DNA from: Ectobacillus sp. JY-23
GTDB lineage: Bacteria; Bacillota; Bacilli; Bacillales; Bacillaceae_G
DNA: 64,000 nt
Direction: 5' to 3'
Assembly: GCF_023022965.1 (NCBI RefSeq)
Contig: NZ_CP095462.1
Location: forward strand, 2,832,001-2,896,000
Positions 1-64,000 of this stretch are shown piece by piece. Position 1 is the first letter of the stretch; each line of letters opens with the position of its first letter. The position numbers and the translations under genes were made by a program. The notes under the pieces are model-generated. The model saw only the letters and a list, made by a program, of their open reading frames with translations, made no database searches and had not been told where the DNA came from.

Positions 1-495
1 GTAAAAGGCTTTGCTTCTATCGGAGCTTTAACAAATATTAAATTTTTCACATTACCTTGGCTTGGTGATGCAAATACAGCCTTTTGGGGCATTGTGATTG
101 TGAGCGTATGGCAAGGTGCTGGTTATATTATGGTCATTTATATCGCAGCGCTGCAAAATGTACCGCAAGATCTGATTGAAGCGGCAAAAATTGACGGTGC
201 GAACCGCCTGCAAATCTTAAAAAATATCACGATTCCGATGATTGCACCTGCTGTAACAGTATGTTTGTTCTTAACGATTTCATGGTCATTTAAAGTATTT
301 GATACAAACCTTTCCTTAACAAACGGTGGTCCGTTTAAAGCAACGGAAATGCTGGCACTTAACATTTACACAGAAGCATTCGTAAACAATCGTTACGGTT
401 TAGGTGAAGCGAAGGCATTGATCTTCTTCATCGTCGTAGCGGCAGTTACTACATTGCAAGTTTATATTACTAAGAAAAGGGAGGTAGAAGCGTAA
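1..495 (+). CDS. Carbohydrate ABC transporter permease, MalF/UgpA-like (5' end outside window)
   Basis: C-terminal 164 residues of an integral membrane permease of a binding-protein-dependent sugar importer; the reading frame is open to the first base, so the N-terminus lies upstream. The visible part carries the EAA loop that docks on the ATPase (EAAKIDGANRLQ, about residues 60-71 of the fragment) followed by hydrophobic helices and the GGPF-type segment typical of MalF-family permeases. Its stop overlaps the start of the next permease by one base (TAATG), so the two are translationally coupled and form the two halves of the membrane channel. The substrate cannot be read from the sequence; the neighbouring YesM/YesN-type regulators suggest an oligosaccharide. 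Confidence 0.93.
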   Translation, partial: VKGFASIGALTNIKFFTLPWLGDANTAFWGIVIVSVWQGAGYIMVIYIAALQNVPQDLIEAAKIDGANRLQILKNITIPMIAPAVTVCLFLTISWSFKVFDTNLSLTNGGPFKATEMLALNIYTEAFVNNRYGLGEAKALIFFIVVAAVTTLQVYITKKREVEA

Positions 496-1319
496 TGCGT
501 AAATACGGCTTACCGACCTTCTTACTAGAAATTTTGGCGATTTCACTTGCCATTGTATTCTTAGTTCCGTTTTACTATGTGATTTCAAACTCACTGAAAA
601 CATATGCAGATATCTTAACGAACACATCTGCATGGCCGAAGGTATTCAACTGGAACAACTATGTAATGGCTTGGGAAAACATGAATTACGGCAAGGTATT
701 CTTTAACTCCTTGCTTGTCACAGTAGGAAGTAATCTTCTCATTGTATTGTTTTGCTCCATGGCAGCATACAAGCTCGTACGTACAAAAAGTAAACTAAGC
801 TCAGTGATTTTCTTTATCTTCGTTGCAGCGATGGTTATCCCGTTTCAATCCATTATGATTCCGCTGGTAAAGGTAACATCCTCTATAGGCTTGCTCAATA
901 GCATTTGGGGCTTGGTCATTATGTATTTAGGGTTTGGGTCAGGATTATCGATCTTCTTGTACCACGGCTTTATGAAGTCCATTCCAGTTGAGCTTGAGGA
1001 GGCGGCGATAATTGACGGCTGCTCACCATTTATGGTGTTTTGGCGCATCGTATTCCCGCTGTTAAAGCCAATTACAGTAACCATTATGATCTTAAACAGC
1101 TTGTGGATTTGGAATGATTTCTTGCTTCCATCTCTTGTATTGCAGGACGAAGCATTGCGGACGATTCCGCTGGCGACCTTCTTCTTCTTCGGTCAATATA
1201 CGAAGCAATGGGATATGGCGCTTGCAGGTTTGATGCTTGGCATTATCCCACTATTAATCTTCTTCTTCGCCATGCAAAAGCATATCATCAAAGGTGTTAC
1301 AAGCGGATCTATCAAATAA
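495..1319 (+). CDS. Carbohydrate ABC transporter permease, MalG/LacG-like
   Basis: Second membrane permease (274 aa) of the same sugar importer. About six hydrophobic segments are visible, beginning near residues 10-31, and the EAA loop is at about residues 168-187 (EEAAIIDGC...P), the site that contacts the ATPase. Length and the C-terminal segment ending KGVTSGSIK fit the MalG half of the CUT1 family. Start: the ATG overlaps the preceding stop by one base. No ATPase gene is visible in the window; in Bacilli a shared ATPase such as MsmX usually energises such importers, which is inference here. Confidence 0.94.
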   Translation: MRKYGLPTFLLEILAISLAIVFLVPFYYVISNSLKTYADILTNTSAWPKVFNWNNYVMAWENMNYGKVFFNSLLVTVGSNLLIVLFCSMAAYKLVRTKSKLSSVIFFIFVAAMVIPFQSIMIPLVKVTSSIGLLNSIWGLVIMYLGFGSGLSIFLYHGFMKSIPVELEEAAIIDGCSPFMVFWRIVFPLLKPITVTIMILNSLWIWNDFLLPSLVLQDEALRTIPLATFFFFGQYTKQWDMALAGLMLGIIPLLIFFFAMQKHIIKGVTSGSIK

Positions 1320-1332
1320 GGCAGGTTGTACT

Positions 1333-1364
1333 GCGGGGAGAAGGCGTACCCTCCTCCTCCCCGC
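1333..1364 (+). terminator. Possible hairpin after permease genes
   Basis: GCGGGGAG and CTCCCCGC form an 8-bp stem with a 16-base loop, 13 bases after the permease stop. The sequence after it is not a clean T tract (GTACTTCTT), so it may attenuate or stabilise the message rather than terminate efficiently. Confidence 0.4.
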
Positions 1365-1465
1365 GTACTTCTTATAAATGAAAACTAATCAATATTTTAC
1401 ACCTTACACGTCAATATAGGCTCTGCTTCTTTAAAAAAGAAGCGAGTACACTAGATTTGTAGGGA

Positions 1466-1479
1466 AGAAAGCGCTTTAA
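1466..1479 (+). promoter_or_regulatory. Candidate cre (CcpA) site upstream of the binding-protein gene
   Basis: AGAAAGCGCTTTAA contains the perfect palindrome AAAGCGCTTT and closely resembles the catabolite responsive element consensus TGWAANCGNTNWCA. It lies about 20 bases before the ribosome binding site AGAGGGGGAAA, so bound CcpA could block transcription of the lipoprotein gene. Called by eye only. Confidence 0.45.
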
Positions 1480-1501
1480 AAATACAGAGGGGGAAACAAA
1501 G

Positions 1502-2773
1502 ATGAAATTCAAAAAAACAGCCGTATTAGCAATGGCTACATCTGCAATGCTCGCGTTTTCAGCGTGTTCTTCTAAAACGTCTAATGAAAGCGCTGACAAA
1601 AAAACAGATGCAAAAGCAACATTGAATGTATTCCAGTTTAAAGTGGAGATCGCTGATGAGCTGGAAAAAATGGCGAAGGAATATGAAAAAGAAACAGGCG
1701 TAAAAGTGAACATTAAAACAGTGGGCGGCGGTGCTGATTACGGTGCAGCCTTAAAATCACAGTTCGCTTCCGGCAACGAGCCTGATATCTTCAATAACGG
1801 TGGCTTTAACGAAGCAATTACTTGGAAGGATAAATTAGAAGATCTTTCTGATCAGCCTTGGGCAAAAGAAGTATACGATGAAGCAAAGGTACCTATGACA
1901 GTTGATGGCAAGCTATATGGTATGCCTATGAACTTAGAAGGTTATGGCTTAATCTACAATAAAGAACTATTTGAAAAAGCGGGTATCACAGAAGCGCCAA
2001 AAACTTTAGATGAGTTAAAGGCTGCGGCGGAAAAGCTTGAGAAAAGTGGTACAACACCATTTTCAGTAGGTTACGGTGAGTGGTGGATCCTAGGTATCCA
2101 TGCATTGAACGTTCCATTTGCACAGCAGGACAATCCAGATCAATTCATTCAGGATTTGAGCGCTGGTAAAGCGAAATTTGCTGGCAACGAAAAGTTCAAC
2201 CAATTCTTTGATCTATTCGATTTAACAATCAAATACGGTAACAAAAATCCGTTAACAACAGACTACAACACACAAGTAACGCAATTTGCTTCTGGTAAAG
2301 CTGCGATGATGCAACAGGGTAACTGGGCACAGCCAATGATCGATAAAATTACGCCAAACATGAAGCTTGGATTCTTGCCAATGCCGATTTCTAACGACAA
2401 AGACAAAATGGATAAATTATTCGTAGGCGTACCGAACAACTGGGTTGTAAACAAAAACTCTAAAAACAAAGAAGAAGCGAAAAAGTTCTTGAACTGGATG
2501 GCTACTTCTAAAACAGGCCAAACGTACATGGTTGAGAAATTTAAGTTTATCCCTGCATTCAAAAACATTGAAGGTAAAAACTTAGGACCATTGGCTGACG
2601 ATATTACGAAGTACATGAAAGAAAACAAAACATTGTCTTGGAACTGGTTTAAATATCCAGACGGAGCTACTAACGAGTTTGGTGCAACAATGCAAGCATA
2701 TGTAGGCAAGCAAAAGGACAAAAACCAAATGCTTGAAGACTTACAAAAAACGTGGGATAAGCTGAAGAAATAA
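1502..2773 (+). CDS. Sugar ABC transporter substrate-binding lipoprotein
   Basis: Extracellular solute-binding protein of family 1 (423 aa), the receptor of the sugar importer whose permeases lie just upstream. Residues 1-22 are a lipoprotein signal peptide with lipobox FSAC, so the mature protein is lipid-anchored on Cys 22. The body has the family pattern: an N-terminal lobe with KVEIADELEKMAKEYEKETG, a hinge region near PMNLEGYGLIYNKELFEKAG, and a lysine-rich C-terminus. It has its own cre-like element upstream and a terminator downstream, so it can be expressed at higher level than the permeases, as is common for binding proteins. The ligand is not identifiable from sequence. Confidence 0.95.
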   Translation: MKFKKTAVLAMATSAMLAFSACSSKTSNESADKKTDAKATLNVFQFKVEIADELEKMAKEYEKETGVKVNIKTVGGGADYGAALKSQFASGNEPDIFNNGGFNEAITWKDKLEDLSDQPWAKEVYDEAKVPMTVDGKLYGMPMNLEGYGLIYNKELFEKAGITEAPKTLDELKAAAEKLEKSGTTPFSVGYGEWWILGIHALNVPFAQQDNPDQFIQDLSAGKAKFAGNEKFNQFFDLFDLTIKYGNKNPLTTDYNTQVTQFASGKAAMMQQGNWAQPMIDKITPNMKLGFLPMPISNDKDKMDKLFVGVPNNWVVNKNSKNKEEAKKFLNWMATSKTGQTYMVEKFKFIPAFKNIEGKNLGPLADDITKYMKENKTLSWNWFKYPDGATNEFGATMQAYVGKQKDKNQMLEDLQKTWDKLKK

Positions 2774-2780
2774 AAACAGA

Positions 2781-2806
2781 AGGTCGGCGTAAGCCGGCCT
2801 TTTTGG
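2781..2806 (+). terminator. Intrinsic terminator after binding-protein gene
   Basis: GGTCGGC-GTAA-GCCGGCC stem with one G-T pair followed by TTTTT, eight bases after the stop codon. Good rho-independent terminator on the + strand. Confidence 0.85.
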
Positions 2807-2873
2807 TTGTAAGGAAAAGTGCTAACATGGCGGCACGTGTTTACACAATGCATCCTACCAACATGTAGTTACG

Positions 2874-2882
2874 TGCTATAAT
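2874..2882 (+). promoter_or_regulatory. Extended -10 promoter for sensor kinase operon
   Basis: TGCTATAAT matches the extended -10 form (TGnTATAAT). No good -35 box is seen 17 bases upstream. It lies about 20 bases before the GGAGG of the kinase gene. Confidence 0.45.
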
Positions 2883-2910
2883 TTAACTATCCTATAAAAT
2901 GGAGGAAGTC

Positions 2911-4716
2911 ATGTTTAGAAGTATTCGCTATAAGCTTATCGTCTTTTTATTATTGGCAACCATTCTACCGTTAGGTGCTTCCATTGTCATTACGTATATA
3001 TACACAAAGCAATCTGTTACTGACCGTACAATTTCCAATGCCTATGATTTACTTTCAAAAGGCAAAACAGATGTGGAGACGTACTTTACGGATATTACGA
3101 ATATCCCTCTCACGATCTATCAAAATCGGCAATTTGTACAAATTTTAGAGAATGGTGCAACCTCTTTTATTGATGAAAATCAACCAGAGATTGCTAGAAG
3201 CTTATTAAATATATACAGCGCGCGCAGTGAGATTAAGCAGGTGCATCTATACATTCATAAAGATCGCGATGACTACGCTGTGTATAATTTAAAGGTGTCG
3301 AGCCGCGGTAAAATGCAAGCGGTTTTAGAGAATGATTATTTTCGGAAATTGATGGTATCCGATCGATATTTTTTGGTGGAGCCAACGCATGTAATTCGTA
3401 GCTATAATAACCTATCTGAAATTTCCGCTACACAAAAGGTGCCGGTTATTAGCTTTCATCATAAGCTTTCTGATGTGATGACGGACCGATTTTTAGGAAT
3501 CGTTTCCATAGATATCGATTTAGAAAGACTGCAATCTATCATGGAGCGTCTTTACAACAAGCAAACAGAAGAAATTTATTTACTTGATCCAAAAGGTGTC
3601 ATGGTATATGCATCAGAAAGTAGTCAGATTGGTCATCCAAACGAAACAGCCTGGTACAACAAATTACTAACACATAGAGAGCATAGCTTTGAATGGGAAG
3701 ACAAGTCATTTAAAGGGGTTGTCGTTCATGAGGAGATGACGGGTGAGTTTGAAGGGTGGCAGCTTGTAAAGCGTATACCTTACAGCGGCCTTTATCGCTA
3801 TGCACAAGAAATTGCGCTTATTAACATTATGATTGGCGGTATCTCATTAATTGTGGTGGTTACCATGACAGTTTTGATTTCCTTCCGTTTAACAGCTCCC
3901 ATTAAAGCATTAATCGCAAGTATGAAAAAAGTAGAACAAGGCGATTGGAAGGTGGATTTACCGAACCTTGGCAATGATGAACTTGGGCTGATGGGCAGAC
4001 ATTTTACATCCATGATTGATACAATTAACGATTTAGTTGTGCGCGAGTATCGACTGGAGATTGAAAATAAATCGAATCAGCTACGCGTCCTGCAGTCGCA
4101 AATTAATCCGCACTTTTTATACAACGCGCTGCAGTCAATTGGTACGCTTTCTTTGCAGAGCAACGCACCGGATGTATACAGGTTATTGACTTCTTTATCC
4201 TCTATCATGCGCTACAGCATGAATATGGAGGATGATATTGTTCCTGTGTCAGCGGAGCTTTCTCATATTGAATCCTACTTAAAGCTGCAGAAACAGCGAT
4301 TTGGCGATCGTTTATCCTACGAGATTGAGGCAGAGCCAGACTTGCTTCCGTCGCAAATGCCAAAGATGAGCCTGCAGCCAATTGTAGAAAATTTCTTTAA
4401 GCACAGCTTTGAAGATTTGGAGCATACGGGTGTTATCACGGTGAAAGTAAACAGAGTGAACTTAGATACAAAGCGTATTGTTATTGCTGATAATGGTAAA
4501 GGCGTTACGGAGGACGAGCTCATTCGTATTAATCTGAAACTAACACAAGATATGAAGTTACATGAAGATCGAGAAGATAGCATTGGTATGAAGAATATAT
4601 ATGATCGTTTGGCCATTTACTATGGTTCACGTGCTGTTATGCACATTGCAAATCGAGAAGGCGGCGGTTTTCAAGTAACATTAGAAATCCCAATTTCCTT
4701 AGAAGGAGAGGAATAA
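2911..4716 (+). CDS. YesM-type sensor histidine kinase
   Basis: Membrane sensor kinase (601 aa from the ATG at 2911, which has GGAGG five bases before it; an in-frame ATG at 2899 has no such site). Order: transmembrane helix about 7-29, extracellular sensor domain to about 295, second transmembrane helix about 300-325, HAMP linker (TAPIKALIASMKKVEQGDW), HisKA_7TM/YesM-type phosphoacceptor motif QSQINPHFLYN with His near residue 401, and an ATPase domain with N-box NFFKHSFEDL and G-box ADNGKGV. It phosphorylates the response regulator encoded immediately downstream, probably sensing availability of the transported sugar outside the cell. Confidence 0.95.
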   Translation: MFRSIRYKLIVFLLLATILPLGASIVITYIYTKQSVTDRTISNAYDLLSKGKTDVETYFTDITNIPLTIYQNRQFVQILENGATSFIDENQPEIARSLLNIYSARSEIKQVHLYIHKDRDDYAVYNLKVSSRGKMQAVLENDYFRKLMVSDRYFLVEPTHVIRSYNNLSEISATQKVPVISFHHKLSDVMTDRFLGIVSIDIDLERLQSIMERLYNKQTEEIYLLDPKGVMVYASESSQIGHPNETAWYNKLLTHREHSFEWEDKSFKGVVVHEEMTGEFEGWQLVKRIPYSGLYRYAQEIALINIMIGGISLIVVVTMTVLISFRLTAPIKALIASMKKVEQGDWKVDLPNLGNDELGLMGRHFTSMIDTINDLVVREYRLEIENKSNQLRVLQSQINPHFLYNALQSIGTLSLQSNAPDVYRLLTSLSSIMRYSMNMEDDIVPVSAELSHIESYLKLQKQRFGDRLSYEIEAEPDLLPSQMPKMSLQPIVENFFKHSFEDLEHTGVITVKVNRVNLDTKRIVIADNGKGVTEDELIRINLKLTQDMKLHEDREDSIGMKNIYDRLAIYYGSRAVMHIANREGGGFQVTLEIPISLEGEE

Positions 4717-4717
4717 T

Positions 4718-6277
4718 GTGAAGGCGATTATTATTGATGATGAAGCTCATGTACGACAAGGCATTCGTTTACTTGGTGAATGGTCGCGCTTTAACATTAC
4801 AGATATCTATGAAGCAGAGAATGGGGAGCAGGCAAAGGCCTTACTTCTTATGCATCGTCCGCAGCTTGTATTTACTGATATGAAAATGCCAAAGATGGAC
4901 GGTACAGCGCTTCTACAGTGGATTAAAGAAAATGGACTTAATTGTAAAACGATTGTAGTTACAGGCTATAACGATTATAACTATATGAGAAATGCAATTC
5001 AGTTCGGTAGCTTTGATTATATTTTAAAGCCAATTGATCCAGATGTATTGAACCAGACTATAGAACGAGCAATTGTAGAATGGCAGGAGGCAGAAAAACA
5101 ACGAAAGCTGCAAATGCAAGAAACAAGCTTTATGAATCAAATCAAACCGATGTATCGTGATCAAAAGCTAAAGACGCTCATGAAAAATCCAGCATTATAT
5201 AATACAGAATATGAAACGGAGCTGGGGATTCCTGAGAATGCCGAATTCTCATTTGTACGGATTGGTGTATCGCAGGCGGCAATAGACGCTGTATTTGCCG
5301 GAGAACAGGAGCTTTGCTTATTTTCGTTAGCAAATGTAGTGAATGAGTTTTGTCAACCGAAGGGGCTCGCTTTTCAATATTATGAAGAGAATGAGATTGC
5401 GTTGTTATATTGGGGAGAAGACATAGCGTATAAAATGCGACGCTTGCTTGGCTGGATTCAGCAATACCTAGAGATAAAGCCCTGGATTTGTATTGGAAAG
5501 CGCGTGAAAGGCGTGACTTCACTATTACAGACAGTGGAAAGCGCAGAGCAGGTAAGACAAAACATGAATGTGCTGCGAAACAATCAAGGCGTGTATTTGG
5601 AAGAGGCTTCGCATATCGAACGAGTCAGTTTATTAGATTTTACTGCTGAGGTAGAAGAGCTTGTGAACACAGGCAGCTTAGAGCTGTATCATAATTTAGT
5701 CGAGAATGTGTTGCAGCCATTTCGTACAAAAGGCATCTTGCCACTGGAACAAATTCAGCAGTGGGAACGCGAGTACGATGTCATTCGCGATCGCTGGTTA
5801 AATCGGTATGGATATGAGGTAAGGGAAGAAAATGTGTGGGAAAGCTACTGGGATGTACAAAGCAATTTCTCACTAACGGCGTTTTTGGAAAGAAAGCAGT
5901 CTAATGTACAGACCTTTTTGCAGGAAATCAAACAGCGAAAAGGCAAGCAGCAAAATACAATGGTTGAAATTGAGCAGTACATCAAACAAAACTACCAAAA
6001 AGAGTTGCGTTTACAAGAAATAGCGGAGATGTTTTATTTAAGTAAAGAACATATTTCGCGCCGTTTTAAGCAGGAATATGGGGAGACGCTATCTGATTAT
6101 GTAACAAATATCCGTATGGAAAAGGCAAAGCGCCTTCTGCAAAACGAAGTATTTAAAATTTATGAAGTGGCCGCAATGGTCGGCTATCAGGATGATAAAT
6201 ATTTCCGTAAAGTATTTAAAAAAGCGACGGGGATTACACCGAACGAATACCGAGCGGAATATATACAAAAAAAATAA
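4718..6277 (+). CDS. YesN-type response regulator, AraC DNA-binding domain
   Basis: Response regulator (519 aa) paired with the upstream kinase; the GTG start overlaps region of the preceding TAA and is preceded by AAGGAGAGG. Receiver domain at residues 1-120 with acidic pocket DD at 7-8, phosphoacceptor Asp54 in VFTDMKMPKMDG and the conserved Lys in YILKPID. A long middle region of no recognised domain follows, then an AraC/XylS domain at about 415-515 with two helix-turn-helix units (LQEIAEMFYLSKEHISRRFK and IYEVAAMVGYQDDKYFRKVF). It most likely activates the adjacent ABC transporter genes. Confidence 0.95.
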   Translation: MKAIIIDDEAHVRQGIRLLGEWSRFNITDIYEAENGEQAKALLLMHRPQLVFTDMKMPKMDGTALLQWIKENGLNCKTIVVTGYNDYNYMRNAIQFGSFDYILKPIDPDVLNQTIERAIVEWQEAEKQRKLQMQETSFMNQIKPMYRDQKLKTLMKNPALYNTEYETELGIPENAEFSFVRIGVSQAAIDAVFAGEQELCLFSLANVVNEFCQPKGLAFQYYEENEIALLYWGEDIAYKMRRLLGWIQQYLEIKPWICIGKRVKGVTSLLQTVESAEQVRQNMNVLRNNQGVYLEEASHIERVSLLDFTAEVEELVNTGSLELYHNLVENVLQPFRTKGILPLEQIQQWEREYDVIRDRWLNRYGYEVREENVWESYWDVQSNFSLTAFLERKQSNVQTFLQEIKQRKGKQQNTMVEIEQYIKQNYQKELRLQEIAEMFYLSKEHISRRFKQEYGETLSDYVTNIRMEKAKRLLQNEVFKIYEVAAMVGYQDDKYFRKVFKKATGITPNEYRAEYIQKK

Positions 6278-6301
6278 GCAGCTGCGGGCTGCTTATTTTT
6301 A
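6274..6301 (+). terminator. Intrinsic terminator after response regulator
   Basis: AAGCAGC-TGCGG-GCTGCTT stem followed by ATTTTTATT. It lies directly behind the regulator stop and overlaps the end of the small minus-strand gene, so it may serve both. Confidence 0.8.
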
Positions 6302-6445
6302 TTCAGCAATTTCTTCGTACATAAAGTACGTTACATCATAAATGTATTCTACCTCTTCGTCTGTCATGTACATCAACTCGTCGCGTTGTAGCCCCTTCTT
6401 TTTTTCAATGAACTCAATCATGTTACGGCGTTCTTCTCTTTTCAT
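6299..6445 (-). CDS. Small BH0509-family-like protein (48 aa)
   Basis: Short minus-strand gene missed by length cut-offs. Start ATG at 6445 is preceded by AAGGGGAATGAAAC, a good ribosome binding site; stop TAA at 6299. The 48-residue product is charged and helical, beginning MKREERRNMIEFIEKKKGL and continuing DELMYMTDEEVEYIYDVTY. The R-E-E-R-N-x-I/E-x-I-E ... L-x-M-T-D-E-E pattern resembles the BH0509 family of small Bacillus proteins of unknown function. No signal peptide or membrane segment. Identification rests on recalled family pattern, so moderate confidence in the name, higher in the gene. Confidence 0.75.
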   Translation of the reverse strand: MKREERRNMIEFIEKKKGLQRDELMYMTDEEVEYIYDVTYFMYEEIAE

Positions 6446-6575
6446 GTTTCATTCCCCTTTTTTTGTTTTAGTACAGTTTATTTAAGTTAATTCTATTATA
6501 TAACAGAAAGTTTAGAATGTGCTACAACTTTTTGAAAGAATTTTGTACATTTTTAAGAGCCCTATAATAGGGCTC

Positions 6576-6998
6576 TTAAAAGGTAAGTACTTCAGGCTGC
6601 ATAACTCCTGCTTTTTCTACGTAGTAAATGTGCTTTGGTGTAATCTTCAGCAATACGTAGTTTGGATCATCGGGACCGTTTAGCCAGCGTTCTAAATTTT
6701 CATTCCAAAACTTTTTCTTGAGCTCTGCATTGTCCTCTACAGAAGCAGTACCTTCCACTTCAATAAACTCTTCTTCCCAGCTCGTACCTTTTCTGCCGAG
6801 TAATACATGGACAGCGTTGTTTGCTTCAATATCAGAAAGTTTTTTGGATTGACGATCTGTCGCTGCATAAAGCGTAACATCTTCATGAAAAAACATCATA
6901 TAACAGCTATGCGGCTTTTGATTACGAATTGTAGCTAAAATCCCTGTCGGCTGACCGCTCATAATCTCTGTGACTTTACTTTTAACATCCATCGTCAT
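6576..6998 (-). CDS. Pyridoxamine 5'-phosphate oxidase-like FMN-binding stress protein
   Basis: Protein of 140 aa with the split-barrel flavin-binding fold of the pyridoxamine phosphate oxidase-like/general stress protein 26 group. Visible strands include GILATIRNQKPHSCYMMFFHEDVTLYAAT with the flavin-contact segment SKKLSDIEANNAVHVLLG, and the C-terminal WLNGPDDPNYVLLKITPKHIYYVE that is typical of the group. Too short and too divergent to be a true PdxH, so the reaction is unknown. Ribosome binding site AAAGGAGTG precedes the ATG at 6998. A 12-bp perfect hairpin (6553-6579) overlaps the stop codon but lacks a T tract on either strand. Confidence 0.85.
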   Translation of the reverse strand: MTMDVKSKVTEIMSGQPTGILATIRNQKPHSCYMMFFHEDVTLYAATDRQSKKLSDIEANNAVHVLLGRKGTSWEEEFIEVEGTASVEDNAELKKKFWNENLERWLNGPDDPNYVLLKITPKHIYYVEKAGVMQPEVLTF

Positions 6999-7136
6999 AA
7001 CACTCCTTTTTAATTTGCCTTTCTTACTTTTTTCTAGAATGCGTAATTTTAAACAAAAATTAAGATAAAAAATACTAAATCATGTTAAGAATAATGGTAA
7101 AATTAGCTTGTTTTATAACGAAAGGGTGGTGTAAGG

Positions 7137-8189
7137 ATGAACAGAATCTTTTTTCTGTTAGTATTGATTGGCGTTCCGCTTTCTGTAATTGGAAATCTTC
7201 TTCATTTTCCCCAAACAATTATGTTTGGTGTCTATTGCCTAACTATTATTGCTTTGGCGGGCTTTATGGGGCGCGCAACAGAGAGTCTAGCCATTGTATC
7301 AGGACCGCGAATTGGCGGTTTGTTAAATGCAACATTCGGCAACGCTGTAGAACTTATTATTTCTATTTTTGCTTTAAAAGCGGGGTTAACAGGTGTTGTA
7401 CTCGCATCTCTAACGGGTTCGGTGTTAGGAAACCTGCTGCTTGTTGGCGGTCTTTCCTTTTTAGTAGGGGGACTGAAATATAAACGCCAGGAGTTTAATG
7501 TGTATGATGCACGTCATAACTCGTCGCTCCTTATCTTTGCTGTTGTGGTTGCGTTTGTTATTCCTGAAGTATTTTCAATGAATCTCAATGAAGAGAAGAC
7601 ATTGACGCTTAGTGTAGGAACATCCATTATACTCATTGTGTTATACTTGGCAGCACTGTTTTTCAAGCTGGTGACGCACCGAGGTGTGTATCAGCATCAA
7701 AGTGATGAAGTAGAAGAACACGAGGAACCGGAATGGGGCAAAGGAAAAGCACTTGCCATTTTGGCAGTGGCAACACTTGCTGTTGCATATGTATCTGAAG
7801 CACTTGTACATACATTTGAAGCAGTTGGAGACAAATTCGGTTGGTCTGAATTGTTTATCGGTATCATTATCGTCGCAATTGTCGGAAATGCTGCTGAACA
7901 TGCTTCGGCTATTTTGATGGCGTACAAAAATAAAGTAAACATCGCAGTTGAAATCGCAGTTGGTTCTACTTTGCAGGTAGCGATGTTTGTTGCACCTGTG
8001 CTTGTATTAATTTCTTTTTTCTTTGAAACACAAATGCCTCTTGTGTTCACACTTCCAGAGCTCATCGCTATGATTACAGCGGTATTTCTAACAATTGCTG
8101 TTTCAAATGATGGAGACACGAACTGGTTTGAGGGCGGAACCTTATTGGCTGCTTATTTTATCATGGGTATTGGTTTTTACCTTCTATAA
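7137..8189 (+). CDS. cax: Ca2+/H+ antiporter, CaCA family (YfkE/ChaA-like)
   Basis: Polytopic membrane antiporter of 350 aa, the usual length for bacterial CAX proteins. It carries the two inverted signature repeats with ion-binding acidic residues: FGNAVELIISIFAL in the first half and VGNAAEHASAILMA in the second. About eleven hydrophobic segments are visible, and the acidic stretch DEVEEHEEPEWGKGK between halves fits the acidic loop of this family. It exports Ca2+ in exchange for protons. Start ATG 7137 has GGTGGTGTAAGG upstream. It is followed by a terminator and, two genes on, by yfkD and yfkAB, matching the B. subtilis yfk order, where yfkE is this antiporter. Confidence 0.93.
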   Translation: MNRIFFLLVLIGVPLSVIGNLLHFPQTIMFGVYCLTIIALAGFMGRATESLAIVSGPRIGGLLNATFGNAVELIISIFALKAGLTGVVLASLTGSVLGNLLLVGGLSFLVGGLKYKRQEFNVYDARHNSSLLIFAVVVAFVIPEVFSMNLNEEKTLTLSVGTSIILIVLYLAALFFKLVTHRGVYQHQSDEVEEHEEPEWGKGKALAILAVATLAVAYVSEALVHTFEAVGDKFGWSELFIGIIIVAIVGNAAEHASAILMAYKNKVNIAVEIAVGSTLQVAMFVAPVLVLISFFFETQMPLVFTLPELIAMITAVFLTIAVSNDGDTNWFEGGTLLAAYFIMGIGFYLL

Positions 8190-8191
8190 AA

Positions 8192-8220
8192 AATTCCGGC
8201 ATGTTGCCGGGATTTTTTTC
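8192..8220 (+). terminator. Intrinsic terminator after cax
   Basis: TTCCGGCA-TGT-TGCCGGGA stem (one G-T pair) followed by TTTTTTT. Starts within a few bases of the stop codon. Confidence 0.88.
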
Positions 8221-8268
8221 ATATCTCCTTAATATGCTTGTACTAAATGCAAATGAAGGAGACGGGAT

Positions 8269-8877
8269 ATGATACGATTTTGTTTTTTTGTGGCAGGCAT
8301 TGTACTGCTGACCTTAGGCGTTGCTCTTACTTTAAAATCAAACCTTGGCGCTGGCCCATGGGATGCACTAACGGCAGGACAAGCAGCAACACTGGGATTT
8401 ACAGTCGGTACTTGGGTGATTATTAACGGCGCTCTGCTATTGTTTGTAAATGCTTTTTTAGTAAAGGAAAAACCGCAGTTTCCAGCGATGTTAACCTTTT
8501 TTGGAATTGGCTTTATGCTCGACGTTTGGCTGCTGCAAATGAAGGGATGGCAGCCGGAAGGAGATGCCGATAGAGCCGCTACATTAACAGCGGGTATTCT
8601 TTTACTTGCCCTTGGCGTATCCATGTACCTGCAATCACGCTATCCAGCCAATCCTATTGATAATTTAATGCTTTCTCTGCAAAAGCGCTTTGGTACGAAT
8701 TTAATGGCCTCTAAAACCATTGGAGAAGTGGGTGCGCTTGTACTTGCTATTTTCCTGCACGGTCCTGTTGGCTGGGGAACGCTGCTGATTGCCATCGTCA
8801 TCGGTCCTCTCATTCAAGCTTTATATCATCCTGTAGGCGCTTTTATGCAAAAGTGTGGTATGAGCGTAAAAAAATGA
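8269..8877 (+). CDS. YczE/YyaS/YitT-family membrane protein
   Basis: Integral membrane protein of 202 aa with five or so hydrophobic helices and glycine-rich turns (LTLGVALTLKSNLGAGPWDAL near residues 13-33, GILLLALGVSMYLQSRYPANPIDNLM near 107-132). The N-terminal segment with GAGPWDAL repeated in spirit by ANPIDNLML marks the YczE-like family, of unknown transport role. AAGGAG at about 8256-8262 precedes the ATG. It stands between two terminated genes in the yfk block and may be its own unit. Function not known. Confidence 0.85.
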   Translation: MIRFCFFVAGIVLLTLGVALTLKSNLGAGPWDALTAGQAATLGFTVGTWVIINGALLLFVNAFLVKEKPQFPAMLTFFGIGFMLDVWLLQMKGWQPEGDADRAATLTAGILLLALGVSMYLQSRYPANPIDNLMLSLQKRFGTNLMASKTIGEVGALVLAIFLHGPVGWGTLLIAIVIGPLIQALYHPVGAFMQKCGMSVKK

Positions 8878-8940
8878 GCATAACAAGCGAGGCCCCAGAA
8901 AACAATAACAGTGATGTACTTTACTGAAAGGGGCTATACC

Positions 8941-9726
8941 ATGAGACAGGTCATTACCAGTGTGTTTTCGCTTTTATTATTGCTTGCGCCTTGTCATGTA
9001 TTTGCTGAAAAAGCGGCGATTAAAGCTCCGCCTTCCGCTCTCGACATATCAAAGGAAAATACGTATCCCAACCCGACGCAGGATTTGCCGCGGTTGCAGC
9101 CGAGCGAGCTCGCTAAAAATCTATTGGATACGTCTAAAATACCAATTGAAAATCCAGATCTTATTCGAATGTTTAACGAAACATCGATTTCCAATGCACC
9201 GCTTGCTGTTGGGTACCGTGCTAAAATTTATCTGGGTCAGTGGCCGCTCAACTACGAGTCCACGGAAACAACGGTAAATTGGGAGTATCAACAAATTAAT
9301 CGAAACTTTCACGATAATCGCGGCGGCAAAACGTTTCACGCATTGTCGTATCATCAGGACACCCAGAAAATCATCCAGGGCGGTTTGACTGCGCCAATTA
9401 AGAATGCAGAGGACGTCAAAAAAATGATGCTTCTAAAGGCAATGTCCAAAACGAATTTGCCGCTTGCTTTTCAAACGGTAGTTGGTTACGGTACAAAGCA
9501 CAGCCGTGTCTACAATATTGCACCAAGCAACTTGGGCTACTTAACAGCCTACGCACCTGCTGTTAACGAAAAAGGGAAAGTAACCTTTGGTGAGGTATAT
9601 TTGGTGCTAAAGGGCAACCAACGTCACCTGCTTATTAAAAACGTAACCTCACAAGGCATCGGTGCTTGGATTCCGGTGCAGGATCACGTGTCGTTTGGAT
9701 TTGTTACATCGCCAACGCCGCGCTAA
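8941..9726 (+). CDS. yfkD: YfkD-like secreted protein
   Basis: Exported protein of 261 aa counted from the ATG at 8941, preceded by GAAAGGGG; a longer in-frame start at 8911-8914 lacks a site. Residues 1-22 form a Sec signal peptide (VITSVFSLLLLLAPCHVFA, cleavage after AEA-like AEK region). The mature part is soluble, with no recognised enzymatic motif; PLAVGYRAKIYLGQWPLNYES and the C-terminal GIGAWIPVQDHVSFGFV are recalled from Bacillus YfkD proteins. Placement between the cax antiporter and the radical SAM gene yfkAB supports that name. Role unknown. Confidence 0.8.
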   Translation: MRQVITSVFSLLLLLAPCHVFAEKAAIKAPPSALDISKENTYPNPTQDLPRLQPSELAKNLLDTSKIPIENPDLIRMFNETSISNAPLAVGYRAKIYLGQWPLNYESTETTVNWEYQQINRNFHDNRGGKTFHALSYHQDTQKIIQGGLTAPIKNAEDVKKMMLLKAMSKTNLPLAFQTVVGYGTKHSRVYNIAPSNLGYLTAYAPAVNEKGKVTFGEVYLVLKGNQRHLLIKNVTSQGIGAWIPVQDHVSFGFVTSPTPR

Positions 9727-9738
9727 GGGAAAGTTGCT

Positions 9739-9772
9739 AAAAAAGGTGCTCCTTATGAGGAGCACCTTTTTA
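9739..9772. terminator. Bidirectional terminator between yfkD and yfkAB
   Basis: AAAAAGGTGCTCC-TTATG-AGGAGCACCTTTTT: 12-bp stem with A tract on one side and T tract on the other, so it can stop transcription from both convergent genes. Confidence 0.9.
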
Positions 9773-10885
9773 CATGATATTGGCTTTTCTTGTTAAGAAA
9801 TTTGTATCAGGATAATAGCTGTTTTTCACTAAGATGTTCGGTCCAAGGCATTTGACTGCCGGACAATGGCAGCTCAGTTCTTTTGCGGTCTTAGAAGCTG
9901 TCCAGGTATCATAAGCTTCCTGCAGGGTATGTGTTTGAATGTTACCAAGCGCCGGTGTGTCACCGAAGTCCGTCACAATGATGTTGCCATCAAAAATATT
10001 TACATTTAAACGAGAGCGACCGTCCGGATCGTTTCGCACTGTCACATTTTTACTATTACGCAGCTTTTGCAAAACCTTCAAATCTTCTTCATCGTCACTG
10101 CATGCATAAAACGGCAGGGTGCCAAACAGCATCCATACATTTTCATCGCGAATGTCCAACAAATTTGAAATCGCCGCACGAATTTCCTCTTTTGTCAAAA
10201 TTTCAAGTGTACTTGCGAAATCACTTGGATACATTGGGTGCACCTCATGCCTTTGGCAGCCCATCTCCTCCACAATTTGTCGGTGAATATGCGTTATATG
10301 AGGCAATGTACGTTTATTCAGCATTGTTTCTGCTGATACAATTACCCCGGCTTGTGTGAGTGCCTTGCTGTTGTCAATCATGCGCTGGAACAGCTTTGCA
10401 CGCTGCTCGAAGCTCGGCTTGCGCTCCATCATCGCAAATCCGCCTTCCACGAAATCCTCAATTGTCCCCCAGTTATGGGAAATATGTAACACATCCAAGT
10501 ACGGTATAATTTGCTCATAACGCGCCAACTCTATAGTTAAATTGGAGTTAATTTGTGTGCGTACACCGCGCTCATGCGCATAACGTAAAATTGGTGCCAC
10601 ATAGTTTTCCACCGACTTTTTGGAAAGCATCGGCTCACCGCCAGTAATGCTAAGGGAGCGCAAGTGCGTAATTTCATCCAAGCGTTTTAAAATTAAATCA
10701 AGAGGCAGGGCATTTGGATCTTTTGGCTGCAGTGTGTAACCAACCGCGCAGTGCTCGCATCTCATATTGCAAAGAGTAGTTGTGGTAAACTCAACGTTTG
10801 TTAACGTCATTTTTCCATGCTCTTGTACATCCATATACGCTTCCCACGGATCGTAGGAGGGTGTAATTTTTTGTAGTACCTTCAT
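9770..10885 (-). CDS. yfkAB: Radical SAM/CxCxxxxC-motif protein YfkAB
   Basis: Radical S-adenosylmethionine protein of 371 aa. The [4Fe-4S] cluster motif is CNMRCEHC (Cys39, Cys43, Cys46), preceded by the strand VEFTTTTL and followed by the SAM-binding GGEP motif (SITGGEPML). The C-terminal half holds further cysteines (YACSDDEED, ELSCHCPAVKCLGPN), matching the YfkB half that is fused to YfkA in Bacilli. The ATG at 10885 is used because AAAGGAG lies ten or so bases upstream; a longer in-frame start at 10921 has none. The reaction is not established. Convergent with yfkD and sharing its terminator. Confidence 0.9.
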   Translation of the reverse strand: MKVLQKITPSYDPWEAYMDVQEHGKMTLTNVEFTTTTLCNMRCEHCAVGYTLQPKDPNALPLDLILKRLDEITHLRSLSITGGEPMLSKKSVENYVAPILRYAHERGVRTQINSNLTIELARYEQIIPYLDVLHISHNWGTIEDFVEGGFAMMERKPSFEQRAKLFQRMIDNSKALTQAGVIVSAETMLNKRTLPHITHIHRQIVEEMGCQRHEVHPMYPSDFASTLEILTKEEIRAAISNLLDIRDENVWMLFGTLPFYACSDDEEDLKVLQKLRNSKNVTVRNDPDGRSRLNVNIFDGNIIVTDFGDTPALGNIQTHTLQEAYDTWTASKTAKELSCHCPAVKCLGPNILVKNSYYPDTNFLTRKANIM

Positions 10886-11020
10886 ATATAAAACTCCTTT
10901 ATTCAGCAAGAAATCGTCCATCCTTAATCATAGAAGAAACCGTCTGTTTAATAAACCGTTTTGCTTAAAAAAAATTTCTTGTATAATAAGAACCAACCAT
11001 AGAAAAAGGAGCGAGTACCC

Positions 11021-11203
11021 ATGGGCAACGCTACAAACAACAAAGATTCACAACTAGTATATTTGAAGGAACGTTTAAATATGTTTGTCCAAGTTATCGA
11101 TACAATTGAGCCAGAGGAAGTGGAGCTTGAAGATATCGACCGCTTGCTTGGTATGCTGGACGAGCTTGAGCATAAGTGTGAGCAATTCAAAAAAGGCGAG
11201 TAA
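11021..11203 (+). CDS. Small SE1561-family protein (YfjT-like, 60 aa)
   Basis: Small acidic protein of 60 aa preceded by AAAAGGAGCG and followed at once by a terminator, so it is clearly an expressed single gene. The sequence is helical, with LVYLKERLNMFVQVIDTIEP and DIDRLLGMLDELEHKCEQF, a pattern I recall from the SE1561/YfjT small proteins of Bacilli. No signal peptide or membrane helix. Function unknown; its position between yfkAB and pdaA supports the assignment. Confidence 0.8.
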   Translation: MGNATNNKDSQLVYLKERLNMFVQVIDTIEPEEVELEDIDRLLGMLDELEHKCEQFKKGE

Positions 11204-11219
11204 ACAACTCGCTTTTTTT
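11192..11219 (+). terminator. Intrinsic terminator after SE1561-like gene
   Basis: GGCGAG-TAAACAA-CTCGC followed by TTTTTTT. The stem's left arm contains the last codons of the gene. Confidence 0.85.
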
Positions 11220-11318
11220 CTATGCGAGAAAAATTCTTATGCTTCTCCCCTGAAAAGGAGTATAATCGAGTTGTGCAACTTTTCGTAAAGTTAACAGCGT
11301 TCACAGGGGGGAAACAAA

Positions 11319-12842
11319 ATGGAAAAGCTTCAAGAAAGCATGTATCAGCTTATTGTTGAAACTTCAACAAACTTGCCAAAGGACGTGCGTCGCGCCATCC
11401 AGCGTGCGAAGGAACGTGAAAGCGCCGGCACTCGCTCTGCTATGGCTCTGGATACAATTACAAACAACATTAAAATGGCTGACGACAACATTTCACCGAT
11501 TTGTCAGGACACGGGAATGCCTACGTTCAAGGTGAAAACACCAGTTGGTGTGAACCAGCTTGTCATCAAAGAAGCCATCTATAAAGCAATCGAACAAGCA
11601 ACAGCTGACGGCAAGCTACGCCCAAACTCTGTTGACTCGCTATTTGGCAACAACAGCGGCAACAACCTTGGTGCGGGCACGCCGGTTATTAAGTTTGAAC
11701 AATGGGAAAACGATTACATTGACGCGCGTCTTATCTTAAAGGGCGGCGGCTGTGAAAATAAAAATATTCAATACAGCTTACCATGTGAGCTAGAAGGCTT
11801 AGGACGCGCAGGACGCGACCTGGACGGTATTCGCAAATGCTTAATGCATGCTGTATATCAAGCGCAAGGACAGGGCTGCAGTGCTGGTGTAATCGGCGTC
11901 GGTATCGGCGGCGACCGCACATCAGGCTACGAGCTCGCAAAGGAGCAGCTATTCCGTTCCTTAGACGACGAAAACAGCATTCCAGAATTACGTCAGCTTG
12001 AAGAATACGTGATGGAAAACGCGAACAAGCTTGGCATTGGTACAATGGGCTTTGGCGGCGAAACAACGCTACTAGGCTGTAAAATTGGCGTATATCACCG
12101 CTTGCCGGCAAGCTTCTTTGTCTCCGTAGCGTACAACTGCTGGGCATACCGCCGTTTAGGTATTAAAATGAACCCGGAAACAGGCGAAATTACAGAATGG
12201 CTGTACCAAGAAGGCGACGACACGCTGCAGCACGAAGCGCCCCAAGAAACAGAAACAGCGCAGCGCGAAATCGTCCTGCAAGCACCAATTACAGAGGAGC
12301 AAATCCGCGAGCTTCGCGTCGGTGATGTTGTAACAATCAACGGCATGATGTATACAGGCCGCGATGCGCTTCATAAGCACCTAATGGACAACGACTGTCC
12401 GGTGGATCTCAACGGTCAAATTATCTATCACTGCGGTCCAGTTGTCATGAAGGACGGCGAAAAGTGGACGATTAAAGCCGCAGGTCCTACAACGAGTATT
12501 CGTGAGGAGCCGTATCAAGGCGATATCATGAAGAAATTTGGTCTGCGTGCGGTTATCGGTAAGGGCGGCATGGGTGCTAAAACGCTTGCAGCATTAAAAG
12601 AGCACGGTGGCGTGTATCTAAACGCAATCGGCGGCGCAGCACAGTACTACGCAGAATGCATCAAAGACGTAGAAGGCGTCGACTTCATGCAGTTTGGTAT
12701 CCCAGAAGCGATGTGGCACCTGCGCGTAGAAGGCTTCAAAGCAGTTGTCACAATGGACTCTCACGGCAACAGCCTGCATGCTGATGTAGACAAATCCTCA
12801 TTAGAAAAGCTATCACAATTTAAAGAGCCAGTATTCAAATAA
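11319..12842 (+). CDS. fumA: Class I fumarate hydratase (iron-sulfur)
   Basis: Class I, oxygen-sensitive fumarase (507 aa) that hydrates fumarate to L-malate in the TCA cycle. The three cysteines expected to ligate the [4Fe-4S] cluster are visible: Cys62 in SPICQDTGMPTF, Cys145 in KGGGCENKN and Cys187 in GQGCSAGVIGVGIGGDR. The C-terminal domain (about 330-500) carries MYTGRDALHKHL and the GPTTSIREEPY segment of the beta domain, so alpha and beta parts are fused in one chain as in FumA/FumB. The ATG at 11319 follows CAGGGGGGAAAC. It has its own terminator. This gene is inserted relative to the B. subtilis yfj order, as I recall it. Confidence 0.95.
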   Translation: MEKLQESMYQLIVETSTNLPKDVRRAIQRAKERESAGTRSAMALDTITNNIKMADDNISPICQDTGMPTFKVKTPVGVNQLVIKEAIYKAIEQATADGKLRPNSVDSLFGNNSGNNLGAGTPVIKFEQWENDYIDARLILKGGGCENKNIQYSLPCELEGLGRAGRDLDGIRKCLMHAVYQAQGQGCSAGVIGVGIGGDRTSGYELAKEQLFRSLDDENSIPELRQLEEYVMENANKLGIGTMGFGGETTLLGCKIGVYHRLPASFFVSVAYNCWAYRRLGIKMNPETGEITEWLYQEGDDTLQHEAPQETETAQREIVLQAPITEEQIRELRVGDVVTINGMMYTGRDALHKHLMDNDCPVDLNGQIIYHCGPVVMKDGEKWTIKAAGPTTSIREEPYQGDIMKKFGLRAVIGKGGMGAKTLAALKEHGGVYLNAIGGAAQYYAECIKDVEGVDFMQFGIPEAMWHLRVEGFKAVVTMDSHGNSLHADVDKSSLEKLSQFKEPVFK

Positions 12843-12870
12843 GGCGAAGCAGATGCTTCGTCTTTTTTGT
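12843..12870 (+). terminator. Intrinsic terminator after fumarase
   Basis: GGCGAAGCA-GA-TGCTTCGTC stem followed by TTTTTT, starting at the stop codon. Confidence 0.9.
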
Positions 12871-12880
12871 GGTGTACTTT

Positions 12881-12975
12881 CGGTCAGTTTGGCGGATAAT
12901 TCAGCCAAATTACAAATATTTCGGTCAGTTTAGGGTATATTCCGGTCAGTTTAAAAGACATTCCGGTCAAACCAC
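12881..12975 (+). repeat. Degenerate 21-nt-period repeat, core TTCCGGTCAGTTTA
   Basis: Four copies of (T/C)CGGTCA(GTTT) start near 12881, 12922, 12943 and 12964. The last three are 21 bases apart and the first gap is 41, with a degenerate unit (TTCAGCCAAATTACAAA) filling it. The array lies between the fumarase terminator and the ribosome binding site of pdaA. The same motif occurs in inverse orientation at 60912-60966. Function unknown. Confidence 0.7.
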
Positions 12976-13057
12976 TTGGAAAACAATACCCGGCATGAAA
13001 ACAAAGCATAAAACAGAAAATACGAGTACGAAGCACTGCGGAAAGGAGCTTACAACC

Positions 13058-13852
13058 ATGAACAAAAAACGGATTGCCTTCGCTGTACTCGTAATGATGC
13101 TGATGTGCATCCCATCAGCGGTATTCGCCTATGCGAATGCTGCCAATCATTGGGGGACACCGCGAAACAACCAAGAACAGCCGCCAGATGCAGGTAAAGA
13201 ATTCACTAGCCTGATTGAGAAATACGATAGCTTTTACCTAGGTGATACAAGCAAAAAAGACATTTACCTCACATTCGATAACGGATATGAAAATGGCTAT
13301 ACGGAAAAGATTTTAAACGTATTGAAAAAGAAAAAAGTGCCGGCAACCTTCTTTATCACAGGTCAATATATTAAAGAACAGCCTAAAATCGTCAAGCGCA
13401 TGGTTAAGGATGGCCACATTATTGGCAACCATTCCTGGCACCATCCTGATCTTACATCCGTTAGCGACACCCGCTTTCGAAAAGAACTGCAGCTACTTGA
13501 GGACGAAGTAAAAAGCTTAACCGGTCAAAAAGAACTGAAATACCTTCGCCCACCGCGTGGCATCTTTAGCGAACGCACTCTTGCTTTATCAAAAGAAATG
13601 GGCTATTACAACGTATTTTGGTCACTCGCTTTTATTGACTGGAAGGTGGACCAACAACGCGGCTGGAAGTATGCACATGACAGCGTTATGAATCAAATTC
13701 ATCCCGGCGCTATCATCCTGCTTCACTCCGTATCGAGCGACAACGCTGAGGCGCTCGGAAAAATCATCGACGACCTTCGCAAGCGCGGCTATACATTCAA
13801 AAGCCTAGATGATTTGACAAATGCCAAATTTGGCCCAAAAATCAACTATTAA
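13058..13852 (+). CDS. pdaA: Polysaccharide deacetylase PdaA-like (muramic delta-lactam forming)
   Basis: Secreted NodB-fold deacetylase (264 aa) resembling PdaA, which removes the N-acetyl group from muramic acid during delta-lactam formation in spore cortex peptidoglycan. Signal peptide at 1-24 (FAVLVMMLMCIPSAVFA). Catalytic motif 1 is TFDNGYENG with Asp74; here N replaces the second Asp of the usual TFDDG, as in PdaA of B. subtilis. Metal-binding histidines His125 and His129 are in GNHSWHHPDL; motif 3 RPPRGIFSE and motif 5 ILLHSVS are present. ATG 13058 has AAAGGAG ten bases upstream; the longer open frame upstream lies over the repeat array and is not coding. Supports a spore-forming host. 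Confidence 0.93.
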   Translation: MNKKRIAFAVLVMMLMCIPSAVFAYANAANHWGTPRNNQEQPPDAGKEFTSLIEKYDSFYLGDTSKKDIYLTFDNGYENGYTEKILNVLKKKKVPATFFITGQYIKEQPKIVKRMVKDGHIIGNHSWHHPDLTSVSDTRFRKELQLLEDEVKSLTGQKELKYLRPPRGIFSERTLALSKEMGYYNVFWSLAFIDWKVDQQRGWKYAHDSVMNQIHPGAIILLHSVSSDNAEALGKIIDDLRKRGYTFKSLDDLTNAKFGPKINY

Positions 13853-13853
13853 C

Positions 13854-13884
13854 AAGCTGTGAGCCTCTCGCTCACAGCTTTCTT
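13854..13884 (+). terminator. Terminator hairpin after pdaA
   Basis: AAGCTGTGAG-CCTCTCG-CTCACAGCTT 10-bp stem followed by TCTT, a short T tract. Confidence 0.65.
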
Positions 13885-13894
13885 GCATGTCGTA

Positions 13895-13903
13895 TGTTAT
13901 AAT
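13895..13903 (+). promoter_or_regulatory. Extended -10 promoter for DNA glycosylase gene
   Basis: TGTTATAAT (TGnTATAAT) 22 bases before the start codon of the glycosylase gene. The same CGTATGTTATAAT string occurs before scrR at about 55645-55657. Confidence 0.5.
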
Positions 13904-13924
13904 GGGGCAAAAAGGGTGAACACT

Positions 13925-14785
13925 ATGTGGAGAAAGACGGTCGAACTACAAAACCCGTATAACTGGGAACAAGTCCTGCAGCGGCTAGCAATGGATCCGC
14001 TGCACGCAGTAGATATAGAAAAAAGTGAAATCAAAGTGCCACTTATCGTGAACGAAACAGAAATAGTTGTCTCCGTCCAAGGAACTGGCCCCCTTGCAGC
14101 ACCTGCGTTTGTCATAACAAGCGAGGGACCGGAAGAAGATATTATCCAGCGCATTAGTAAGATCTTTGGGTGGCAACAAGACATGGAACGCATTCACAGC
14201 CATTTCTTACAAACAAACCTGCGTCCTATCTTTAAAACCTTTGCGTACACACCAATTGTGCTCGAATTTAACTACTTTGACTGCCTAGTGCGCTGCATCA
14301 TCCACCAGCAGCTTAACCTAAAATTCGCCTTTACCCTGACAGAACGCTTCGTTCACACCTACGGCAAGCAAATCGACGGTGTTTGGTTTTACCCAACACC
14401 TGCAGTTGTCGCAAAGATAACCGTAGAAGAACTGCGCGCCCTGCAGTTTAGCCAACGAAAAGCAGAATATATGATTCACCTCGCGCAGCACATCGTCAGC
14501 GGCCACCTACACTTAGACGATCTTGGGGCAATGAGTGACGAAGAAGTCATGAAAACCTTGTTACCACTGCGCGGCATTGGACCATGGACCGTCCAAAACT
14601 TTTTAATGTTCGCGCTCGGACGACCAAACATGTTTCCAAAAGCAGACATCGGTCTTCAGCGCGCCGTCCAGCAGCTGCTTGGACTTTCACAAAAGCCAGA
14701 CGATCACATGCTAGAGGAATTGAAACAACAATGGGAGCCATATGGGAGCTACGCATCCCTGTACCTATGGCGTAGTATAGAGTAG
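13925..14785 (+). CDS. DNA-3-methyladenine glycosylase II, HhH-GPD family (YfjP-like)
   Basis: Base-excision repair glycosylase (286 aa) that removes alkylated purines from DNA. The helix-hairpin-helix is LLPLRGIGPWTVQNFLMFALG, followed by the GPD-type loop FPKADIGLQ whose Asp, about residue 241, is the catalytic aspartate. The N-terminal half has the AlkA-type beta domain and FNYFDCLVRCIIHQQLNLKFA helix. ATG 13925 follows AAAGGGTGA; the open frame extends 22 codons further upstream over the pdaA terminator and is not used. It is followed 12 bases later by the RNA methyltransferase, matching the B. subtilis yfjP-yfjO pair. Confidence 0.93.
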   Translation: MWRKTVELQNPYNWEQVLQRLAMDPLHAVDIEKSEIKVPLIVNETEIVVSVQGTGPLAAPAFVITSEGPEEDIIQRISKIFGWQQDMERIHSHFLQTNLRPIFKTFAYTPIVLEFNYFDCLVRCIIHQQLNLKFAFTLTERFVHTYGKQIDGVWFYPTPAVVAKITVEELRALQFSQRKAEYMIHLAQHIVSGHLHLDDLGAMSDEEVMKTLLPLRGIGPWTVQNFLMFALGRPNMFPKADIGLQRAVQQLLGLSQKPDDHMLEELKQQWEPYGSYASLYLWRSIE

Positions 14786-14797
14786 GAGTGTAATACC

Positions 14798-16186
14798 TTG
14801 ACACAAAAACAAACACCATACGAAAGCAAGCTTCAAATGGGACAAACCTTTCCCGTTACAATTAAACGACTTGGTATCAACGGCGAAGGGGTCGGCTACT
14901 TCAAACGACAGGTCGTCTTCATCCAAGGCGCCCTGCCAGGGGAGGAAGTCGTTGCCGAAGTAACCAACATCAAAAGAGGCTTTGCCGAGGCAAAGCTGAA
15001 AAAAATTCGCAAAGCATCACCCCAGCGCGTCGCACCGCCATGTCCCGTATACGACCAATGCGGCGGCTGTCAGCTGCAGCACCTATCCTACGACGGACAA
15101 CTCGAACAAAAGCGTGACATCGTTGTCCAAGCCTTTGAAAAATACACAAAAGTGCCGACAAGCCTCATCCGTAACACCATCGGGATGGAAGACCCTTGGC
15201 ACTACCGAAACAAAAGTCAGCTTCAGGTCGGCAAAGCCAAAAACGGCATCATCGCCGGACTGTACGCGCTAGGCTCGCATCAACTTGTCGACATCTCAGA
15301 CTGCCTCATTCAGCACAAGGCAACAAATGAAGTCACACAAAAGGTGAAGCGCATCCTAGAGAGACTAGACATCTCGGTATATAACGAACGGAAGCGCACC
15401 GGACTTATCCGCACCATCGTCACGCGCATCGGTGTGCAAACAGGAGAAATACAGCTCGTCTTAATCACAAGTAAAAAAGAACTGCCCCGCAAAGAGCAGT
15501 TCATCAAGCAGGTCCAAACCGCCCTGCCGCAGGTCAAATCCATCATGCAGAACGTAAACGGCGAAAAAACCTCGCTCATCTTCGGTGACGAAACCTTCCG
15601 CCTCGCTGGCAAGGAAGTCATCCAAGAAACACTCGGCGATCTCAGCTTCGAGCTATCCGCCCGCGCCTTCTTCCAGCTCAACCCGGTCCAAACCGTCAAG
15701 CTGTACGACGAAGCCAAAAAAGCGGCTGGCCTCACCGGCAAAGAAAAAATCGTCGACGCCTACTGCGGCGTAGGCACCATCGGCCTCTGGCTCGCAGACG
15801 GCGCCGCCGAAATCCGCGGCATGGACGTCATCAAGGAATCCATTGAAGACGCACAAAAAAATGCCAAACGTCACGGCTTCACCAACACCAAATACGTAAC
15901 CGGCAAAGCAGAGCACTGGCTCCCCAAATGGGTCAAGGAAGGCTGGCGTCCAGATGTAGTTGTAGTCGACCCGCCAAGAACGGGCTGTGACGACAAGCTG
16001 TTAGAAACGGTATTGCAGGTGCAGCCAAAGCGGATCGTGTACGTGTCCTGTAACCCATCAACGCTGGCTAGGGATATCGAGAAGCTGTCGAAGAAATATG
16101 AAGTGACTTACATGCAGCCGGTGGATATGTTTCCGCATACGGCGCATGTGGAGAATGTGGCGCAGTTAATTTTGAAGAAGAATTAA
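14798..16186 (+). CDS. 23S rRNA (uracil-C5)-methyltransferase, RumA/RlmCD family (YfjO-like)
   Basis: SAM-dependent RNA m5U methyltransferase (462 aa). Residues 15-70 form a TRAM RNA-binding domain. Four cysteines for the [4Fe-4S] cluster are seen: Cys82, Cys88, Cys91 ([10 protein letters not shown]) and Cys168 (DISDCLIQ). The methyltransferase domain has [14 protein letters not shown] for SAM binding, DPPRTGCD and the catalytic Cys418 in [14 protein letters not shown] start at 14798 with GGAGTG upstream. Codons in about 15,000-15,960 are unusually rich in C/G third positions compared with neighbours. Bacilli have two such paralogues; location suggests YfjO rather than RlmCD, so the exact rRNA target is uncertain. 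Confidence 0.93.
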
Positions 16187-16313
16187 TCGTGTAGCTTTTT
16201 AATATGCTTAAGTATAATGTTTTCAAGTAGGGGCGTTGAGAAGTGATAAGAGATTCTTGGCGTCCCTTCTGTGGTTATTTCAATGCGTGCGACTAAGCCA
16301 TGAAAAATATCGG

Positions 16314-16351
16314 GAGCTACTTCTTGTATGCTAGCATACAAGAAGTAGCTC
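16314..16351. repeat. 38-bp perfect palindrome, probable terminator
   Basis: The sequence from GAGCTACTTCTTGTATG (16314) across CTAG to its exact reverse complement (ending 16351) is a perfect 38-bp palindrome, followed by TTTTACTTTACTT. As RNA it makes a 17-bp stem with a four-base loop and T-rich tail, so it can terminate the methyltransferase transcript. It also overlaps the end of the recombinase remnant and marks the left edge of the accessory island. Confidence 0.8.
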
Positions 16352-16648
16352 TTTTACTTTACTTAGTGCAACTTTACTTTTTCTATACGACTGGTTAATT
16401 CCTATTACTAGTTGTTTTACAAAATAATGATCATTAAGTAAATGGACTAGTCTCGTAATATTAATTGAGTTTTGTTTTTTAATATTATGGATTGAGCACG
16501 CTTTTTTTCCATAGCGGGCGTAGCTACCATAAATATAGCCTTTTCTACGTGAGCGATACCACATCCCTCTGCCACAATCCGCACAAAAAAGAATATTTGT
16601 GAATAGGTGTTTCTTTAGAGCGATAAGATTTTTAGTCCGAATTTTCAT
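16331..16648 (-). pseudogene. Fragment of a large serine recombinase (zinc beta-ribbon part)
   Basis: A 105-codon frame corresponds to the recombinase zinc beta-ribbon domain of large serine integrases: hydrophobic LFTNILFCADCGRGMWYRS with CxxC, then YGSYARYGKKACS and the IxxxxL segment NITRLVHLLNDHY. The catalytic serine N-terminal domain and the recombinase domain are absent, and the frame runs into the 38-bp palindrome, so this is a decayed remnant of a mobile element integrase. It supports past insertion of mobile DNA at the left boundary of the B12 island. No flanking attachment-site repeats were identified by eye. Confidence 0.65.
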
Positions 16649-17085
16649 TTGTTACTTAACAGCTTTGAAGTCCTCAAAAGAAATGATAGCTTCGTGGGCA
16701 TTCTTTGTTACAACATGTTCTTTAGGATTTATATTCTTTCTTTTATTGCTTGTAACGCTTTGTACTGAACCCTTCCTTGTACAAGATCCCCAGATTTGTG
16801 AGAATTAAACGAATAGTAGAACCTATCCACTTGCGCAGGTGGTAGGATATCATCCTTATAAAGTCTCTTGCGATATTGTCAGTATGACAGCAGTTTAAAA
16901 TGAAATTAGTTGCTCCTAAAATGGAACTTGTTGTACTAAATAGAGATCAGGAATGGTGAAAAGTTGAAATTGAACAGGTGTTTTAGCGTAGTACTAAAAT
17001 GAACAGATAGAACAATGAACACATTAAGGATAACATCATTAAAACATAAATAAAGATACAACTCCTCTTAAAGTCAAAGCGGCTC
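16649..17085. other. Non-coding AT-rich stretch between recombinase remnant and riboswitch promoter
   Basis: About 440 bases with stops in all frames apart from short spurious frames. The phrases TACTAAAATG and GTACTAAA recur loosely between 16915 and 17000 and could be decayed mobile-element DNA, but nothing is recognisable. No gene is supported. Confidence 0.5.
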
Positions 17086-17114
17086 TTGAACAATCTATGT
17101 AACTTCTATAAAAT
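17086..17114 (+). promoter_or_regulatory. Sigma-A promoter for the cobalamin riboswitch transcript
   Basis: TTGAAC, 17-base spacer, TAAAAT: one mismatch in each hexamer. The predicted transcription start near 17121 coincides with the start of the first riboswitch. No comparable promoter is seen before copies 2 or 3, so all three probably lie on one transcript. Confidence 0.7.
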
Positions 17115-17120
17115 GAGTAC

Positions 17121-17310
17121 ATATGGTTGCAGTTTGCATTAATAGGGAATTTGGTGAAAATCCAAAACAGCTCACTTCTACTGTAAAAGCTACGAAACAT
17201 TCGCTAATGTCACTGGGAAACCGGGAAGACGGAATGGATTAGGATTGAAGCTTTAAGTCAGGAGACCTGCCATAAACCTAATACAAGTCTTTCGGTGAGG
17301 AAAGTTTGTT
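17121..17310 (+). promoter_or_regulatory. Cobalamin riboswitch, copy 1
   Basis: Complete cobalamin aptamer. The B12 box AAGTCAGGAGACCTGCC is at 17255-17271. Upstream are other conserved blocks: AATAGGGAATTTGGTG, CAGCTC..., GTCACTGGGAAACCGGGAAGACGG. The ATTAGG before and CCTAAT after the B12 box can pair. The start coincides with the predicted transcription start. It is followed by an intrinsic terminator at 17393, so cobalamin binding should stop transcription. The riboswitch class and its conserved blocks are established knowledge; the control of the operon downstream is inference from position. Confidence 0.93.
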
Positions 17311-17392
17311 ATCAAAACTTGTGTATACCTATATGCATATGGATACTATTTGCAATTTTAATTATCGCAAAAATGTGTCTTTTTTGATAACT

Positions 17393-17425
17393 AACGATTC
17401 TTGCTTTTGCAAGAATCGTTCTTTA
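17393..17425 (+). terminator. Terminator of riboswitch copy 1
   Basis: AACGATTCTTGC-TTTT-GCAAGAATCGTT, a 12-bp perfect stem followed by CTTTATT. Probably the terminator arm of the riboswitch expression platform; the hairpin around AAGTTTGTTATCAAAACTT (about 17302-17321) may belong to the switching region. Confidence 0.8.
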
Positions 17426-17553
17426 TTGCGTATGATTTTAAGCGATTAAGATCACTGGAGAAATTAAAAGATGGGGAGGTGATTAAAAAATCGAAATGCA
17501 AAAATTTGCAGTATAACATGTTTTACCAGAGTAAAAGTTTAGTCCGAATGGGG

Positions 17554-17744
17554 GTATGGTTGCAGTTTGCATTAATAGGGGATTTGGTGAAAAACCAAAA
17601 CAGCTCACTTCTACTGTAAAAGCTACGAAACATTCGCTAATGTCACTGGGGAACCGGGAAGACGGAATGGATTAGGATTGAAGCTTTAAGTCAGGAGATC
17701 TGCCATAAACCTAATACAAGTCTTTCGGTGAGGAAAGTTTTTTA
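17554..17744 (+). promoter_or_regulatory. Cobalamin riboswitch, copy 2 (diverged)
   Basis: Second aptamer, 433 bases downstream of copy 1. The B12 box is AAGTCAGGAGATCTGCC (17688-17704), one base different from the other copies, and the start reads AATAGGGGATTTGGTGAAAAACC. All conserved blocks remain, including GGGGAACCGGGAAGACGG, so ligand binding is plausible. Its downstream hairpin is weakened (see the terminator entry). Confidence 0.88.
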
Positions 17745-17821
17745 TCAAAACTTGCGTATATTTATATGCGTATGGATACTATTTGCAATTTTAATTATCG
17801 CACAATGTGTCTTTTTTGATA

Positions 17822-17856
17822 ACCGATGATTCTTTCTTTTGCAAGGATTGTTCTTT
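17822..17856 (+). terminator. Weakened terminator of riboswitch copy 2
   Basis: CGATGATTCTTTC-TTTT-GCAAGGATTGTTC. Compared with copies 1 and 3 the stem has a mismatch next to the loop and several G-T pairs. It may terminate poorly. Confidence 0.5.
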
Positions 17857-17971
17857 ATTGCGTATGATTTTAAGCAATTGGGGTTACCAGAAGAATTAAA
17901 AGATGATTTAAATGCAAGAAAATTTGCAGTATAACATGTTTTACTAACGTAAAAATTTAGATTAAATAGGC

Positions 17972-18162
17972 ATATGGTTGCAGTTTGCATTAATAGGGAA
18001 TTTGGTGAAAATCCAAAACAGCTCACTTCTACTGTAAAAGCTACGAAACATTCGCTAATGTCACTGGGAAACCGGGAAGACGGAATGGATTAGGATTGAA
18101 GCTTTAAGTCAGGAGACCTGCCATAAACCTAATACAAGTCTTTCGGTGAGGAAAGTTTGTTA
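17972..18162 (+). promoter_or_regulatory. Cobalamin riboswitch, copy 3
   Basis: Third aptamer, 418 bases downstream of copy 2, with B12 box AAGTCAGGAGACCTGCC at 18106-18122. It matches copy 1 essentially base for base through the aptamer and the terminator, unlike copy 2. It is the copy closest to the first gene of the uptake operon (start 18420), separated from it by its own terminator at 18244 and about 140 bases of leader. Confidence 0.93.
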
Positions 18163-18243
18163 TCAAAACTTGTGTATACCTATATGCATATGGATACTAT
18201 TTGCAATTTTAATTATCGCAAAAATGTGTCTTTTTTGATAACT

Positions 18244-18277
18244 AACGATTCTTGCTTTTGCAAGAATCGTTCTTTAT
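18244..18277 (+). terminator. Terminator of riboswitch copy 3
   Basis: Same hairpin as copy 1: AACGATTCTTGC-TTTT-GCAAGAATCGTT followed by CTTTATT. It is the last gate before the operon. Confidence 0.8.
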
Positions 18278-18419
18278 TGCGTATGATTTTAAGCGATTAA
18301 GATCACCGGAAAAATTAAAAGGTGGTAAGGTAATTAAAAAAGATTTAAATACAGTTTGCGGTATAGCATGTTTTACTAGAGCAATCGTTTATGAATTGGA
18401 GGAAAGGATGAATTAAACA

Positions 18420-21074
18420 ATGAAGAAATTTGTAAAAGTGCTTCTTGTCATGTGTATGATTTTTTCAATTTTTTCTATCTCAACCCCTTCATTAGCGGCA
18501 CCTTCTGGAAACCCTAAAGGTTATATAACGATGTCAGCTGATGTAAATACGCTGGGAGCAGGTTTTCTATATGAACCCGTAAAGGTTCCTTTTTATACTG
18601 GGGAAACTTATGCCGATGTGACGGACAGGTTTTTGGGTTCATCTAACTATCGTAGTTCTGGTCAACAAGAAATGTTTTATTTGTCTAGGATTAAACTAAA
18701 CCGCTCTTTGAGTATCCAAGTTCCACAGATATTGCAGAACGAAATGGGCATGACAAACGCAGACATTATCAATGTGGGAGTAAATGAACAAGGGCACCTT
18801 GGAGAATTTGATTATAGTTCTATGTCTGGTTGGATGTATTCGGTAAACAACGAATTTTCAAATGTAGGAGTTGGAGCTAAAACACCTAAAGATGGTGATG
18901 TATGCAGATGGCAATTTACGCTCACAGGTTTTGGTGCTGACTTAGGTCAGGATAATTCAGCATGGGGGGGATCACCAGCACTTTATGTAGGGGCTGATCG
19001 CAGTAATCTCCTGACCCAGGTTGCACAAATAAACAGTGCTGCCAACAAGGCAGAGCTTTTAGCCAAGCCCGGCGTTCTTACAGCCTATAACAATGCTAAT
19101 GCAGCACTAACAAATCTAACGGCTACACAAGAACAAATTAATAATACATCGACTGCCTTAACTACTACATTGAATACTGCAATACCGGCAAGCAGTATTG
19201 ATATTAGTACGCAACTGAACGCAAGCTTAGCATCTATATTGGCCGCTGCTCCTTCACCAGGTTTTGGTACACTTAATGGTGAATGGACAGTTCTTTCGTT
19301 ATCTAGATCCGGATACTCTGTTCCTAAAAATTATTTTTCTGATTACTATAACCGTGTAGTTACACATGTGCAATCTGTAGGAGGAATACTTTCTACTTCT
19401 CAGTATACAGAGTACTCTAGATTAACACTTGCATTAAGTGCGATTGGAAAATCAAGTACAAATGTAGGCGGGTATAACCTTTTAGAGAATCTGGCAAATT
19501 ATGAAAAAACAATAAGTCAAGGTATAAATGGTGCCATCTTTGCATTAATTGCACTTGATACAAATAACTATGAAATTCCTATTATAGCAGATACCGCTAA
19601 ACAGGCTACCCGTCAAAAATATATTGACTTTATCTTATCGAAAGAAGTGAAAAAAGACACTCCACAAGCAGGTGGTTTTACTTTATACGGCTCGACGCCT
19701 GACCCTGATATTACAGGCATGGTACTTCAAGCACTTGCACCATATAAATCACAACCAAAAGTTGAAACTACAATTGATAGAGCAGTTAAAGCACTTTCAA
19801 CCATCCAAAAAGACACTGGAGGTTTTACCGCTTTCGGTTCAACTTCCAGTGAAAGTATTGCTCAAGTAATTGTTGGGCTTACAGCCCTTGGTATTGATCC
19901 GGCGACTGACAGCCGTTTTGTAAAAAGCGGTGGTAATTTAGTTTCCGCATTGCTCACTTTTTACGTTGAGGGCGGCGGCTTTAAGCATATTGCGACAGGA
20001 AATAGAGATGGAATGGCTACAGATCAAGGGACTTATGCATTGATTGCATATGACCGATTTGTCAAAGGAAAAAACAGTCTCTATAATATGACAGATGCAT
20101 TTAAAAGTGTGGAAGAACCTGGAACGGACCCTGGTGGAGAACCAAAACCGATTGATGCACAAGTTACAATTGATGCCCCAGACCAAGTAGTTGCCAAAGC
20201 TGGAAATGTATTCAACGCAATTATTAAAACAGATGCATTTCCTGTCGGAGACTACAAACTGATGGATGGCGTTATTAATATCCCTGACGAACTAAGCATT
20301 GAAGATATATCAATTTCAGAGCGTATGCAGGGCGGTTCACTTGCTTGGAATTATAATGCTTCTGATAAGAAACTTAGATTTGTATATACTAACTCGGATT
20401 TAAAAAATATCAGTTTATCAGGAGAGAAATTCCCCGCTGAATTATTGACTCTTCAATTAAAAGTAAAGAATGACATTGATACGAAAATTACGCCGAATAC
20501 TGAAATCTCCGTTGGCGGGATCAGTTTAAAGAAAGCCTCTAACCTCTCGGCTTTAGTTTTTGATAGCTCAAAAGCAGTGAAAACCGTTAAGTTTTCAAAT
20601 GTTGCTATTAGCATTAGAAAGCTGTTTGAAGGCGATGGGATTGATTTGATTCCGGCAAACAAGAAGGCTATTGCTTTTACAATTGGCGGTATCAAAAGCG
20701 GAACAAAAGTTAAATACAAAAACGCAGATTTAATTTATTCGAGCGAAATGACAGCAAAACGTGGCGTGGATACCTACGTATTAATGACTAATGTTAGTGA
20801 AGCTGATTCAAACTTACTAAATAGTTCCAACTATAGCTTTTTAACAGATGCAACAAAGACTATTACATTTGGTGATATTGATGCCAATGGCATCATTAAT
20901 GCGCAAGATGCTTTGAATGTTATCTCTGCTTGGCTTAGAAAGGTAGATGTGAGTGAAGATGAAAAAATTCTTCGTATGAACGTAACGTCTGATTCAAGAA
21001 TTAATACCTTTGATGCACTTGCTATTATGGAGAATTATGTTTCCCAAAGTGAACTTGCAATCATAGGAAAATAA
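18420..21074 (+). CDS. Secreted intrinsic-factor/transcobalamin-like protein with dockerin
   Basis: Exported 884-aa protein, first gene behind the riboswitches. Signal peptide 1-27. Residues about 35-175 are a DUF4430 domain, recognisable from SGWMYSVNNEFSNVG and PKDGDVCRWQFTLTGFG; this domain is related to the C-terminal domain of animal cobalamin carriers. About 195-255 is an alanine/asparagine-rich helical linker. About 280-575 is an alpha/alpha-barrel, prenyltransferase/squalene-cyclase-like region with repeats such as AGGFTLYGSTPDPDITGMVLQAL, TGGFTAFGSTSSESIAQVIVGL and GGGFKHI...DGMATDQGTYALIAYDRF, like the other half of intrinsic factor. About 590-740 looks cohesin-like. The C-terminus (from about 817) is a type I dockerin: GDIDANGIINAQDALNVISAW and a second copy NVTSDSRINTFDALAIMENY. 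Proposed role: capture of cobalamin outside the cell. Binding is inferred, not shown. Confidence 0.88.
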   Translation: MKKFVKVLLVMCMIFSIFSISTPSLAAPSGNPKGYITMSADVNTLGAGFLYEPVKVPFYTGETYADVTDRFLGSSNYRSSGQQEMFYLSRIKLNRSLSIQVPQILQNEMGMTNADIINVGVNEQGHLGEFDYSSMSGWMYSVNNEFSNVGVGAKTPKDGDVCRWQFTLTGFGADLGQDNSAWGGSPALYVGADRSNLLTQVAQINSAANKAELLAKPGVLTAYNNANAALTNLTATQEQINNTSTALTTTLNTAIPASSIDISTQLNASLASILAAAPSPGFGTLNGEWTVLSLSRSGYSVPKNYFSDYYNRVVTHVQSVGGILSTSQYTEYSRLTLALSAIGKSSTNVGGYNLLENLANYEKTISQGINGAIFALIALDTNNYEIPIIADTAKQATRQKYIDFILSKEVKKDTPQAGGFTLYGSTPDPDITGMVLQALAPYKSQPKVETTIDRAVKALSTIQKDTGGFTAFGSTSSESIAQVIVGLTALGIDPATDSRFVKSGGNLVSALLTFYVEGGGFKHIATGNRDGMATDQGTYALIAYDRFVKGKNSLYNMTDAFKSVEEPGTDPGGEPKPIDAQVTIDAPDQVVAKAGNVFNAIIKTDAFPVGDYKLMDGVINIPDELSIEDISISERMQGGSLAWNYNASDKKLRFVYTNSDLKNISLSGEKFPAELLTLQLKVKNDIDTKITPNTEISVGGISLKKASNLSALVFDSSKAVKTVKFSNVAISIRKLFEGDGIDLIPANKKAIAFTIGGIKSGTKVKYKNADLIYSSEMTAKRGVDTYVLMTNVSEADSNLLNSSNYSFLTDATKTITFGDIDANGIINAQDALNVISAWLRKVDVSEDEKILRMNVTSDSRINTFDALAIMENYVSQSELAIIGK

Positions 21075-21141
21075 CATTCTCGAGGATAGGGGCAGTTCAA
21101 ATTTACGGATTGTCCCTATTATTTATACAGGGGGCATACTG

Positions 21142-21801
21142 GTGAGTATTTTTAAAAGAGTCCGAAACAGCGAATTTTTAAAAAAGAAATCGACGCGTAT
21201 TGTAGGCATCATTCTTATGGTGCTACTTATTCTATCTAGTATTTTTATATACTTCAACAATAAAAATGTTTTTAGAGAGCTTTTTGCACCATCTATTACT
21301 TTAGTTTCTCCCGCACCGATCAAGCCTTCAAATAGAAATGAAATCACTGTAGATGTCATGGTGTCGGATCTTCCAGATAACATCTATCCCGCTGCTAGTC
21401 TTTCTATTAATTTTGATAAAAACAAGTTGGACTTCATTGGGGTAAAACAAGGAACGATGATGACCTTGGGCGACTCGACAGCTCAAAAGAAGGTATATAA
21501 CATTCCTATTTGGAAAAGTGATCCGGCAGTATCAAATAAAAGTGGTCAGATTAATACAATGTATCTTGATATGACAGGTGGAAAGTATGCTTATACCAAA
21601 GAAGGTTTTAATAAAAAAGAAAAAAATATCTTGTTACGCTTAACTTTTAAACTAAGAGATAGCGTAGTGAGTGGTGAAGTTTACGATTTAATCATTCGTG
21701 ATGCTATTATAGCTACAGCAGATAATGATATAAAGAAAACCAGCTTGGCTTCCAATAATAACACACTAAAAACATATCCGGCTAAAATTGTTGTGAAATA
21801 A
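21142..21801 (+). CDS. Membrane-anchored cohesin-domain protein
   Basis: Protein of 219 aa with a short basic N-terminus, one uncleaved transmembrane helix at about 19-38 (RIVGIILMVLLILSSIFIYF) and an extracellular beta-rich domain at about 50-218 resembling a cohesin: ITVDVMVSDLPDNIYPAASLSINFDKNKLDFIGV, then LLRLTFKLRDSV and YDLIIRDAII. Start GTG 21142 preceded by CAGGGGG. Cohesins bind dockerins, and the only visible dockerin is in the preceding gene, so this protein probably tethers the cobalamin-capture protein to the membrane. The pairing is inferred from co-location; the fold assignment is moderate because cohesins diverge strongly. Confidence 0.78.
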   Translation: MSIFKRVRNSEFLKKKSTRIVGIILMVLLILSSIFIYFNNKNVFRELFAPSITLVSPAPIKPSNRNEITVDVMVSDLPDNIYPAASLSINFDKNKLDFIGVKQGTMMTLGDSTAQKKVYNIPIWKSDPAVSNKSGQINTMYLDMTGGKYAYTKEGFNKKEKNILLRLTFKLRDSVVSGEVYDLIIRDAIIATADNDIKKTSLASNNNTLKTYPAKIVVK

Positions 21802-21830
21802 ACGACATCGTTTATAAGGAGGAGAGAAAT

Positions 21831-23090
21831 TTGAATGAAAACTTGAGGTATTTCCTAAAGCATAACTTATCTAGATGGTATGTCATCCTCTTAATTGTTC
21901 TGATGATATCATTATTAAGTGGTTGTTTTGAGAAGGGTACTGTCCAAAGGACCAATCAAATTCCAAGTGATGGTGGTATTTCTCATAAGGTTTTTAAAAA
22001 TATAAAAGCCACAAAGGATATTGGGATTTTTAACGGAAATAGCAATGGAATTACATACCAATGGATGTTCTTAGGAAGTGGGATTGATAAACCTAAAGAT
22101 GAAAACCTTCTTGTTACATTTTCTAATGCTAAGACTACGGAAATAAAAAAACAATTAGGAACAGAATATGTGCAAGAGTTCAGCTTCTCTTCTAATGGAG
22201 TAGTGTCTGGCAAACCTTCATTATCTATATACTTGAATACCCCTTGGAATGCAAATTCAGCTGAAGTATATCAATATGATGAAGCAGATGGTACAGCTAA
22301 ATTGGTTTCGGAAGCAACACTTGAGAATTCTCCTAATGGAACCATCACTTTCATTCCAAAGAAATATAAAGGATTATTCTATATCGTTGGAGTTAGTAAG
22401 AAAAACAGCGTCGAAGCAACAAACAACCAAACGGCAACGAATAATGAAGCAGCATCAACCGCTGAATCCAGTCAGGAAAACCAAGCTAGTAGTGCAAAAC
22501 AAGATGATTATTTATCAAAAGAAAAAAAACCAGCTGAAAAGGCAAAAGAAAATGGTTCTAAATCTAGTACTTCAAATTCAAATCAACAAGATAAATATTT
22601 AACAAATCCAATTCCTGAAGGCAAACCTAAACCTACAGAGCCAGAAAATACAACGGTTAATAAAGGTAAGAAGTATACTGCTACTTTATCTATTCGTAGC
22701 GACACCATTCTAAAAAATATGGACAAGTTTAATAAAGACAAGTTATCCGTTCTTCCGAAAGATGGCGTAATCATGAAAACCAGAAGAGTTCAATTTTATG
22801 AGGGAGAAAGTGTCTTTGATGTGTTAAAGCGCGAAACGATGGCCTCAAAGATACATATGGAAATGGAATTTTATCCAATTTATAATAGTGCTTATATTGA
22901 AGGTATCAACAATATCTATGAATTTGATTGCGGCGAACTTTCCGGATGGATGTATAAAGTCAACGGGTGGTTTCCTAATTATGGTAGTAGTCGTTACAAG
23001 CTCAAGAATGGAGATGTTATTGAATGGGTGTATACCTGCGATTTGGGTCGGGACGTTGGTGGGTATGTTGAGGGAGTGAAAAATCAATGA
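21831..23090 (+). CDS. DUF4430 lipoprotein, probable cobalamin-handling protein
   Basis: Lipoprotein of 419 aa. TTG start at 21831 with AAGGAGGAG upstream. The signal peptide has lipobox LLSGC, so the mature protein begins at Cys32. Residues about 45-195 form a beta-rich domain I do not recognise; 195-270 is a low-complexity linker rich in N, Q, S and K; about 275-415 is a DUF4430 domain with ELSGWMYKVNGWFPNYGSS and LKNGDVIEWVYTCDLGRDVG, parallel to the DUF4430 of the first gene. It is well placed to hand ligand from the secreted protein to the ECF transporter. The next gene overlaps its stop by four bases (ATGA). Confidence 0.85.
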   Translation: MNENLRYFLKHNLSRWYVILLIVLMISLLSGCFEKGTVQRTNQIPSDGGISHKVFKNIKATKDIGIFNGNSNGITYQWMFLGSGIDKPKDENLLVTFSNAKTTEIKKQLGTEYVQEFSFSSNGVVSGKPSLSIYLNTPWNANSAEVYQYDEADGTAKLVSEATLENSPNGTITFIPKKYKGLFYIVGVSKKNSVEATNNQTATNNEAASTAESSQENQASSAKQDDYLSKEKKPAEKAKENGSKSSTSNSNQQDKYLTNPIPEGKPKPTEPENTTVNKGKKYTATLSIRSDTILKNMDKFNKDKLSVLPKDGVIMKTRRVQFYEGESVFDVLKRETMASKIHMEMEFYPIYNSAYIEGINNIYEFDCGELSGWMYKVNGWFPNYGSSRYKLKNGDVIEWVYTCDLGRDVGGYVEGVKNQ

Positions 23091-23980
23091 TGAAAGACGC
23101 TTTTTCTACCTGTCATCCATTTGTAAACTTTTCTTATTTTACTCTAGTGATTGTGTTTTCTATGTTTTTTTTACACCCAGTGCTTTTGCCAATCTCTTTA
23201 TGTGTGGCAGTTACCTATTCAATTTATCTAAATGGAGTAAAAGCATTGAAATTTAATGTGTTCGCTATGATTCCTACCATGTTGCTTGCCGCTGCTATTA
23301 ATCCCATGTTTAGCCATGCAGGTATGACAATTCTTTATTATCTCGATAACGGTAACCCGATTACCCTAGAATCTATCTTCTACGGAATCGCTGTGGGATG
23401 TATGTTCATTACTGTGATTATTTGGTTTTCTTGTTATAACAAGGTAATGACCTCTGATAGGTTCATTTATCTTTTCGGGAGATTGATTCCAGCGTTATCA
23501 CTTATTTTATCAATGGTTTTACGATTTGTGCCGAAATTTAAATCTCAAATTAAAGAAATCTCCAATGCACAAAAATGCATTGGAAGGAATGTATCTGATG
23601 GAAGTATTTTTGTGAGAGCACGAACTGGTTTAACCATTATGTCCATTCTTATTACTTGGGCTCTAGAAAATGCCATTGAAACCGCTGATTCAATGAAATC
23701 GAGAGGCTATGGCTTAAAAGGAAGAACTGCTTTTTCCATTTTCCAGATCGATAAGAGAGATAAGTGCCTGTTGTTCATTTTTCTTTTATGTACTGCTGTA
23801 ATTCTTCTGGGAGTATATCAAGGAATTACAACAATTAAGTTCTTTCCGGCCATTTTAATCAAGCCATACTCGATATTCCATTTGATTGTTTATATTGCAT
23901 ATACAATCTTATTGTCTATACCCATGATTTTGAACATAATGGAGGATATAAAATGGAAATCTATAAAATCAATCACTTAA
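23087..23980 (+). CDS. ecfT: ECF transporter transmembrane protein EcfT
   Basis: Energy-coupling membrane subunit (297 aa) of an ECF vitamin transporter. Hydrophobic helices span about 15-125, and 225-285; the middle holds the coupling helices with the EcfT signature SMKSRGYGLKGRTAF (near residues 205-219), equivalent to the Ala-Arg-Gly motif that docks on the ATPases. The start overlaps the lipoprotein stop (ATGA), and the 3' end overlaps the ATPase gene by 28 bases, so translation of the operon is coupled. It is a dedicated EcfT, not the shared group II copy, because ATPases and an S component lie beside it. Confidence 0.93.
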   Translation: MMKDAFSTCHPFVNFSYFTLVIVFSMFFLHPVLLPISLCVAVTYSIYLNGVKALKFNVFAMIPTMLLAAAINPMFSHAGMTILYYLDNGNPITLESIFYGIAVGCMFITVIIWFSCYNKVMTSDRFIYLFGRLIPALSLILSMVLRFVPKFKSQIKEISNAQKCIGRNVSDGSIFVRARTGLTIMSILITWALENAIETADSMKSRGYGLKGRTAFSIFQIDKRDKCLLFIFLLCTAVILLGVYQGITTIKFFPAILIKPYSIFHLIVYIAYTILLSIPMILNIMEDIKWKSIKSIT

Positions 23981-25632
23981 GCTTTGCCTATCCTGAAAAA
24001 GAAGGCCAGGCACTCCAAGATGTTACCATTCAGATCAATCAAGGTGATTTTACAGTTGTCTGTGGAAAATCAGGTTGTGGAAAATCAACCTTACTCCGAC
24101 ACCTGAAAACTGTTTTAACCCCTCATGGAGAACGTAAAGGGGAAATTTTATATATGAGACAGCCAATAAATGCAGTATCTAATCGAATACAAGCAGAACA
24201 GATAGGGTTTGTTTCACAAAACCCGGACAATCAGATTGTAACTGATAAAGTATGGCATGAATTAGCATTTGGATTAGAAAGTCTAGGTGTTGATAGTCAA
24301 ACAATCCGCCTTCGAGTTGCTGAAATTGCTAGCTTTTTTGGTATTCAGAACTGGTTTGCAAAAGATGTAACTGAGCTTTCTGGTGGACAAAAACAATTGC
24401 TGAATTTAGCTTCTATCATGGCAATGCATCCTCGCGTACTAATATTGGATGAACCAACCGCACAGCTAGATCCAATTGCAGCATCTGATTTTTTGGCAGC
24501 AATTAATAAAATTAATAAAGAACTAGGTGTTACAGTTATCTTGACTGAGCACCGTTTAGAAGAGGTATTCCCAATGGCTGATAAAGTCATTGTAATGGAA
24601 GATGGCCAGGTCCTTGTTCATGATACGCCAATTAATGTCGGACTTATGCTAAAAGAAACAAAACATAAATTAATAAAAATCCTTCCAAGTGCTATGCAAA
24701 TATTTGCTTGTTTAAATAGTTCAGATTCTTCTCCAATCACAGTTCGAGACGGAAGAAACTTTTTGAACAGTTTTTTGGGTGACAGAAAAATTCAAGAACT
24801 ATCGTACCAAGTGAATCGTCCTCAGTCTACTGAGGAAACAATCATTGAACTGCGTAATCTTTACTTCAGATATGAAAGGAACGGGACAGATATTTTAAAA
24901 GGGCTCTCACTGAATGTTCCTAAGGGAAGATTATATACACTGTTGGGTGGAAATGGTACAGGAAAATCGACCCTGTTATCTGTTATTACTGGTATTAATA
25001 AAGTGTACAGAGGCCAGGTATTCCTCTCTGGAAAACCAATCGGGAAATTTAGTAATAAAGAATTATTTCATCAAAATATCGCGATGCTACCGCAAAATCC
25101 GCAGTCGATTTTTGTGAAAAAAACAGTCGAATTGGATTTATTGGATATATTAGAAGGCAGGAAGTTAAGCAAGGATGAGATGAAACAAAAAGTGAATACT
25201 ATTGCTGATCAGCTGGAAATTACACATTTGTTATCTTCACATCCTTATGATTTGAGCGGTGGTGAACAACAGCGAGCGGCATTGGCAAAAGTGTTGTTGC
25301 TAGAACCTCAAATACTCCTATTAGATGAGCCTACGAAAGGACTCGATTGTTGCTTTAAGGATAAGTTAGCGAGTATTTTAAAGCGGTTGCTAGATAACAA
25401 GGTTACTATTCTTATGGTTTCCCATGATATTGAATTTTGTGCAAAGTATGCAGATATCTGCGCACTTTGTTTTAACGGAAGTATTATTTCTGAAGGGGAT
25501 CCAAGAACTTTCTTTAGTGGGAACAGTTTTTACACAACTGCCGCCAATCGTATATCGCGACTTCGAATTACAAATGCAATAACTAATGAGGATGTGATTG
25601 AATGTTGTCAACAAGTCACTCAGCAAAGTTAA
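23953..25632 (+). CDS. ECF transporter ATPase, fused EcfA-EcfA'
   Basis: Tandem ABC ATPase of 559 aa: both nucleotide-binding domains of the ECF module in one chain. Domain 1 has Walker A GKSGCGKST (about 38-46), signature LSGGQKQ and Walker B RVLILDEPTAQLDP. Domain 2 has Walker A GGNGTGKST (about 332-340), signature LSGGEQQR and Walker B QILLLDEPTKGLD. Q-loops SQNPDNQI and PQNPQSIF are of the ECF type. Preceded by GGAGGATATAAA inside the end of ecfT. Fused A-A' pairs occur in dedicated systems and make the locus self-contained except for regulation. Confidence 0.94.
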   Translation: MEIYKINHLSFAYPEKEGQALQDVTIQINQGDFTVVCGKSGCGKSTLLRHLKTVLTPHGERKGEILYMRQPINAVSNRIQAEQIGFVSQNPDNQIVTDKVWHELAFGLESLGVDSQTIRLRVAEIASFFGIQNWFAKDVTELSGGQKQLLNLASIMAMHPRVLILDEPTAQLDPIAASDFLAAINKINKELGVTVILTEHRLEEVFPMADKVIVMEDGQVLVHDTPINVGLMLKETKHKLIKILPSAMQIFACLNSSDSSPITVRDGRNFLNSFLGDRKIQELSYQVNRPQSTEETIIELRNLYFRYERNGTDILKGLSLNVPKGRLYTLLGGNGTGKSTLLSVITGINKVYRGQVFLSGKPIGKFSNKELFHQNIAMLPQNPQSIFVKKTVELDLLDILEGRKLSKDEMKQKVNTIADQLEITHLLSSHPYDLSGGEQQRAALAKVLLLEPQILLLDEPTKGLDCCFKDKLASILKRLLDNKVTILMVSHDIEFCAKYADICALCFNGSIISEGDPRTFFSGNSFYTTAANRISRLRITNAITNEDVIECCQQVTQQS

Positions 25633-26330
25633 ACAAGCGAACAATTGTCGCTTCATTTCTTATTCTGATTGTAATTCCATTAACTATTGCTGCAGGGATA
25701 TACCTCCTGAATGATAGGAAATATTATTTAATCAGTCTTTTAATTATTACCTATTCAATGCTTCCATTTGCTATGGTATTTGAAAATAGAAAGCCGCAGG
25801 CACGGGAGCTAATTGTTATTGCGGTTCTTTGTGCTATTGCAGTAGCTGGCCGAGCAGCATTTTTTATGATTCCTCAATTTAAGCCAGTAGTTGCAGTCGT
25901 TATTATAGCTGGTGTGACTTTAGGTGCAGAGAGCGGGTTTTTAGTCGGTGTAATGACAGGTTTTGTGTCAAATTTCTTTTTTGGACAAGGACCTTGGACG
26001 CCTTGGCAAATGTTTTGTTTTGGTATAATCGGTTTTTTAGCAGGTGTGTTGTTTAAGAAAGGAGTTTTATCTAAAAAGAAAGTCGCACTCTGCCTGTTTG
26101 GGGGCTTAGCTACCTTCTTTATTTATGGAGGGATTATTAATCTGGGTTCTTTACTAATGTGGTCGTCAAAACCAACTATGCAAGCTCTAATAGCCACGTA
26201 TATTGCTGGTTTTCCATTTGATTTGGGTCATGCCGCCGCCACTGTCATATTTTTAGCGCTCATCGCTGACACTATGATTGAAAAGATAGACCGAATTAAG
26301 AAGAAGTATGGTTTAGTAGAACCCAATTAA
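25602..26330 (+). CDS. ECF transporter S component, probable cobalamin-specific
   Basis: Substrate-binding membrane subunit (242 aa) with about six hydrophobic helices and the S-component pattern: RELIVIAVLCAIAVAGRAAF near 66-85, then GAESGFLVGVMTGFVSNFFFGQGPWTPWQMFCFG, where GxxxGxxxG and GPWTPWQM are typical of cobalamin/CbrT-like S components as I recall them. Its start lies 31 bases inside the ATPase gene. Because the operon is under cobalamin riboswitches, the ligand is probably cobalamin or a precursor such as cobinamide. The S family could not be confirmed without a search. Confidence 0.85.
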   Translation: MLSTSHSAKLNKRTIVASFLILIVIPLTIAAGIYLLNDRKYYLISLLIITYSMLPFAMVFENRKPQARELIVIAVLCAIAVAGRAAFFMIPQFKPVVAVVIIAGVTLGAESGFLVGVMTGFVSNFFFGQGPWTPWQMFCFGIIGFLAGVLFKKGVLSKKKVALCLFGGLATFFIYGGIINLGSLLMWSSKPTMQALIATYIAGFPFDLGHAAATVIFLALIADTMIEKIDRIKKKYGLVEPN

Positions 26331-26503
26331 ATTAGAGGGAACGACAAAATTTATGTTATAGGCCAAAAAGTCTCAGCTCTTTATCTAATTTTACATGCTG
26401 AACTTGATTAAAAGAGAAGGAAGTAGAACGTTCTGTTAATCTTGATGTAAGAAAGTTTGTTTGTATAAAAAATCTCATTATCCTGTTCTTTGATGTAGAA
26501 AAT

Positions 26504-26531
26504 CAGGCTTGCCAGTTATATGGCAAGCCTG
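26504..26531 (-). terminator. Hairpin near end of island
   Basis: CAGGCTTGCCA-GTTATA-TGGCAAGCCTG, an 11-bp perfect stem just downstream of the minus-strand nuclease-like pseudogene; on that strand it is followed by ATTTTC, a weak T tract. Confidence 0.6.
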
Positions 26532-26537
26532 GAAATT

Positions 26538-27082
26538 CTAATTTAATATATCATCCTCAGCAAGAAATTGAGGATAGATAAAGTTCGAATATTCTGTTTC
26601 GTAGATTTCAATCGCTTTTTCAGTCTTTTGAAGGAAGCAGCCTAATCCGATGATTTCACTAACTGCTTTGCTTAATTGCTTCTCAATAGCTTCATTACTA
26701 ATTCGAATTGTATGATATCCTAATCGACTATGGACTACCATTCTTTTTCGATCCTTCTCCATCTGTTCAGCTGTTTGATGATACGGTCATCAACCTCAAT
26801 AATTATTTTAGCTGGTCGAAAATATTCTTTGATTAATCCATCTACTGTAGTGTTGCTAATTGCAACCTGTGGTTCAAAATCCAATCCTAATCGTATTAAT
26901 TCTCCTGCTAACAATAATTCATGCTCTGTAGGAGTCTTTTGAGTTTGTTTTAATAAACAGTAACTCTTATAATTGAAAAACACTTCTAACATTGTCATTG
27001 CCCCTTTACAGATACTTAATGATGTAAGACAAAGACAAACGGCTACTACATCTGTGAATTTTTTCTGCGACCTGCTATCCAC
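26538..27082 (-). pseudogene. Frameshifted endonuclease-like (DUF559/VSR-like) protein
   Basis: Two minus-strand frames meet at about 26,740-26,760 and read as one protein only if a frameshift is allowed: the upstream part ends with YFRPAKIIIEVDDRIIKQLNR and the downstream part continues EKDRKRMVVHSRLGYHTIRISNEAIEK. The order hydrophobic strand-E-V-D, then K-x-x-D-R-x-R, then G-Y-x-x-I-R-I-S-N-E matches the restriction-endonuclease-like fold of DUF559/very-short-patch-repair-like proteins. The likely original start is the internal ATG preceding LEVFFNYKSYCLLK. Probably inactive; a sequencing indel is possible. Confidence 0.6.
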
Positions 27083-27173
27083 GCATATGGAGAACGTAGC
27101 ACAACTTCTTCTAAAAGAGAAATAACTTATTTATAGTTCAAAACAAAAAACTGTCACATTTTATTAGATAGTC

Positions 27174-27214
27174 AAAAGGCATGATTCCATGTACGATGGA
27201 ATCATGCCTTTTCT
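27174..27214. terminator. Strong bidirectional terminator
   Basis: AAAAGGCATGATTCCAT-GTACG-ATGGAATCATGCCTTTT: 17-bp perfect stem with A and T tracts on the two sides. Confidence 0.85.
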
Positions 27215-27268
27215 TTGAACAGTGCCCTGTACTGTAAGAAAGGCGAATATACGTCCTGGGGGATACGA

Positions 27269-28132
27269 ATGATAAAAATTATGGCTGATTCAACATGTGA
27301 TTTATCTGATGAAGTACTGGAAAGGTACGATATCAGCTTAGCGCCATTAACTATAGATATAGGCGGAAAAATATATAGAGACAGAATAGATATTCAGCCA
27401 GATGAGTTTTATGGAATGTTGGAAGCGCTCCCTGAATTTCCGACTACGGGGATGCCGAGTCCCGCGGAGTATTTGAAGATTATGAAGGAGGCCGTCGAGA
27501 GCGGCTATAAAGAAGTGTTATGTATATGCATGTCGAGCGGTACAAGCGGTGCGTATCAGTCAGCTGTGTTGGCTAAGGATTACTTCTTGGAGGAGCAGCC
27601 AGGCTCACATGTGAAAATACATGTAGTAGATTCAAAGTGTATGAGCCATGGAAGTGGCTGGCTGGTTCTGAAAAGCGCCATGATGAGAGAAAAGGGAGCT
27701 TCGTTTGAGGAGCTCGTAAGCTTTAATGAAAGCTTTAAGAAAAAAGTGAAGCATTTCCTATCTGTGGATGACCTCAATCATTTGATTAAAAGCGGCAGAC
27801 TAAGCAATACTAGTGCGATTATAGGAAAAATTTTAATGATTAAACCGATTATGAGCATGAAGGATGGAAGAGGAGTGATAGTCGGAAAGGAAAGAGGACT
27901 GAAAAGAGTGCTCAAGCACTATGTCCAAGAGTTTATCAAACGAAATGATGCAACTGTCACAGATTTTATCATCATCGGTTATACATCCGATAAGACGATT
28001 GCCGAAAACCTAAAAGCGCTTCTGCAAAAGGATACAGATTTCTCAGGAGAGATCCATATCATGCAGATGGGTGTGTCTGTGGGCACTCATGTTGGCTTAG
28101 GTGCGATATCTATGTTTTTTGTGGAGAAGTAA
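27269..28132 (+). CDS. DegV-family fatty-acid-binding protein
   Basis: DegV protein (287 aa, the usual length) that binds long-chain fatty acids in a two-domain fold and, in Firmicutes with FakA, presents them for phosphorylation. The family start IMADSTCDLSDE is seen at once, followed by SSGTSGAYQSAVLA with the Ser/Thr that contacts the carboxylate, and SVDDLNHLIKSGRLSNT and KPIMSMKDGRG in the second domain. ATG 27269 has GGGGGA upstream; the frame extends 18 codons further over the preceding hairpin region and is not used. The gene stands alone between terminators. Confidence 0.93.
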   Translation: MIKIMADSTCDLSDEVLERYDISLAPLTIDIGGKIYRDRIDIQPDEFYGMLEALPEFPTTGMPSPAEYLKIMKEAVESGYKEVLCICMSSGTSGAYQSAVLAKDYFLEEQPGSHVKIHVVDSKCMSHGSGWLVLKSAMMREKGASFEELVSFNESFKKKVKHFLSVDDLNHLIKSGRLSNTSAIIGKILMIKPIMSMKDGRGVIVGKERGLKRVLKHYVQEFIKRNDATVTDFIIIGYTSDKTIAENLKALLQKDTDFSGEIHIMQMGVSVGTHVGLGAISMFFVEK

Positions 28133-28165
28133 GCAGAGTGGTAACGTGAATACAATGAATTGGCG

Positions 28166-28197
28166 GGAGTAAGGCAGGTATTTGCCTTACTCCTTTT
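28166..28197 (+). terminator. Intrinsic terminator after degV
   Basis: GGAGTAAGGCA-GGTAT-TTGCCTTACTCC stem followed by TTTT. Confidence 0.85.
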
Positions 28198-28263
28198 GAT
28201 GACTGTAGTTATAATTTCTGTAAGAAGGTTTTAACGGACATCCTGTCATTACATCTTTTAAAG

Positions 28264-28300
28264 ATAAAAACAGAAAGGCTGTCGGAAATCTCCTGACAGC
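28264..28300 (-). terminator. Terminator after aldo/keto reductase gene
   Basis: GCTGTC...GACAGC stem (28278-28300); on the minus strand it is followed by CTTTCTGTTTTT. Lies 16 bases past the stop of the reductase. Confidence 0.55.
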
Positions 28301-28316
28301 ACAGGGTTAAGCTATA

Positions 28317-29252
28317 TTATTTAGCTAGTATTTTTTCAACAGCAACCAAATCCTCTGGTAATAAGGTTAAAGAATCTGCTTTTATATTTTCTTTTACTTG
28401 ATCAGCTCGTTTACCACCAGGTATCACTGTATCAACACCTTTTTGTGAAAGTAACCATGCTAAGGCCAGATTTGATAAACTAGTTCCTTTCTCATTCGCA
28501 ATTACTTTTAATTCTTCAACCTTATTTAAATTGTTTAAAAATGTTTCTGGTTGAAATAAGGGCTCTCCTTTTCTCCAATCCCCATCTTTTAAGTGCAATG
28601 AACTGTTGTATTTTCCACCTAAAATGCCAAATGCCAATGGTCCATAAGGGATAAACGAGATATTATGCTCTCTACTATAAGGTAATAGGTCTTTTTCTGC
28701 TGAACGGTCTAACATGTTATAAGGTGATTGAATAACATCAATATGATTATGTTGATTAGCTTCTTTCAACTGGTTTAGAGTAACATTGGAAATACCGATA
28801 GCACCGATTTTGCCTTCTTCTTTTAAACGAGCTAATTCACCTATTGCTTCAACTAATGGTGTTTTGTTATCTGGGTAATGTAAGTAATATAAATCAATGT
28901 AGTCCGTTTGGAGTCTCTTTAAACTGTTTTCAACAGCCGAGCGTAGATACTCTGGTTTATTGTTAATACGTGTAGTATTATCATCTAACTTTTCAACAGC
29001 TCCTTTAGTAGCAAGTGTAATTTCAGAACGATGAGGTTTAATAACCTCACCTACTAATTCTTCAGATCGTCCAAACCCGTATACGTCAGCCGTATCAATA
29101 AAAGTGATGCCTAAATGGAGCGCTTCTTTCACTAAGTTTCTTCCTTGTTTCTCATCTAAATCTGTAAATAAATTATGACCACCTACTGCGTTGGTTCCTA
29201 AACCTATTTGTGTTACTTGCAAATTAGCTTTATCTAAAAGAGTCTTTTTCAT
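28317..29252 (-). CDS. Aldo/keto reductase
   Basis: NAD(P)H-dependent oxidoreductase of 311 aa with the AKR barrel. Catalytic Asp and Tyr are in FIDTADVYGFGRSEE, the Lys in EITLATKGAV, and the His in DYIDLYYLHYPD; the C-terminal cofactor loop is VIPGGKRADQVKENI. Substrate unknown; sequence style is that of the YhdN/general aldo/keto reductases. ATG at 29252 follows AGGAGGACATATAA. It is transcribed in the same direction as the ArsR-type gene just upstream but separated by that gene's terminator, with an inverted repeat between, so it is probably a target of that regulator. Confidence 0.93.
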   Translation of the reverse strand: MKKTLLDKANLQVTQIGLGTNAVGGHNLFTDLDEKQGRNLVKEALHLGITFIDTADVYGFGRSEELVGEVIKPHRSEITLATKGAVEKLDDNTTRINNKPEYLRSAVENSLKRLQTDYIDLYYLHYPDNKTPLVEAIGELARLKEEGKIGAIGISNVTLNQLKEANQHNHIDVIQSPYNMLDRSAEKDLLPYSREHNISFIPYGPLAFGILGGKYNSSLHLKDGDWRKGEPLFQPETFLNNLNKVEELKVIANEKGTSLSNLALAWLLSQKGVDTVIPGGKRADQVKENIKADSLTLLPEDLVAVEKILAK

Positions 29253-29290
29253 TTATATGTCCTCCTATAAAATAATACTAGTGTTCTAGT

Positions 29291-29308
29291 GTTCGATAAA
29301 AATCGAAC
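29291..29308 (-). promoter_or_regulatory. Inverted repeat, candidate ArsR operator
   Basis: GTTCGAT-AAAA-ATCGAAC, 7-bp arms, about 40 bases before the reductase start, with direct CTAGTGTTC repeats beside it. Position and symmetry fit an operator for the adjacent ArsR-family protein. Confidence 0.45.
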
Positions 29309-29353
29309 TATGTTGAATACTAACATGCTTTTTTTCATTTGACAATAAAAAAG

Positions 29354-29383
29354 AAAAAGCTCTAGATAAACTAGAACTTTTTC
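29354..29383 (-). terminator. Intrinsic terminator after the ArsR gene
   Basis: On the minus strand GAAAAAGTTCTAG-TTTAT-CTAGAGCTTTTTC followed by TTTTTTATT. Overlaps the last bases of the gene. Confidence 0.8.
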
Positions 29384-29699
29384 AATAAGATTCAGGATCC
29401 GTAGCAAGAACCATTTCCATTAATCCTGGAAACTTTTTGTTCAAATCCTCCGTTCTGATAGAGTAAAAATGTTGAGAACCTTCCACACGTACCTTGATGA
29501 TACCAGATTCTCTTAATGTTTTTATATGGTGAGAAACAGTAGATTTTGCAATGTTAAATTCATAAGAATAATACGTACACACTTCTTCACCTTTGGTTGC
29601 TATACTCCTTACAATCCTTAATCTATTTGGATCACTTAAAGCGTGAAGAACTTTAGATAACTGTAAATTTTCAATTGGTGGATGGTTGGGTATTCTCAT
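29382..29699 (-). CDS. ArsR-family transcriptional regulator
   Basis: Winged helix protein of 105 aa. The DNA-binding core is LSKVLHALSDPNRLRIVRSI, then NIAKSTVSHHIKTLRESGII (recognition helix) and the wing KVRVEGSQHFYSIR. No metal-binding ELCVCDL motif is present; the equivalent position reads GEEVCTYYSYEFN, so it probably does not sense arsenic and could respond to another signal through the Cys. Upstream of, and likely repressing, the aldo/keto reductase gene. Start ATG at 29699 is weakly supported by a ribosome binding site. Confidence 0.88.
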   Translation of the reverse strand: MRIPNHPPIENLQLSKVLHALSDPNRLRIVRSIATKGEEVCTYYSYEFNIAKSTVSHHIKTLRESGIIKVRVEGSQHFYSIRTEDLNKKFPGLMEMVLATDPESY

Positions 29700-29896
29700 A
29701 CGCTATATTATATCGTTTAATGTCTTGAAAGTAAAATGTAGCTTCTGCTGACAATATAGCTTATAGTGCATGCGTCATAACGAACAACTACGTATTATCC
29801 CAGCAAAATAGGGGAATTTAACTGTAATTCATAACAAATGCTTCTCATCGTGGAAAGTACGCTAAAAACAGCTTGTTAGGATAGGAGGATTCCTGT

Positions 29897-31120
29897 TTGA
29901 AATTAGAAGATATCTTAGCCGCAAGAGATAAATTAAAAAGTGTTGTCCATATGACGCCGCTCGATTATTCAAGGACGTTTAGTAATCTTTCAAAGAATGA
30001 AGTGTATTTAAAGCTGGAGAATCTGCAAAAAACAGGTTCTTTTAAAGTGAGAGGCTCTTATAATAAGTTGGCCTCTCTAGCTAGAGAAGAGCTGGAAAAA
30101 GGAGTAGTGGCAGCTTCTGCTGGGAATCATGCGCAGGGTGTTGCGTATTCGAGTCAAATGCTTGGCATACCTTGTACGATTGTGATGCCTAAGGGGGCGC
30201 CGCTGAGTAAGGTGCTTGCGACGAGGGAGTATGGTGCTAAGGTTATATTGGAAGGAGAGGTTTTTGATGAGGCTCTTGCCTATGCCTTGGCCTACTGCGA
30301 TCAAATTGGAGGCACGTTTATTCATGCATTTGATGATGAGGAAGTCATTGTGGGGCAAGGGACGGTTGGCGTTGAAATTATGGAGCAGCTGCCGGATGTG
30401 GATGCGATTATTTGTCCTGTCGGCGGCGGCGGTCTGATTGCGGGCGTGGCTATGGCTGCGAAGCAAATGAACCCGCATGTGGCTGTGTACGGTGTGCAAA
30501 CTCTTGCTTGTCCTAGCATGAAAACCTCCTTATTAGCGAAAAAACCCGTGATGGTGGAAGCAACTCCAACGATGGCAGATGGGATAGCTGTAAAAAAGCC
30601 CGGAAACAAAACGTTTGAGGTGATCAAAGACTATGTGGATGACATCGTGTGTGTCGATGAGATGGAGATTGCGCGAACGATGCTTTTGGTGCTAGAACGA
30701 AATAAGCTGTTAGTCGAAGGCTCAGGTGCGAGCTCGCTAGCTGCGCTTATTTACGCCAAATTACCTGTAGCAGGTAAAAAAGTAACGGCTGTTTTAAGCG
30801 GTGGAAATGTGGATGTTAACTTTATCGCAAGAATCATCGAACGTGGCTTGGTGGAATCGGGACGGTATGCGCATTTTTCGATCCCATTAAAAGATAAGCC
30901 GGGCGAGCTTGAAAAGGTGTTGCATTCGATTACTGGTTTACATGCGAATGTGCAGGATATCAGCCTTGAGCATATCGGCAAGCATATTTATCCTGGATTT
31001 TCTCAGCTTGAAATTTCTGTTGAAACAAAGGACCAGGAGCATATCGAGCGGTTACATAACGATTTAAAAAGCAAGGGATATCATGTACAAATTGATGGTA
31101 CTCTTTTTGAAAATATGTGA
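29897..31120 (+). CDS. ilvA: Threonine dehydratase (threonine ammonia-lyase)
   Basis: PLP enzyme (407 aa) converting L-threonine to 2-oxobutyrate, the first step of isoleucine synthesis or a catabolic route. The Schiff-base lysine is Lys50 in KTGSFKVRGSYNKL; the phosphate-binding glycine loop is PVGGGGLIAGVAMA, and AASAGNHAQGVAYSS is typical. A single ACT-like domain lies at about 330-405 (FSIPLKDKPGELEKVLHSI). This length and single ACT domain resemble the YwlA/TdcB-like catabolic form more than the 420-aa B. subtilis IlvA. TTG start 29897 is preceded by AGGAGG. No T-box or other leader is seen in the 190 bases upstream. Confidence 0.93.
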   Translation: MKLEDILAARDKLKSVVHMTPLDYSRTFSNLSKNEVYLKLENLQKTGSFKVRGSYNKLASLAREELEKGVVAASAGNHAQGVAYSSQMLGIPCTIVMPKGAPLSKVLATREYGAKVILEGEVFDEALAYALAYCDQIGGTFIHAFDDEEVIVGQGTVGVEIMEQLPDVDAIICPVGGGGLIAGVAMAAKQMNPHVAVYGVQTLACPSMKTSLLAKKPVMVEATPTMADGIAVKKPGNKTFEVIKDYVDDIVCVDEMEIARTMLLVLERNKLLVEGSGASSLAALIYAKLPVAGKKVTAVLSGGNVDVNFIARIIERGLVESGRYAHFSIPLKDKPGELEKVLHSITGLHANVQDISLEHIGKHIYPGFSQLEISVETKDQEHIERLHNDLKSKGYHVQIDGTLFENM

Positions 31121-31215
31121 GAAAATTATCTTCTTTTGTTTCCCTTTTCATATGTGCACATCCCGCTGAAATACGAATAAATAATATAGTAAAATACCCT
31201 TTATTGTATAGTTTA

Positions 31216-31244
31216 TTGACACTATTGGGAATAGAAGATATAAT
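31216..31244 (+). promoter_or_regulatory. Perfect consensus sigma-A promoter
   Basis: TTGACA, 17-base spacer, TATAAT. Predicted transcription start about 31251, giving an unusually long leader of about 250 bases before the next gene. Confidence 0.85.
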
Positions 31245-31250
31245 TTTGAA

Positions 31251-31423
31251 AAAAGATTTGAGAGATATTACGTTATATATCTTGATGCTTTAGCATGTTG
31301 TTAAATAGGATTTGACAGCATGAAAAAGCAAGCAGTCTTTATACCGATGTAAGCGTTTATACGCGTACGGTATTTTAGGGAGATCTTTAAAAGACGTCAG
31401 GCTCGTTAAAGATAAACCGACAA
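31251..31423 (+). promoter_or_regulatory. Structured leader of unknown type
   Basis: About 170 bases between a consensus promoter and a terminator. Hairpins seen by eye: GCGT-TTAT-ACGC (about 31353-31364) and ATCTTTAA...TTAAAGAT (31383-31413). I do not recognise a known riboswitch or T-box: no AGGGTGGNACCGCG block and no B12, SAM, lysine or purine signatures. It might be an uncharacterised attenuator. Confidence 0.45.
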
Positions 31424-31477
31424 TTCAGGAAAGCAGTGGTGTTCCATCACTGTTCCTAAATTGTCGGTTTTTTTATT
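31424..31477 (+). terminator. Terminator in the leader before the zinc-ribbon gene
   Basis: AAACCGACAATT ... AATTGTCGGTTT long stem enclosing CAGTG...CACTG, followed by TTTTTT. It lies inside the leader, about 30 bases before the start of the downstream gene, so it is an attenuator rather than an end-of-gene terminator. Confidence 0.8.
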
Positions 31478-31507
31478 TCAAGATTTCAAATCGGAGGGGG
31501 AGCTGTG

Positions 31508-32365
31508 ATGAACAAAAAAGAAATCATTCACACCTTTTTTAATCGCAGAATTGGTGTTTTAGCTACGATGCATCATAAGGAAAAAGTGATGTCACCCCTG
31601 TTAGAAGAACAGCTTGGGATTAAGATAAAAGTACCAATAAATCTAGACACAGATCAGTTTGGCACATTTACCCGCGATATTGAGAGGGTAGGAGATCAGG
31701 CAGAGACCGCCAAGCTGAAAGCGAGGTATGCGATAGAGTTGTCAGGTGAGACGCTAGCTATAGCAAGTGAAGGTGTATTTGGCCCCCACCCTGTCATGCC
31801 CTGGCTTCCATATAATCGCGAAATGGTGTTCTTACTGGATCAAGAGAATAAGTTTGAACTATTTGGGGAAGCAATTACAACAGATACAAATTATCAGTAT
31901 CTTCCGATGAAAAGTCGTGAGGAGGCGTATGCATTCTGTGAAGCAGTTGGATTTCCAGAGCATGCGGTCGTTGTAAGAGCCAATCACGAAATCATAAAGG
32001 GCATTATAGAAAAAGAACAGTTGGATGAAGTTATGACGTATATGCAAAACAAGTATAGCAATGAAGAAGTTATTATTGAGACCGACATGCGTGCATTATA
32101 CAATCCAACTAGAATGAAGCATATACAGGCAGCCACTGAGGATTTGATACGGAAGATATACAGCCTTTGCTCAGGATGTTCTTATCCTGGGTTTGAGGTA
32201 GTGGAAAGAAGAGAGGGGCTTTTATGTAGGTGCTGTGGGCTCAAAACAAAGCTAATACAAGCAGAGATTTATAGGTGTAAGAAGTGCGGAGAGATTGAGG
32301 AAAGACTATATCCAAGCGGTAAGCAATTTGCCGATCCGTCTCAATGCTTTTTTTGTAACCCTTAG
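31508..32365 (+). CDS. Unrecognised protein with two C-terminal zinc ribbons
   Basis: Protein of 285 aa; ATG at 31508 has GGAGGGGGAG upstream, and an alternative GTG is three bases earlier. Residues 1-200 contain no enzyme motif I can name: RRIGVLATMHHKEKVMSPLLE and FGTFTRDIERVGDQAETAKLKAR are well-formed alpha/beta sequence, and GVFGPHPVMPWLPYNREMVFL is notable. The C-terminus has paired cysteines CSGC, CRCCG, CKKC and CFFC, which would fold as two zinc ribbons. It may belong to the DUF6671 group, but I am not sure. It heads a three-gene unit with isocitrate dehydrogenase, behind an attenuator leader. Confidence 0.75.
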   Translation: MNKKEIIHTFFNRRIGVLATMHHKEKVMSPLLEEQLGIKIKVPINLDTDQFGTFTRDIERVGDQAETAKLKARYAIELSGETLAIASEGVFGPHPVMPWLPYNREMVFLLDQENKFELFGEAITTDTNYQYLPMKSREEAYAFCEAVGFPEHAVVVRANHEIIKGIIEKEQLDEVMTYMQNKYSNEEVIIETDMRALYNPTRMKHIQAATEDLIRKIYSLCSGCSYPGFEVVERREGLLCRCCGLKTKLIQAEIYRCKKCGEIEERLYPSGKQFADPSQCFFCNP

Positions 32366-32403
32366 CTACAAGCAATGAGAAACTGATGATAAAGGAGTAT
32401 GTA

Positions 32404-32694
32404 ATGAGTACAAACTTAGAGAATTTTGTAAAACAGACGATTGCTGAAATAGACAATTATGATAAGGAACATCTAAAGTGCATCAGACAAGTAGTAGCAA
32501 AAGCCATTGATTTTTATAAGTTTAAGTCTTATGAGCGAATGGAAGAGACCGTACAGGGGCTCGTACCATTTATCTATATATACTCTATGGCGGAGGAAAA
32601 CCTTTTATCTAAAATCGCGGGATTTGCGGCAGGGAGTGATAGAGATTTTGATATTGAAGAGGTGTATGAGGGGCGTGTCATAAGAGAGTATTAA
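32404..32694 (+). CDS. Small hypothetical protein
   Basis: Protein of 96 aa from ATG 32404 (AAAGGAG upstream). Mostly helical and charged: NLENFVKQTIAEIDNYDKEH, VAKAIDFYKFKSYERMEETV, then a short hydrophobic segment LVPFIYIYSMAEENLL. No membrane helix, signal peptide or known motif. Lies 38 bases after the zinc-ribbon gene and 42 before isocitrate dehydrogenase, in one operon. Confidence 0.65.
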   Translation: MSTNLENFVKQTIAEIDNYDKEHLKCIRQVVAKAIDFYKFKSYERMEETVQGLVPFIYIYSMAEENLLSKIAGFAAGSDRDFDIEEVYEGRVIREY

Positions 32695-32736
32695 GTCAGA
32701 CAGTAGAAACAACTAATCTATGGGGGGAGAATAGTC

Positions 32737-34197
32737 ATGACATATAAACAACCTGTTACAATTGCTAGAGGGGATGGAATTGGACCTGAAATCATGGATG
32801 CAACACTGCGAATTTTAGAATGCGCGGGGGCTATGATTCAGCCGGAGTTTATTGATATTGGAGAAAGTGTATATTTGTCAGGTAATACATCGGGCATACC
32901 GGAAGAGGCTTGGGAATCACTTAGACGGACAAAGGTGTTTTTAAAAGGACCTATTACAACACCGCAAGGCGGAGGGTATAAAAGCTTAAATGTAACCATT
33001 CGAAAAACATTAGGATTGTATGCTAATGTGCGGCCGAATGTTTCCTATGCACCGTTTGTGGAAACAAAGCATCCAAATATGAATCTTGTGATTATCCGTG
33101 AAAATGAAGAAGATTTGTATGCGGGAATTGAACACCAGCAAACACCGGAAGTTGTGCAATGTCTTAAATTGATTACCCGTCCGGGAACGGAAAAAATCGT
33201 AAGGTATGCGTTTGAGTATGCAAGAAAAAATAATCGAAAAAAAGTAACGTGCTTTACGAAAGACAACATTATGAAATTAACGGATGGTCTGTTTCATAAA
33301 GTATTTAAAGAGGTTGCTAAGGATTACCCGGAAATTGCGACAGAGCATTGGATTATTGATATTGGCATGGCGAAAATTGCGGATGCGCCACAAGACTTTG
33401 ATGTGATTGTTATGCCTAACCTGTATGGAGATATCGCATCTGATGTAGCCGCGCAGCTAACAGGCAGTGTAGGGCTTGCCGGTTCTGCTAACATCGGCGA
33501 CCAGATTGCGATGTTTGAAGCGATTCATGGCAGTGCGCCAGATATCGCAGGTAAGGGTATCGCCAATCCATCAGGTCTTATTCACGGCGCGATTATGATG
33601 CTTGTTCATATTGGTCAGCCTGAGGTGGCTGCTCGTATTCATAACGCATGGTTAAAAACATTAGAAGATGGTATTCATACGGTAGATATCGCGAAGGGCG
33701 GCCGTTCCGTTGGGACAATGGAGTTTGCAGAAGCGGTCATTCAAAGATTGGGTCAACAGCCTATTACGTATACACCAATCAAGTATAAGGCTGTAGCATC
33801 TAAGGAAGCTACACAATTTCAAAGTGATCCAGCGGTAAAGAATCGTCCGAAACCAGATGTGGTTCGTGAGTTAGTTGGAGTAGATGTGTTTCTGTTTAAC
33901 AATGAGCTTACTCCTAACGAGATTGGGAAAAAGCTAGAGGAAGTAGCTGGTCCGCATTTCAATTTGGCGTTGATTACAAATCGGGGCGTAAAGGTATATC
34001 CGCAAGGCTTTCCAGAAACATTTACAACAGATCACTGGCGTTGCCGATTTGAATGTAACGAGGTGCTAGGAAATAGCAACAAAGAAATTGTGGAGCTGTT
34101 AAACCGAATTTATCAAATCGATTTAGACTTTATCAAAATCGAAAACTTATACAAGTTTAATGGCGAGAGAGGCTATTCATTAGGGCAAGGGCAATAG
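32737..34197 (+). CDS. icd: Isocitrate dehydrogenase, Thermus-type (with C-terminal extension)
   Basis: Isocitrate/isopropylmalate dehydrogenase-family protein (486 aa) that decarboxylates isocitrate to 2-oxoglutarate. Visible: GDGIGPE start motif, substrate-binding FLKGPITTPQGGGYKSLN with the Ser, RPNVSYAP, NEEDLYAGIEH, catalytic KDNIMK, metal-binding NLYGDIASDVAAQLTGSVGLAGSANIG, and FEAIHGSAPDIAGKGIANP. The usual Bacillus Icd is about 423 aa; here an extra C-terminal domain of about 150 residues is present, as in Thermus thermophilus. The coenzyme preference cannot be decided by eye. GGGGGGAGA precedes the start. The operon position behind an attenuator is unusual for this enzyme. Confidence 0.9.
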   Translation: MTYKQPVTIARGDGIGPEIMDATLRILECAGAMIQPEFIDIGESVYLSGNTSGIPEEAWESLRRTKVFLKGPITTPQGGGYKSLNVTIRKTLGLYANVRPNVSYAPFVETKHPNMNLVIIRENEEDLYAGIEHQQTPEVVQCLKLITRPGTEKIVRYAFEYARKNNRKKVTCFTKDNIMKLTDGLFHKVFKEVAKDYPEIATEHWIIDIGMAKIADAPQDFDVIVMPNLYGDIASDVAAQLTGSVGLAGSANIGDQIAMFEAIHGSAPDIAGKGIANPSGLIHGAIMMLVHIGQPEVAARIHNAWLKTLEDGIHTVDIAKGGRSVGTMEFAEAVIQRLGQQPITYTPIKYKAVASKEATQFQSDPAVKNRPKPDVVRELVGVDVFLFNNELTPNEIGKKLEEVAGPHFNLALITNRGVKVYPQGFPETFTTDHWRCRFECNEVLGNSNKEIVELLNRIYQIDLDFIKIENLYKFNGERGYSLGQGQ

Positions 34198-34214
34198 GAG
34201 TAGACTAGCATAAT

Positions 34215-34245
34215 AAAGAGGTGGGCATATATCCCACCTCTTTTG
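34215..34245 (+). terminator. Intrinsic terminator after isocitrate dehydrogenase
   Basis: AAAGAGGTGGG-CATATAT-CCCACCTCTTTT: 11-bp stem with T tract. Confidence 0.88.
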
Positions 34246-34250
34246 CTGTT

Positions 34251-34268
34251 TAAACAAACGTTTGTTTA
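34251..34268. repeat. Perfect 18-bp palindrome TAAACAAACGTTTGTTTA
   Basis: TAAACAAACGTTTGTTTA is a perfect palindrome like TetR-family operators, but it stands between the ends of two convergent genes with no promoter visible next to it. Could be a relic operator or a small repeat. Confidence 0.55.
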
Positions 34269-34273
34269 GAAGT

Positions 34274-35656
34274 TTATGCCTCTGCAAGCTCTTTTTGCGC
34301 ATAAACAGCAGTATCCAATTCACCTGTCGCCTTACTTGTCAGTACCCCTGCGGTCATGCTGCCGCTAACATTTAAGGCGGTACGTCCCATGTCGATTAAG
34401 GGCTCCACTGAAATCAGGAGACCGACAATGGCTACCGGAAGATTCATGACGGATAGGACGATGAGAGCCGCGAAGGTGGCACCGCCCCCGACACCCGCAA
34501 CACCGAAGGAGCTGATTGCGACAACTAGAATCAGTGTAAGAATGAAGGAAAAGCTGGTCGGATCAACGCCTGCTGCCGGTGCGACCATGACTGCTAGCAT
34601 GGCTGGGTAAATGCCGGCGCAGCCATTTTGGCCGATAGAAAGTCCAAAGGAGGCGGCGAAGTTGGCGATGCCCTCGGACACACCTAGATCCTTCGTTTGC
34701 GTTTTAATATTTAATGGCAATGTACCCGCACTTGTGCGTGACGTAAAGGCGAATGTTAAAGTCGGAAATGCTTTTTTGACATATTGCAAAGGATTTAGTT
34801 TTGCGAGCATCAATAAAAGCAGATGCACGATGAACATCAGAATCAATGCGACGTATGAAGCAATCACGAACTTCCCTAATTTGGCGATGGCATCATAGTC
34901 GCTTGTTGCGGCAACCTTGGTGATGATGGCAAGAATGCCGTATGGCGTTAAACGCAGAATGAGGGTGACGACTCTCATGGTAATCGCGTAAAGTGTATCA
35001 ATGATTTTTGCGAAAAATGCGCCTTGCTCAGGGTCTCTGCGATTCACACCGAGATAGGCGAGACCAATAATAGCTGCAAATATTAAAACCGCGATAGTAG
35101 ATGTTGGACGTGCGCCAGTTAAATCTTGAAACGGGTTGCTTGGCAGAAACTCAACAATTTGTTGCGGAAGTGTCATCTCTTGCACTGCCGCAGCTCTTGG
35201 CTTTAATAATTCATTTCGAGCTGTTTCGGCAGCACCTTGGTCTAATTCAATGCCGTCAAGGCCAAAGCCTAAAGCAGCGCCAATTCCAATGGCTGCTGAA
35301 ATAGCGGTTGTGCCAAGTAAAATACCAATCACAAGGACGCTTATTTTGCCAATGTTTTTGGTAAGCTTCAGTTTTGTGAAAGCAACGACAATGGATACGA
35401 AAATGAGCGGCATCACAATCATCTGCAGGAGCTTTACATAACCGCTGCCGACGATGTTAAACCAATTGATGGAGTCGCTTGTCACCTCAGATGTTATGCC
35501 ATAAACTTGATTCAGAATAAGACCGAAAATAAGACCTAACCCTAAAGCGGCAAAAACGCGCTTAGAAAAGGAAACCTGCTTTTGCTGCATTCGATATAAA
35601 ATAGCAATAAGTCCAAGAAACAGTGCGATATTCAAAACAGTCAGAAAGATATCCAT
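34274..35656 (-). CDS. tcyP: L-cystine symporter TcyP
   Basis: Membrane transporter (460 aa) of the dicarboxylate/amino acid:cation symporter family. Hydrophobic helices begin at residues 4-21 (VLNIALFLGLIAILYRM). The family signatures are seen: serine-rich reentrant loop FAFTSRTSAGTLPLN, and GIGQNGCAGIYPAMLAVMVAP with the substrate-site Asn. Length and sequence style fit TcyP of B. subtilis (cystine import). ATG at 35656 follows GAGGGGGAGAAAC. Convergent with isocitrate dehydrogenase and not in an operon. Confidence 0.92.
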   Translation of the reverse strand: MDIFLTVLNIALFLGLIAILYRMQQKQVSFSKRVFAALGLGLIFGLILNQVYGITSEVTSDSINWFNIVGSGYVKLLQMIVMPLIFVSIVVAFTKLKLTKNIGKISVLVIGILLGTTAISAAIGIGAALGFGLDGIELDQGAAETARNELLKPRAAAVQEMTLPQQIVEFLPSNPFQDLTGARPTSTIAVLIFAAIIGLAYLGVNRRDPEQGAFFAKIIDTLYAITMRVVTLILRLTPYGILAIITKVAATSDYDAIAKLGKFVIASYVALILMFIVHLLLLMLAKLNPLQYVKKAFPTLTFAFTSRTSAGTLPLNIKTQTKDLGVSEGIANFAASFGLSIGQNGCAGIYPAMLAVMVAPAAGVDPTSFSFILTLILVVAISSFGVAGVGGGATFAALIVLSVMNLPVAIVGLLISVEPLIDMGRTALNVSGSMTAGVLTSKATGELDTAVYAQKELAEA

Positions 35657-35761
35657 GTTTCTCCCCCTCTCGTAGTGTGTAACAGGATGCTTGGGTGTTT
35701 GTTACCTTGTTCAAAGCCATTATATGAGAGGACGGGGGGCTTATTCGTAAAAGTTTAAATA

Positions 35762-35810
35762 AAACAGCACGCAAGCTTCCGTAAAAACGGCGCTTGCGTG
35801 CTGTTTCTTT

Positions 35811-35811
<1 letters not shown>
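35762..35811. terminator. Terminator between tcyP region and katG
   Basis: AAACAGCACGCAAGC ... GCTTGCGTGCTGTTT, 15-bp stem with an inner loop, directly behind the katG stop on the minus strand and followed on both strands by T-rich sequence (TTTATTTAAAC on the minus strand). Confidence 0.82.
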
Positions 35812-38100
<2,289 letters not shown>

Positions 38101-38540
38101 TCTAAATATGATTATAAAATTTAAGATGAGTGAATGGCATGCTTTCTTCATTTGTTCTCTAGGCGCACCTGTTTGTCCTCTTTCCATCAAGAAATTGAAA
38201 CATGTTTTTGTTATGTACATTTTGATGCGTCACGTAGAGAGTTGTACTCTTGCTTGGTCAGGGTTGTCTCATATATACCTATGACTGTTGGATTGTGTTT
38301 ATCACTATAAGGTAGTGTTAGTAGTCGTGTATACTTTCATTTGGATACAACAGGGATTTTCATAGAATAGTTTTGGTGGGAAAATCTCATTTGACATCGT
38401 GTAGTTATTTGTGATGGGGACGAACCTAACATTATTTTCCGCGCTTGTAATGAAAATGACTAGATTACCAATATAAATTGCAATCACCTTCCTACAATAT
38501 TACAATTAAATCACTAAACTTGGATATAAATGGTGATCGA

Positions 38541-41438
38541 ATGGAGAATCTAGTTAGAAATTTAGAAGTATCATTACATACGGGTTTCATTGATAAACAG
38601 CTTGGGAAACAAGGGAAATATAAACCCCAGCTACTTGTAAATGACACGAAAACAAACGAGCATGTGTTGAACACGATGCTGGAGGAATTGGAGAGTTGTA
38701 AGTCTTTTCTTTTTTCAGTTGCATTTATCACCGAAAGCGGATTGGCTACGCTGAAGTCTCATTTTCTTGATTTGAAAGCAAAGGGCGTGAAAGGTCGCAT
38801 TTTAACCTCTACATTTTTAAGCTTTAACAAGCCAAAGGTCTTTAAAGAGTTGTTGAAGATTGAAAATGTAGAAGTGCGTTTGACGGATATAAAAGGATTT
38901 CATTCCAAAGGCTATATCTTTCATCATGACACTTACTATTCTTTAATTGTAGGGAGCTCAAATCTTACTGCGCATGCTTTGAAGGTGAACTATGAATGGA
39001 ACGTCAAGCTGACATCGCATGAAAACGGGGAAATTGTACATCATTTTAAAAATCAGTTTGAAGAGGTGTGGGAAGAAGCCGATGTTTTATCGGAAGCTTG
39101 GATTGAGGAGTATGAAAAAATATACGCCCGAAGTAATCCACAAAGAGATTTTAGCGGAGTGATAGAGTCGCTTCCAAAGTACCCGGAAAACCCGATTGAG
39201 GAAGCATTAAAGATTAAGCCTAATAACATGCAGCAGGCTGCGCTTTCACAGATTGAAGCGTTGCGGGCTGCTGGTAAGGATAAAGGTTTGATTATATCCG
39301 CAACTGGTACAGGAAAGACATATTTAGCGGCATTTGATGTAAGGAGATATGCCCCAAAGAGGATGCTTTTTATTGTGCACCGAGAGCAAATTCTCAAGAA
39401 AGCAAAAGCAGATTTTCAGAAGATTTTTGGCGGTCGTGAAGAGGATTTTGGAATTTTATCCGGCTCCAATAAGCAAACGAATGCAAAGTATGTATTTGCG
39501 ACAATTCAGACCATTACAAGAGATAATTATTTACACACATTTGTTCGTAACGAGTTTGATTATATCTTGATAGATGAGGTACATAGGGCAGGTGCACAAA
39601 CATATCAAAAAGTAATTGATTATTTCAAGCCGCAATTTTTCATGGGAATGACTGCGACGCCGGAGCGGACCGATGATTTCAATATATATGCATTGTTTGA
39701 TTATAACATCGCCTATGAAATTCGCCTGCAGGAGGCGCTAGAAGAGGATATGCTCTGTCCGTTTCATTATTTTGGCGTAACGGATATAGAATACAATGGG
39801 CAACTCATTGAGGATGCTACCATAACGCAGCACCTTGTGGCAGAAGAGCGCGTGAAGCATATTATTGATAAAATCACGTACTACGGTTTTTCTGGCGAGA
39901 AGGTAAAAGGATTAATGTTTTGCAGTCGAAAAGAAGAAGCAAAGGCGCTTTCCGTGCAATTAAATGAAAGAGGCTATCAAACTGTTGCGTTAACTGGAGA
40001 TGATTCGCAGGAGGAACGAGAGCGCCGTGTGAACGAGCTAGAAAACGGTTTGCTTGATTATATTTTAACGGTGGAAATTTTTAATGAAGGAATTGATATT
40101 CCTTGCATCAATCAAGTGGTAATGCTGCGGCAAACGCAGTCGAGCATTATTTTTATCCAGCAGCTCGGCCGCGGTCTGCGCAAGCACGAATCAAAGGAAT
40201 ACGTGACGATTATTGACTTTATCGGCAACTATAAAAACAATTACTTAATTCCTGTTGCGTTGTCTGGGGATAAATCGCAGAATAAGGATAATATTCGTAG
40301 ACGTATGAAGGATACGAGCTACATCAAAGGGATATCGACAATTAACTTTGAAGAAGTGGCGAAAAAGCAAATCTTTAAATCGATCAACACAAGCAATCTG
40401 ACTGCGTTAAAGCTCTTAAGAGAGGCATATAAGGAATTGAAAAACAGAATCGGGAGGGTTCCGTTATTATATGATTTTTTAACAAACCATTCTATTGACC
40501 CAGTCGTTATTGCGAATGGATATGGCAACTATGTGCAGTTTTTATTAAAAATGAAGGAAGAGATTCCGGGAATAAGTGATTATGAAAACAAGGTGCTGAC
40601 CATGCTTTCACTTGAAGTATTAAACGGAAAGCGTAGGCATGAAGTTGTGCTGTTGGATATGCTGCTGTATCAAAAGGAAGTAAGCTACGATGCGTTTCTT
40701 GAAGCACTTCGAGCACTGAATTGTTGTACAGATGATCAAACGATGATGTCTGTTCAGCGTATATTGGATTTATCATTCTTTACACAGGCTAACAGGATGA
40801 AGTACGGCGAACTACCAATTGTACAATTTCATCATGACAATCGTATTTCCTTTAATAAAATACTCGCAAATCTGCTTCAAGCTAATCCATATTTTCGCGA
40901 TTTGGTTGTTGATATTGTCCGATGCGCGAGGGAGAAAAGCAATTCATACAGCAGCGAACGTCCGTTAACGTTGTATGAGAAGTATACAAGGAAGGACGCC
41001 TGTAAGCTATTGAATTGGGAGCATGATGAAAGCTCCACGATGTACGGCTATAAAACAAAGCATCAAACTTGTCCAATTTTTGTTACGTATCATAAAAAAG
41101 AGGACATTGAATCCAGTACAAACTATGCGGAAGAATTCGTCAGTCCGGATGTTTTAAAGTGGTCGACAAGAAGCAATCGTACCCTGCAATCCGAAGAGGT
41201 TAAAACCATTATACAGGCAAAGGAACGTGGGATTGATCTTCATGTGTTTGTGAAGAAGGATGATGATGAGGGGACCGATTTCTATTATTTAGGAAAAGCG
41301 CTTCCTGATAGAGATCATATTGTACAAACTGTCATGCACGATAAAAAAGGAAAAGAAATTCCGGTTGTGCACATGCATTTAATGATGGAACAGCCCGTTG
41401 TGTACAAGCTCTATCAGTATATTCAAGCAGAAAAATAG
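38541..41438 (+). CDS. PLD-nuclease / SF2 helicase fusion protein (DUF3427-like C-terminus)
   Basis: Large 965-aa DNA-acting protein from ATG 38541 (GGTGAT upstream). N-terminus: phospholipase D-like nuclease domain with motif HSKGYIFHHDTYYSLIVGSSN (HxK...N), about residues 110-175. Then a superfamily 2 helicase: Walker A SATGTGKTY (about 253), DEVH box ILIDEVHRAG, motif III MTATPERTDD, and the helicase C domain with TVEIFNEGIDIP and QLGRGLRKHE. The last 350 residues are a DUF3427-like region of unknown function. Such fusions are seen near restriction or defence genes and as free-standing genes in Bacillus; no defence partner is visible here. Function unknown. Confidence 0.88.
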   Translation: MENLVRNLEVSLHTGFIDKQLGKQGKYKPQLLVNDTKTNEHVLNTMLEELESCKSFLFSVAFITESGLATLKSHFLDLKAKGVKGRILTSTFLSFNKPKVFKELLKIENVEVRLTDIKGFHSKGYIFHHDTYYSLIVGSSNLTAHALKVNYEWNVKLTSHENGEIVHHFKNQFEEVWEEADVLSEAWIEEYEKIYARSNPQRDFSGVIESLPKYPENPIEEALKIKPNNMQQAALSQIEALRAAGKDKGLIISATGTGKTYLAAFDVRRYAPKRMLFIVHREQILKKAKADFQKIFGGREEDFGILSGSNKQTNAKYVFATIQTITRDNYLHTFVRNEFDYILIDEVHRAGAQTYQKVIDYFKPQFFMGMTATPERTDDFNIYALFDYNIAYEIRLQEALEEDMLCPFHYFGVTDIEYNGQLIEDATITQHLVAEERVKHIIDKITYYGFSGEKVKGLMFCSRKEEAKALSVQLNERGYQTVALTGDDSQEERERRVNELENGLLDYILTVEIFNEGIDIPCINQVVMLRQTQSSIIFIQQLGRGLRKHESKEYVTIIDFIGNYKNNYLIPVALSGDKSQNKDNIRRRMKDTSYIKGISTINFEEVAKKQIFKSINTSNLTALKLLREAYKELKNRIGRVPLLYDFLTNHSIDPVVIANGYGNYVQFLLKMKEEIPGISDYENKVLTMLSLEVLNGKRRHEVVLLDMLLYQKEVSYDAFLEALRALNCCTDDQTMMSVQRILDLSFFTQANRMKYGELPIVQFHHDNRISFNKILANLLQANPYFRDLVVDIVRCAREKSNSYSSERPLTLYEKYTRKDACKLLNWEHDESSTMYGYKTKHQTCPIFVTYHKKEDIESSTNYAEEFVSPDVLKWSTRSNRTLQSEEVKTIIQAKERGIDLHVFVKKDDDEGTDFYYLGKALPDRDHIVQTVMHDKKGKEIPVVHMHLMMEQPVVYKLYQYIQAEK

Positions 41439-41460
41439 TCCTCTCAAATCGAGAGGACTA
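41436..41460. terminator. Bidirectional terminator between helicase and Nudix genes
   Basis: TAGTCCTCTC-AAATC-GAGAGGACTA. The same type of hairpin (TAGTCCTCTC-AAAT-GAGAGGGCTA) is used after scrK at 60877. Confidence 0.72.
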
Positions 41461-41853
41461 TCTTTCGTTTATCAGCTGTTCGACAGCCGGGATATCAGCT
41501 GGTGCCCATTTCAGAGAAGCCAGGTTTTCTCTCTTCAGCCAGATTAATTTGGAGTGCTCCGCTGGAATTGGCGTACCTTCTATGATTTTGCATTTAATAG
41601 AGATAAGATTAATGATAAACGCTTCGTATTCATGCGTATGATCGTTGAACAAGTCGTAGGCTTCTACCTTACAGCCTAACTCTTCCAAAATCTCTCGTTC
41701 TAGCGCGGAAAACAAATCTTCGTTTTTTTCCACCTTGCCGCCCGGAAACTCCCACATATTTGGAATCGCCATTTGCGGTGAGCGCAGGGCACATAAGATT
41801 TCATTGTGCTCATTTTCAATAATCGCTGCGACGACTTTAATTGATTTTTTCAT
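41458..41853 (-). CDS. MutT-like Nudix hydrolase (8-oxo-dGTP diphosphatase type)
   Basis: Short Nudix protein (131 aa) with Nudix box GGKVEKNEDLFSALEREILEELG (residues about 38-60), fitting GX5EX7REUXEEXGU exactly, and the WEFPGGK start typical of MutT, which hydrolyses oxidised dGTP. C-terminal LIWLKRENLASLKWAPADIPAVEQL also fits MutT. ATG 41853 is used because GGGAGGACTGT precedes it; the frame continues 33 codons upstream into a hydrophobic stretch that is probably not translated. Confidence 0.88.
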   Translation of the reverse strand: MKKSIKVVAAIIENEHNEILCALRSPQMAIPNMWEFPGGKVEKNEDLFSALEREILEELGCKVEAYDLFNDHTHEYEAFIINLISIKCKIIEGTPIPAEHSKLIWLKRENLASLKWAPADIPAVEQLINER

Positions 41854-42031
41854 ACAGTCCTCCCACATTCGGTTAGTTATATTCATCATAACATAAACGA
41901 TGTGTAGAGATAGTAAAAGTAGGGTAATGAAGATTGATAACCATAGATTCACGGATCAGGGAGCCAAATCGGCGAAAGTCAATATAGTAAATAAGTTGTT
42001 TGATGCGCTGCGGATTCAGTAGGGGACTAAA

Positions 42032-42064
42032 AAGAAAAAACCTTGAGCGTTCAAGGTTTTTCTT
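42032..42064 (-). terminator. Terminator after amidohydrolase gene
   Basis: On the minus strand GAAAAACCTTGAACGCTCAAGGTTTTTT with A and T tracts on both sides; stem AACCTTGA/TCAAGGTT. Just past the stop of the gene. Confidence 0.82.
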
Positions 42065-42082
42065 TGTTGTATACAATAAAGG

Positions 42083-43708
42083 TCAGCATTTCGTAACAGA
42101 ATTGTCTCTTTGAAACACCAAGTGTCCACCTAAATATGTTTCTTTAACTCGTACGGTATCAATCTTGTCTATACTCATCTCGAGTATATCCTGATCAAGT
42201 ATAATAAAGTCGGCATGATAGCCTGTAGCAAGCTGTCCTATATAAGGAATCCGTGTGATTTCTTGTGCTGCCTTTGTGTAAAGCATGATGGCGGTTGGTA
42301 CATCCACTCTTTGTTCTTGTCCGGTATCCGCACCATTATAGGCCAGGCGTGTGACAGCGGACTTGATGCCGACAAACGGATTTGCGGGATCAGCCCAAGC
42401 GGTTGCAGGCGCGTCGGAAGAAAATGCCACTTTTATCCCTGCTTGGAGCATGGATTGAACAGGGTAGGTTTGCTTTGTACGCTCATATCCAAGGTTATTA
42501 TGATAGCTTTCAATTTCTGCAAACACAAAGATTGGTTGTGTGACAAAGGCAATATTCATTTCTGCAGCACGTTGGATGGCGCGAGGTGTAGGCATTGCCG
42601 CATGCTCGATCCGAATAGAAGGCGCATCTGTAAGCCAGCCTTCTTCGCCATAGAAAGTATCAATGATCAAATCAATTGCCTGCTCGCCCATTGCGTGGAC
42701 AACTAATTGAATCTGGTTCTGCTTAGCTGCTTTTGCGGCAGCCAACAGTTCTTCCTTAGTTGTTGTTTGAATACCGTAATTCTCCTCTTCCCCTAAGAAT
42801 GGCGGATTGACCCATGCTGTTTTTCCAGATACGCTTCCGTCTGAGAATAATTTGATGCCGCCGATATGAACTTGATGTTCACGCTCGATTTTATGAGGTT
42901 CTAGTATAGGCTGTTTTTTTAACTCCTCCCACAGATAATATAAAACAGTACGTTGCTTCAGCCCTTTTTTTATAGCCATTTTATACATTTCCAAGTAATC
43001 AATCGGCTCAGTTTTACTCCAAAGATCTGTAATGGCTGTAATTCCGTGTGACAGTAGGGCAGAACTTAATTCGGCAAGTGCCGCAGCATCTTCTTCAAGA
43101 GATGTAACGGGCATGATACAGCGAACGAGGTCTGCTGCGCTTTCTCGTAATACGCCGGTTGGCTCACCGTTTGAATCCCTATCAATCTTTCCGCCTTGCG
43201 GATCTGGTGTATTCTTCGTAATGCCCGCTAGTGCCAGCGCCTTACTGTTTACAACCGCAATATGGGTGCATGTCCGGGTAATAAAAACCGGGATGTCTGC
43301 TGCAGCTTTGTCCAAATCCCAGCGTGTTGGCGCTCTTCCTTCTGACAATTTCCCTTCATCATATCCCCAGCCTTCAATCCATTTATCCGGTTCGTTGGAG
43401 CTACACATATGCCGAATTTGTTCAATTAAATCGGCTATTGAAGTAACAAGTGGAGGCGTGCAGGCAATTTGGGTGGATGCATGCGCAAGCCATAAAGGAT
43501 GTAAATGGGCATCGATAAGACCTGGAAGCACTCTGTGTCCTTTCAAATCAATACAATTGCTTGATAGGTTTTCTAAATCTGCTTGTTCACCGATCCACAT
43601 TATCTTGCCATCACGCACAATCATGGCACTTGCACAGGGCTGCTTTGGGTTTGAAGTGAAAATTTTCCCATTAATAAAGGTTTGTACAGATTGTTTACAA
43701 ATCGACAT
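42083..43708 (-). CDS. Amidohydrolase, YtcJ family
   Basis: Metal-dependent hydrolase of the amidohydrolase 3 family (541 aa). The N-terminus has the composite beta-barrel segment FINGKIFTSNPKQ and the metal motif GLIDAHLHPLW (HxH); downstream DLVRCIMPV, the long HVHIGGIKLFSDGSVSGKTAWV with its Lys, VHAMGEQAID, IRIEHAAMP and VAFSSDAP. This order is that of YtcJ-like enzymes, whose natural substrate in Bacillus is not established. ATG 43708 is preceded by AAGGGAGGATG. Single gene with its own terminator. Confidence 0.9.
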   Translation of the reverse strand: MSICKQSVQTFINGKIFTSNPKQPCASAMIVRDGKIMWIGEQADLENLSSNCIDLKGHRVLPGLIDAHLHPLWLAHASTQIACTPPLVTSIADLIEQIRHMCSSNEPDKWIEGWGYDEGKLSEGRAPTRWDLDKAAADIPVFITRTCTHIAVVNSKALALAGITKNTPDPQGGKIDRDSNGEPTGVLRESAADLVRCIMPVTSLEEDAAALAELSSALLSHGITAITDLWSKTEPIDYLEMYKMAIKKGLKQRTVLYYLWEELKKQPILEPHKIEREHQVHIGGIKLFSDGSVSGKTAWVNPPFLGEEENYGIQTTTKEELLAAAKAAKQNQIQLVVHAMGEQAIDLIIDTFYGEEGWLTDAPSIRIEHAAMPTPRAIQRAAEMNIAFVTQPIFVFAEIESYHNNLGYERTKQTYPVQSMLQAGIKVAFSSDAPATAWADPANPFVGIKSAVTRLAYNGADTGQEQRVDVPTAIMLYTKAAQEITRIPYIGQLATGYHADFIILDQDILEMSIDKIDTVRVKETYLGGHLVFQRDNSVTKC

Positions 43709-43922
43709 TTGATCATCCTCCCTTTGTATCAGTTTAAAAGAATAGGGAATGAATTAGACCGAATTTTCAGCTGTCTCTCTGATTATTTCATGATTTTGCT
43801 TTTGCAAGGTAGGGTATGAAGGTGACCTTTTGTAAACCCTAGATAACTCCAGTTTGAGCAATCTAGGGTCATGTAAAGCTTCTTTCAGTGGAACCGCCTG
43901 TCCCTGCGGCAGTATGGGGAAG

Positions 43923-45752
43923 TCAAGCTTGCTTTGGAAAGTGAAATGCATATAAAAAGTACAGAAATTCTTCAAAAGATAGGGACGATTCCCCCTCGCG
44001 TTCACCATTTCCACAAACACTTGTTGTAATGGAGTCTCTCCATACTTGAAGACTGTCGTTATTCGGGTTATAAAAGTAAACACGAATGCGTCCTGATGGA
44101 TCATAGCATACTCTTTGAATCAGTATTGCATGGGCTCCAAGAATTCGGCCAGACTGACTGTAAATGGTGATACCGGCAGGCTGGGGAAGGCCTTCATTGA
44201 CATTTGGATTCTCTAAAGGGTGATAGTGCCGGTAGAATCGTGCTGTAAAGTCCAGGTCGCTATAAATATCTGAAAATTCCGTCCATATTCCTTTTATATG
44301 AAAAGCCGGGTTAATCCATTTATGGTGATCCGGTTCACGATCTTTTACTGCATGCAGCATATGGGAATAGATAGCGTCGAGGTGTGGGATTAAGAGCTGG
44401 GATACGATATCAATATTGACTTCATCGTCAAGTGGAGTGTGTGGAAGTATGTCTGAAGAGATGGATATCCCTTCAAAATCAATTGTAATTTTGCCGTGCT
44501 CGAGAAAATGATTATACATTTTGAGTAGCATGACTGGCTCCTTTTGCGACCAATAACTAAGTGCTCTTGTCGATTGGCATGTTGGGTTGAACCCTTGGCC
44601 GATACCTAGAGGCTGCCCTAAAACACTGATCATTCCTGATACTATAAGGGAACGAAGTGCATCCCCCTCAGCTATTTTATGAATAGCTGAAATCCTGTGC
44701 TTGACCGCATCATGAATGGGAACTTTTATGAGTTTCTCAATTTCAGTGATACATTCAACGGTAAATATATCTCGTTGCAGAAGACGCATCAAACCATAAA
44801 TACTTCTCCTTGTATTAACAGTAATGGCTGAAGATATGAGAGAGGAAACCAAAGGCAGATTCAAATGCAAGTTTTTCTCCGCTGTTTCATCCATGGCCAG
44901 CAGGTTCTGCAGCAGGTTTGGTTGTTCTTTATTTATATAGTTTAAAAATAATGCATGGAATGGTGAAACAAGTCCGGTCTGATGCATGGATGTACGAAGC
45001 TGCTTGGCCTCCCTAATCAGTAATAAACTATCGCTCACCTTCAAGGCAGCATCATAACCTTCTCTGGCGGCGGCGGCCATATCTGATGGAGAATAAACTG
45101 CATTTTCGTAATGTGTCAAGCTGGAGTCGGCCTGCTGGAGACCGCTGGCCAACTTTTTTGCACTAGCAATCAATTTTAAGATTTTATCTGTTACAATGGG
45201 TCTTTGGACAGCAAGGTTGTTTACTTCCTGATATAAACTTTCAAAAACAACCGGAGAAAAACAATGGTCTGAGATAAATTCTAGAATCTTTGACGCCTCT
45301 TTGTCTTGATAAAGCTGTTTGACTCGATTTTCTTCCGTTCCCTTGATGAGCAGCAAATCGAGGTTCAAAGCCATGACTTTGGTCAGAAATTCCTTCGCTT
45401 CATGCGCTGACATTTCAGGATGTACATAACTGCCTCTCGCGATGGCGAGAATTCTTAGATTGCTGAGTGCCTCGGCTGCAGCCATGATTCCACCAGCATG
45501 AAACGTACCTCTAACAAGAACCGGATTGAGCTTGCGAACATTCTCCCATGGCTTCCCCGTAAAGACCCCGGCTTCATCAAAGAGATGTGCATATTTAAAA
45601 AGTTTTTCTAAGCCATGCCGTTCCTTGAGAAGAACAGCAGCTTCTTCCAAAACGGCTTGTTGAAACAAATTCTTATTTAGTATGGAAGCTCGCTGGAGCT
45701 GATTGAATACTCTTTGAAATGAATCCTCTAAAGCAAATTGAAAAAGTCCCAT
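43923..45752 (-). CDS. Unrecognised 609-aa protein, paralogue B; putative Cys-His hydrolase-like
   Basis: 609 aa, cytoplasmic by appearance (no signal peptide), homologous along its length to the 682-aa protein at 46548. I do not recognise the family. The strongest block, shared by both, is VSGMISVLGQPLGIGQGFNPTCQS with Cys392; later come HHKWINPAFH, GAHAILIQR with His541 and VYFYNPNNDS with Asn562/Asp566. The N-terminal third is helical. The pattern Cys...His...Asn/Asp with spacing 149, 21-25 is compatible with a papain-like or transglutaminase-like catalytic core, but this is inference. AAGGGAGAATGG precedes the start. Separated from the paralogue by about 800 bases with a terminator and a possible small gene. 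Confidence 0.85.
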   Translation of the reverse strand: MGLFQFALEDSFQRVFNQLQRASILNKNLFQQAVLEEAAVLLKERHGLEKLFKYAHLFDEAGVFTGKPWENVRKLNPVLVRGTFHAGGIMAAAEALSNLRILAIARGSYVHPEMSAHEAKEFLTKVMALNLDLLLIKGTEENRVKQLYQDKEASKILEFISDHCFSPVVFESLYQEVNNLAVQRPIVTDKILKLIASAKKLASGLQQADSSLTHYENAVYSPSDMAAAAREGYDAALKVSDSLLLIREAKQLRTSMHQTGLVSPFHALFLNYINKEQPNLLQNLLAMDETAEKNLHLNLPLVSSLISSAITVNTRRSIYGLMRLLQRDIFTVECITEIEKLIKVPIHDAVKHRISAIHKIAEGDALRSLIVSGMISVLGQPLGIGQGFNPTCQSTRALSYWSQKEPVMLLKMYNHFLEHGKITIDFEGISISSDILPHTPLDDEVNIDIVSQLLIPHLDAIYSHMLHAVKDREPDHHKWINPAFHIKGIWTEFSDIYSDLDFTARFYRHYHPLENPNVNEGLPQPAGITIYSQSGRILGAHAILIQRVCYDPSGRIRVYFYNPNNDSLQVWRDSITTSVCGNGEREGESSLSFEEFLYFLYAFHFPKQA

Positions 45753-46193
45753 ATGTCCATTCTCCCTTCTAGCGTTATGTTGGTCAAATGGGTTGCTGGC
45801 TTACTTGACCATATCAAGGTTCACATGCCTTAGCTAGTATGCAGAAATCGAATAATGAGTAGACAAAACAAATACTTTGTTCAAATTGAGAAGTGATGGC
45901 GGTTTCAGTGGTAAAGGTGATTGAGAATTTCACCAGTTAAATAGATTGAGCAGAGCTATAGGAGTATGTTTTCTATTAGATTGAATTTTCAGATTATCAA
46001 ATAAATATAACATGAAATTAATACTATTTCAAATGAAAAGTCATCATTTTGCTCTATTGGGTAAACTCTTAGAAGTCTAATTTGGACGCTGGTGCAATCT
46101 GAAATTAATATGCTTATGTAAAGTGATATGGTTCATATTAATTTATACAGAGATGCGGCAAGGTAAATACCTGTCTAAGTACTGATTTTTTTG

Positions 46194-46352
46194 CTATACA
46201 AAAAGCAAGGTTGCGTTTATCTTCCGCATTTTCACTTCAGTCATCCAAAGCAAACGGAGCCGCATGTAGGCACTGTCCTCTGAACAGATAAGAAAATATG
46301 AGATTGGCAGCCTCTTGTTCTTTTTCTTGTACACAACATGCTTAAATAGCAT
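46194..46352 (-). CDS. Possible small basic protein (52 aa)
   Basis: Start ATG at 46352 is preceded by GGAGG at five bases (GGAGGCGTCG), an ideal ribosome binding site; stop TAG at 46194. Product is basic and hydrophobic: starts MLFKHVVYKKKNKRL, later SEDSAYMRLRLLWM and ends NATLLFV. No match recognised. It lies between the two paralogues just past a terminator. Could be a real small protein, or a remnant of mobile-element DNA carrying a fortuitous start. Confidence 0.4.
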   Translation of the reverse strand: MLFKHVVYKKKNKRLPISYFLICSEDSAYMRLRLLWMTEVKMRKINATLLFV

Positions 46353-46366
46353 CGACGCCTCCAAAA

Positions 46367-46403
46367 AAAAACGACTACGCCTGAAAAAGGCATAGTCGTT
46401 TTC
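46367..46403. terminator. Intrinsic terminator after 682-aa gene
   Basis: AAAACGACTACGCCT-GAAAA-AGGCATAGTCGTTTTC: 14-bp stem, one C/A mismatch, with A and T tracts on both sides. It ends the ATP-grasp/682-aa unit on the minus strand. Confidence 0.82.
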
Positions 46404-46547
46404 TTATTGATAGGCTCTGTTAAAGTTCGTGATAGATTTCTGTTACGGGGTGTGCTTCCCGAGGGCGGTCAGGGAGTCTCGCCCCTTTACGCCAATCAAC
46501 AATTAGTACTTATCAACATTAGGCTTTAATGCTTATTAATAAGTAAT
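46404..46547. other. Short stretch resembling insertion-sequence end DNA
   Basis: GATAGGCTCTGTTAAAG and the GC-rich CCCGAGGGCGGTCAGGG block stand out from the AT-rich surroundings and recall ends of Bacillus insertion sequences. No transposase, inverted repeat partner or target duplication seen, so the origin is uncertain. The remaining intergenic DNA (45753-46193) holds nothing recognisable. Confidence 0.3.
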
Positions 46548-48596
46548 TTAGGCAAGTACGGGTACTTCTTCTTCTTCCCACACATAATTCTTGCCCCAGC
46601 TATCTTTTGCCAGTGCTTCCACGTTTTCAACAAGGCTGTCCTCGACCATGTAAGTGTCTCCTTGTTGGTAGGGATTATAATGGAAAGCGTACATTCTTGC
46701 TAACAATTCATGAAACAGCAGAGACGATTCACCTTCAAGTTCGCCAAAACCTGAAACGCTTGGCTTAATATTTTGCCCCCAATTTTGGCCGCTGTCGTTG
46801 TTAGGGTTGTAAAAGTAAATTCGGCAATCTCCGTTTTGATCCTTTTTAATCCTTTGAATGGAGACAGCGTGAAGTCCGAGCAAATTTCCATGTACGTCCG
46901 TCGTAAAAATGCCGATCGGATTTGGATATATCAGTTTGTATCCTTCATTATAGTCTGGATGATGAGTAGCATAGAACAGTCTTACAAAAGTCCTATAATT
47001 TGTAACATTCAGTGTGAATGGATCGATAGCATTTATAAAGCCATTCGGAATCCATTTACCGTAAAACTCAGGATTAATCCACTTATGGCCATCCTCTGCG
47101 AAAAGTAATGTTCGTTTTATCATTTCAAAATAAATTTTGTCCAGATGAGGAACAAGCACACTTGAGACCGGGTCCAAATCCGGATGAATTTCCTCTGCAC
47201 CCCCTCCAGAAAGAAGGAATGAACGGATTGTTTCTCCTTCAAATGTCATTTCAAGATCATTGTGCTGTGCAGCATGGGCGATATATGCAAGCAACTGGCC
47301 GATTCCATACTGTGCCCATAGGGATATAGCTCTTGCCGATTGACAAGTAGGGTTGAGACCCTGTCCAACACCAAGTGGTTGTCCCAAAACGCTCATCACT
47401 CCCGCGACGAGCACACCATTTGGGCTAATGCCGCTCTGTTTATATTCATTTTTCAATAGTGTTTGTTTCACCTGAGCATGGAGGGGAAGCTCAAACAGGC
47501 GCAGAATAGCAGGAGCGACCGCATCTTCTGCAAGTACGCCTCGGTCGAGCGTTCTAGAAAGCCCGTATATGGCTTGGCGTGTTTCAGGGAAAATCGCAAG
47601 CTGAATGATGTGGTGTATCAGTTCTTTATTGGCATGGAAGCTTGCAGTCCCTGCTTCTGATAAACCAAGAGCAGCTGGAATCAGGTCAGGGTTTCTTCGG
47701 TTAAGAAAGCGTAGCAACACGGCGTGATAAGGAGAAACCAGCCCAGTGTCTTTCATAGCATCCGCAAATAGCTTAGCTTCCGTCCCAAGCTTTGAAGCAG
47801 ATTTCTTTCGCCCTTTCTTTTTGGTTTCTTCGGAATTGGATTCAGCTGCGCGTTCTTCGTCATAGGCAGTCTCTAGCATGAGCCCGTAGCTCCTTTGATT
47901 AGAAGCCTTTTTGCTTAGCTGTGTTGGACCATTTGCGGCACGTGAGTACTTTTCAAGTGCTTTCGCAGTTTTATCGCCAATTCCATTTTTAACTAATTGT
48001 TCAGATAAGCTGATCATGTTTAAAATCCGTCCGACCATGATTGGGCGCTGAACGGTCAAGCGATCGATTTCCTGTACAATTTTTTCCGCGATTTCTCTAA
48101 AGGATAGTTCTTGACCAAGGTAACGGAACAAACGCTGTGCTCGTAAAATATGGTCTTCCAATTGCGTACAGTTTTCCTCATTTTTTGGCGGCAAAAGATC
48201 GAGATTAAGCGCCAGCACCTCATTTAAGAACGCTTCTGCCTCATGTGCCTTTAGGACTTCATGAATGCAATCACCTTTTGCGATTGCCAGCATTCTCATT
48301 TCACTTAACAATTCAATGATGGAATTGGCTCCTGCTTTGAGCTTTAGAGAACCGCCAACTAGTGATGGCTGCATTTTAGTTGGATCTTCCCATGGGCCTC
48401 CGTAGAAGACGCCTGCTTTTTCAAAACGATGAGCGTTCTTATAAATTATCGCTAGTCCGTCGTCCGAACCGGCAAGCTCGATCGCCAGTTGGAAGATTTC
48501 TGTTTGGTACATGCTTTTGGCGAACAGCTTTGCCTGTTCAAGTTTCTCTAAAGCTGCTTCGAATTTATCTTTTAACACGCCTGTATGATTACTCAT
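46548..48596 (-). CDS. Unrecognised 682-aa protein, paralogue A; putative Cys-His hydrolase-like
   Basis: 682 aa, no signal peptide. It shares the pattern of its paralogue at 43923: VAGVMSVLGQPLGVGQGLNP with Cys418 next (TCQSARA), GHKWINPEFYG, LGLHAVSIQRI with His576, and IYFYNPNNDSGQNW with Asn597/Asp601. A lysine-rich segment about residues 258-272 (ETKKKGRKKSASK) and an acidic C-terminus (YVWEEEEVPVLA) are extra compared with the paralogue. Start ATG 48596 follows AAGGAGAGAAGAC, 15 bases after the stop of the ATP-grasp gene, so they are one transcript. Family unknown; substrate unknown. Confidence 0.85.
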   Translation of the reverse strand: MSNHTGVLKDKFEAALEKLEQAKLFAKSMYQTEIFQLAIELAGSDDGLAIIYKNAHRFEKAGVFYGGPWEDPTKMQPSLVGGSLKLKAGANSIIELLSEMRMLAIAKGDCIHEVLKAHEAEAFLNEVLALNLDLLPPKNEENCTQLEDHILRAQRLFRYLGQELSFREIAEKIVQEIDRLTVQRPIMVGRILNMISLSEQLVKNGIGDKTAKALEKYSRAANGPTQLSKKASNQRSYGLMLETAYDEERAAESNSEETKKKGRKKSASKLGTEAKLFADAMKDTGLVSPYHAVLLRFLNRRNPDLIPAALGLSEAGTASFHANKELIHHIIQLAIFPETRQAIYGLSRTLDRGVLAEDAVAPAILRLFELPLHAQVKQTLLKNEYKQSGISPNGVLVAGVMSVLGQPLGVGQGLNPTCQSARAISLWAQYGIGQLLAYIAHAAQHNDLEMTFEGETIRSFLLSGGGAEEIHPDLDPVSSVLVPHLDKIYFEMIKRTLLFAEDGHKWINPEFYGKWIPNGFINAIDPFTLNVTNYRTFVRLFYATHHPDYNEGYKLIYPNPIGIFTTDVHGNLLGLHAVSIQRIKKDQNGDCRIYFYNPNNDSGQNWGQNIKPSVSGFGELEGESSLLFHELLARMYAFHYNPYQQGDTYMVEDSLVENVEALAKDSWGKNYVWEEEEVPVLA

Positions 48597-48611
48597 CCTT
48601 GTCTTCTCTCC

Positions 48612-49841
48612 TTACAGGTAGAAATTGTATTTTTCATATTTTTTCATCAAGGACCTCATTTTTTCGCTGTCATCGCCAAAGAAGAATATCGTACCGTAAT
48701 GATTCCCAAACCCTACACGCTCTGCCACTTTGGATGTAACAGGAATGAACATATCATGTTTGGTGAAATAAGGATCGTTTTTAAGCTCCACAGGTATATT
48801 CAGCTTATCAATGATTTGCACGTTCGGATAGACCATCAGACTGCCGGCATGTCCTTTTGCCGAGACCACTTCTTCAGGGAAAAATGATTCCAGTTCCTCT
48901 TCTGTTGTATCCGGATCGCTGCAAAGCACTTGAGCCTGAAACGCGCTGAAGCCATAAGCTTGTTCAATCAATTCAAAAATATGCCCCCCAGGAACGCGTG
49001 CAGCTACTTCTCCGAAATATAAGGATCCATCTCTGCCAAGGAAATATTCAGGGTGGATGATGCCATACTTGATATCAAAAGCCTTCACCAGCTTTTCAAT
49101 CTCTGCTTTAATCTGTGGTCTCCACTTTTCGAGTGAAGGAGAGGCAGGAACGAAGTTGGTGTGACCAAGCTGTACGTATTCGGTAATATTCAAAAATCTT
49201 AGCTTACCGTCATGGATGAATGCCTCGCAGGAGAATTCCTGGCCTTCGAGGTGGCTTTCCATCAGAAGCGGAAGCTCTGAATCAGGAATCAGGTCAATCT
49301 CGTGTGGGTTGCGAATCATTCGATGACCAACGGTGCCTGCTTTATCAAATGGCTTAACATGGATAGGGTCATTGTTCTCTCCGTCTAGCTTAAGTAATGT
49401 CTCGTTGACGCGCTTTAAGAAACGGTGGATATCTTCCTTGGTGTGCGCTTCTTCAAAGATGCCCACTCGGATGCCTGCCATTTGTGCTCTGCGCTTCATC
49501 AAGCCTTTGTCTCTTAATAGCAAAGATTGTTTGAAAATTCGTGGATTTTCTCGAAGCTTCGCATTTAAAATACCAGCCCATTCAACTGTCTCTTCGTATA
49601 TCGGTACCGCAATTTTTGTATTGAGATTAGTTAACTTTTCATAGAGCTCATCTGATCTCTCATGTAAATTTTCAAAGTTCCACGGGATAAACTGGATATT
49701 GTGGGTGTCTGCGAAATCCTGGAATTCAGGTGGACCAACAACTACGTATGGTCGGTCCATCTTATCAATAGCTTCTATTGCCGGAAGGCTCCAGCCCAAC
49801 AATGCTGTTATTTTTTTCCTGTTTTCTACCATGTCCATCAT
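48612..49841 (-). CDS. ATP-grasp carboxylate-amine ligase-like protein
   Basis: ATP-grasp fold enzyme of 409 aa that would activate a carboxylate as acyl phosphate and join it to an amine. N-terminal Rossmann-like part to about 110, then the ATP-grasp domain: LRDKGLMKRRAQMAGIRVG (Lys/Arg binding), HVKPFDKAGTVGHRMI (nucleotide-binding Lys), SHLEGQEFSCEAFIHDG, and the metal-binding IIHPEYFLGRDGSLYFGEVAARVPGGHI with conserved Glu/Arg. The fold resembles the BacD/dipeptide-ligase and PurK families rather than biotin carboxylase. It precedes the 682-aa gene in one transcript and may use its product as substrate. Substrates unknown. AAGGTAGGGATA precedes the start. Confidence 0.9.
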   Translation of the reverse strand: MMDMVENRKKITALLGWSLPAIEAIDKMDRPYVVVGPPEFQDFADTHNIQFIPWNFENLHERSDELYEKLTNLNTKIAVPIYEETVEWAGILNAKLRENPRIFKQSLLLRDKGLMKRRAQMAGIRVGIFEEAHTKEDIHRFLKRVNETLLKLDGENNDPIHVKPFDKAGTVGHRMIRNPHEIDLIPDSELPLLMESHLEGQEFSCEAFIHDGKLRFLNITEYVQLGHTNFVPASPSLEKWRPQIKAEIEKLVKAFDIKYGIIHPEYFLGRDGSLYFGEVAARVPGGHIFELIEQAYGFSAFQAQVLCSDPDTTEEELESFFPEEVVSAKGHAGSLMVYPNVQIIDKLNIPVELKNDPYFTKHDMFIPVTSKVAERVGFGNHYGTIFFFGDDSEKMRSLMKKYEKYNFYL

Positions 49842-50066
49842 TATCCCTACCTTTTGAAGTGTGTAATATGAATCATAACCTCCTATATTCTATCAAAAAT
49901 TCATTTGACTAAAAATACGTAAATTTCACAATGTTTCGACAAAATTAGCTATTTAAAAGTTTTGTTTCAAGATATAGAATGGATGATGTAATTATTGGAA
50001 CATTTTCCTTTCTATCGAAAACAAAGGCTTTTACATTATTTCATCTTAAAAAGGGGAGCAAAAGTG

Positions 50067-50633
50067 ATGAGCAGCTGGTATGCAAGATTGACTGAGTATT
50101 TTCCAGAAAAGGAAATGAAATCGAAAAAGCATTTTGAAACTCTTTTTCATGAAAAAAAAGGAATCTATCAATTAGAGGAAGGTCAGGATTATCTACTTAT
50201 ATATTTTGAACAGCCTGATTATATCTTTATTGATTATATTCTAGTATCTGGGAGTAGTCGGGGAAAAGGAACGGGCAGCATGATCTTGAATCAGCTGAAA
50301 CAAAAGGGGAAAGCAATTATACTGGAAATTGAACCGGTTACTTGTAATGATGCTGATTCGGAAAAAAGAGTACGGTTTTATAAAAAAAATGGCTTCCTGA
50401 AGATGAATTCGATTCAGTACGAAAGGATACATATGGTTACACATGAACTGAATACAATGGATATTTTCGCTTGGCTGCCAGTCCAAAGAACAGAGCTGTG
50501 GGTGTACGAACAAATGCAGGATATATATAGTCAAGTCCATGCTTTTAAAGCTAGGGAACTGTATGGGTCTACTGCTCAGCCGGTATCGGATGTCCTCTGC
50601 CTGAGGGAGTTGACGACCAGTAATCTCGGCTGA
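50067..50633 (+). CDS. GNAT-family N-acetyltransferase
   Basis: Acetyltransferase of 188 aa from ATG 50067 (AAGGGGAG upstream; an upstream in-frame ATG has no such site). GNAT motif: YILVSGSSRGKGTGSMILNQL (acetyl-CoA loop R/Q-x-x-G-x-G/A with GKGTGS), LEIEPVTCNDADSEKRVRFYKKNGF (motif B). Acceptor not identifiable. Divergent from the ATP-grasp gene across about 225 bases with no shared operator seen; it could act in the same cluster. Followed by a terminator at 50721. Confidence 0.9.
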   Translation: MSSWYARLTEYFPEKEMKSKKHFETLFHEKKGIYQLEEGQDYLLIYFEQPDYIFIDYILVSGSSRGKGTGSMILNQLKQKGKAIILEIEPVTCNDADSEKRVRFYKKNGFLKMNSIQYERIHMVTHELNTMDIFAWLPVQRTELWVYEQMQDIYSQVHAFKARELYGSTAQPVSDVLCLRELTTSNLG

Positions 50634-50720
50634 CATATGTAACTGCCTATCTAAAACGAATAATCCGTTGTACAATATATTTTGGATGGTATATAAGTTC
50701 AAATTGACCTCTCGATACTT

Positions 50721-50758
50721 GCTCTCGCATACGAAATCAACGTAGCAGAGCTTTTTTT
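50721..50758 (+). terminator. Terminator after GNAT gene
   Basis: GCTCTCGC...GCAGAGC stem with one mismatch, followed by TTTTTTT. Confidence 0.6.
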
Positions 50759-50768
50759 ATGTAGTTTT

Positions 50769-51035
50769 TTAATCTGTATATATTAATGAAGGAAAGTGTA
50801 TAAGTGAGAGTGAGCTATGATTAAACATAAGGTTTATATAACGCGTTTCGTTAAACTTTATCCATGTTGTATTCCAAAACGACTCACTCATAAGGTAAAT
50901 AATATTCGGTAACTGATTTGTATGGGTAGAATTCTTATTTGAGTTATCAATGTATTTTTTCGCCGTTTCTCGAATGTATATATAACGTTGATAATAGGCA
51001 TAGCTTGATTGTTTAGTCATGCTTGTTATTATCAT
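50769..51035 (-). pseudogene. Fragment of LtaS/MdoB-type phosphoglycerol transferase-like protein
   Basis: Frame of 88 codons containing LPNIIYLMSESFWNTTWIKFNE, which resembles the start of the sulfatase domain (NIIVIxSESFWD) of lipoteichoic-acid-synthase-like proteins. The membrane part and the rest of the catalytic domain are missing, so it is a decayed remnant at most. No ribosome binding site. The stretch 50634-51159 holds no intact gene. Confidence 0.4.
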
Positions 51036-51119
51036 GACTAAATAGTTAAGGGTGACGGTGGTGTCTCGTAGGGATTTAACACAAGAGAGACAAAGGCTGA
51101 TTAAAGTGATATAAAAATG

Positions 51120-51147
51120 AAGCCCATTCGAAACGGAATGGGCTTTT
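51120..51147. terminator. Terminator after permease gene
   Basis: AAGCCCATTC-GAAACG-GAATGGGCTTTT. Directly past the stop of the minus-strand permease; T tracts on both sides. Confidence 0.82.
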
Positions 51148-51159
51148 CCACCTAAAAAA

Positions 51160-52560
51160 TTAACTCACATTCTTCACAGGCGTCTCTTTTTCCTTTGATC
51201 CCAATCGGTAAAACCAAAAGCCAAGTACCGCAAATACGACAGGTCCGATTACGAGCGGCGCATATTCTGCGATAGTTGTTCCTGGTGAAGGAATCAGTGT
51301 TAATACGATGGTTCCAATTACAGAAAACAACCCGATACTCGCAACAAGGTAAGCAAGCTTGTTGTGTTTCACTTTGAACTGTCTTACAGCTTGCTTGTCA
51401 GTTTTTCTTAGCTTCACATACGCACAAATCAAAAAGACGTAAGGAATAAAGAATGCTAGTGTTGCCATGAAAATTAACATGTTCAATGCTTCTGATAGAG
51501 TTGGTACAAACCCCGAGCACAATAAGATAAAAGATACGCCTACAGCTTGCCAAAGAATCATATTGGCAGGCATGTTGGCTTTATTTGTTTTGGTTAGTAT
51601 TTTTGGTAAAATATGTTTCCCGCTCTCGTAGAAAACAACGCTTGGATTTAGAATTAAAAATGATAAAGCGCCTAAAGTAGCGATGACAAAGCAGATGCCA
51701 AGTAGCTGCGACAGGTTGAACGGCAGATGAAACTGCGCAGTCATTTTGTCCGCAAAGTCGTACAGAGCGGTTGCTGTTTGATTCGGTTTAACGTTAATGA
51801 CAAATTGAAAGGTAACTGTACCAATGATATAAGCACCACCAATAATGGTGGAGGAAATCCAGATTGCTTTTGGAAATGTTTTTTGCGGGTTCTTTACGTC
51901 CCTTGCGATTGTGCCGAGCATTTCCATACCAGAAAAGGCAAACATCAATGTGGATACAAACATAATGGTATCGAATGAAATTGTATTCGGCATAATGGAC
52001 TGTGCTGTGAACGTGGTCGCGGATTCATGTCCGGTAAACATACTTGCTAAGCCAAACCCAAAAATAAGAATCGCCGGTATCGCTACGCCAAGCGGTGCGC
52101 CGATAGCGGCAAGCTTCCCACTCATTTGTGTGCCGCGTAATGTAAGTAGTGTAATTGTCCAGAAAACAAAAATTGCAATTAGCGTAGTGAGCCAAGTGTT
52201 ATCAGTTAGTTCCTGATAGTTCGTCGCATAAGCGATGTTAATGATAATGCCGAGCATAAGAGACGGATAGTAAGTAAAATTGGCAACCCAGTAAAACCAG
52301 CCACATAAAAAGCTTGCTTTCTCGCCAAATGCCCGGTTTACCCATGCGGTAACACCGCCTTGCTCAGGATAGGTTGTCGACAGTTCTGCGACAATTAAGC
52401 TAATTGGGATAAAGTACAATAGCGCAGCAATGACCCAAAATACCATAGCTGAAGGTCCAATTGTAGCCGCAAACGGAATATTCTTTAAGCCCATGATGGT
52501 GTTTACACTAATTAGGCATAGACCTAACACACCGAGCTTCTTTTTGTCTGTAGATGTCAT
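51160..52560 (-). CDS. APC-family amino acid permease (GadC/YjeM-like)
   Basis: Twelve-helix amino-acid transporter of 466 aa. The N-terminal APC signature is GLCLISVNTIMGLKNIPFAATIGP, then ELSTTYPEQGGVTAWVNRAFGEKASFLCGWFYW and the sixth-helix loop FAFSGMEMLGTIARDVKNPQKTFPKA. Sequence style is closer to glutamate/GABA antiporters than to lysine permeases, but substrate is uncertain. ATG 52560 follows AAAGGAGAATATACACC. No decarboxylase gene is nearby, so it does not look like an acid-resistance operon. The 299 bases to the cupin gene hold no further gene. Confidence 0.88.
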   Translation of the reverse strand: MTSTDKKKLGVLGLCLISVNTIMGLKNIPFAATIGPSAMVFWVIAALLYFIPISLIVAELSTTYPEQGGVTAWVNRAFGEKASFLCGWFYWVANFTYYPSLMLGIIINIAYATNYQELTDNTWLTTLIAIFVFWTITLLTLRGTQMSGKLAAIGAPLGVAIPAILIFGFGLASMFTGHESATTFTAQSIMPNTISFDTIMFVSTLMFAFSGMEMLGTIARDVKNPQKTFPKAIWISSTIIGGAYIIGTVTFQFVINVKPNQTATALYDFADKMTAQFHLPFNLSQLLGICFVIATLGALSFLILNPSVVFYESGKHILPKILTKTNKANMPANMILWQAVGVSFILLCSGFVPTLSEALNMLIFMATLAFFIPYVFLICAYVKLRKTDKQAVRQFKVKHNKLAYLVASIGLFSVIGTIVLTLIPSPGTTIAEYAPLVIGPVVFAVLGFWFYRLGSKEKETPVKNVS

Positions 52561-52859
52561 GGTGTATATTCTCCTTTATGTTATATAGATATGAAGGCTT
52601 TATATTCTTAAACATAAGCTCTAATCAAAACTGAGCTGTGTTAGTTTTTTTCTAATAAAATGGCACTAGTAGAAATGTAATCTAACAGAACATAATAATA
52701 GGTGTTTTTGTATATTTATTCAATAATATTTAATGAAGTAAAACTATTAAAAATATTTATTCTATTTAAAGGTGGGGTAATAATTATCTGAAACGCTGGG
52801 CACAACTTAAAACCATCATGCATAGCATAATGTGATAACTGCATGAAAGGGTGGTAGCC

Positions 52860-53342
52860 ATGTATTATGCGCCTTATGTATATCCGGCGTATTACGCAAG
52901 ACCTGCTGCTGGACCGTATTTCAACATGCGCGCGATTGAATTAAAGGATTACGGTCCGCAGCCGTTTGTTGTTGATATTAACGCAGCAACAAAGCAAAAC
53001 AATACGTATCGTACTGCTTTATGGACGGGGAAGCATCTGCAGGTAACGCTAATGAGCCTCAATGTTGGTGAAGATATTGGGTTAGAGATTCATCCAAAGC
53101 TCGATCAATTTTTGCGCGTTGAGCAAGGGCAGGGTGTTGTCCAAATGGGCAAAACGAAGGAAAAGGTAGAGCTGCAGGCCATGGTGTCGGATGATTATGC
53201 AATTATGATACCGGCTGGAACTTGGCACAATGTCATTAATACAGGCAATACTCCAATGAAGCTGTACTCCATCTACGCACCTCCGCAGCATCCGTATGGT
53301 ACTGTACATGTGACAAAGGTCGATGCTATGACGGCTGAATAA
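52860..53342 (+). CDS. Cupin-domain protein
   Basis: Cytoplasmic protein of 160 aa. N-terminal 1-25 is tyrosine/proline-rich (YYAPYVYPAYYARPAAGPYF), unlike an enzyme and like spore-coat proteins. The cupin barrel follows, with metal-binding motif 1 GEDIGLEIHPKLDQFLRVEQGQG (G-x5-H-x-H-like with Glu and His) and motif 2 PAGTWHNVINTGNTP. A sugar-isomerase or dioxygenase role cannot be decided. ATG 52860 with AAAGGGTGG upstream. Confidence 0.85.
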   Translation: MYYAPYVYPAYYARPAAGPYFNMRAIELKDYGPQPFVVDINAATKQNNTYRTALWTGKHLQVTLMSLNVGEDIGLEIHPKLDQFLRVEQGQGVVQMGKTKEKVELQAMVSDDYAIMIPAGTWHNVINTGNTPMKLYSIYAPPQHPYGTVHVTKVDAMTAE

Positions 53343-53439
53343 GGCCCAAAAAGCTCATTCTATTTATCGGAAAATTTAGTCAATTAACCATCACCGACCT
53401 ACCTCATTCGCATATGATGCAGAAAGGTGGTGATGATAG

Positions 53440-53730
53440 ATGGGCTTTGAACTTTCTGATTGGCTGCTTTATACGTTATGGACAGTGCTCGGGCTTATGA
53501 TTCTTGATTTTGTAGTAGGCTTTATCCGTTCATTCTGGAAGGGCTCCTTCAGTACATCTCTGGTGCTCGATTATTTAAAGGATATTGTGTATCTCATCTT
53601 CCCGTTAAACCTGCTTCTATCTTTAATTACAATCGATCCTACGGGCTGGATTTTGATCACATTTTATTTTATTAGCGGAATTGCTATCATCATTAAATAC
53701 ATTTTGGATATTAAAGGTAAATTCCGCTAA
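53440..53730 (+). CDS. Small membrane protein, holin-like
   Basis: Protein of 96 aa with about three hydrophobic segments: LYTLWTVLGLMILDFVVGFI, VYLIFPLNLLLSLITI and WILITFYFISGIAIIIKYIL. Length and topology are those of phage holin-like proteins (the N-terminal DWLLYTLWTVLGLMILDFVVG is close to the Phi29/Bhl holin class), but no lysin or phage genes are near. AAAGGTGGTG upstream; ends at a terminator. Possibly a spore or stress membrane protein. Confidence 0.7.
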   Translation: MGFELSDWLLYTLWTVLGLMILDFVVGFIRSFWKGSFSTSLVLDYLKDIVYLIFPLNLLLSLITIDPTGWILITFYFISGIAIIIKYILDIKGKFR

Positions 53731-53743
53731 AAACAAGCTTGTT

Positions 53744-53770
53744 GCCCCTCCTATATGGAGGGGTTTTTTT
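53744..53770 (+). terminator. Intrinsic terminator after small membrane protein
   Basis: CCCCTCC-TATAT-GGAGGGG followed by TTTTTTT. Confidence 0.9.
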
Positions 53771-53886
53771 GTAGAGCTATAAATGTGCACATTTATATTT
53801 AATTTTTGTGTGATAACTTTTCTAGGTACCTATAGACTGTAATGCTCATAAAATATTCAAAATATTCACAAAAAGGAGGTTGTGTA

Positions 53887-55596
53887 ATGGAAAGACATCA
53901 TTGGATGAGATGGAGAAAAACCATACTGTGGCTTACCACTCTTGTTATCATCGGCACGGTGGTATGGCGAGGAGGGCCAACATATTGGACAGTTGCGTGG
54001 GTAATTGTTAGCACGTTATTTCAATTGGTGTTTGCAATGCTGTTTATGATTATTCAGTTTGTTGCGCTTTTTTGGTTTTTGGCAAGGGGGCGCACATATT
54101 GGATTTTACCTGGAGAGACAGGATCTTCCTGGGACGATTATCGAGGAAATCCGGAGATTGTTGAAAATGCCAAACGAATTGTGACGCTACTTAAAGGGGT
54201 TAAGGAATTTAAGGAAATGGGCGGGGAAGCGGTTCGGGGCTTGCTGCTTTGTGGCCCGCCCGGAACAGGAAAGTCGTATCTGGCCCAGGTTATCGCGAAT
54301 GAAGCACAGGTACCCTTTGCGTATGCCTCGGCACCAAGCTTTCAAAATATGTTTTTTGGTGTAGGTAATCTAAAGGTGATGCGTATTTATAAAAAGGCAC
54401 GCAAGCTAGCTAATGTGTATGGGGCTTGTATCATATTTATTGATGAGGTCGATGCCATTGGTATGTCTCGACAAGCTGGGGGCGGTGGAGGAGGTCTTTT
54501 TGGTATGGGATCCGGTTTGCTAAATGAGCTTTTATTGCAAATGGATCCGCCAAATATTGACGGTTCTAAAATAGCTAAATTGTTGCGTTCACTCGGATTG
54601 CGGAAAAAGAAAGCAGAACGTCCTGCAGTTTTGACAGTTGCCGCTACGAATCTTCCTGATGTATTAGATCCAGCATTGCTTCGTCCGGGGCGCTTTGACA
54701 GAAAAATTTGGGTAGATGCGCCGGACTATGATGGACGAATTGACGTTTTCAACTATTACCTGCAAAAGGTGAAACGTGATTCTTCCTTTACACCAGATCG
54801 TGCTGCACTGGATACAATTGGTTACAGTCCCGCGCAAATTAAGCATATTGTGAATGAATCTGTTGTAATTGCTCATCAGCGCGGTGCCGAGCTAGCAACC
54901 TATGAGGATTTTCGGGATGCAATGGAGACATATGAATGGGGTCTTAAACAACCGCTTCGGTCAATGAGCGACGATGAGAAAAGGAATGTAGCCTATCATG
55001 AAGCTGGCCATGCGGTAGCGCAGTATTTGCTGAAGCCTCACGATCGTGTATGGAAGGTGACAATCATCCGTCGCGGAGGAGCGCTTGGTCTTGCAGCCAC
55101 TAAGCCTACAACAGAGCGGTATAACCGAAGTGACAGTGAAATTCTTGCTGGAATCCAAGTATGTTTGGCGGCAAGAGCAGTAGAAGAGGAGTTTTTGGGC
55201 AAGAAATTAAATGGTGTTACTTCTGATTTAAAGCATGCTACTTTACTGGCTGGTGCTTATCTTGGATTAGTCGGTATGGGAGACGAACTATTTAGCTGGC
55301 AGGTCCTAGGCTCTCGCGCAGAAGGACTTCGGGCGCTGCGGCCGAAAATCAACAATCTTTTAAAGGATCAAATGCTTCAGGTGAAAAAACTTGTGCTGGA
55401 TCACACCAGCTTTGTTCATTCTATTGCTGGAGCCTTATTGGAAAAGGGCGATTTAACTGGCGAGGAAATTGAAGATATTTATGTGGGGTTGTATGGTCAT
55501 ACTAGACCGGAGCCGCCTGTAGTAAAAGTTGGCGAGTATAAAACACTTACTGAGAATGCTCATATTACAAAATCGGATACAATGACAGGAGAATAA
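53887..55596 (+). CDS. FtsH-like AAA+ membrane metalloprotease without extracytoplasmic domain
   Basis: Membrane-anchored ATP-dependent protease of 569 aa (ATG 53887 with AAGGAGG; 15 earlier in-frame codons lack a site). Two transmembrane helices lie close together at about 12-30 and 36-62, so the extracytoplasmic domain of true FtsH is absent. AAA+ domain: Walker A GPPGTGKS (about 120-127), Walker B IIFIDEVDAIG, second region of homology ATNLPDVLDPALLRPGRFDR. A glycine-rich insertion GGGGGGLFGMGSG follows Walker B. Peptidase domain: HEAGH at 371-375 and a third metal ligand near Asp447 (TSDLKHAT). Not the essential FtsH; role unknown. Confidence 0.9.
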   Translation: MERHHWMRWRKTILWLTTLVIIGTVVWRGGPTYWTVAWVIVSTLFQLVFAMLFMIIQFVALFWFLARGRTYWILPGETGSSWDDYRGNPEIVENAKRIVTLLKGVKEFKEMGGEAVRGLLLCGPPGTGKSYLAQVIANEAQVPFAYASAPSFQNMFFGVGNLKVMRIYKKARKLANVYGACIIFIDEVDAIGMSRQAGGGGGGLFGMGSGLLNELLLQMDPPNIDGSKIAKLLRSLGLRKKKAERPAVLTVAATNLPDVLDPALLRPGRFDRKIWVDAPDYDGRIDVFNYYLQKVKRDSSFTPDRAALDTIGYSPAQIKHIVNESVVIAHQRGAELATYEDFRDAMETYEWGLKQPLRSMSDDEKRNVAYHEAGHAVAQYLLKPHDRVWKVTIIRRGGALGLAATKPTTERYNRSDSEILAGIQVCLAARAVEEEFLGKKLNGVTSDLKHATLLAGAYLGLVGMGDELFSWQVLGSRAEGLRALRPKINNLLKDQMLQVKKLVLDHTSFVHSIAGALLEKGDLTGEEIEDIYVGLYGHTRPEPPVVKVGEYKTLTENAHITKSDTMTGE

Positions 55597-55648
55597 AATA
55601 TCTAAACAAACAACCCGTATTTTTTATGGAAAAAGACGGGTTGTCGTA

Positions 55649-55657
55649 TGTTATAAT
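55649..55657 (+). promoter_or_regulatory. Extended -10 promoter for scrR
   Basis: TGTTATAAT in CGTATGTTATAATCAGG, about 45 bases before the scrR start. Lies next to the hairpin ACAACCCGT...ACGGGTTGT. Confidence 0.5.
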
Positions 55658-55700
55658 CAGGAAAACTAGAGGTAAAGGCGTAGGTAATGGAGATGATACA

Positions 55701-56699
55701 ATGAGCAATACCATTTTAGATATCGCCAAAATGGCGGGTGTAGCAAAAAGCACGGTGTCGCGTTATTTAAATGGTGGGTCGGTGAGTGAGGCGACGAAGC
55801 GAAAGATTGAACAGGTGATTAACGAGACAGGTTATATTCCCAACACCTTTGCGCAAAGCTTGAAGGCGAAAAAGCCAAATATGATTGGTACAATTATTCC
55901 GCGCCTTGATTCGTTTGCAACTTCGCAAACATTAATTGGAATTGATGAACACTTGAAAGAGCTAAACTTTCAGATGCTAATCGCAAATACGAGTCAGGAC
56001 GTAACGCGCGAGATTGAAAATATATACAGCTTAAAAAGACAGAAGGTGGCGGGCATTATTTTGCTAGCGGCGCAGGTTACAGCGGCACACTTGGAGGCAT
56101 TTCAAGAGATACAACTGCCTGTTTTACTTGTCGGCCAGCAACATGAAGGTGTCTACAGTGTAATTCATAATGACGAAGAAGCAGCATATGAGCTCGGTAA
56201 GCATGTCCTAGAGATGGGGCACCGAAAAATTGCGTTTTTAGGTGTTACGGAAACGGATATTGCGGTAGGTGTAAAAAGGAAGGAAGGCTTTCGCCGCGCT
56301 ATTAGTGAGCGACAGGATTGTGAAGTACGCTATTATGAGACAAGCTTTAAGATGGAGGATGCCCAGGTCGAAGCGATGCGGATTATGCAAGAGTTTCAGC
56401 CATCTATTATCGTCTGTGCGACCGACAATATCGCCCTTGGTGTTATGAAAGCAGCGTATGTAAGCGGTCTGCGGATACCTATGGACTTATCCATCACAGG
56501 TTTTGGCGGCTATGATATAACCGAGGTGATTCATCCAAGTTTGTCGACAGTAAAATTTTACTATAAAGATGCTGGTCAGTTAGCGGCGCAAAATATCGTT
56601 AAGCTCATCCATGGAGAGCAGGTGCCATTCGTAACGATTTCGCCGCATAGATTTATCCAGAGAGAAAGTGTTGACAACAAAACAGGACATCTCATATAA
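55701..56699 (+). CDS. scrR: Sucrose operon repressor, LacI family
   Basis: LacI-family repressor of 332 aa (ATG 55701 with GGAG ten bases before; the frame runs 25 codons further upstream). HTH at residues 4-27: TILDIAKMAGVAKSTVSRYLNG, followed by the hinge YIPNTFAQSLKAKK and a periplasmic-binding-protein-like sugar domain with GIILLAAQVTAAHLEAFQE, FLGVTETDIAVGVKRKEGF and CATDNIALGVMKAA. Expected to bind fructose-6-phosphate or sucrose-6-phosphate and to repress the downstream PTS, hydrolase and fructokinase genes. Operator-like GGAACCGGTTCC palindromes lie just after it. Confidence 0.93.
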   Translation: MSNTILDIAKMAGVAKSTVSRYLNGGSVSEATKRKIEQVINETGYIPNTFAQSLKAKKPNMIGTIIPRLDSFATSQTLIGIDEHLKELNFQMLIANTSQDVTREIENIYSLKRQKVAGIILLAAQVTAAHLEAFQEIQLPVLLVGQQHEGVYSVIHNDEEAAYELGKHVLEMGHRKIAFLGVTETDIAVGVKRKEGFRRAISERQDCEVRYYETSFKMEDAQVEAMRIMQEFQPSIIVCATDNIALGVMKAAYVSGLRIPMDLSITGFGGYDITEVIHPSLSTVKFYYKDAGQLAAQNIVKLIHGEQVPFVTISPHRFIQRESVDNKTGHLI

Positions 56700-56704
56700 T
56701 CTTC

Positions 56705-56745
56705 TTGAAACCGGTTCCGCTCCGTGGAAATAGTAAGCCGGTTTC
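56705..56745 (+). promoter_or_regulatory. Candidate ScrR operator and terminator hairpin
   Basis: TTGAAACCGGTTCCGC, a near-palindrome of the operator type, whose GAAACCGG pairs with CCGGTTTC at 56738-56745. That stem is followed by ATATTTTTTT, so the same bases could act as a terminator of scrR transcript and as operator. Confidence 0.5.
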
Positions 56746-56770
56746 AGAGGATATTTTTTTATATATTTTT

Positions 56771-56782
56771 GGAACCGGTTCC
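56771..56782 (+). promoter_or_regulatory. scrO: ScrR operator, palindrome GGAACCGGTTCC
   Basis: GGAACCGGTTCC is a perfect 12-bp palindrome with central CG, typical of LacI-family operators, between scrR and scrA. Confidence 0.65.
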
Positions 56783-56870
56783 GTTTGGTTGATTGTAATA
56801 TGGCGCCTGTATGACTGCCGAAAGAGGAACAGGTCCAAAATAGAAGGATGATAAGTTAGTGTATATGTTT

Positions 56871-56885
56871 ATGGAACCGTTTTCC
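56871..56885 (+). promoter_or_regulatory. Candidate cre (CcpA) site before scrA
   Basis: ATGGAACCGTTTTCC matches the cre consensus WTGNAANCGNWNNCW in 14 of 15 positions and lies 33 bases before the scrA start. Also resembles a third ScrR half-operator, so CcpA and ScrR may compete. Confidence 0.55.
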
Positions 56886-56917
56886 TTTTTGGAAAGCAAA
56901 TGTAAGGGGGAACTAAG

Positions 56918-58351
56918 ATGGCTGCGAATAAACAGGCTGCGTATCAAGCAGTAGCAAAAAATCTGGTTGAACTAATTGGCGGTAAAGAAAATATCCAAGG
57001 CGCTGCACACTGTGCAACACGCTTACGAATTGTACTGCATGACAATGATTTAATGAATGTAAAGGAAATAGAGAAGCTAGACTACGCCAAAGGTGCTTTT
57101 CTTGCGGGGGATCAGCTACAGGTTATCTTTGGTGCAGGAACGGTAAACGATGTATATGCAGCGTTCCGCGTAGAGGCGGGTATTCAGGATATGTCACTAA
57201 GTGATGTGAAAGCGCAATCAGCACAAAAACAGAATGCTTTTCAGCGTGGTATTAAAGCGCTATCAGATGTGTTTGTACAAATTATTCCCGGCTTATTGGC
57301 CGCAGCTTTATTGATGGGTATCACTGGATTACTTGGACAAAAAGGTATTTTTGGCGAGCAATCCGTTGTAGAAATGTATCCTGCGATTGCTGGTTTGAAC
57401 CGTTTTATTCAAATTATGTCGACAGGAATTTTCACTATCTTACCGCTCCTTGTTGTATATTCGGCAACGAAGCGCTTTGGCGGTAATCCGGTTCTCGGTC
57501 TTGTGATGGGAGCGATTATGCTGCATCCTGACCTTGGCAATGCATTTGACGTGGGGAGCGGGAAGGTAAACCCTGAAATAATCAATTTGTTTGGTTTAAA
57601 AGTGGAGCTTGTTGGCTTTCAAGGTGGCATCATTATTGCTTTAATGATGGGAGTTGTTGTTGCAAAGCTTGACCAATTCTTTAATCGTAAAGTACCTGAT
57701 ATGATTAAACTATTTATTGCGCCACTGGCGACAGTTGTTATTTCTGGACTTTTGCTGTTTACTATCGTTGGTCCATTCGGGCGCTTCTTAGCTGATACCA
57801 TCACATCCGGTTTAATGTGGTCTGTAACAAACTTTGGTGCAGTTGGCTTCATGCTATTTGCTGGGTTACAGCAGGTTCTAGTAATTACTGGTCTGCATCA
57901 TGTACTCGGGGCAGTAGAAGCGCAGTTAATCGCCAACACAGGTCAAAATTTCTTAATGCCGCTTATGTCGGTTGCATTGATGGGACAGGCCGGCTCTGTG
58001 TTTGGCTTTACGCTTGCGCATTGGAAGCAAGAAAAGGTGCGCCAAATCGGACTATCCGCATTCGGCTCTACCTTCTTTGGGATCTCAGAGCCGGCACTGT
58101 TCGGTGTGAATATTAAGTATAAATTCCCACTTATTATGGGATGTATCGCAGGGGCAATTGGCGGTGCGTATGTGTACTTTACAAAAGTAAAGGCAATTGG
58201 TTTTGGTGCAACAGCTATTCCGGGCTTTGCAATTGTTTCGACAAACGGTGGTGGACATCTACAGTATGTAATTGCAAATGTACTGGCGTTAGCAATAGGT
58301 TTTATTTTGACTTTGCTGTATGCCAAAATGAAAAAAACAAACGTTGAATAA
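56918..58351 (+). CDS. scrA: PTS sucrose-specific EIIBC component
   Basis: Sucrose permease/phosphotransferase (477 aa). The EIIB domain (1-90) has phospho-Cys32 in AAHCATRLRI; the EIIC domain begins about 110 and shows the expected helices plus HHVLGAVEAQLIANTGQN. No IIA domain is fused, so a glucose-type EIIA elsewhere must act, as in B. subtilis SacP. It imports sucrose as sucrose-6-phosphate. GTAAGGGGGAAC precedes ATG 56918. First gene after the operator region. Confidence 0.95.
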   Translation: MAANKQAAYQAVAKNLVELIGGKENIQGAAHCATRLRIVLHDNDLMNVKEIEKLDYAKGAFLAGDQLQVIFGAGTVNDVYAAFRVEAGIQDMSLSDVKAQSAQKQNAFQRGIKALSDVFVQIIPGLLAAALLMGITGLLGQKGIFGEQSVVEMYPAIAGLNRFIQIMSTGIFTILPLLVVYSATKRFGGNPVLGLVMGAIMLHPDLGNAFDVGSGKVNPEIINLFGLKVELVGFQGGIIIALMMGVVVAKLDQFFNRKVPDMIKLFIAPLATVVISGLLLFTIVGPFGRFLADTITSGLMWSVTNFGAVGFMLFAGLQQVLVITGLHHVLGAVEAQLIANTGQNFLMPLMSVALMGQAGSVFGFTLAHWKQEKVRQIGLSAFGSTFFGISEPALFGVNIKYKFPLIMGCIAGAIGGAYVYFTKVKAIGFGATAIPGFAIVSTNGGGHLQYVIANVLALAIGFILTLLYAKMKKTNVE

Positions 58352-58357
58352 TAGAGT

Positions 58358-58377
58358 GAGAGGAAGAAATTCCTCTC
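58358..58377 (+). terminator. Intercistronic hairpin between scrA and scrB
   Basis: GAGAGGAA-GAAA-TTCCTCTC, 8-bp stem with a GAAA loop, followed by TTCTT. It could partly terminate or protect the upstream message and so lower scrB relative to scrA. Confidence 0.5.
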
Positions 58378-58410
58378 TTCTTACGTTACAAATAAGAAAG
58401 GAACGTGCAT

Positions 58411-59892
58411 ATGAATCGATATAGAGAGCCAAAGTACAGAACAATAGTAGAAGCTGGTGAAGGAGAGTTAGAGGCACTTAGAGATAAGTCGCTTCATTCT
58501 ATATGGAAGCCGCGCTTTCATATTCATCCGCAATTTGGGCTGATGAACGATCCGAACGGTTTGGCGTTTTATAAAGGAGAGTATCATGTGTTTTATCAAT
58601 GGTATCCGTTCGAGGCAATGCACGGTATGAAGCACTGGGCGCATGTGAAGTCGAAGGATCTTGTGAACTGGGAGCGTATGCCGGTTGCACTTGTTCCACT
58701 TGAGGATTATGAGTCACATGGTGCATATTCCGGTGCTTCTATTGAAGTGGAAGGCAAGCTGTACTTATATTACACAGGCAACTTGAAATACGGACCGATT
58801 GAGCGATCGGCTAATCAATGCTTAGCGATTATGGACGAAAGTGGTCATATCAAAAAGTACGAGCAGAACCCAGTTATAGCTGGTACACCAAAGGGCTATA
58901 CCGGTCATGTTCGCGATCCGAAGGTATTTCGTAAGGACGACACATATTATATGCTTTTAGGTGCACAAAGAGAGGATCTTACTGGTGCAATTGTAGTATA
59001 TGAGTCGATAGATGCGCTGCAATGGACATTTAAAGGTGAGTTAGATGTAGCAATCGACCTGCAGGGTTATATGTGGGAGTGCCCGGACTACTTTGAGCTT
59101 GATGGTAAAGATGTATTTATTTTCTCACCGCAGGGCATTGCTCCTGCTGGTCATTCGTATCATAATGTATACAATGTTGTAGTGGCGGTGGGTTCACTTG
59201 ATATGAAACAGATGCGATTTGAAGTAGAATTTTATCAAGAATTGGACAAGGGCTTTGATTTTTATGCACCCCAAACGTTTGAAGATGAGAACGGCAAGCG
59301 TATGTTGTTTGCCTGGGCAGGGAGCGGAGAGGTGGCGTATCCCACAGATTCAGAAAGCTGGGCGCACTGCTTAAGCATACCGCGTGAATTAAGTATTGAA
59401 AACGGCAAGCTCCTGCAAAGACCAGCAAAGCAAATGGAGTTACTGCGCAGGCAGCATATGTCCGGCCAGGGGAAGGTGCAGGGATATGAAGCAGTTGTCA
59501 ATGAAGATACATCATACGAATTTGAACTTCATTTTGAGCCTAGCGATGCAACGAAGTTTGGTGTCGAGCTGTTTGCCTCAGCGGAAGAACGTCTTGTTGT
59601 AACGTTTGATAAAGACGCACAGGTTGTTACAGTAAACCGTGAGCAATTTGAACATGCGTTTGGTGGTGAATACGGATTTGTAAGAAGTGAAGCGGTGAAC
59701 CTTTCCGGCGGTGTAAAGGTACACATATTTGTCGACCGCAGCATTGCCGAAATCTTTATTAATGATGGGGAGATTGTCTTTACAACACGCGTGTTTCCTA
59801 AGGAAGACGCAAAAGGGATTAATGTATTCAGCAACGGTACAACGGCGTATACATTTACAAAACATACGATGAAAGACGGCATTTCAATATAA
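58411..59892 (+). CDS. scrB: Sucrose-6-phosphate hydrolase (GH32)
   Basis: Glycoside hydrolase family 32 protein (493 aa) cleaving sucrose-6-phosphate to glucose-6-phosphate and fructose. Nucleophile Asp47 in FGLMNDPNGL, then VRDPKVF, and the acid/base Glu223 in WECPDYF. The C-terminal beta-sandwich (about 340-490) includes VHIFVDRSIAEIFIND. ATG 58411 follows AAAGGAACG; an alternative GTG is six bases upstream. Directly before the fructokinase. Confidence 0.95.
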   Translation: MNRYREPKYRTIVEAGEGELEALRDKSLHSIWKPRFHIHPQFGLMNDPNGLAFYKGEYHVFYQWYPFEAMHGMKHWAHVKSKDLVNWERMPVALVPLEDYESHGAYSGASIEVEGKLYLYYTGNLKYGPIERSANQCLAIMDESGHIKKYEQNPVIAGTPKGYTGHVRDPKVFRKDDTYYMLLGAQREDLTGAIVVYESIDALQWTFKGELDVAIDLQGYMWECPDYFELDGKDVFIFSPQGIAPAGHSYHNVYNVVVAVGSLDMKQMRFEVEFYQELDKGFDFYAPQTFEDENGKRMLFAWAGSGEVAYPTDSESWAHCLSIPRELSIENGKLLQRPAKQMELLRRQHMSGQGKVQGYEAVVNEDTSYEFELHFEPSDATKFGVELFASAEERLVVTFDKDAQVVTVNREQFEHAFGGEYGFVRSEAVNLSGGVKVHIFVDRSIAEIFINDGEIVFTTRVFPKEDAKGINVFSNGTTAYTFTKHTMKDGISI

Positions 59893-59899
59893 GGGTGAT

Positions 59900-60874
59900 A
59901 TGATGAAAAAACTGCATGCAATTGGAGAAATGTTAATCGATTTTATCCCACAAGAAAAAGGTACAGCATTAAAGGATGTGATCTCTTTCGAAAAAGCACC
60001 GGGTGGCGCGCCGGCAAATGTAGCGGCAGCCGTGGCCAAATATGGTGCACCCTCTAGGCTCATCACAAAGCTCGGAAAAGATGCATTTGGTGATTTTCTC
60101 ATTGAAACAGTAGCCAATCTTGGCGTAGATACCTCACATATTTTACGTACGGATCAGGCGAACACAGGACTTGCTTTTGTCGCATTAAGTAGTGAGGGCG
60201 AAAGACAGTTCACCTTCTACCGCAATCCTTCCGCCGACTTACTTCTAGAGGCGGACGAGCTTGATGAAGAAAGCTTTGGAACAGGAGATTATTTGCACTT
60301 TTGCTCGGTTGATTTGGTGGAATCGCCAATGAAAGCTGCTCATAAACGAGCAATTGAGCTTGTAAAAGCAAAGCAAGGCATCATCAGTTTTGACCCGAAC
60401 GTGCGCCTGCCGCTTTGGGAAAGCGAAGAAGCTTGTCGGGGGGCGATTTTAGAATTTTTACCGCTTGCAAACATTGTAAAGATATCCGATGAAGAGCTTA
60501 CGTTTATTACAGGCATTGAAGAAGAGCCAGAAGCGTTGCGTTCTCTGTTTCGAGGTGAAGTGGAAGTGGTTGTCTACACACAAGGAGGTACGGGAGCGAC
60601 GATTATTACTAAACAGTTTGAGCACTTTGGTCCGGGCTATCAGGTTCAGGTCGCCGACACGACCGGCGCGGGTGATGCTTTTATCGGTGGCTTTTTGTTT
60701 AAGCTGCTGGAGCAGAATGTAGAGACAACAAATCTGACACAGTTTGTGGAGCAGTATGCCGACGAATTGCTTGCTTTTGCGAATGCGAGTGGGGCATTGA
60801 CAACAACGCAAAAAGGCGGAATTAGTGCGTTGCCAACAGTGACGGAGATTGAAGCGTTTATAAAGAAGAGATAA
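59900..60874 (+). CDS. scrK: Fructokinase, PfkB family
   Basis: PfkB/ribokinase-family sugar kinase (324 aa) phosphorylating fructose released by ScrB to fructose-6-phosphate. N-terminal IGEMLIDFIPQEKG, substrate loop PGGAPANVAAAVAKYG, and the ATP-site TGAGDAF with catalytic Asp near residue 259. AAGGGTGAT precedes tandem ATGs at 59900 and 59903; the second is equally plausible. Start only seven bases after scrB stop, so cotranscribed. The transcript ends at a terminator of the same sequence type as that after the helicase gene at 41436. Confidence 0.95.
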   Translation: MMKKLHAIGEMLIDFIPQEKGTALKDVISFEKAPGGAPANVAAAVAKYGAPSRLITKLGKDAFGDFLIETVANLGVDTSHILRTDQANTGLAFVALSSEGERQFTFYRNPSADLLLEADELDEESFGTGDYLHFCSVDLVESPMKAAHKRAIELVKAKQGIISFDPNVRLPLWESEEACRGAILEFLPLANIVKISDEELTFITGIEEEPEALRSLFRGEVEVVVYTQGGTGATIITKQFEHFGPGYQVQVADTTGAGDAFIGGFLFKLLEQNVETTNLTQFVEQYADELLAFANASGALTTTQKGGISALPTVTEIEAFIKKR

Positions 60875-60876
60875 GC

Positions 60877-60905
60877 TAGTCCTCTCAAATGAGAGGGCTA
60901 CTTTT
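60877..60905 (+). terminator. Terminator after scrK
   Basis: TAGTCCTCTC-AAAT-GAGAGGGCTA followed by CTTTTG; nearly the same stem as at 41436-41460. Confidence 0.7.
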
Positions 60906-60911
60906 GTTTGG

Positions 60912-60966
60912 TGGTGACCGGAATACGGAAAAAGTAGCTGATATATACAACAAACTGACCGGAATC
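60912..60966 (-). repeat. Second locus of the CCGGTCAGTTT-type repeat
   Basis: TGACCGGAAT at about 60915 and AAACTGACCGGAAT at about 60952 are reverse complements of the ATTCCGGTCAGTTT motif at 12922-12954. The two copies are 41 bases apart, the same gap as between the first two copies at the other locus. Confidence 0.65.
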
Positions 60967-61080
60967 TTATGAAAATCGGCTGGAAAAATATTCACTTTAC
61001 TCAGTTGCCTTTTATTTTCGTACCACAATATATGAAAAGGGAAACTTATATCGTCTTGAAGTCATGCCTATATAAAGTAA

Positions 61081-61119
61081 GAAAGAGAAGCGCCTGTATT
61101 TCCGGCGCTTCTCTTTCGT
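61081..61119. terminator. Strong terminator after subtilase
   Basis: GAAAGAGAAGCGCC-TGTATTTCC-GGCGCTTCTCTTTC, a 14-bp perfect stem. It lies just past the minus-strand gene and on that strand is followed by TTACTTTATAT, a T-rich tail. Confidence 0.8.
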
Positions 61120-61132
61120 TAAAGACAACCTA

Positions 61133-64000
61133 TTATCTTAATCTGTATGCCTTTATGATGTCTTGCTTGATGCTGTTGCCTGCATCATCTTGTGCACTTG
61201 CACGAAGAGATACAGAGCCACCAGGCTGACTCGGGTTTTTAATACGAGTTACCCATTTAGATTGCTGACGCGTCAGCTTTGTTGGCTGCCATGTTTGTCC
61301 TTCATCAAAAGAAACTTCCAATGTTACATCCTCGATGTTGCCTGCTCCTTTGGCATTAGCAACGTGGGATGCAGATAGTGTCAAATCAATTACACTTCCA
61401 GCAGGAACATTGCCAGCCAAGTCCGTATCAACATCATATCGTAAGTTCAGCATAGGAATAACTTCTTTTTCCTTTGTATATTCCGACCAAAATGTCCACT
61501 CTGTATGTGTTTTAGTGGAGGTGTTCCAGCGACCTGAGTTGCGCTCTGAATCTGAAACAAGCGTATACTGTTTGCGTTCTTTCGAAATTAAACTAGAGTA
61601 TGAGATTAAGGCATCACTATTTGTCTGCGCAATTAGTGTTCCTTCTTTATATAACTTAGATTGCGTGGTTTGTCCGCTGAAAAAGCCTGCATGACCTTCC
61701 TCGGAGTCCCCCCAAGCTTTTGTATTCAAATATAACATGTCTGTAATACGATATGGTGAGATGAATCCTGGACCAAATGCTGGTGCTACAACAGGTTTAA
61801 ACCAATTGTTTGCTAATTTTTCACCTGCTTGATACGAAACATCCGTCTTGCCTCTCATTTCCCAATACTCACTACCTTGATCTGTGATTTGGGCTTTTTG
61901 GTACCATGTCGATCCCTCTATTGCAGATACCCATTCTTCACGCTCAAAAGGTGCTGACAGCGGGAACCATGCAAGTTTGCGATCTACGGAGCGATACGGA
62001 CGGAAATCGAAACGCCATTCCGTTCCAGTTACAGGTCGATCTGAATAATATTTGCTGTCTAACCTGGTCAATTCATTTGGTTTTGGTGCATATAAAAGGG
62101 CACCTTCCCCGTTTGGAACTTCATCTGTATAAGCTTTGACCAAGTCGTATAAGTATGGTGTGTTTGCTGTTGCTTTTACATCAAGTGTTAAATGCCCAGT
62201 ACGTGCAGCTTTAACTAACACAGCACCTTCAGTACCACTGATAGATGCAATTGCCAAAGGTGCTTCACCTGACGTAGTTGTATAGATTTCCGCTAACTCC
62301 TGTGGTTTATCATTAACTGTAATCAATAGTTTTGCACCAGCATTTCTTGCGGCTTGCGCTCGTTGACTAGCTGTAACCTCATCACTGCGCTCTACAATGA
62401 CCATTTTTCCTTGGGCGTCTAAATTATTATAATCTGAAACTGCACCTTTTCCTGCATATACCACAGGTAATGCATAATTTCCTGTTAGATTCACGCTTCC
62501 CAGCTGTGGGAGAACGTCCAATTCTTTGTCTTGAAGTGTAATTGATAACATCGGCTTAATCATGCGCCAACGCATTGCGACTTCAAAGCTTCCATTTTCA
62601 ACTTTATCAGCAGGCATGGCATACATTTTATCGGCTGTAATCGGTAGCTGCCACATATCTCCTGTACCTTTTCCGCCTGCTACACGTGTGTATTCAATCC
62701 TCATAGAAGTAGCTTCTGCTTTCTTTGGTGTTTGAACCTGAATTTCACGTGCTGCTTGTCCATCGAGGTCTAGCTTTGCATCTTGTGTGAGTTCGAATTC
62801 TGGGTCACCGACAAAAGCAACGCCCATATGATCTGTTTTCATATCTACATCCATCAATGAGGTGATAGAATAAGTACCTTTTGGTAAGCGCAGTTGTGTT
62901 GAACCGGCTACGGTCACGATTTTAGGTTCTCCGGTTTCCAGGTTGTATACAAGTGTATAGGCAATGTTAGGCGAACCGTCCCGATCCAAAGCGCGTAGGT
63001 CGAGAGTATAGCGCTCTTCTTCCTTCATCATGCCCATTGCGGTATGCGCTACTGTTTTTCCATTTTGATTCGCGGATAGTTGCCCTTGATACTTGGTGCC
63101 TAGAGCACCTTTTTGTACATCCAAAGACACTGTAATAGATGCGCTTCCTTTTGCAGGTACAGTTACTTTGTTAGCTGACAGCTTCAACATACCTTCTGGT
63201 GCTGGTTGACCTTTCGCATCTGTAAATACAGGGAGCAAATCGAGAACAATTGCAGAATCACTGTCATTTTGGTAAGTCACAGTGCGTTCAATTGGTGCTG
63301 TTTCTTCATGCGGCCAATCAAAGAATCCAAAGGATAAGGAGCCAGTAGCAGAAATATCATCAAGCGCCGCAGGAATATCAAGACGACCTGTACCAATTTG
63401 ATACGGTTGTAAGCCTGGTAACTGCTTTGTCGAACTCATCAAAGCTTGTTTAATTTGTTCTCCCGTCCATTCTGGATGCTTTTGTGCGACAATGGCAGCA
63501 GCTCCTGCGACATGAGGTGTTGCCATTGAAGTTCCGTCCTTCATAGCGTAAGCACCGCTTCCTGAAGCATATTGAGAACGAGCAGCGGAAATAGCTACCC
63601 CTGGCGCTGATAAGTCTGGTTTTAGAGCAGAATCACCTAGGCGAGGACCTTGTGATGAAAATGACGCCAAGCGGTCTGTTTTTGAAACTGCGCCAATAGT
63701 CAGAGCGGCGTCTGCCGCACCAGGTGACCCGACTGACATTTCTTTTCCGTTATTGCCGGCCGCTACCACAAACAGTGTTCCTTTTTCAGCACTCAAGCGG
63801 TTTACCGCCTGTGCCATTGGATCTGTTCCGTCGCTTGCTGCTTGTGTACTAATGCTCATGTTGACGATTTTGGCTTTATCTGAGGCCCATTCCATACCAT
63901 CAATAATCCATGAGCTTAGGCCACTCCCACCGTTGCTGAGCACTTTCCCCACTAAAAGACGTGCTCCTGGTGCCACACCCTTGTTTTGTCCACCTGAAGC
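61133..64000 (-). CDS. Subtilisin-family (S8) serine protease, N-terminus outside window
   Basis: C-terminal 955 residues of a large secreted subtilase; the frame is open to the window end, where SGGQNKGVAPGARLLVGKVLS continues the protease domain. Oxyanion Asn is in FVVAAGNNG, and the catalytic Ser in GTSMATPHVAGAAA (about residue 152 of the fragment); the Asp and His are beyond the edge. A protease-associated-like domain (VVYAGKGAVSDYNNLDAQGKMVIVERS and ARNAGAKLLITVN) lies about 460-560 of the fragment, after rather than inside the catalytic domain, followed by Fn3-like beta modules. No LPXTG anchor is seen. Role: extracellular protein digestion. Confidence 0.92.
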   Translation of the reverse strand, partial: ASGGQNKGVAPGARLLVGKVLSNGGSGLSSWIIDGMEWASDKAKIVNMSISTQAASDGTDPMAQAVNRLSAEKGTLFVVAAGNNGKEMSVGSPGAADAALTIGAVSKTDRLASFSSQGPRLGDSALKPDLSAPGVAISAARSQYASGSGAYAMKDGTSMATPHVAGAAAIVAQKHPEWTGEQIKQALMSSTKQLPGLQPYQIGTGRLDIPAALDDISATGSLSFGFFDWPHEETAPIERTVTYQNDSDSAIVLDLLPVFTDAKGQPAPEGMLKLSANKVTVPAKGSASITVSLDVQKGALGTKYQGQLSANQNGKTVAHTAMGMMKEEERYTLDLRALDRDGSPNIAYTLVYNLETGEPKIVTVAGSTQLRLPKGTYSITSLMDVDMKTDHMGVAFVGDPEFELTQDAKLDLDGQAAREIQVQTPKKAEATSMRIEYTRVAGGKGTGDMWQLPITADKMYAMPADKVENGSFEVAMRWRMIKPMLSITLQDKELDVLPQLGSVNLTGNYALPVVYAGKGAVSDYNNLDAQGKMVIVERSDEVTASQRAQAARNAGAKLLITVNDKPQELAEIYTTTSGEAPLAIASISGTEGAVLVKAARTGHLTLDVKATANTPYLYDLVKAYTDEVPNGEGALLYAPKPNELTRLDSKYYSDRPVTGTEWRFDFRPYRSVDRKLAWFPLSAPFEREEWVSAIEGSTWYQKAQITDQGSEYWEMRGKTDVSYQAGEKLANNWFKPVVAPAFGPGFISPYRITDMLYLNTKAWGDSEEGHAGFFSGQTTQSKLYKEGTLIAQTNSDALISYSSLISKERKQYTLVSDSERNSGRWNTSTKTHTEWTFWSEYTKEKEVIPMLNLRYDVDTDLAGNVPAGSVIDLTLSASHVANAKGAGNIEDVTLEVSFDEGQTWQPTKLTRQQSKWVTRIKNPSQPGGSVSLRASAQDDAGNSIKQDIIKAYRLR

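Follow-up and report, generated by a model that had tools for sequence, protein, structure and literature searches.

The window analysed here is a 64,000-nt stretch of Ectobacillus sp. JY-23 (GCF_023022965.1, NZ_CP095462.1, forward strand, positions 2,832,001-2,896,000), and all coordinates refer to it. Six ORFs, all on the + strand and located where an earlier note on this DNA had placed them, encode in this order: (i) P0001, a secreted capture protein (18420..21074) with a signal peptide recognised by eye, a DUF4430/SLBB domain, a toroid, a cohesin-like module and a probable dockerin; (ii) P0002, a membrane-anchored cohesin (21142..21801) with one N-terminal helix and an extracellular cohesin; (iii) P0003, a DUF4430 lipoprotein (21831..23090) whose lipobox, LLSGC, was also found by eye; (iv) EcfT of the CbiQ family (23087..23980; PF02361, E 1.1e-6); (v) a fused EcfA-EcfA' ATPase (23953..25632; PF00005 in two stretches, TIGR04520 above cut-off) and (vi) a CbrT-like S component (25602..26330; PF12822, ECF_trnsprt). 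The base composition of this operon, P0002 included, is foreign to the genome. The earlier note had read these genes as a secreted DUF4430 and alpha/alpha-toroid protein, a membrane cohesin-like protein, a DUF4430 lipoprotein and a complete dedicated ECF transporter (T, fused A-A', S). Pfam agrees with it for DUF4430 in both proteins, for the cohesin (above cut-off) and for the transporter (CbiQ, two ABC ATPase stretches, ECF_trnsprt), and the toroid, weak by sequence, is helical and mostly confident in the structure model.

Cobalamin riboswitches had likewise been announced ahead of the operon, and the RF00174 search (cut-off 31.5 bits) finds three of them in tandem on the + strand, at 17107..17288 (93.7 bits), 17540..17721 (83.1 bits) and 17958..18139 (99 bits). 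The first and third aptamers are followed by terminator-type hairpins on the same strand, at 17393..17420 (12 bp with a weak T-run; -19.9 kcal/mol) and 18244..18271 (hairpin scans and folding energy), and the second by a stretch with a weaker hairpin (17812..17864, +) that is indicated by folding energy (-8.2 kcal/mol) and alignment and is absent from the hairpin-scan lists. In the alignment, units 1 and 3 are almost the same over a stretch that runs from aptamer core to hairpin, both included. The differing flanks of the three riboswitches and the single-contig genome argue against an assembly artefact. A scan for sigma-70 promoters returned 37 sites against a mean of 40.3 in shuffles, hence no excess. 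Among cassettes of the same type, 12 of 15 have an upstream cobalamin riboswitch and the remaining three are no more than 1 kb away from where a contig ends; in the class, such a riboswitch occurs at 1.5 kb or less from 32 of the 38 related loci. Whereas 26 AdoCbl riboswitch doublets have been reported (PMC9481103), a triplet before one operon was not met in the accessible parts of that paper or of PMC12452182.

The N-terminal part of P0001 (aa 26-185; 18495..18974, +) is a DUF4430/SLBB domain resembling the transcobalamin beta domain (Pfam E 1.4e-10 over aa 129-167; Foldseek match 5np4, TMt 0.64). The toroid (aa 270-570; 19227..20129, +) has a pLDDT mostly of 80-97 and shares 47-54% identity with 13 toroids of relatives; by sequence, it gives a weak cyclase-type Pfam match (E 0.0014, below cut-off). 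The earlier note had seen in this protein the two-domain pattern of animal intrinsic factor and transcobalamin and had proposed a comparison of structures. Both domains do fold like the two transcobalamin domains, and the Foldseek matches of P0001 include transcobalamin as well as its isolated beta domain. However, the order is reversed, DUF4430 preceding the toroid, whereas the toroid comes before the beta domain in animal transcobalamin (PMC1796856). Moreover, the toroid is closer in sequence to cyclases: its profile matched squalene-hopene cyclase, drimenyl synthase and transferases in the PDB and not transcobalamin, and in the fold search terpene cyclases and prenyltransferases score as well as or better than transcobalamin. 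The SLBB profile had no sequence match in the PDB. The resemblance to the intrinsic factor/transcobalamin family is one of fold, no sequence kinship being found with these profiles.

The C-terminal third of P0001 carries two further modules, which the earlier note had missed although it had seen the cohesin half of the tether. A cohesin-like module (aa 573-812; 20136..20855, +) is related to the P0002 family (hhalign E 4.8e-6, probability 86%); its profile had no match in the PDB, and the equivalent module of the homologue in L108 reaches Pfam Cohesin at E 0.0012, below cut-off. It is followed by a probable dockerin (aa 815-875; 20862..21044, +; PF00404, Dockerin_1), to which 16 sequences of 15 related loci could be aligned. 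Its Dockerin_1 score was 20.9 bits in one search and 24.4 in another, for a cut-off of 22.9, and three tested homologues score under the cut-off. It would be type I-like, and of its two EF-hand-like loops, judged by eye, loop 1 is canonical and loop 2 degenerate. Since the model of P0001 is poor over this third of the protein, the dockerin fold is predicted from HMMs. In P0003, the DUF4430/SLBB domain (aa 325-402; 22803..23036, +; Pfam E 4.7e-18) is preceded by an N-terminal domain (aa 38-192; 21942..22406, +) that travels with the dockerin, being present in 13 of 16 dockerin loci versus 2 of 99 other loci. Used alone as a query, P0003 gave no significant match.

P0002 matches PF00963 (E 1.5e-6; 28.9 bits for a cut-off of 24.1), and three tested homologues all fall below this cut-off. 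Its model (pLDDT 88) has a helix at residues 16-39, and all 50 Foldseek matches listed from the PDB contain a cohesin. Of the 115 related loci, from which the dockerin and cohesin HMMs were also built, 16 have both a dockerin and a P0002 homologue, 99 have neither and none has just one of the two; a truncated locus, extended past its edge, held the full cassette and makes a 17th joint case. The dockerin gene is immediately 5' of the cohesin gene in all 16 loci. In L131, this gene before the cohesin encodes a second dockerin protein rather than the toroid-bearing one. Exactly one P0002 homologue was found in 13 of the 14 genomes searched, the thirteenth being that of the extended locus, and each of these 13 relatives carries the family as a single copy that adjoins B12 genes. 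By eye, the loop-1 residues of the dockerins are AQ in 16 of 17 cases and GQ in the other. L160 and L180 lack this cohesin, but in each a different large protein, SLBB-like by eye at its N terminus, bears a dockerin. As the dockerin and cohesin labels are identical in every row, the tree yields only 4 independent contrasts, too few to reach p 0.05, and joint presence could also arise if these adjacent genes are simply inherited together. We read the P0001 dockerin and P0002 as a non-cellulosomal, exchangeable tether of a transcobalamin-like B12 catcher, with a binding predicted from sequence and probably dependent on calcium.

Related capture proteins are anchored in several ways. Of the 90 loci that combine a toroid, SLBB and T, 63 have SLH, 15 a dockerin, 9 a TM/LPXTG end, assigned by rough patterns, and 3 no recognised anchor; dockerin and SLH are never both found on capture proteins in these 90 loci. 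On the transporter tree, which was built quickly and has long branches and many compositionally odd rows, a single clade of the dockerin type is rejected (AU p 4e-8) and at least four changes of anchor type fall on supported branches. This supports more than one origin of the cohesin-dockerin type on that tree. Since related capture proteins use SLH, LPXTG-like/membrane or cohesin-dockerin devices, the anchor is a module that can be replaced.

Several features connect the operon to corrinoids and to a need for B12. Among solved structures, the only match of the S component below E 0.01 is 6FNP_A (E 1.3e-14); this chain of 182 residues belongs to the B12 transporter ECF-CbrT, and we take it to be CbrT itself. 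Such a CbrT-like S component speaks against nickel or cobalt ion uptake. T, A, A' and the CbrT-related S are all encoded together, as in dedicated ECF transporters, which are known as "group I", and are predicted from sequence kinship to transport cobalamin. Furthermore, the genome encodes MetH, methylmalonyl-CoA mutase and MeaB, and it has a metE preceded by its own cobalamin riboswitch. No CbiA/CobQ-type amidase was found in it via GATase_3, the three matches being PdxT, PurQ and HisH. With an S component closest to CbrT, riboswitches upstream and transcobalamin-like folds, the operon supports the earlier note as to dedicated corrinoid uptake with a capture layer outside the cell, likely tethered. 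The cassette is very likely a corrinoid capture-and-import operon.

The explanation that best accounts for these data, and that we hold with good confidence, is a corrinoid-scavenging machine with a cohesin-dockerin tether, ECF import and riboswitch control. Gene content, domains, folds, riboswitches, kinship of the S component, joint presence and absence, more than one origin and foreign composition were computed; from them we infer B12 binding, dockerin-cohesin binding, the order of hand-off and regulation in the cell. When corrinoids are low, the operon would be switched on, and in replete cells the three tandem riboswitches would act as OFF switches and shut expression. In secreted P0001, the DUF4430/SLBB domain and the toroid would hold the corrinoid between them, while the C-terminal dockerin would clip non-covalently, probably with calcium, to P0002, itself held by one membrane helix. 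The SLBB domain of P0003 would then receive the ligand and pass it to the CbrT-like S component, import being presumably powered by EcfT and the fused ATPase.

In a bolder and rather doubtful version, the set is a bacterial counterpart of intrinsic factor and its receptor: because the clip would be non-covalent and probably calcium-dependent, P0001 may leave the cell, bind B12 afar and be re-captured by its private P0002, the N-terminal domain of P0003 would sense the loaded, docked carrier and trigger the hand-off, and the whole would be an exchangeable receptor module, traded several times with wall anchors. If P0001 is releasable, the parallel with animal B12 carriers would be functionally close and would bear on how members of microbial communities, for instance in the gut, compete for B12.

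Other partners can be imagined for both halves of the tether. As aa 573-812 of P0001 are a cohesin relative, its dockerin might bind this module in other P0001 copies and form chains of which P0002 would be the root; the module is matched in 12 of 15 related dockerin loci (only in part in L126). However, the dockerin proteins of L113, L114 and L118 lack a matched module while a P0002 homologue is present, and we consider such chains unlikely. P0002 might also serve every dockerin protein of the cell as a common receptor, its place in a B12 operon being incidental. The genome has 11 dockerin matches, namely P0001 and ten long subtilase-like proteins, for one over-cut-off cohesin besides P0002, located inside a subtilase, plus one weak match (one cohesin per open frame), and AQ occurs in loop 2 of one of the ten. 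No multi-cohesin scaffoldin was found in this genome, which speaks against a cellulosome. Nevertheless, the recognition positions of loop 1, AQ in P0001, are AQ in none of the ten, which have I or V plus a variable residue. P0002 shares the foreign composition of the B12 operon, and its family is single-copy beside B12 genes in the 13 genomes of relatives. Furthermore, single-sequence searches found it in the window's genome alone among 19 genomes of the family (absent from 18 others) and, among 398 genomes of the class, in that genome, apart from two partial matches left uncounted as weak (E about 1e-3), which lie in open frames some 730 residues long; the family profile, run on a phylum sample of 398 genomes, had no match in 397 and again found the window's genome alone. 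A general receptor is thus quite improbable.

The ligand may be a corrinoid precursor or an unusual cobamide rather than complete B12, a reading with a real if minor chance of being right. CbrT takes cobinamide too (PMC5997447), and the genome contains a second complete DUF4430-ECF operon, so that the two operons could split the work; against this, the CbiA/CobQ-type amidase that early precursors would call for was not found among the three GATase_3 matches. The S components of both operons match CbrT about equally and do not tell the operons apart. As for the toroid, its top sequence and fold matches (squalene-hopene cyclase, drimenyl diphosphate synthase, farnesyltransferase) could designate a terpene-cyclase- or prenyltransferase-like enzyme rather than a B12 binder. 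But P0001 has a signal peptide, its fused SLBB domain matches the transcobalamin beta domain, in most relatives the gene has cobalamin riboswitches ahead of it and a CbrT-like transporter as neighbour, and the animal Cobalamin_bind model gives a weak match (E 0.003, below cut-off) to a toroid homologue in the second operon. An enzymatic toroid is therefore very improbable indeed.

The earlier note regarded the extracellular layer as undescribed as a system, which does not hold: Burroughs et al. 2007 (PMC1796856) had predicted such B12-scavenging operons. They described SLBB (DUF4430-type)-toroid fusions in Gram-positives, in either domain order, encoded in operons that also contain another SLBB paralogue and CbiO/CbiQ, and they suggested that these proteins scavenge B12 and are tethered to the surface via a Gram-positive anchor motif or polysaccharide-binding domains. 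The core idea, scavenging with DUF4430-toroid and CbiO/CbiQ proteins, thus dates from 2007. The locus resembles these operons by the SLBB and toroid of P0001 in one secreted protein, the second SLBB of P0003, its CbiO/CbiQ-type genes and a host without a key B12 synthesis enzyme, judged here by the CbiA/CobQ-type amidase alone. It differs by the cohesin and dockerin, unmentioned in the available text of PMC1796856, where no riboswitch survey or anchor exchange was met either. What is new here is the predicted cohesin-dockerin tether of a B12 catcher. In the open-licence PubMed Central literature, as far as its text was accessible, no report was met that ties cohesin-dockerin to B12 or vitamin uptake, and PMC10553843, in the portion available, handles cobalamin and cohesin/dockerin as separate topics. 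Here, a recognition best known from cellulose breakdown is apparently at work in vitamin uptake. Despite the 2007 prediction, the holding and movement of B12 across the thick Gram-positive wall before import seem little tested, and the cassette offers a compact, testable set of parts.

Known systems share single aspects of this operon. The NEAT/Isd proteins of Gram-positives, which are anchored by sortase, act with other domains on another ligand, and Bacteroides BtuG and DUF4465 lipoproteins also capture B12 at the surface before a transporter, in an outer-membrane setting and with other protein families. For heme, a passage of the cofactor from surface to membrane through the wall, between NEAT/Isd binding domains, has been proposed (PMC7815599). 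ECF-CbrT of Lactobacillus delbrueckii imports cobalamin and cobinamide (PMC5997447; PDB 6FNP) and has a related S component, but its ECF module is a shared one and no capture proteins outside the cell are reported for it in the accessible text, whereas this operon has dedicated T, A-A' and S and three extracellular or surface proteins. Like cohesin-dockerin pairs, cellulosomal or not, it combines a probable type I-like dockerin with two loops and, in P0002, a cohesin fold; unlike them, it places these in a vitamin uptake operon, with one membrane cohesin and no scaffoldin seen. Finally, it shares with intrinsic factor, haptocorrin and transcobalamin a toroid and a beta-grasp domain, with the carrier outside and the receptor on the cell. 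The receptors of animal B12 carriers are, to our knowledge, unrelated to cohesins, whereas in the present operon the domain order of the carrier is reversed and the predicted receptor is a bacterial cohesin.

Six closely packed ORFs lie on the + strand at 18420-26330, in agreement with the gene set proposed by the earlier note. The first product, the capture protein P0001 (884 aa), starts with a signal peptide (recognized by eye), which is followed by a DUF4430 (SLBB-type) domain, a toroid, a cohesin-like module and, last, a dockerin. AlphaFold confidence was mostly good for the SLBB domain and the toroid and poor from about residue 563 onward. In a Foldseek comparison with the PDB, toroid enzymes led the ranking and rat transcobalamin came at rank 16 (E 6.8e-4). 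TC:CD320 occupied ranks 20-21, and rank 32 went to the human transcobalamin beta domain solved in isolation with cyanocobalamin (E 1.7e-3, TMt 0.64). The likeness to intrinsic factor-type carriers initially put forward is therefore partly retained: transcobalamin and its beta domain are among the matches, but toroid enzymes rank higher. Since the toroid fold is common to many enzymes, the SLBB match to transcobalamin is more informative than the toroid match.

The second product, P0002 (219 aa), joins a single N-terminal helix to a cohesin domain (Pfam E 1.5e-6). Its family profile gave four PDB matches at E up to 0.01, all cohesin chains; entries 5nrm, 5nrk, 5lxv and 4uyp are described as cohesins. 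Furthermore, its structure model has a pLDDT of 88, and all 50 of the PDB matches listed by Foldseek contain cohesin. In P0003 a lipobox can be read by eye and the DUF4430 domain is C-terminal; P0004-P0006 form a full ECF transporter. The S component, P0006, matches a 182-residue chain of 6FNP, the structure of ECF-CbrT (E 1.3e-14); no other solved protein comes closer than E 0.65.

The 2.2-kb leader 5' of the operon contains no + strand ORF of at least 90 aa and carries three cobalamin riboswitches. These are full tandem units spanning 17107-18283 (aptamers at 17107-17288, 17540-17721 and 17958-18139), each followed by its own hairpin. Since the T-runs 3' of these hairpins are poor, termination there is rated as no more than likely. 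Units 1 and 3 are almost identical from the aptamer core to the hairpin, which suggests a recent duplication or conversion. Unit 2 deviates at scattered sites; its hairpin is weaker (-8.2 versus -19.9 kcal/mol) and absent from the terminator scan listing. Between rlmD and the riboswitches, a long hairpin at 16312-16353 (19 pairs counted, T-rich flanks on both strands) is probably a two-way terminator.

The genome (3.89 Mb, single contig) contains five cobalamin riboswitches: the three at this operon, one before a second DUF4430-toroid operon and one before metE. The second operon (L020:7143-12781, about 503142-508780 of the genome) is complete, with DUF4430-toroid, lipoprotein, T, A-A' and S genes, its own cobalamin riboswitch and an LPXTG-like end. 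Like P0006, the S component encoded there matches 6FNP_A (E 3.2e-14). Five B12-binding-domain matches were found in the genome. Methylmalonyl-CoA mutase, MeaB and MetE score over the NCBIfam cut-off, MetH falls under it because the stretch examined cuts this protein, and a CarH-like regulator and a B12 radical-SAM protein are far under it; we read one ORF as IcmF-like. GATase_3 is required by CbiA and CobQ/CbiP, and a search of the genome for this domain returned PdxT, PurQ and HisH only, and no CbiA or CobQ/CbiP. These matches indicate a cell that uses B12 and is probably unable to synthesize it.

Toroid, T and S sets recur in other genomes. P0001 matches occur in 40 of 299 genomes sampled from the class (window's genome counted), and 32 of the 38 stretches taken around such matches hold toroid, T and S together. 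All 39 relative genomes tested have a cobalamin riboswitch somewhere versus 8 of 14 controls; since mere presence is common in controls too, its position is what counts. At 32 of 38 class loci a same-strand riboswitch is no more than 1.5 kb from the start of the operon; of the remaining six, one is truncated by a contig end, and the distance upstream is 1.5-3 kb in four and 11 kb in one. In most of these class relatives the capture protein ends in SLH domains or in an LPXTG/membrane-like anchor.

When the toroid alignment was run against named genomes, it gave 75 loci (from the best 80 of 385 relatives). Of these, 15 encode a toroid-dockerin protein, next a homologue of P0002 (34-56% identity to it) and then, where the contig extends, the lipoprotein and transporter. 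Their hosts are Clostridium, Romboutsia, Terrisporobacter, a Clostridioides MAG, Oscillospiraceae and other Clostridia, and three MAGs carry actinobacterial group labels. An Rfam run on these 15 loci and two others placed a cobalamin or AdoCbl riboswitch just 5' of the operon in 12 of the 15, the one in L124 being partial; of the other three, L113 and L131 start at or near a contig end, and L118 has none in the 972 bases that precede its first gene. Locus L131 further encodes, between capture protein and cohesin, another dockerin protein (2395-3672). SLBB proteins with CWB2 repeats adjoin the cassette in a clostridial locus (L126:7891-9660, by Pfam) and, by eye, in L111 and L114, so that a single operon can combine two kinds of anchor.

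HMMs were made from the B12-operon dockerins, their cohesins and SLH repeats. Among 115 loci (38 class stretches, the genome's second operon, 75 named loci and the window), 16 have both a capture-protein dockerin and the cohesin, none has one only and 99 have neither (Fisher p 7e-20, a value that takes no account of kinship, nor of genomes that contribute several loci). For 15 of 16 loci (all but L116), the 14 source genomes were searched in full, and 13 of them contain a P0002 homologue, one each; the genome of L144 has none, and no dockerin was seen there. One of the 13 is Terrisporobacter mayombei, whose locus L109 was cut and first counted as pair-less; once extended, it shows toroid-dockerin, cohesin, lipoprotein, T, A-A' and S in order. 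As a counter-case, proteins of 1500 residues that end in an ordinary dockerin and have a putatively SLBB-like N terminus (by eye) adjoin a lone toroid protein at L160:5228-9772 and L180:5291-9817, with no B12-type cohesin within either locus. A domain like P0003 residues 38-192 is present in 13 of the 16 dockerin loci versus 2 of 99 others (L144, and weakly L166), and in the extended L109, the 17th. Of the three dockerin loci that lack it, L124 ends before the lipoprotein, and L130 and L153 have shorter lipoproteins. This domain might detect the docked carrier or keep it in place.

At loop 1 positions 10-11, which we take to be the recognition positions, 16 of 17 B12-operon dockerins (P0001, 15 from toroid proteins and the second of L131) have AQ and L118 has GQ (by eye). 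The genome's ten other dockerins have I or V and then a variable residue, one showing AQ in loop 2. These ten are C-terminal in open frames of 1353-1421 aa (at 3755055, 3759474, 3882546, 3890365 and six other places; loci L021, L023-L029); one is a subtilase by Pfam (Peptidase_S8, Cohesin, Dockerin_1) and three more by eye, and they might bind each other. The loop-1 residues argue for a private pair formed by P0001 and P0002.

Sorted by anchor, the 90 loci that combine toroid, SLBB and T fall into 63 with SLH, 15 with dockerin, 9 with a membrane or LPXTG-like end and 3 with no recognized anchor. On a quick EcfT and ATPase tree (84 loci, 14 of dockerin type; long branches, composition warnings), explaining the dockerin type takes 7 changes, of which 4 or more fall on supported branches. 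Grouping the dockerin loci into one clade is rejected on this transporter tree (AU p 4e-8). All 4 independent pairs agree, but they are too few for significance, and the agreement follows by construction from the identity of the two labels, dockerin and cohesin. The window is loosely placed, its nearest neighbor by path being L116, a Clostridium with the pair. The P0002 family occurs in 1 of 398 genomes of the phylum sample (the window's own), and P0002 in 1 of 19 genomes of its family. Moreover, G+C is 36.3% at 17000-26330 versus 42.3% in the remainder of the window, and third-position G+C 28-33% in the six genes versus 45-63% in three neighbors. The best matches of the P0001 toroid are clostridial in the named-genome scan (59-62% over best segments, best 80 of 385 relatives), with at most 53% in the class sample. 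The simplest reading would be transfer of the operon from a clostridium-like donor.

The extracellular layer itself, taken at first as undescribed, is not new: Burroughs et al. (PMC1796856) already proposed B12 scavenging for SLBB-toroid proteins with CbiO/CbiQ. For riboswitches, the accessible part of a review (PMC9481103) describes AdoCbl doublets only. As far as searches of open-licence literature show, the triple AdoCbl riboswitch is new. The same holds for the proposed cohesin-dockerin tether and the strict pairing of its two parts in these loci, for the lipoprotein domain that travels with it and for the exchange of anchors.
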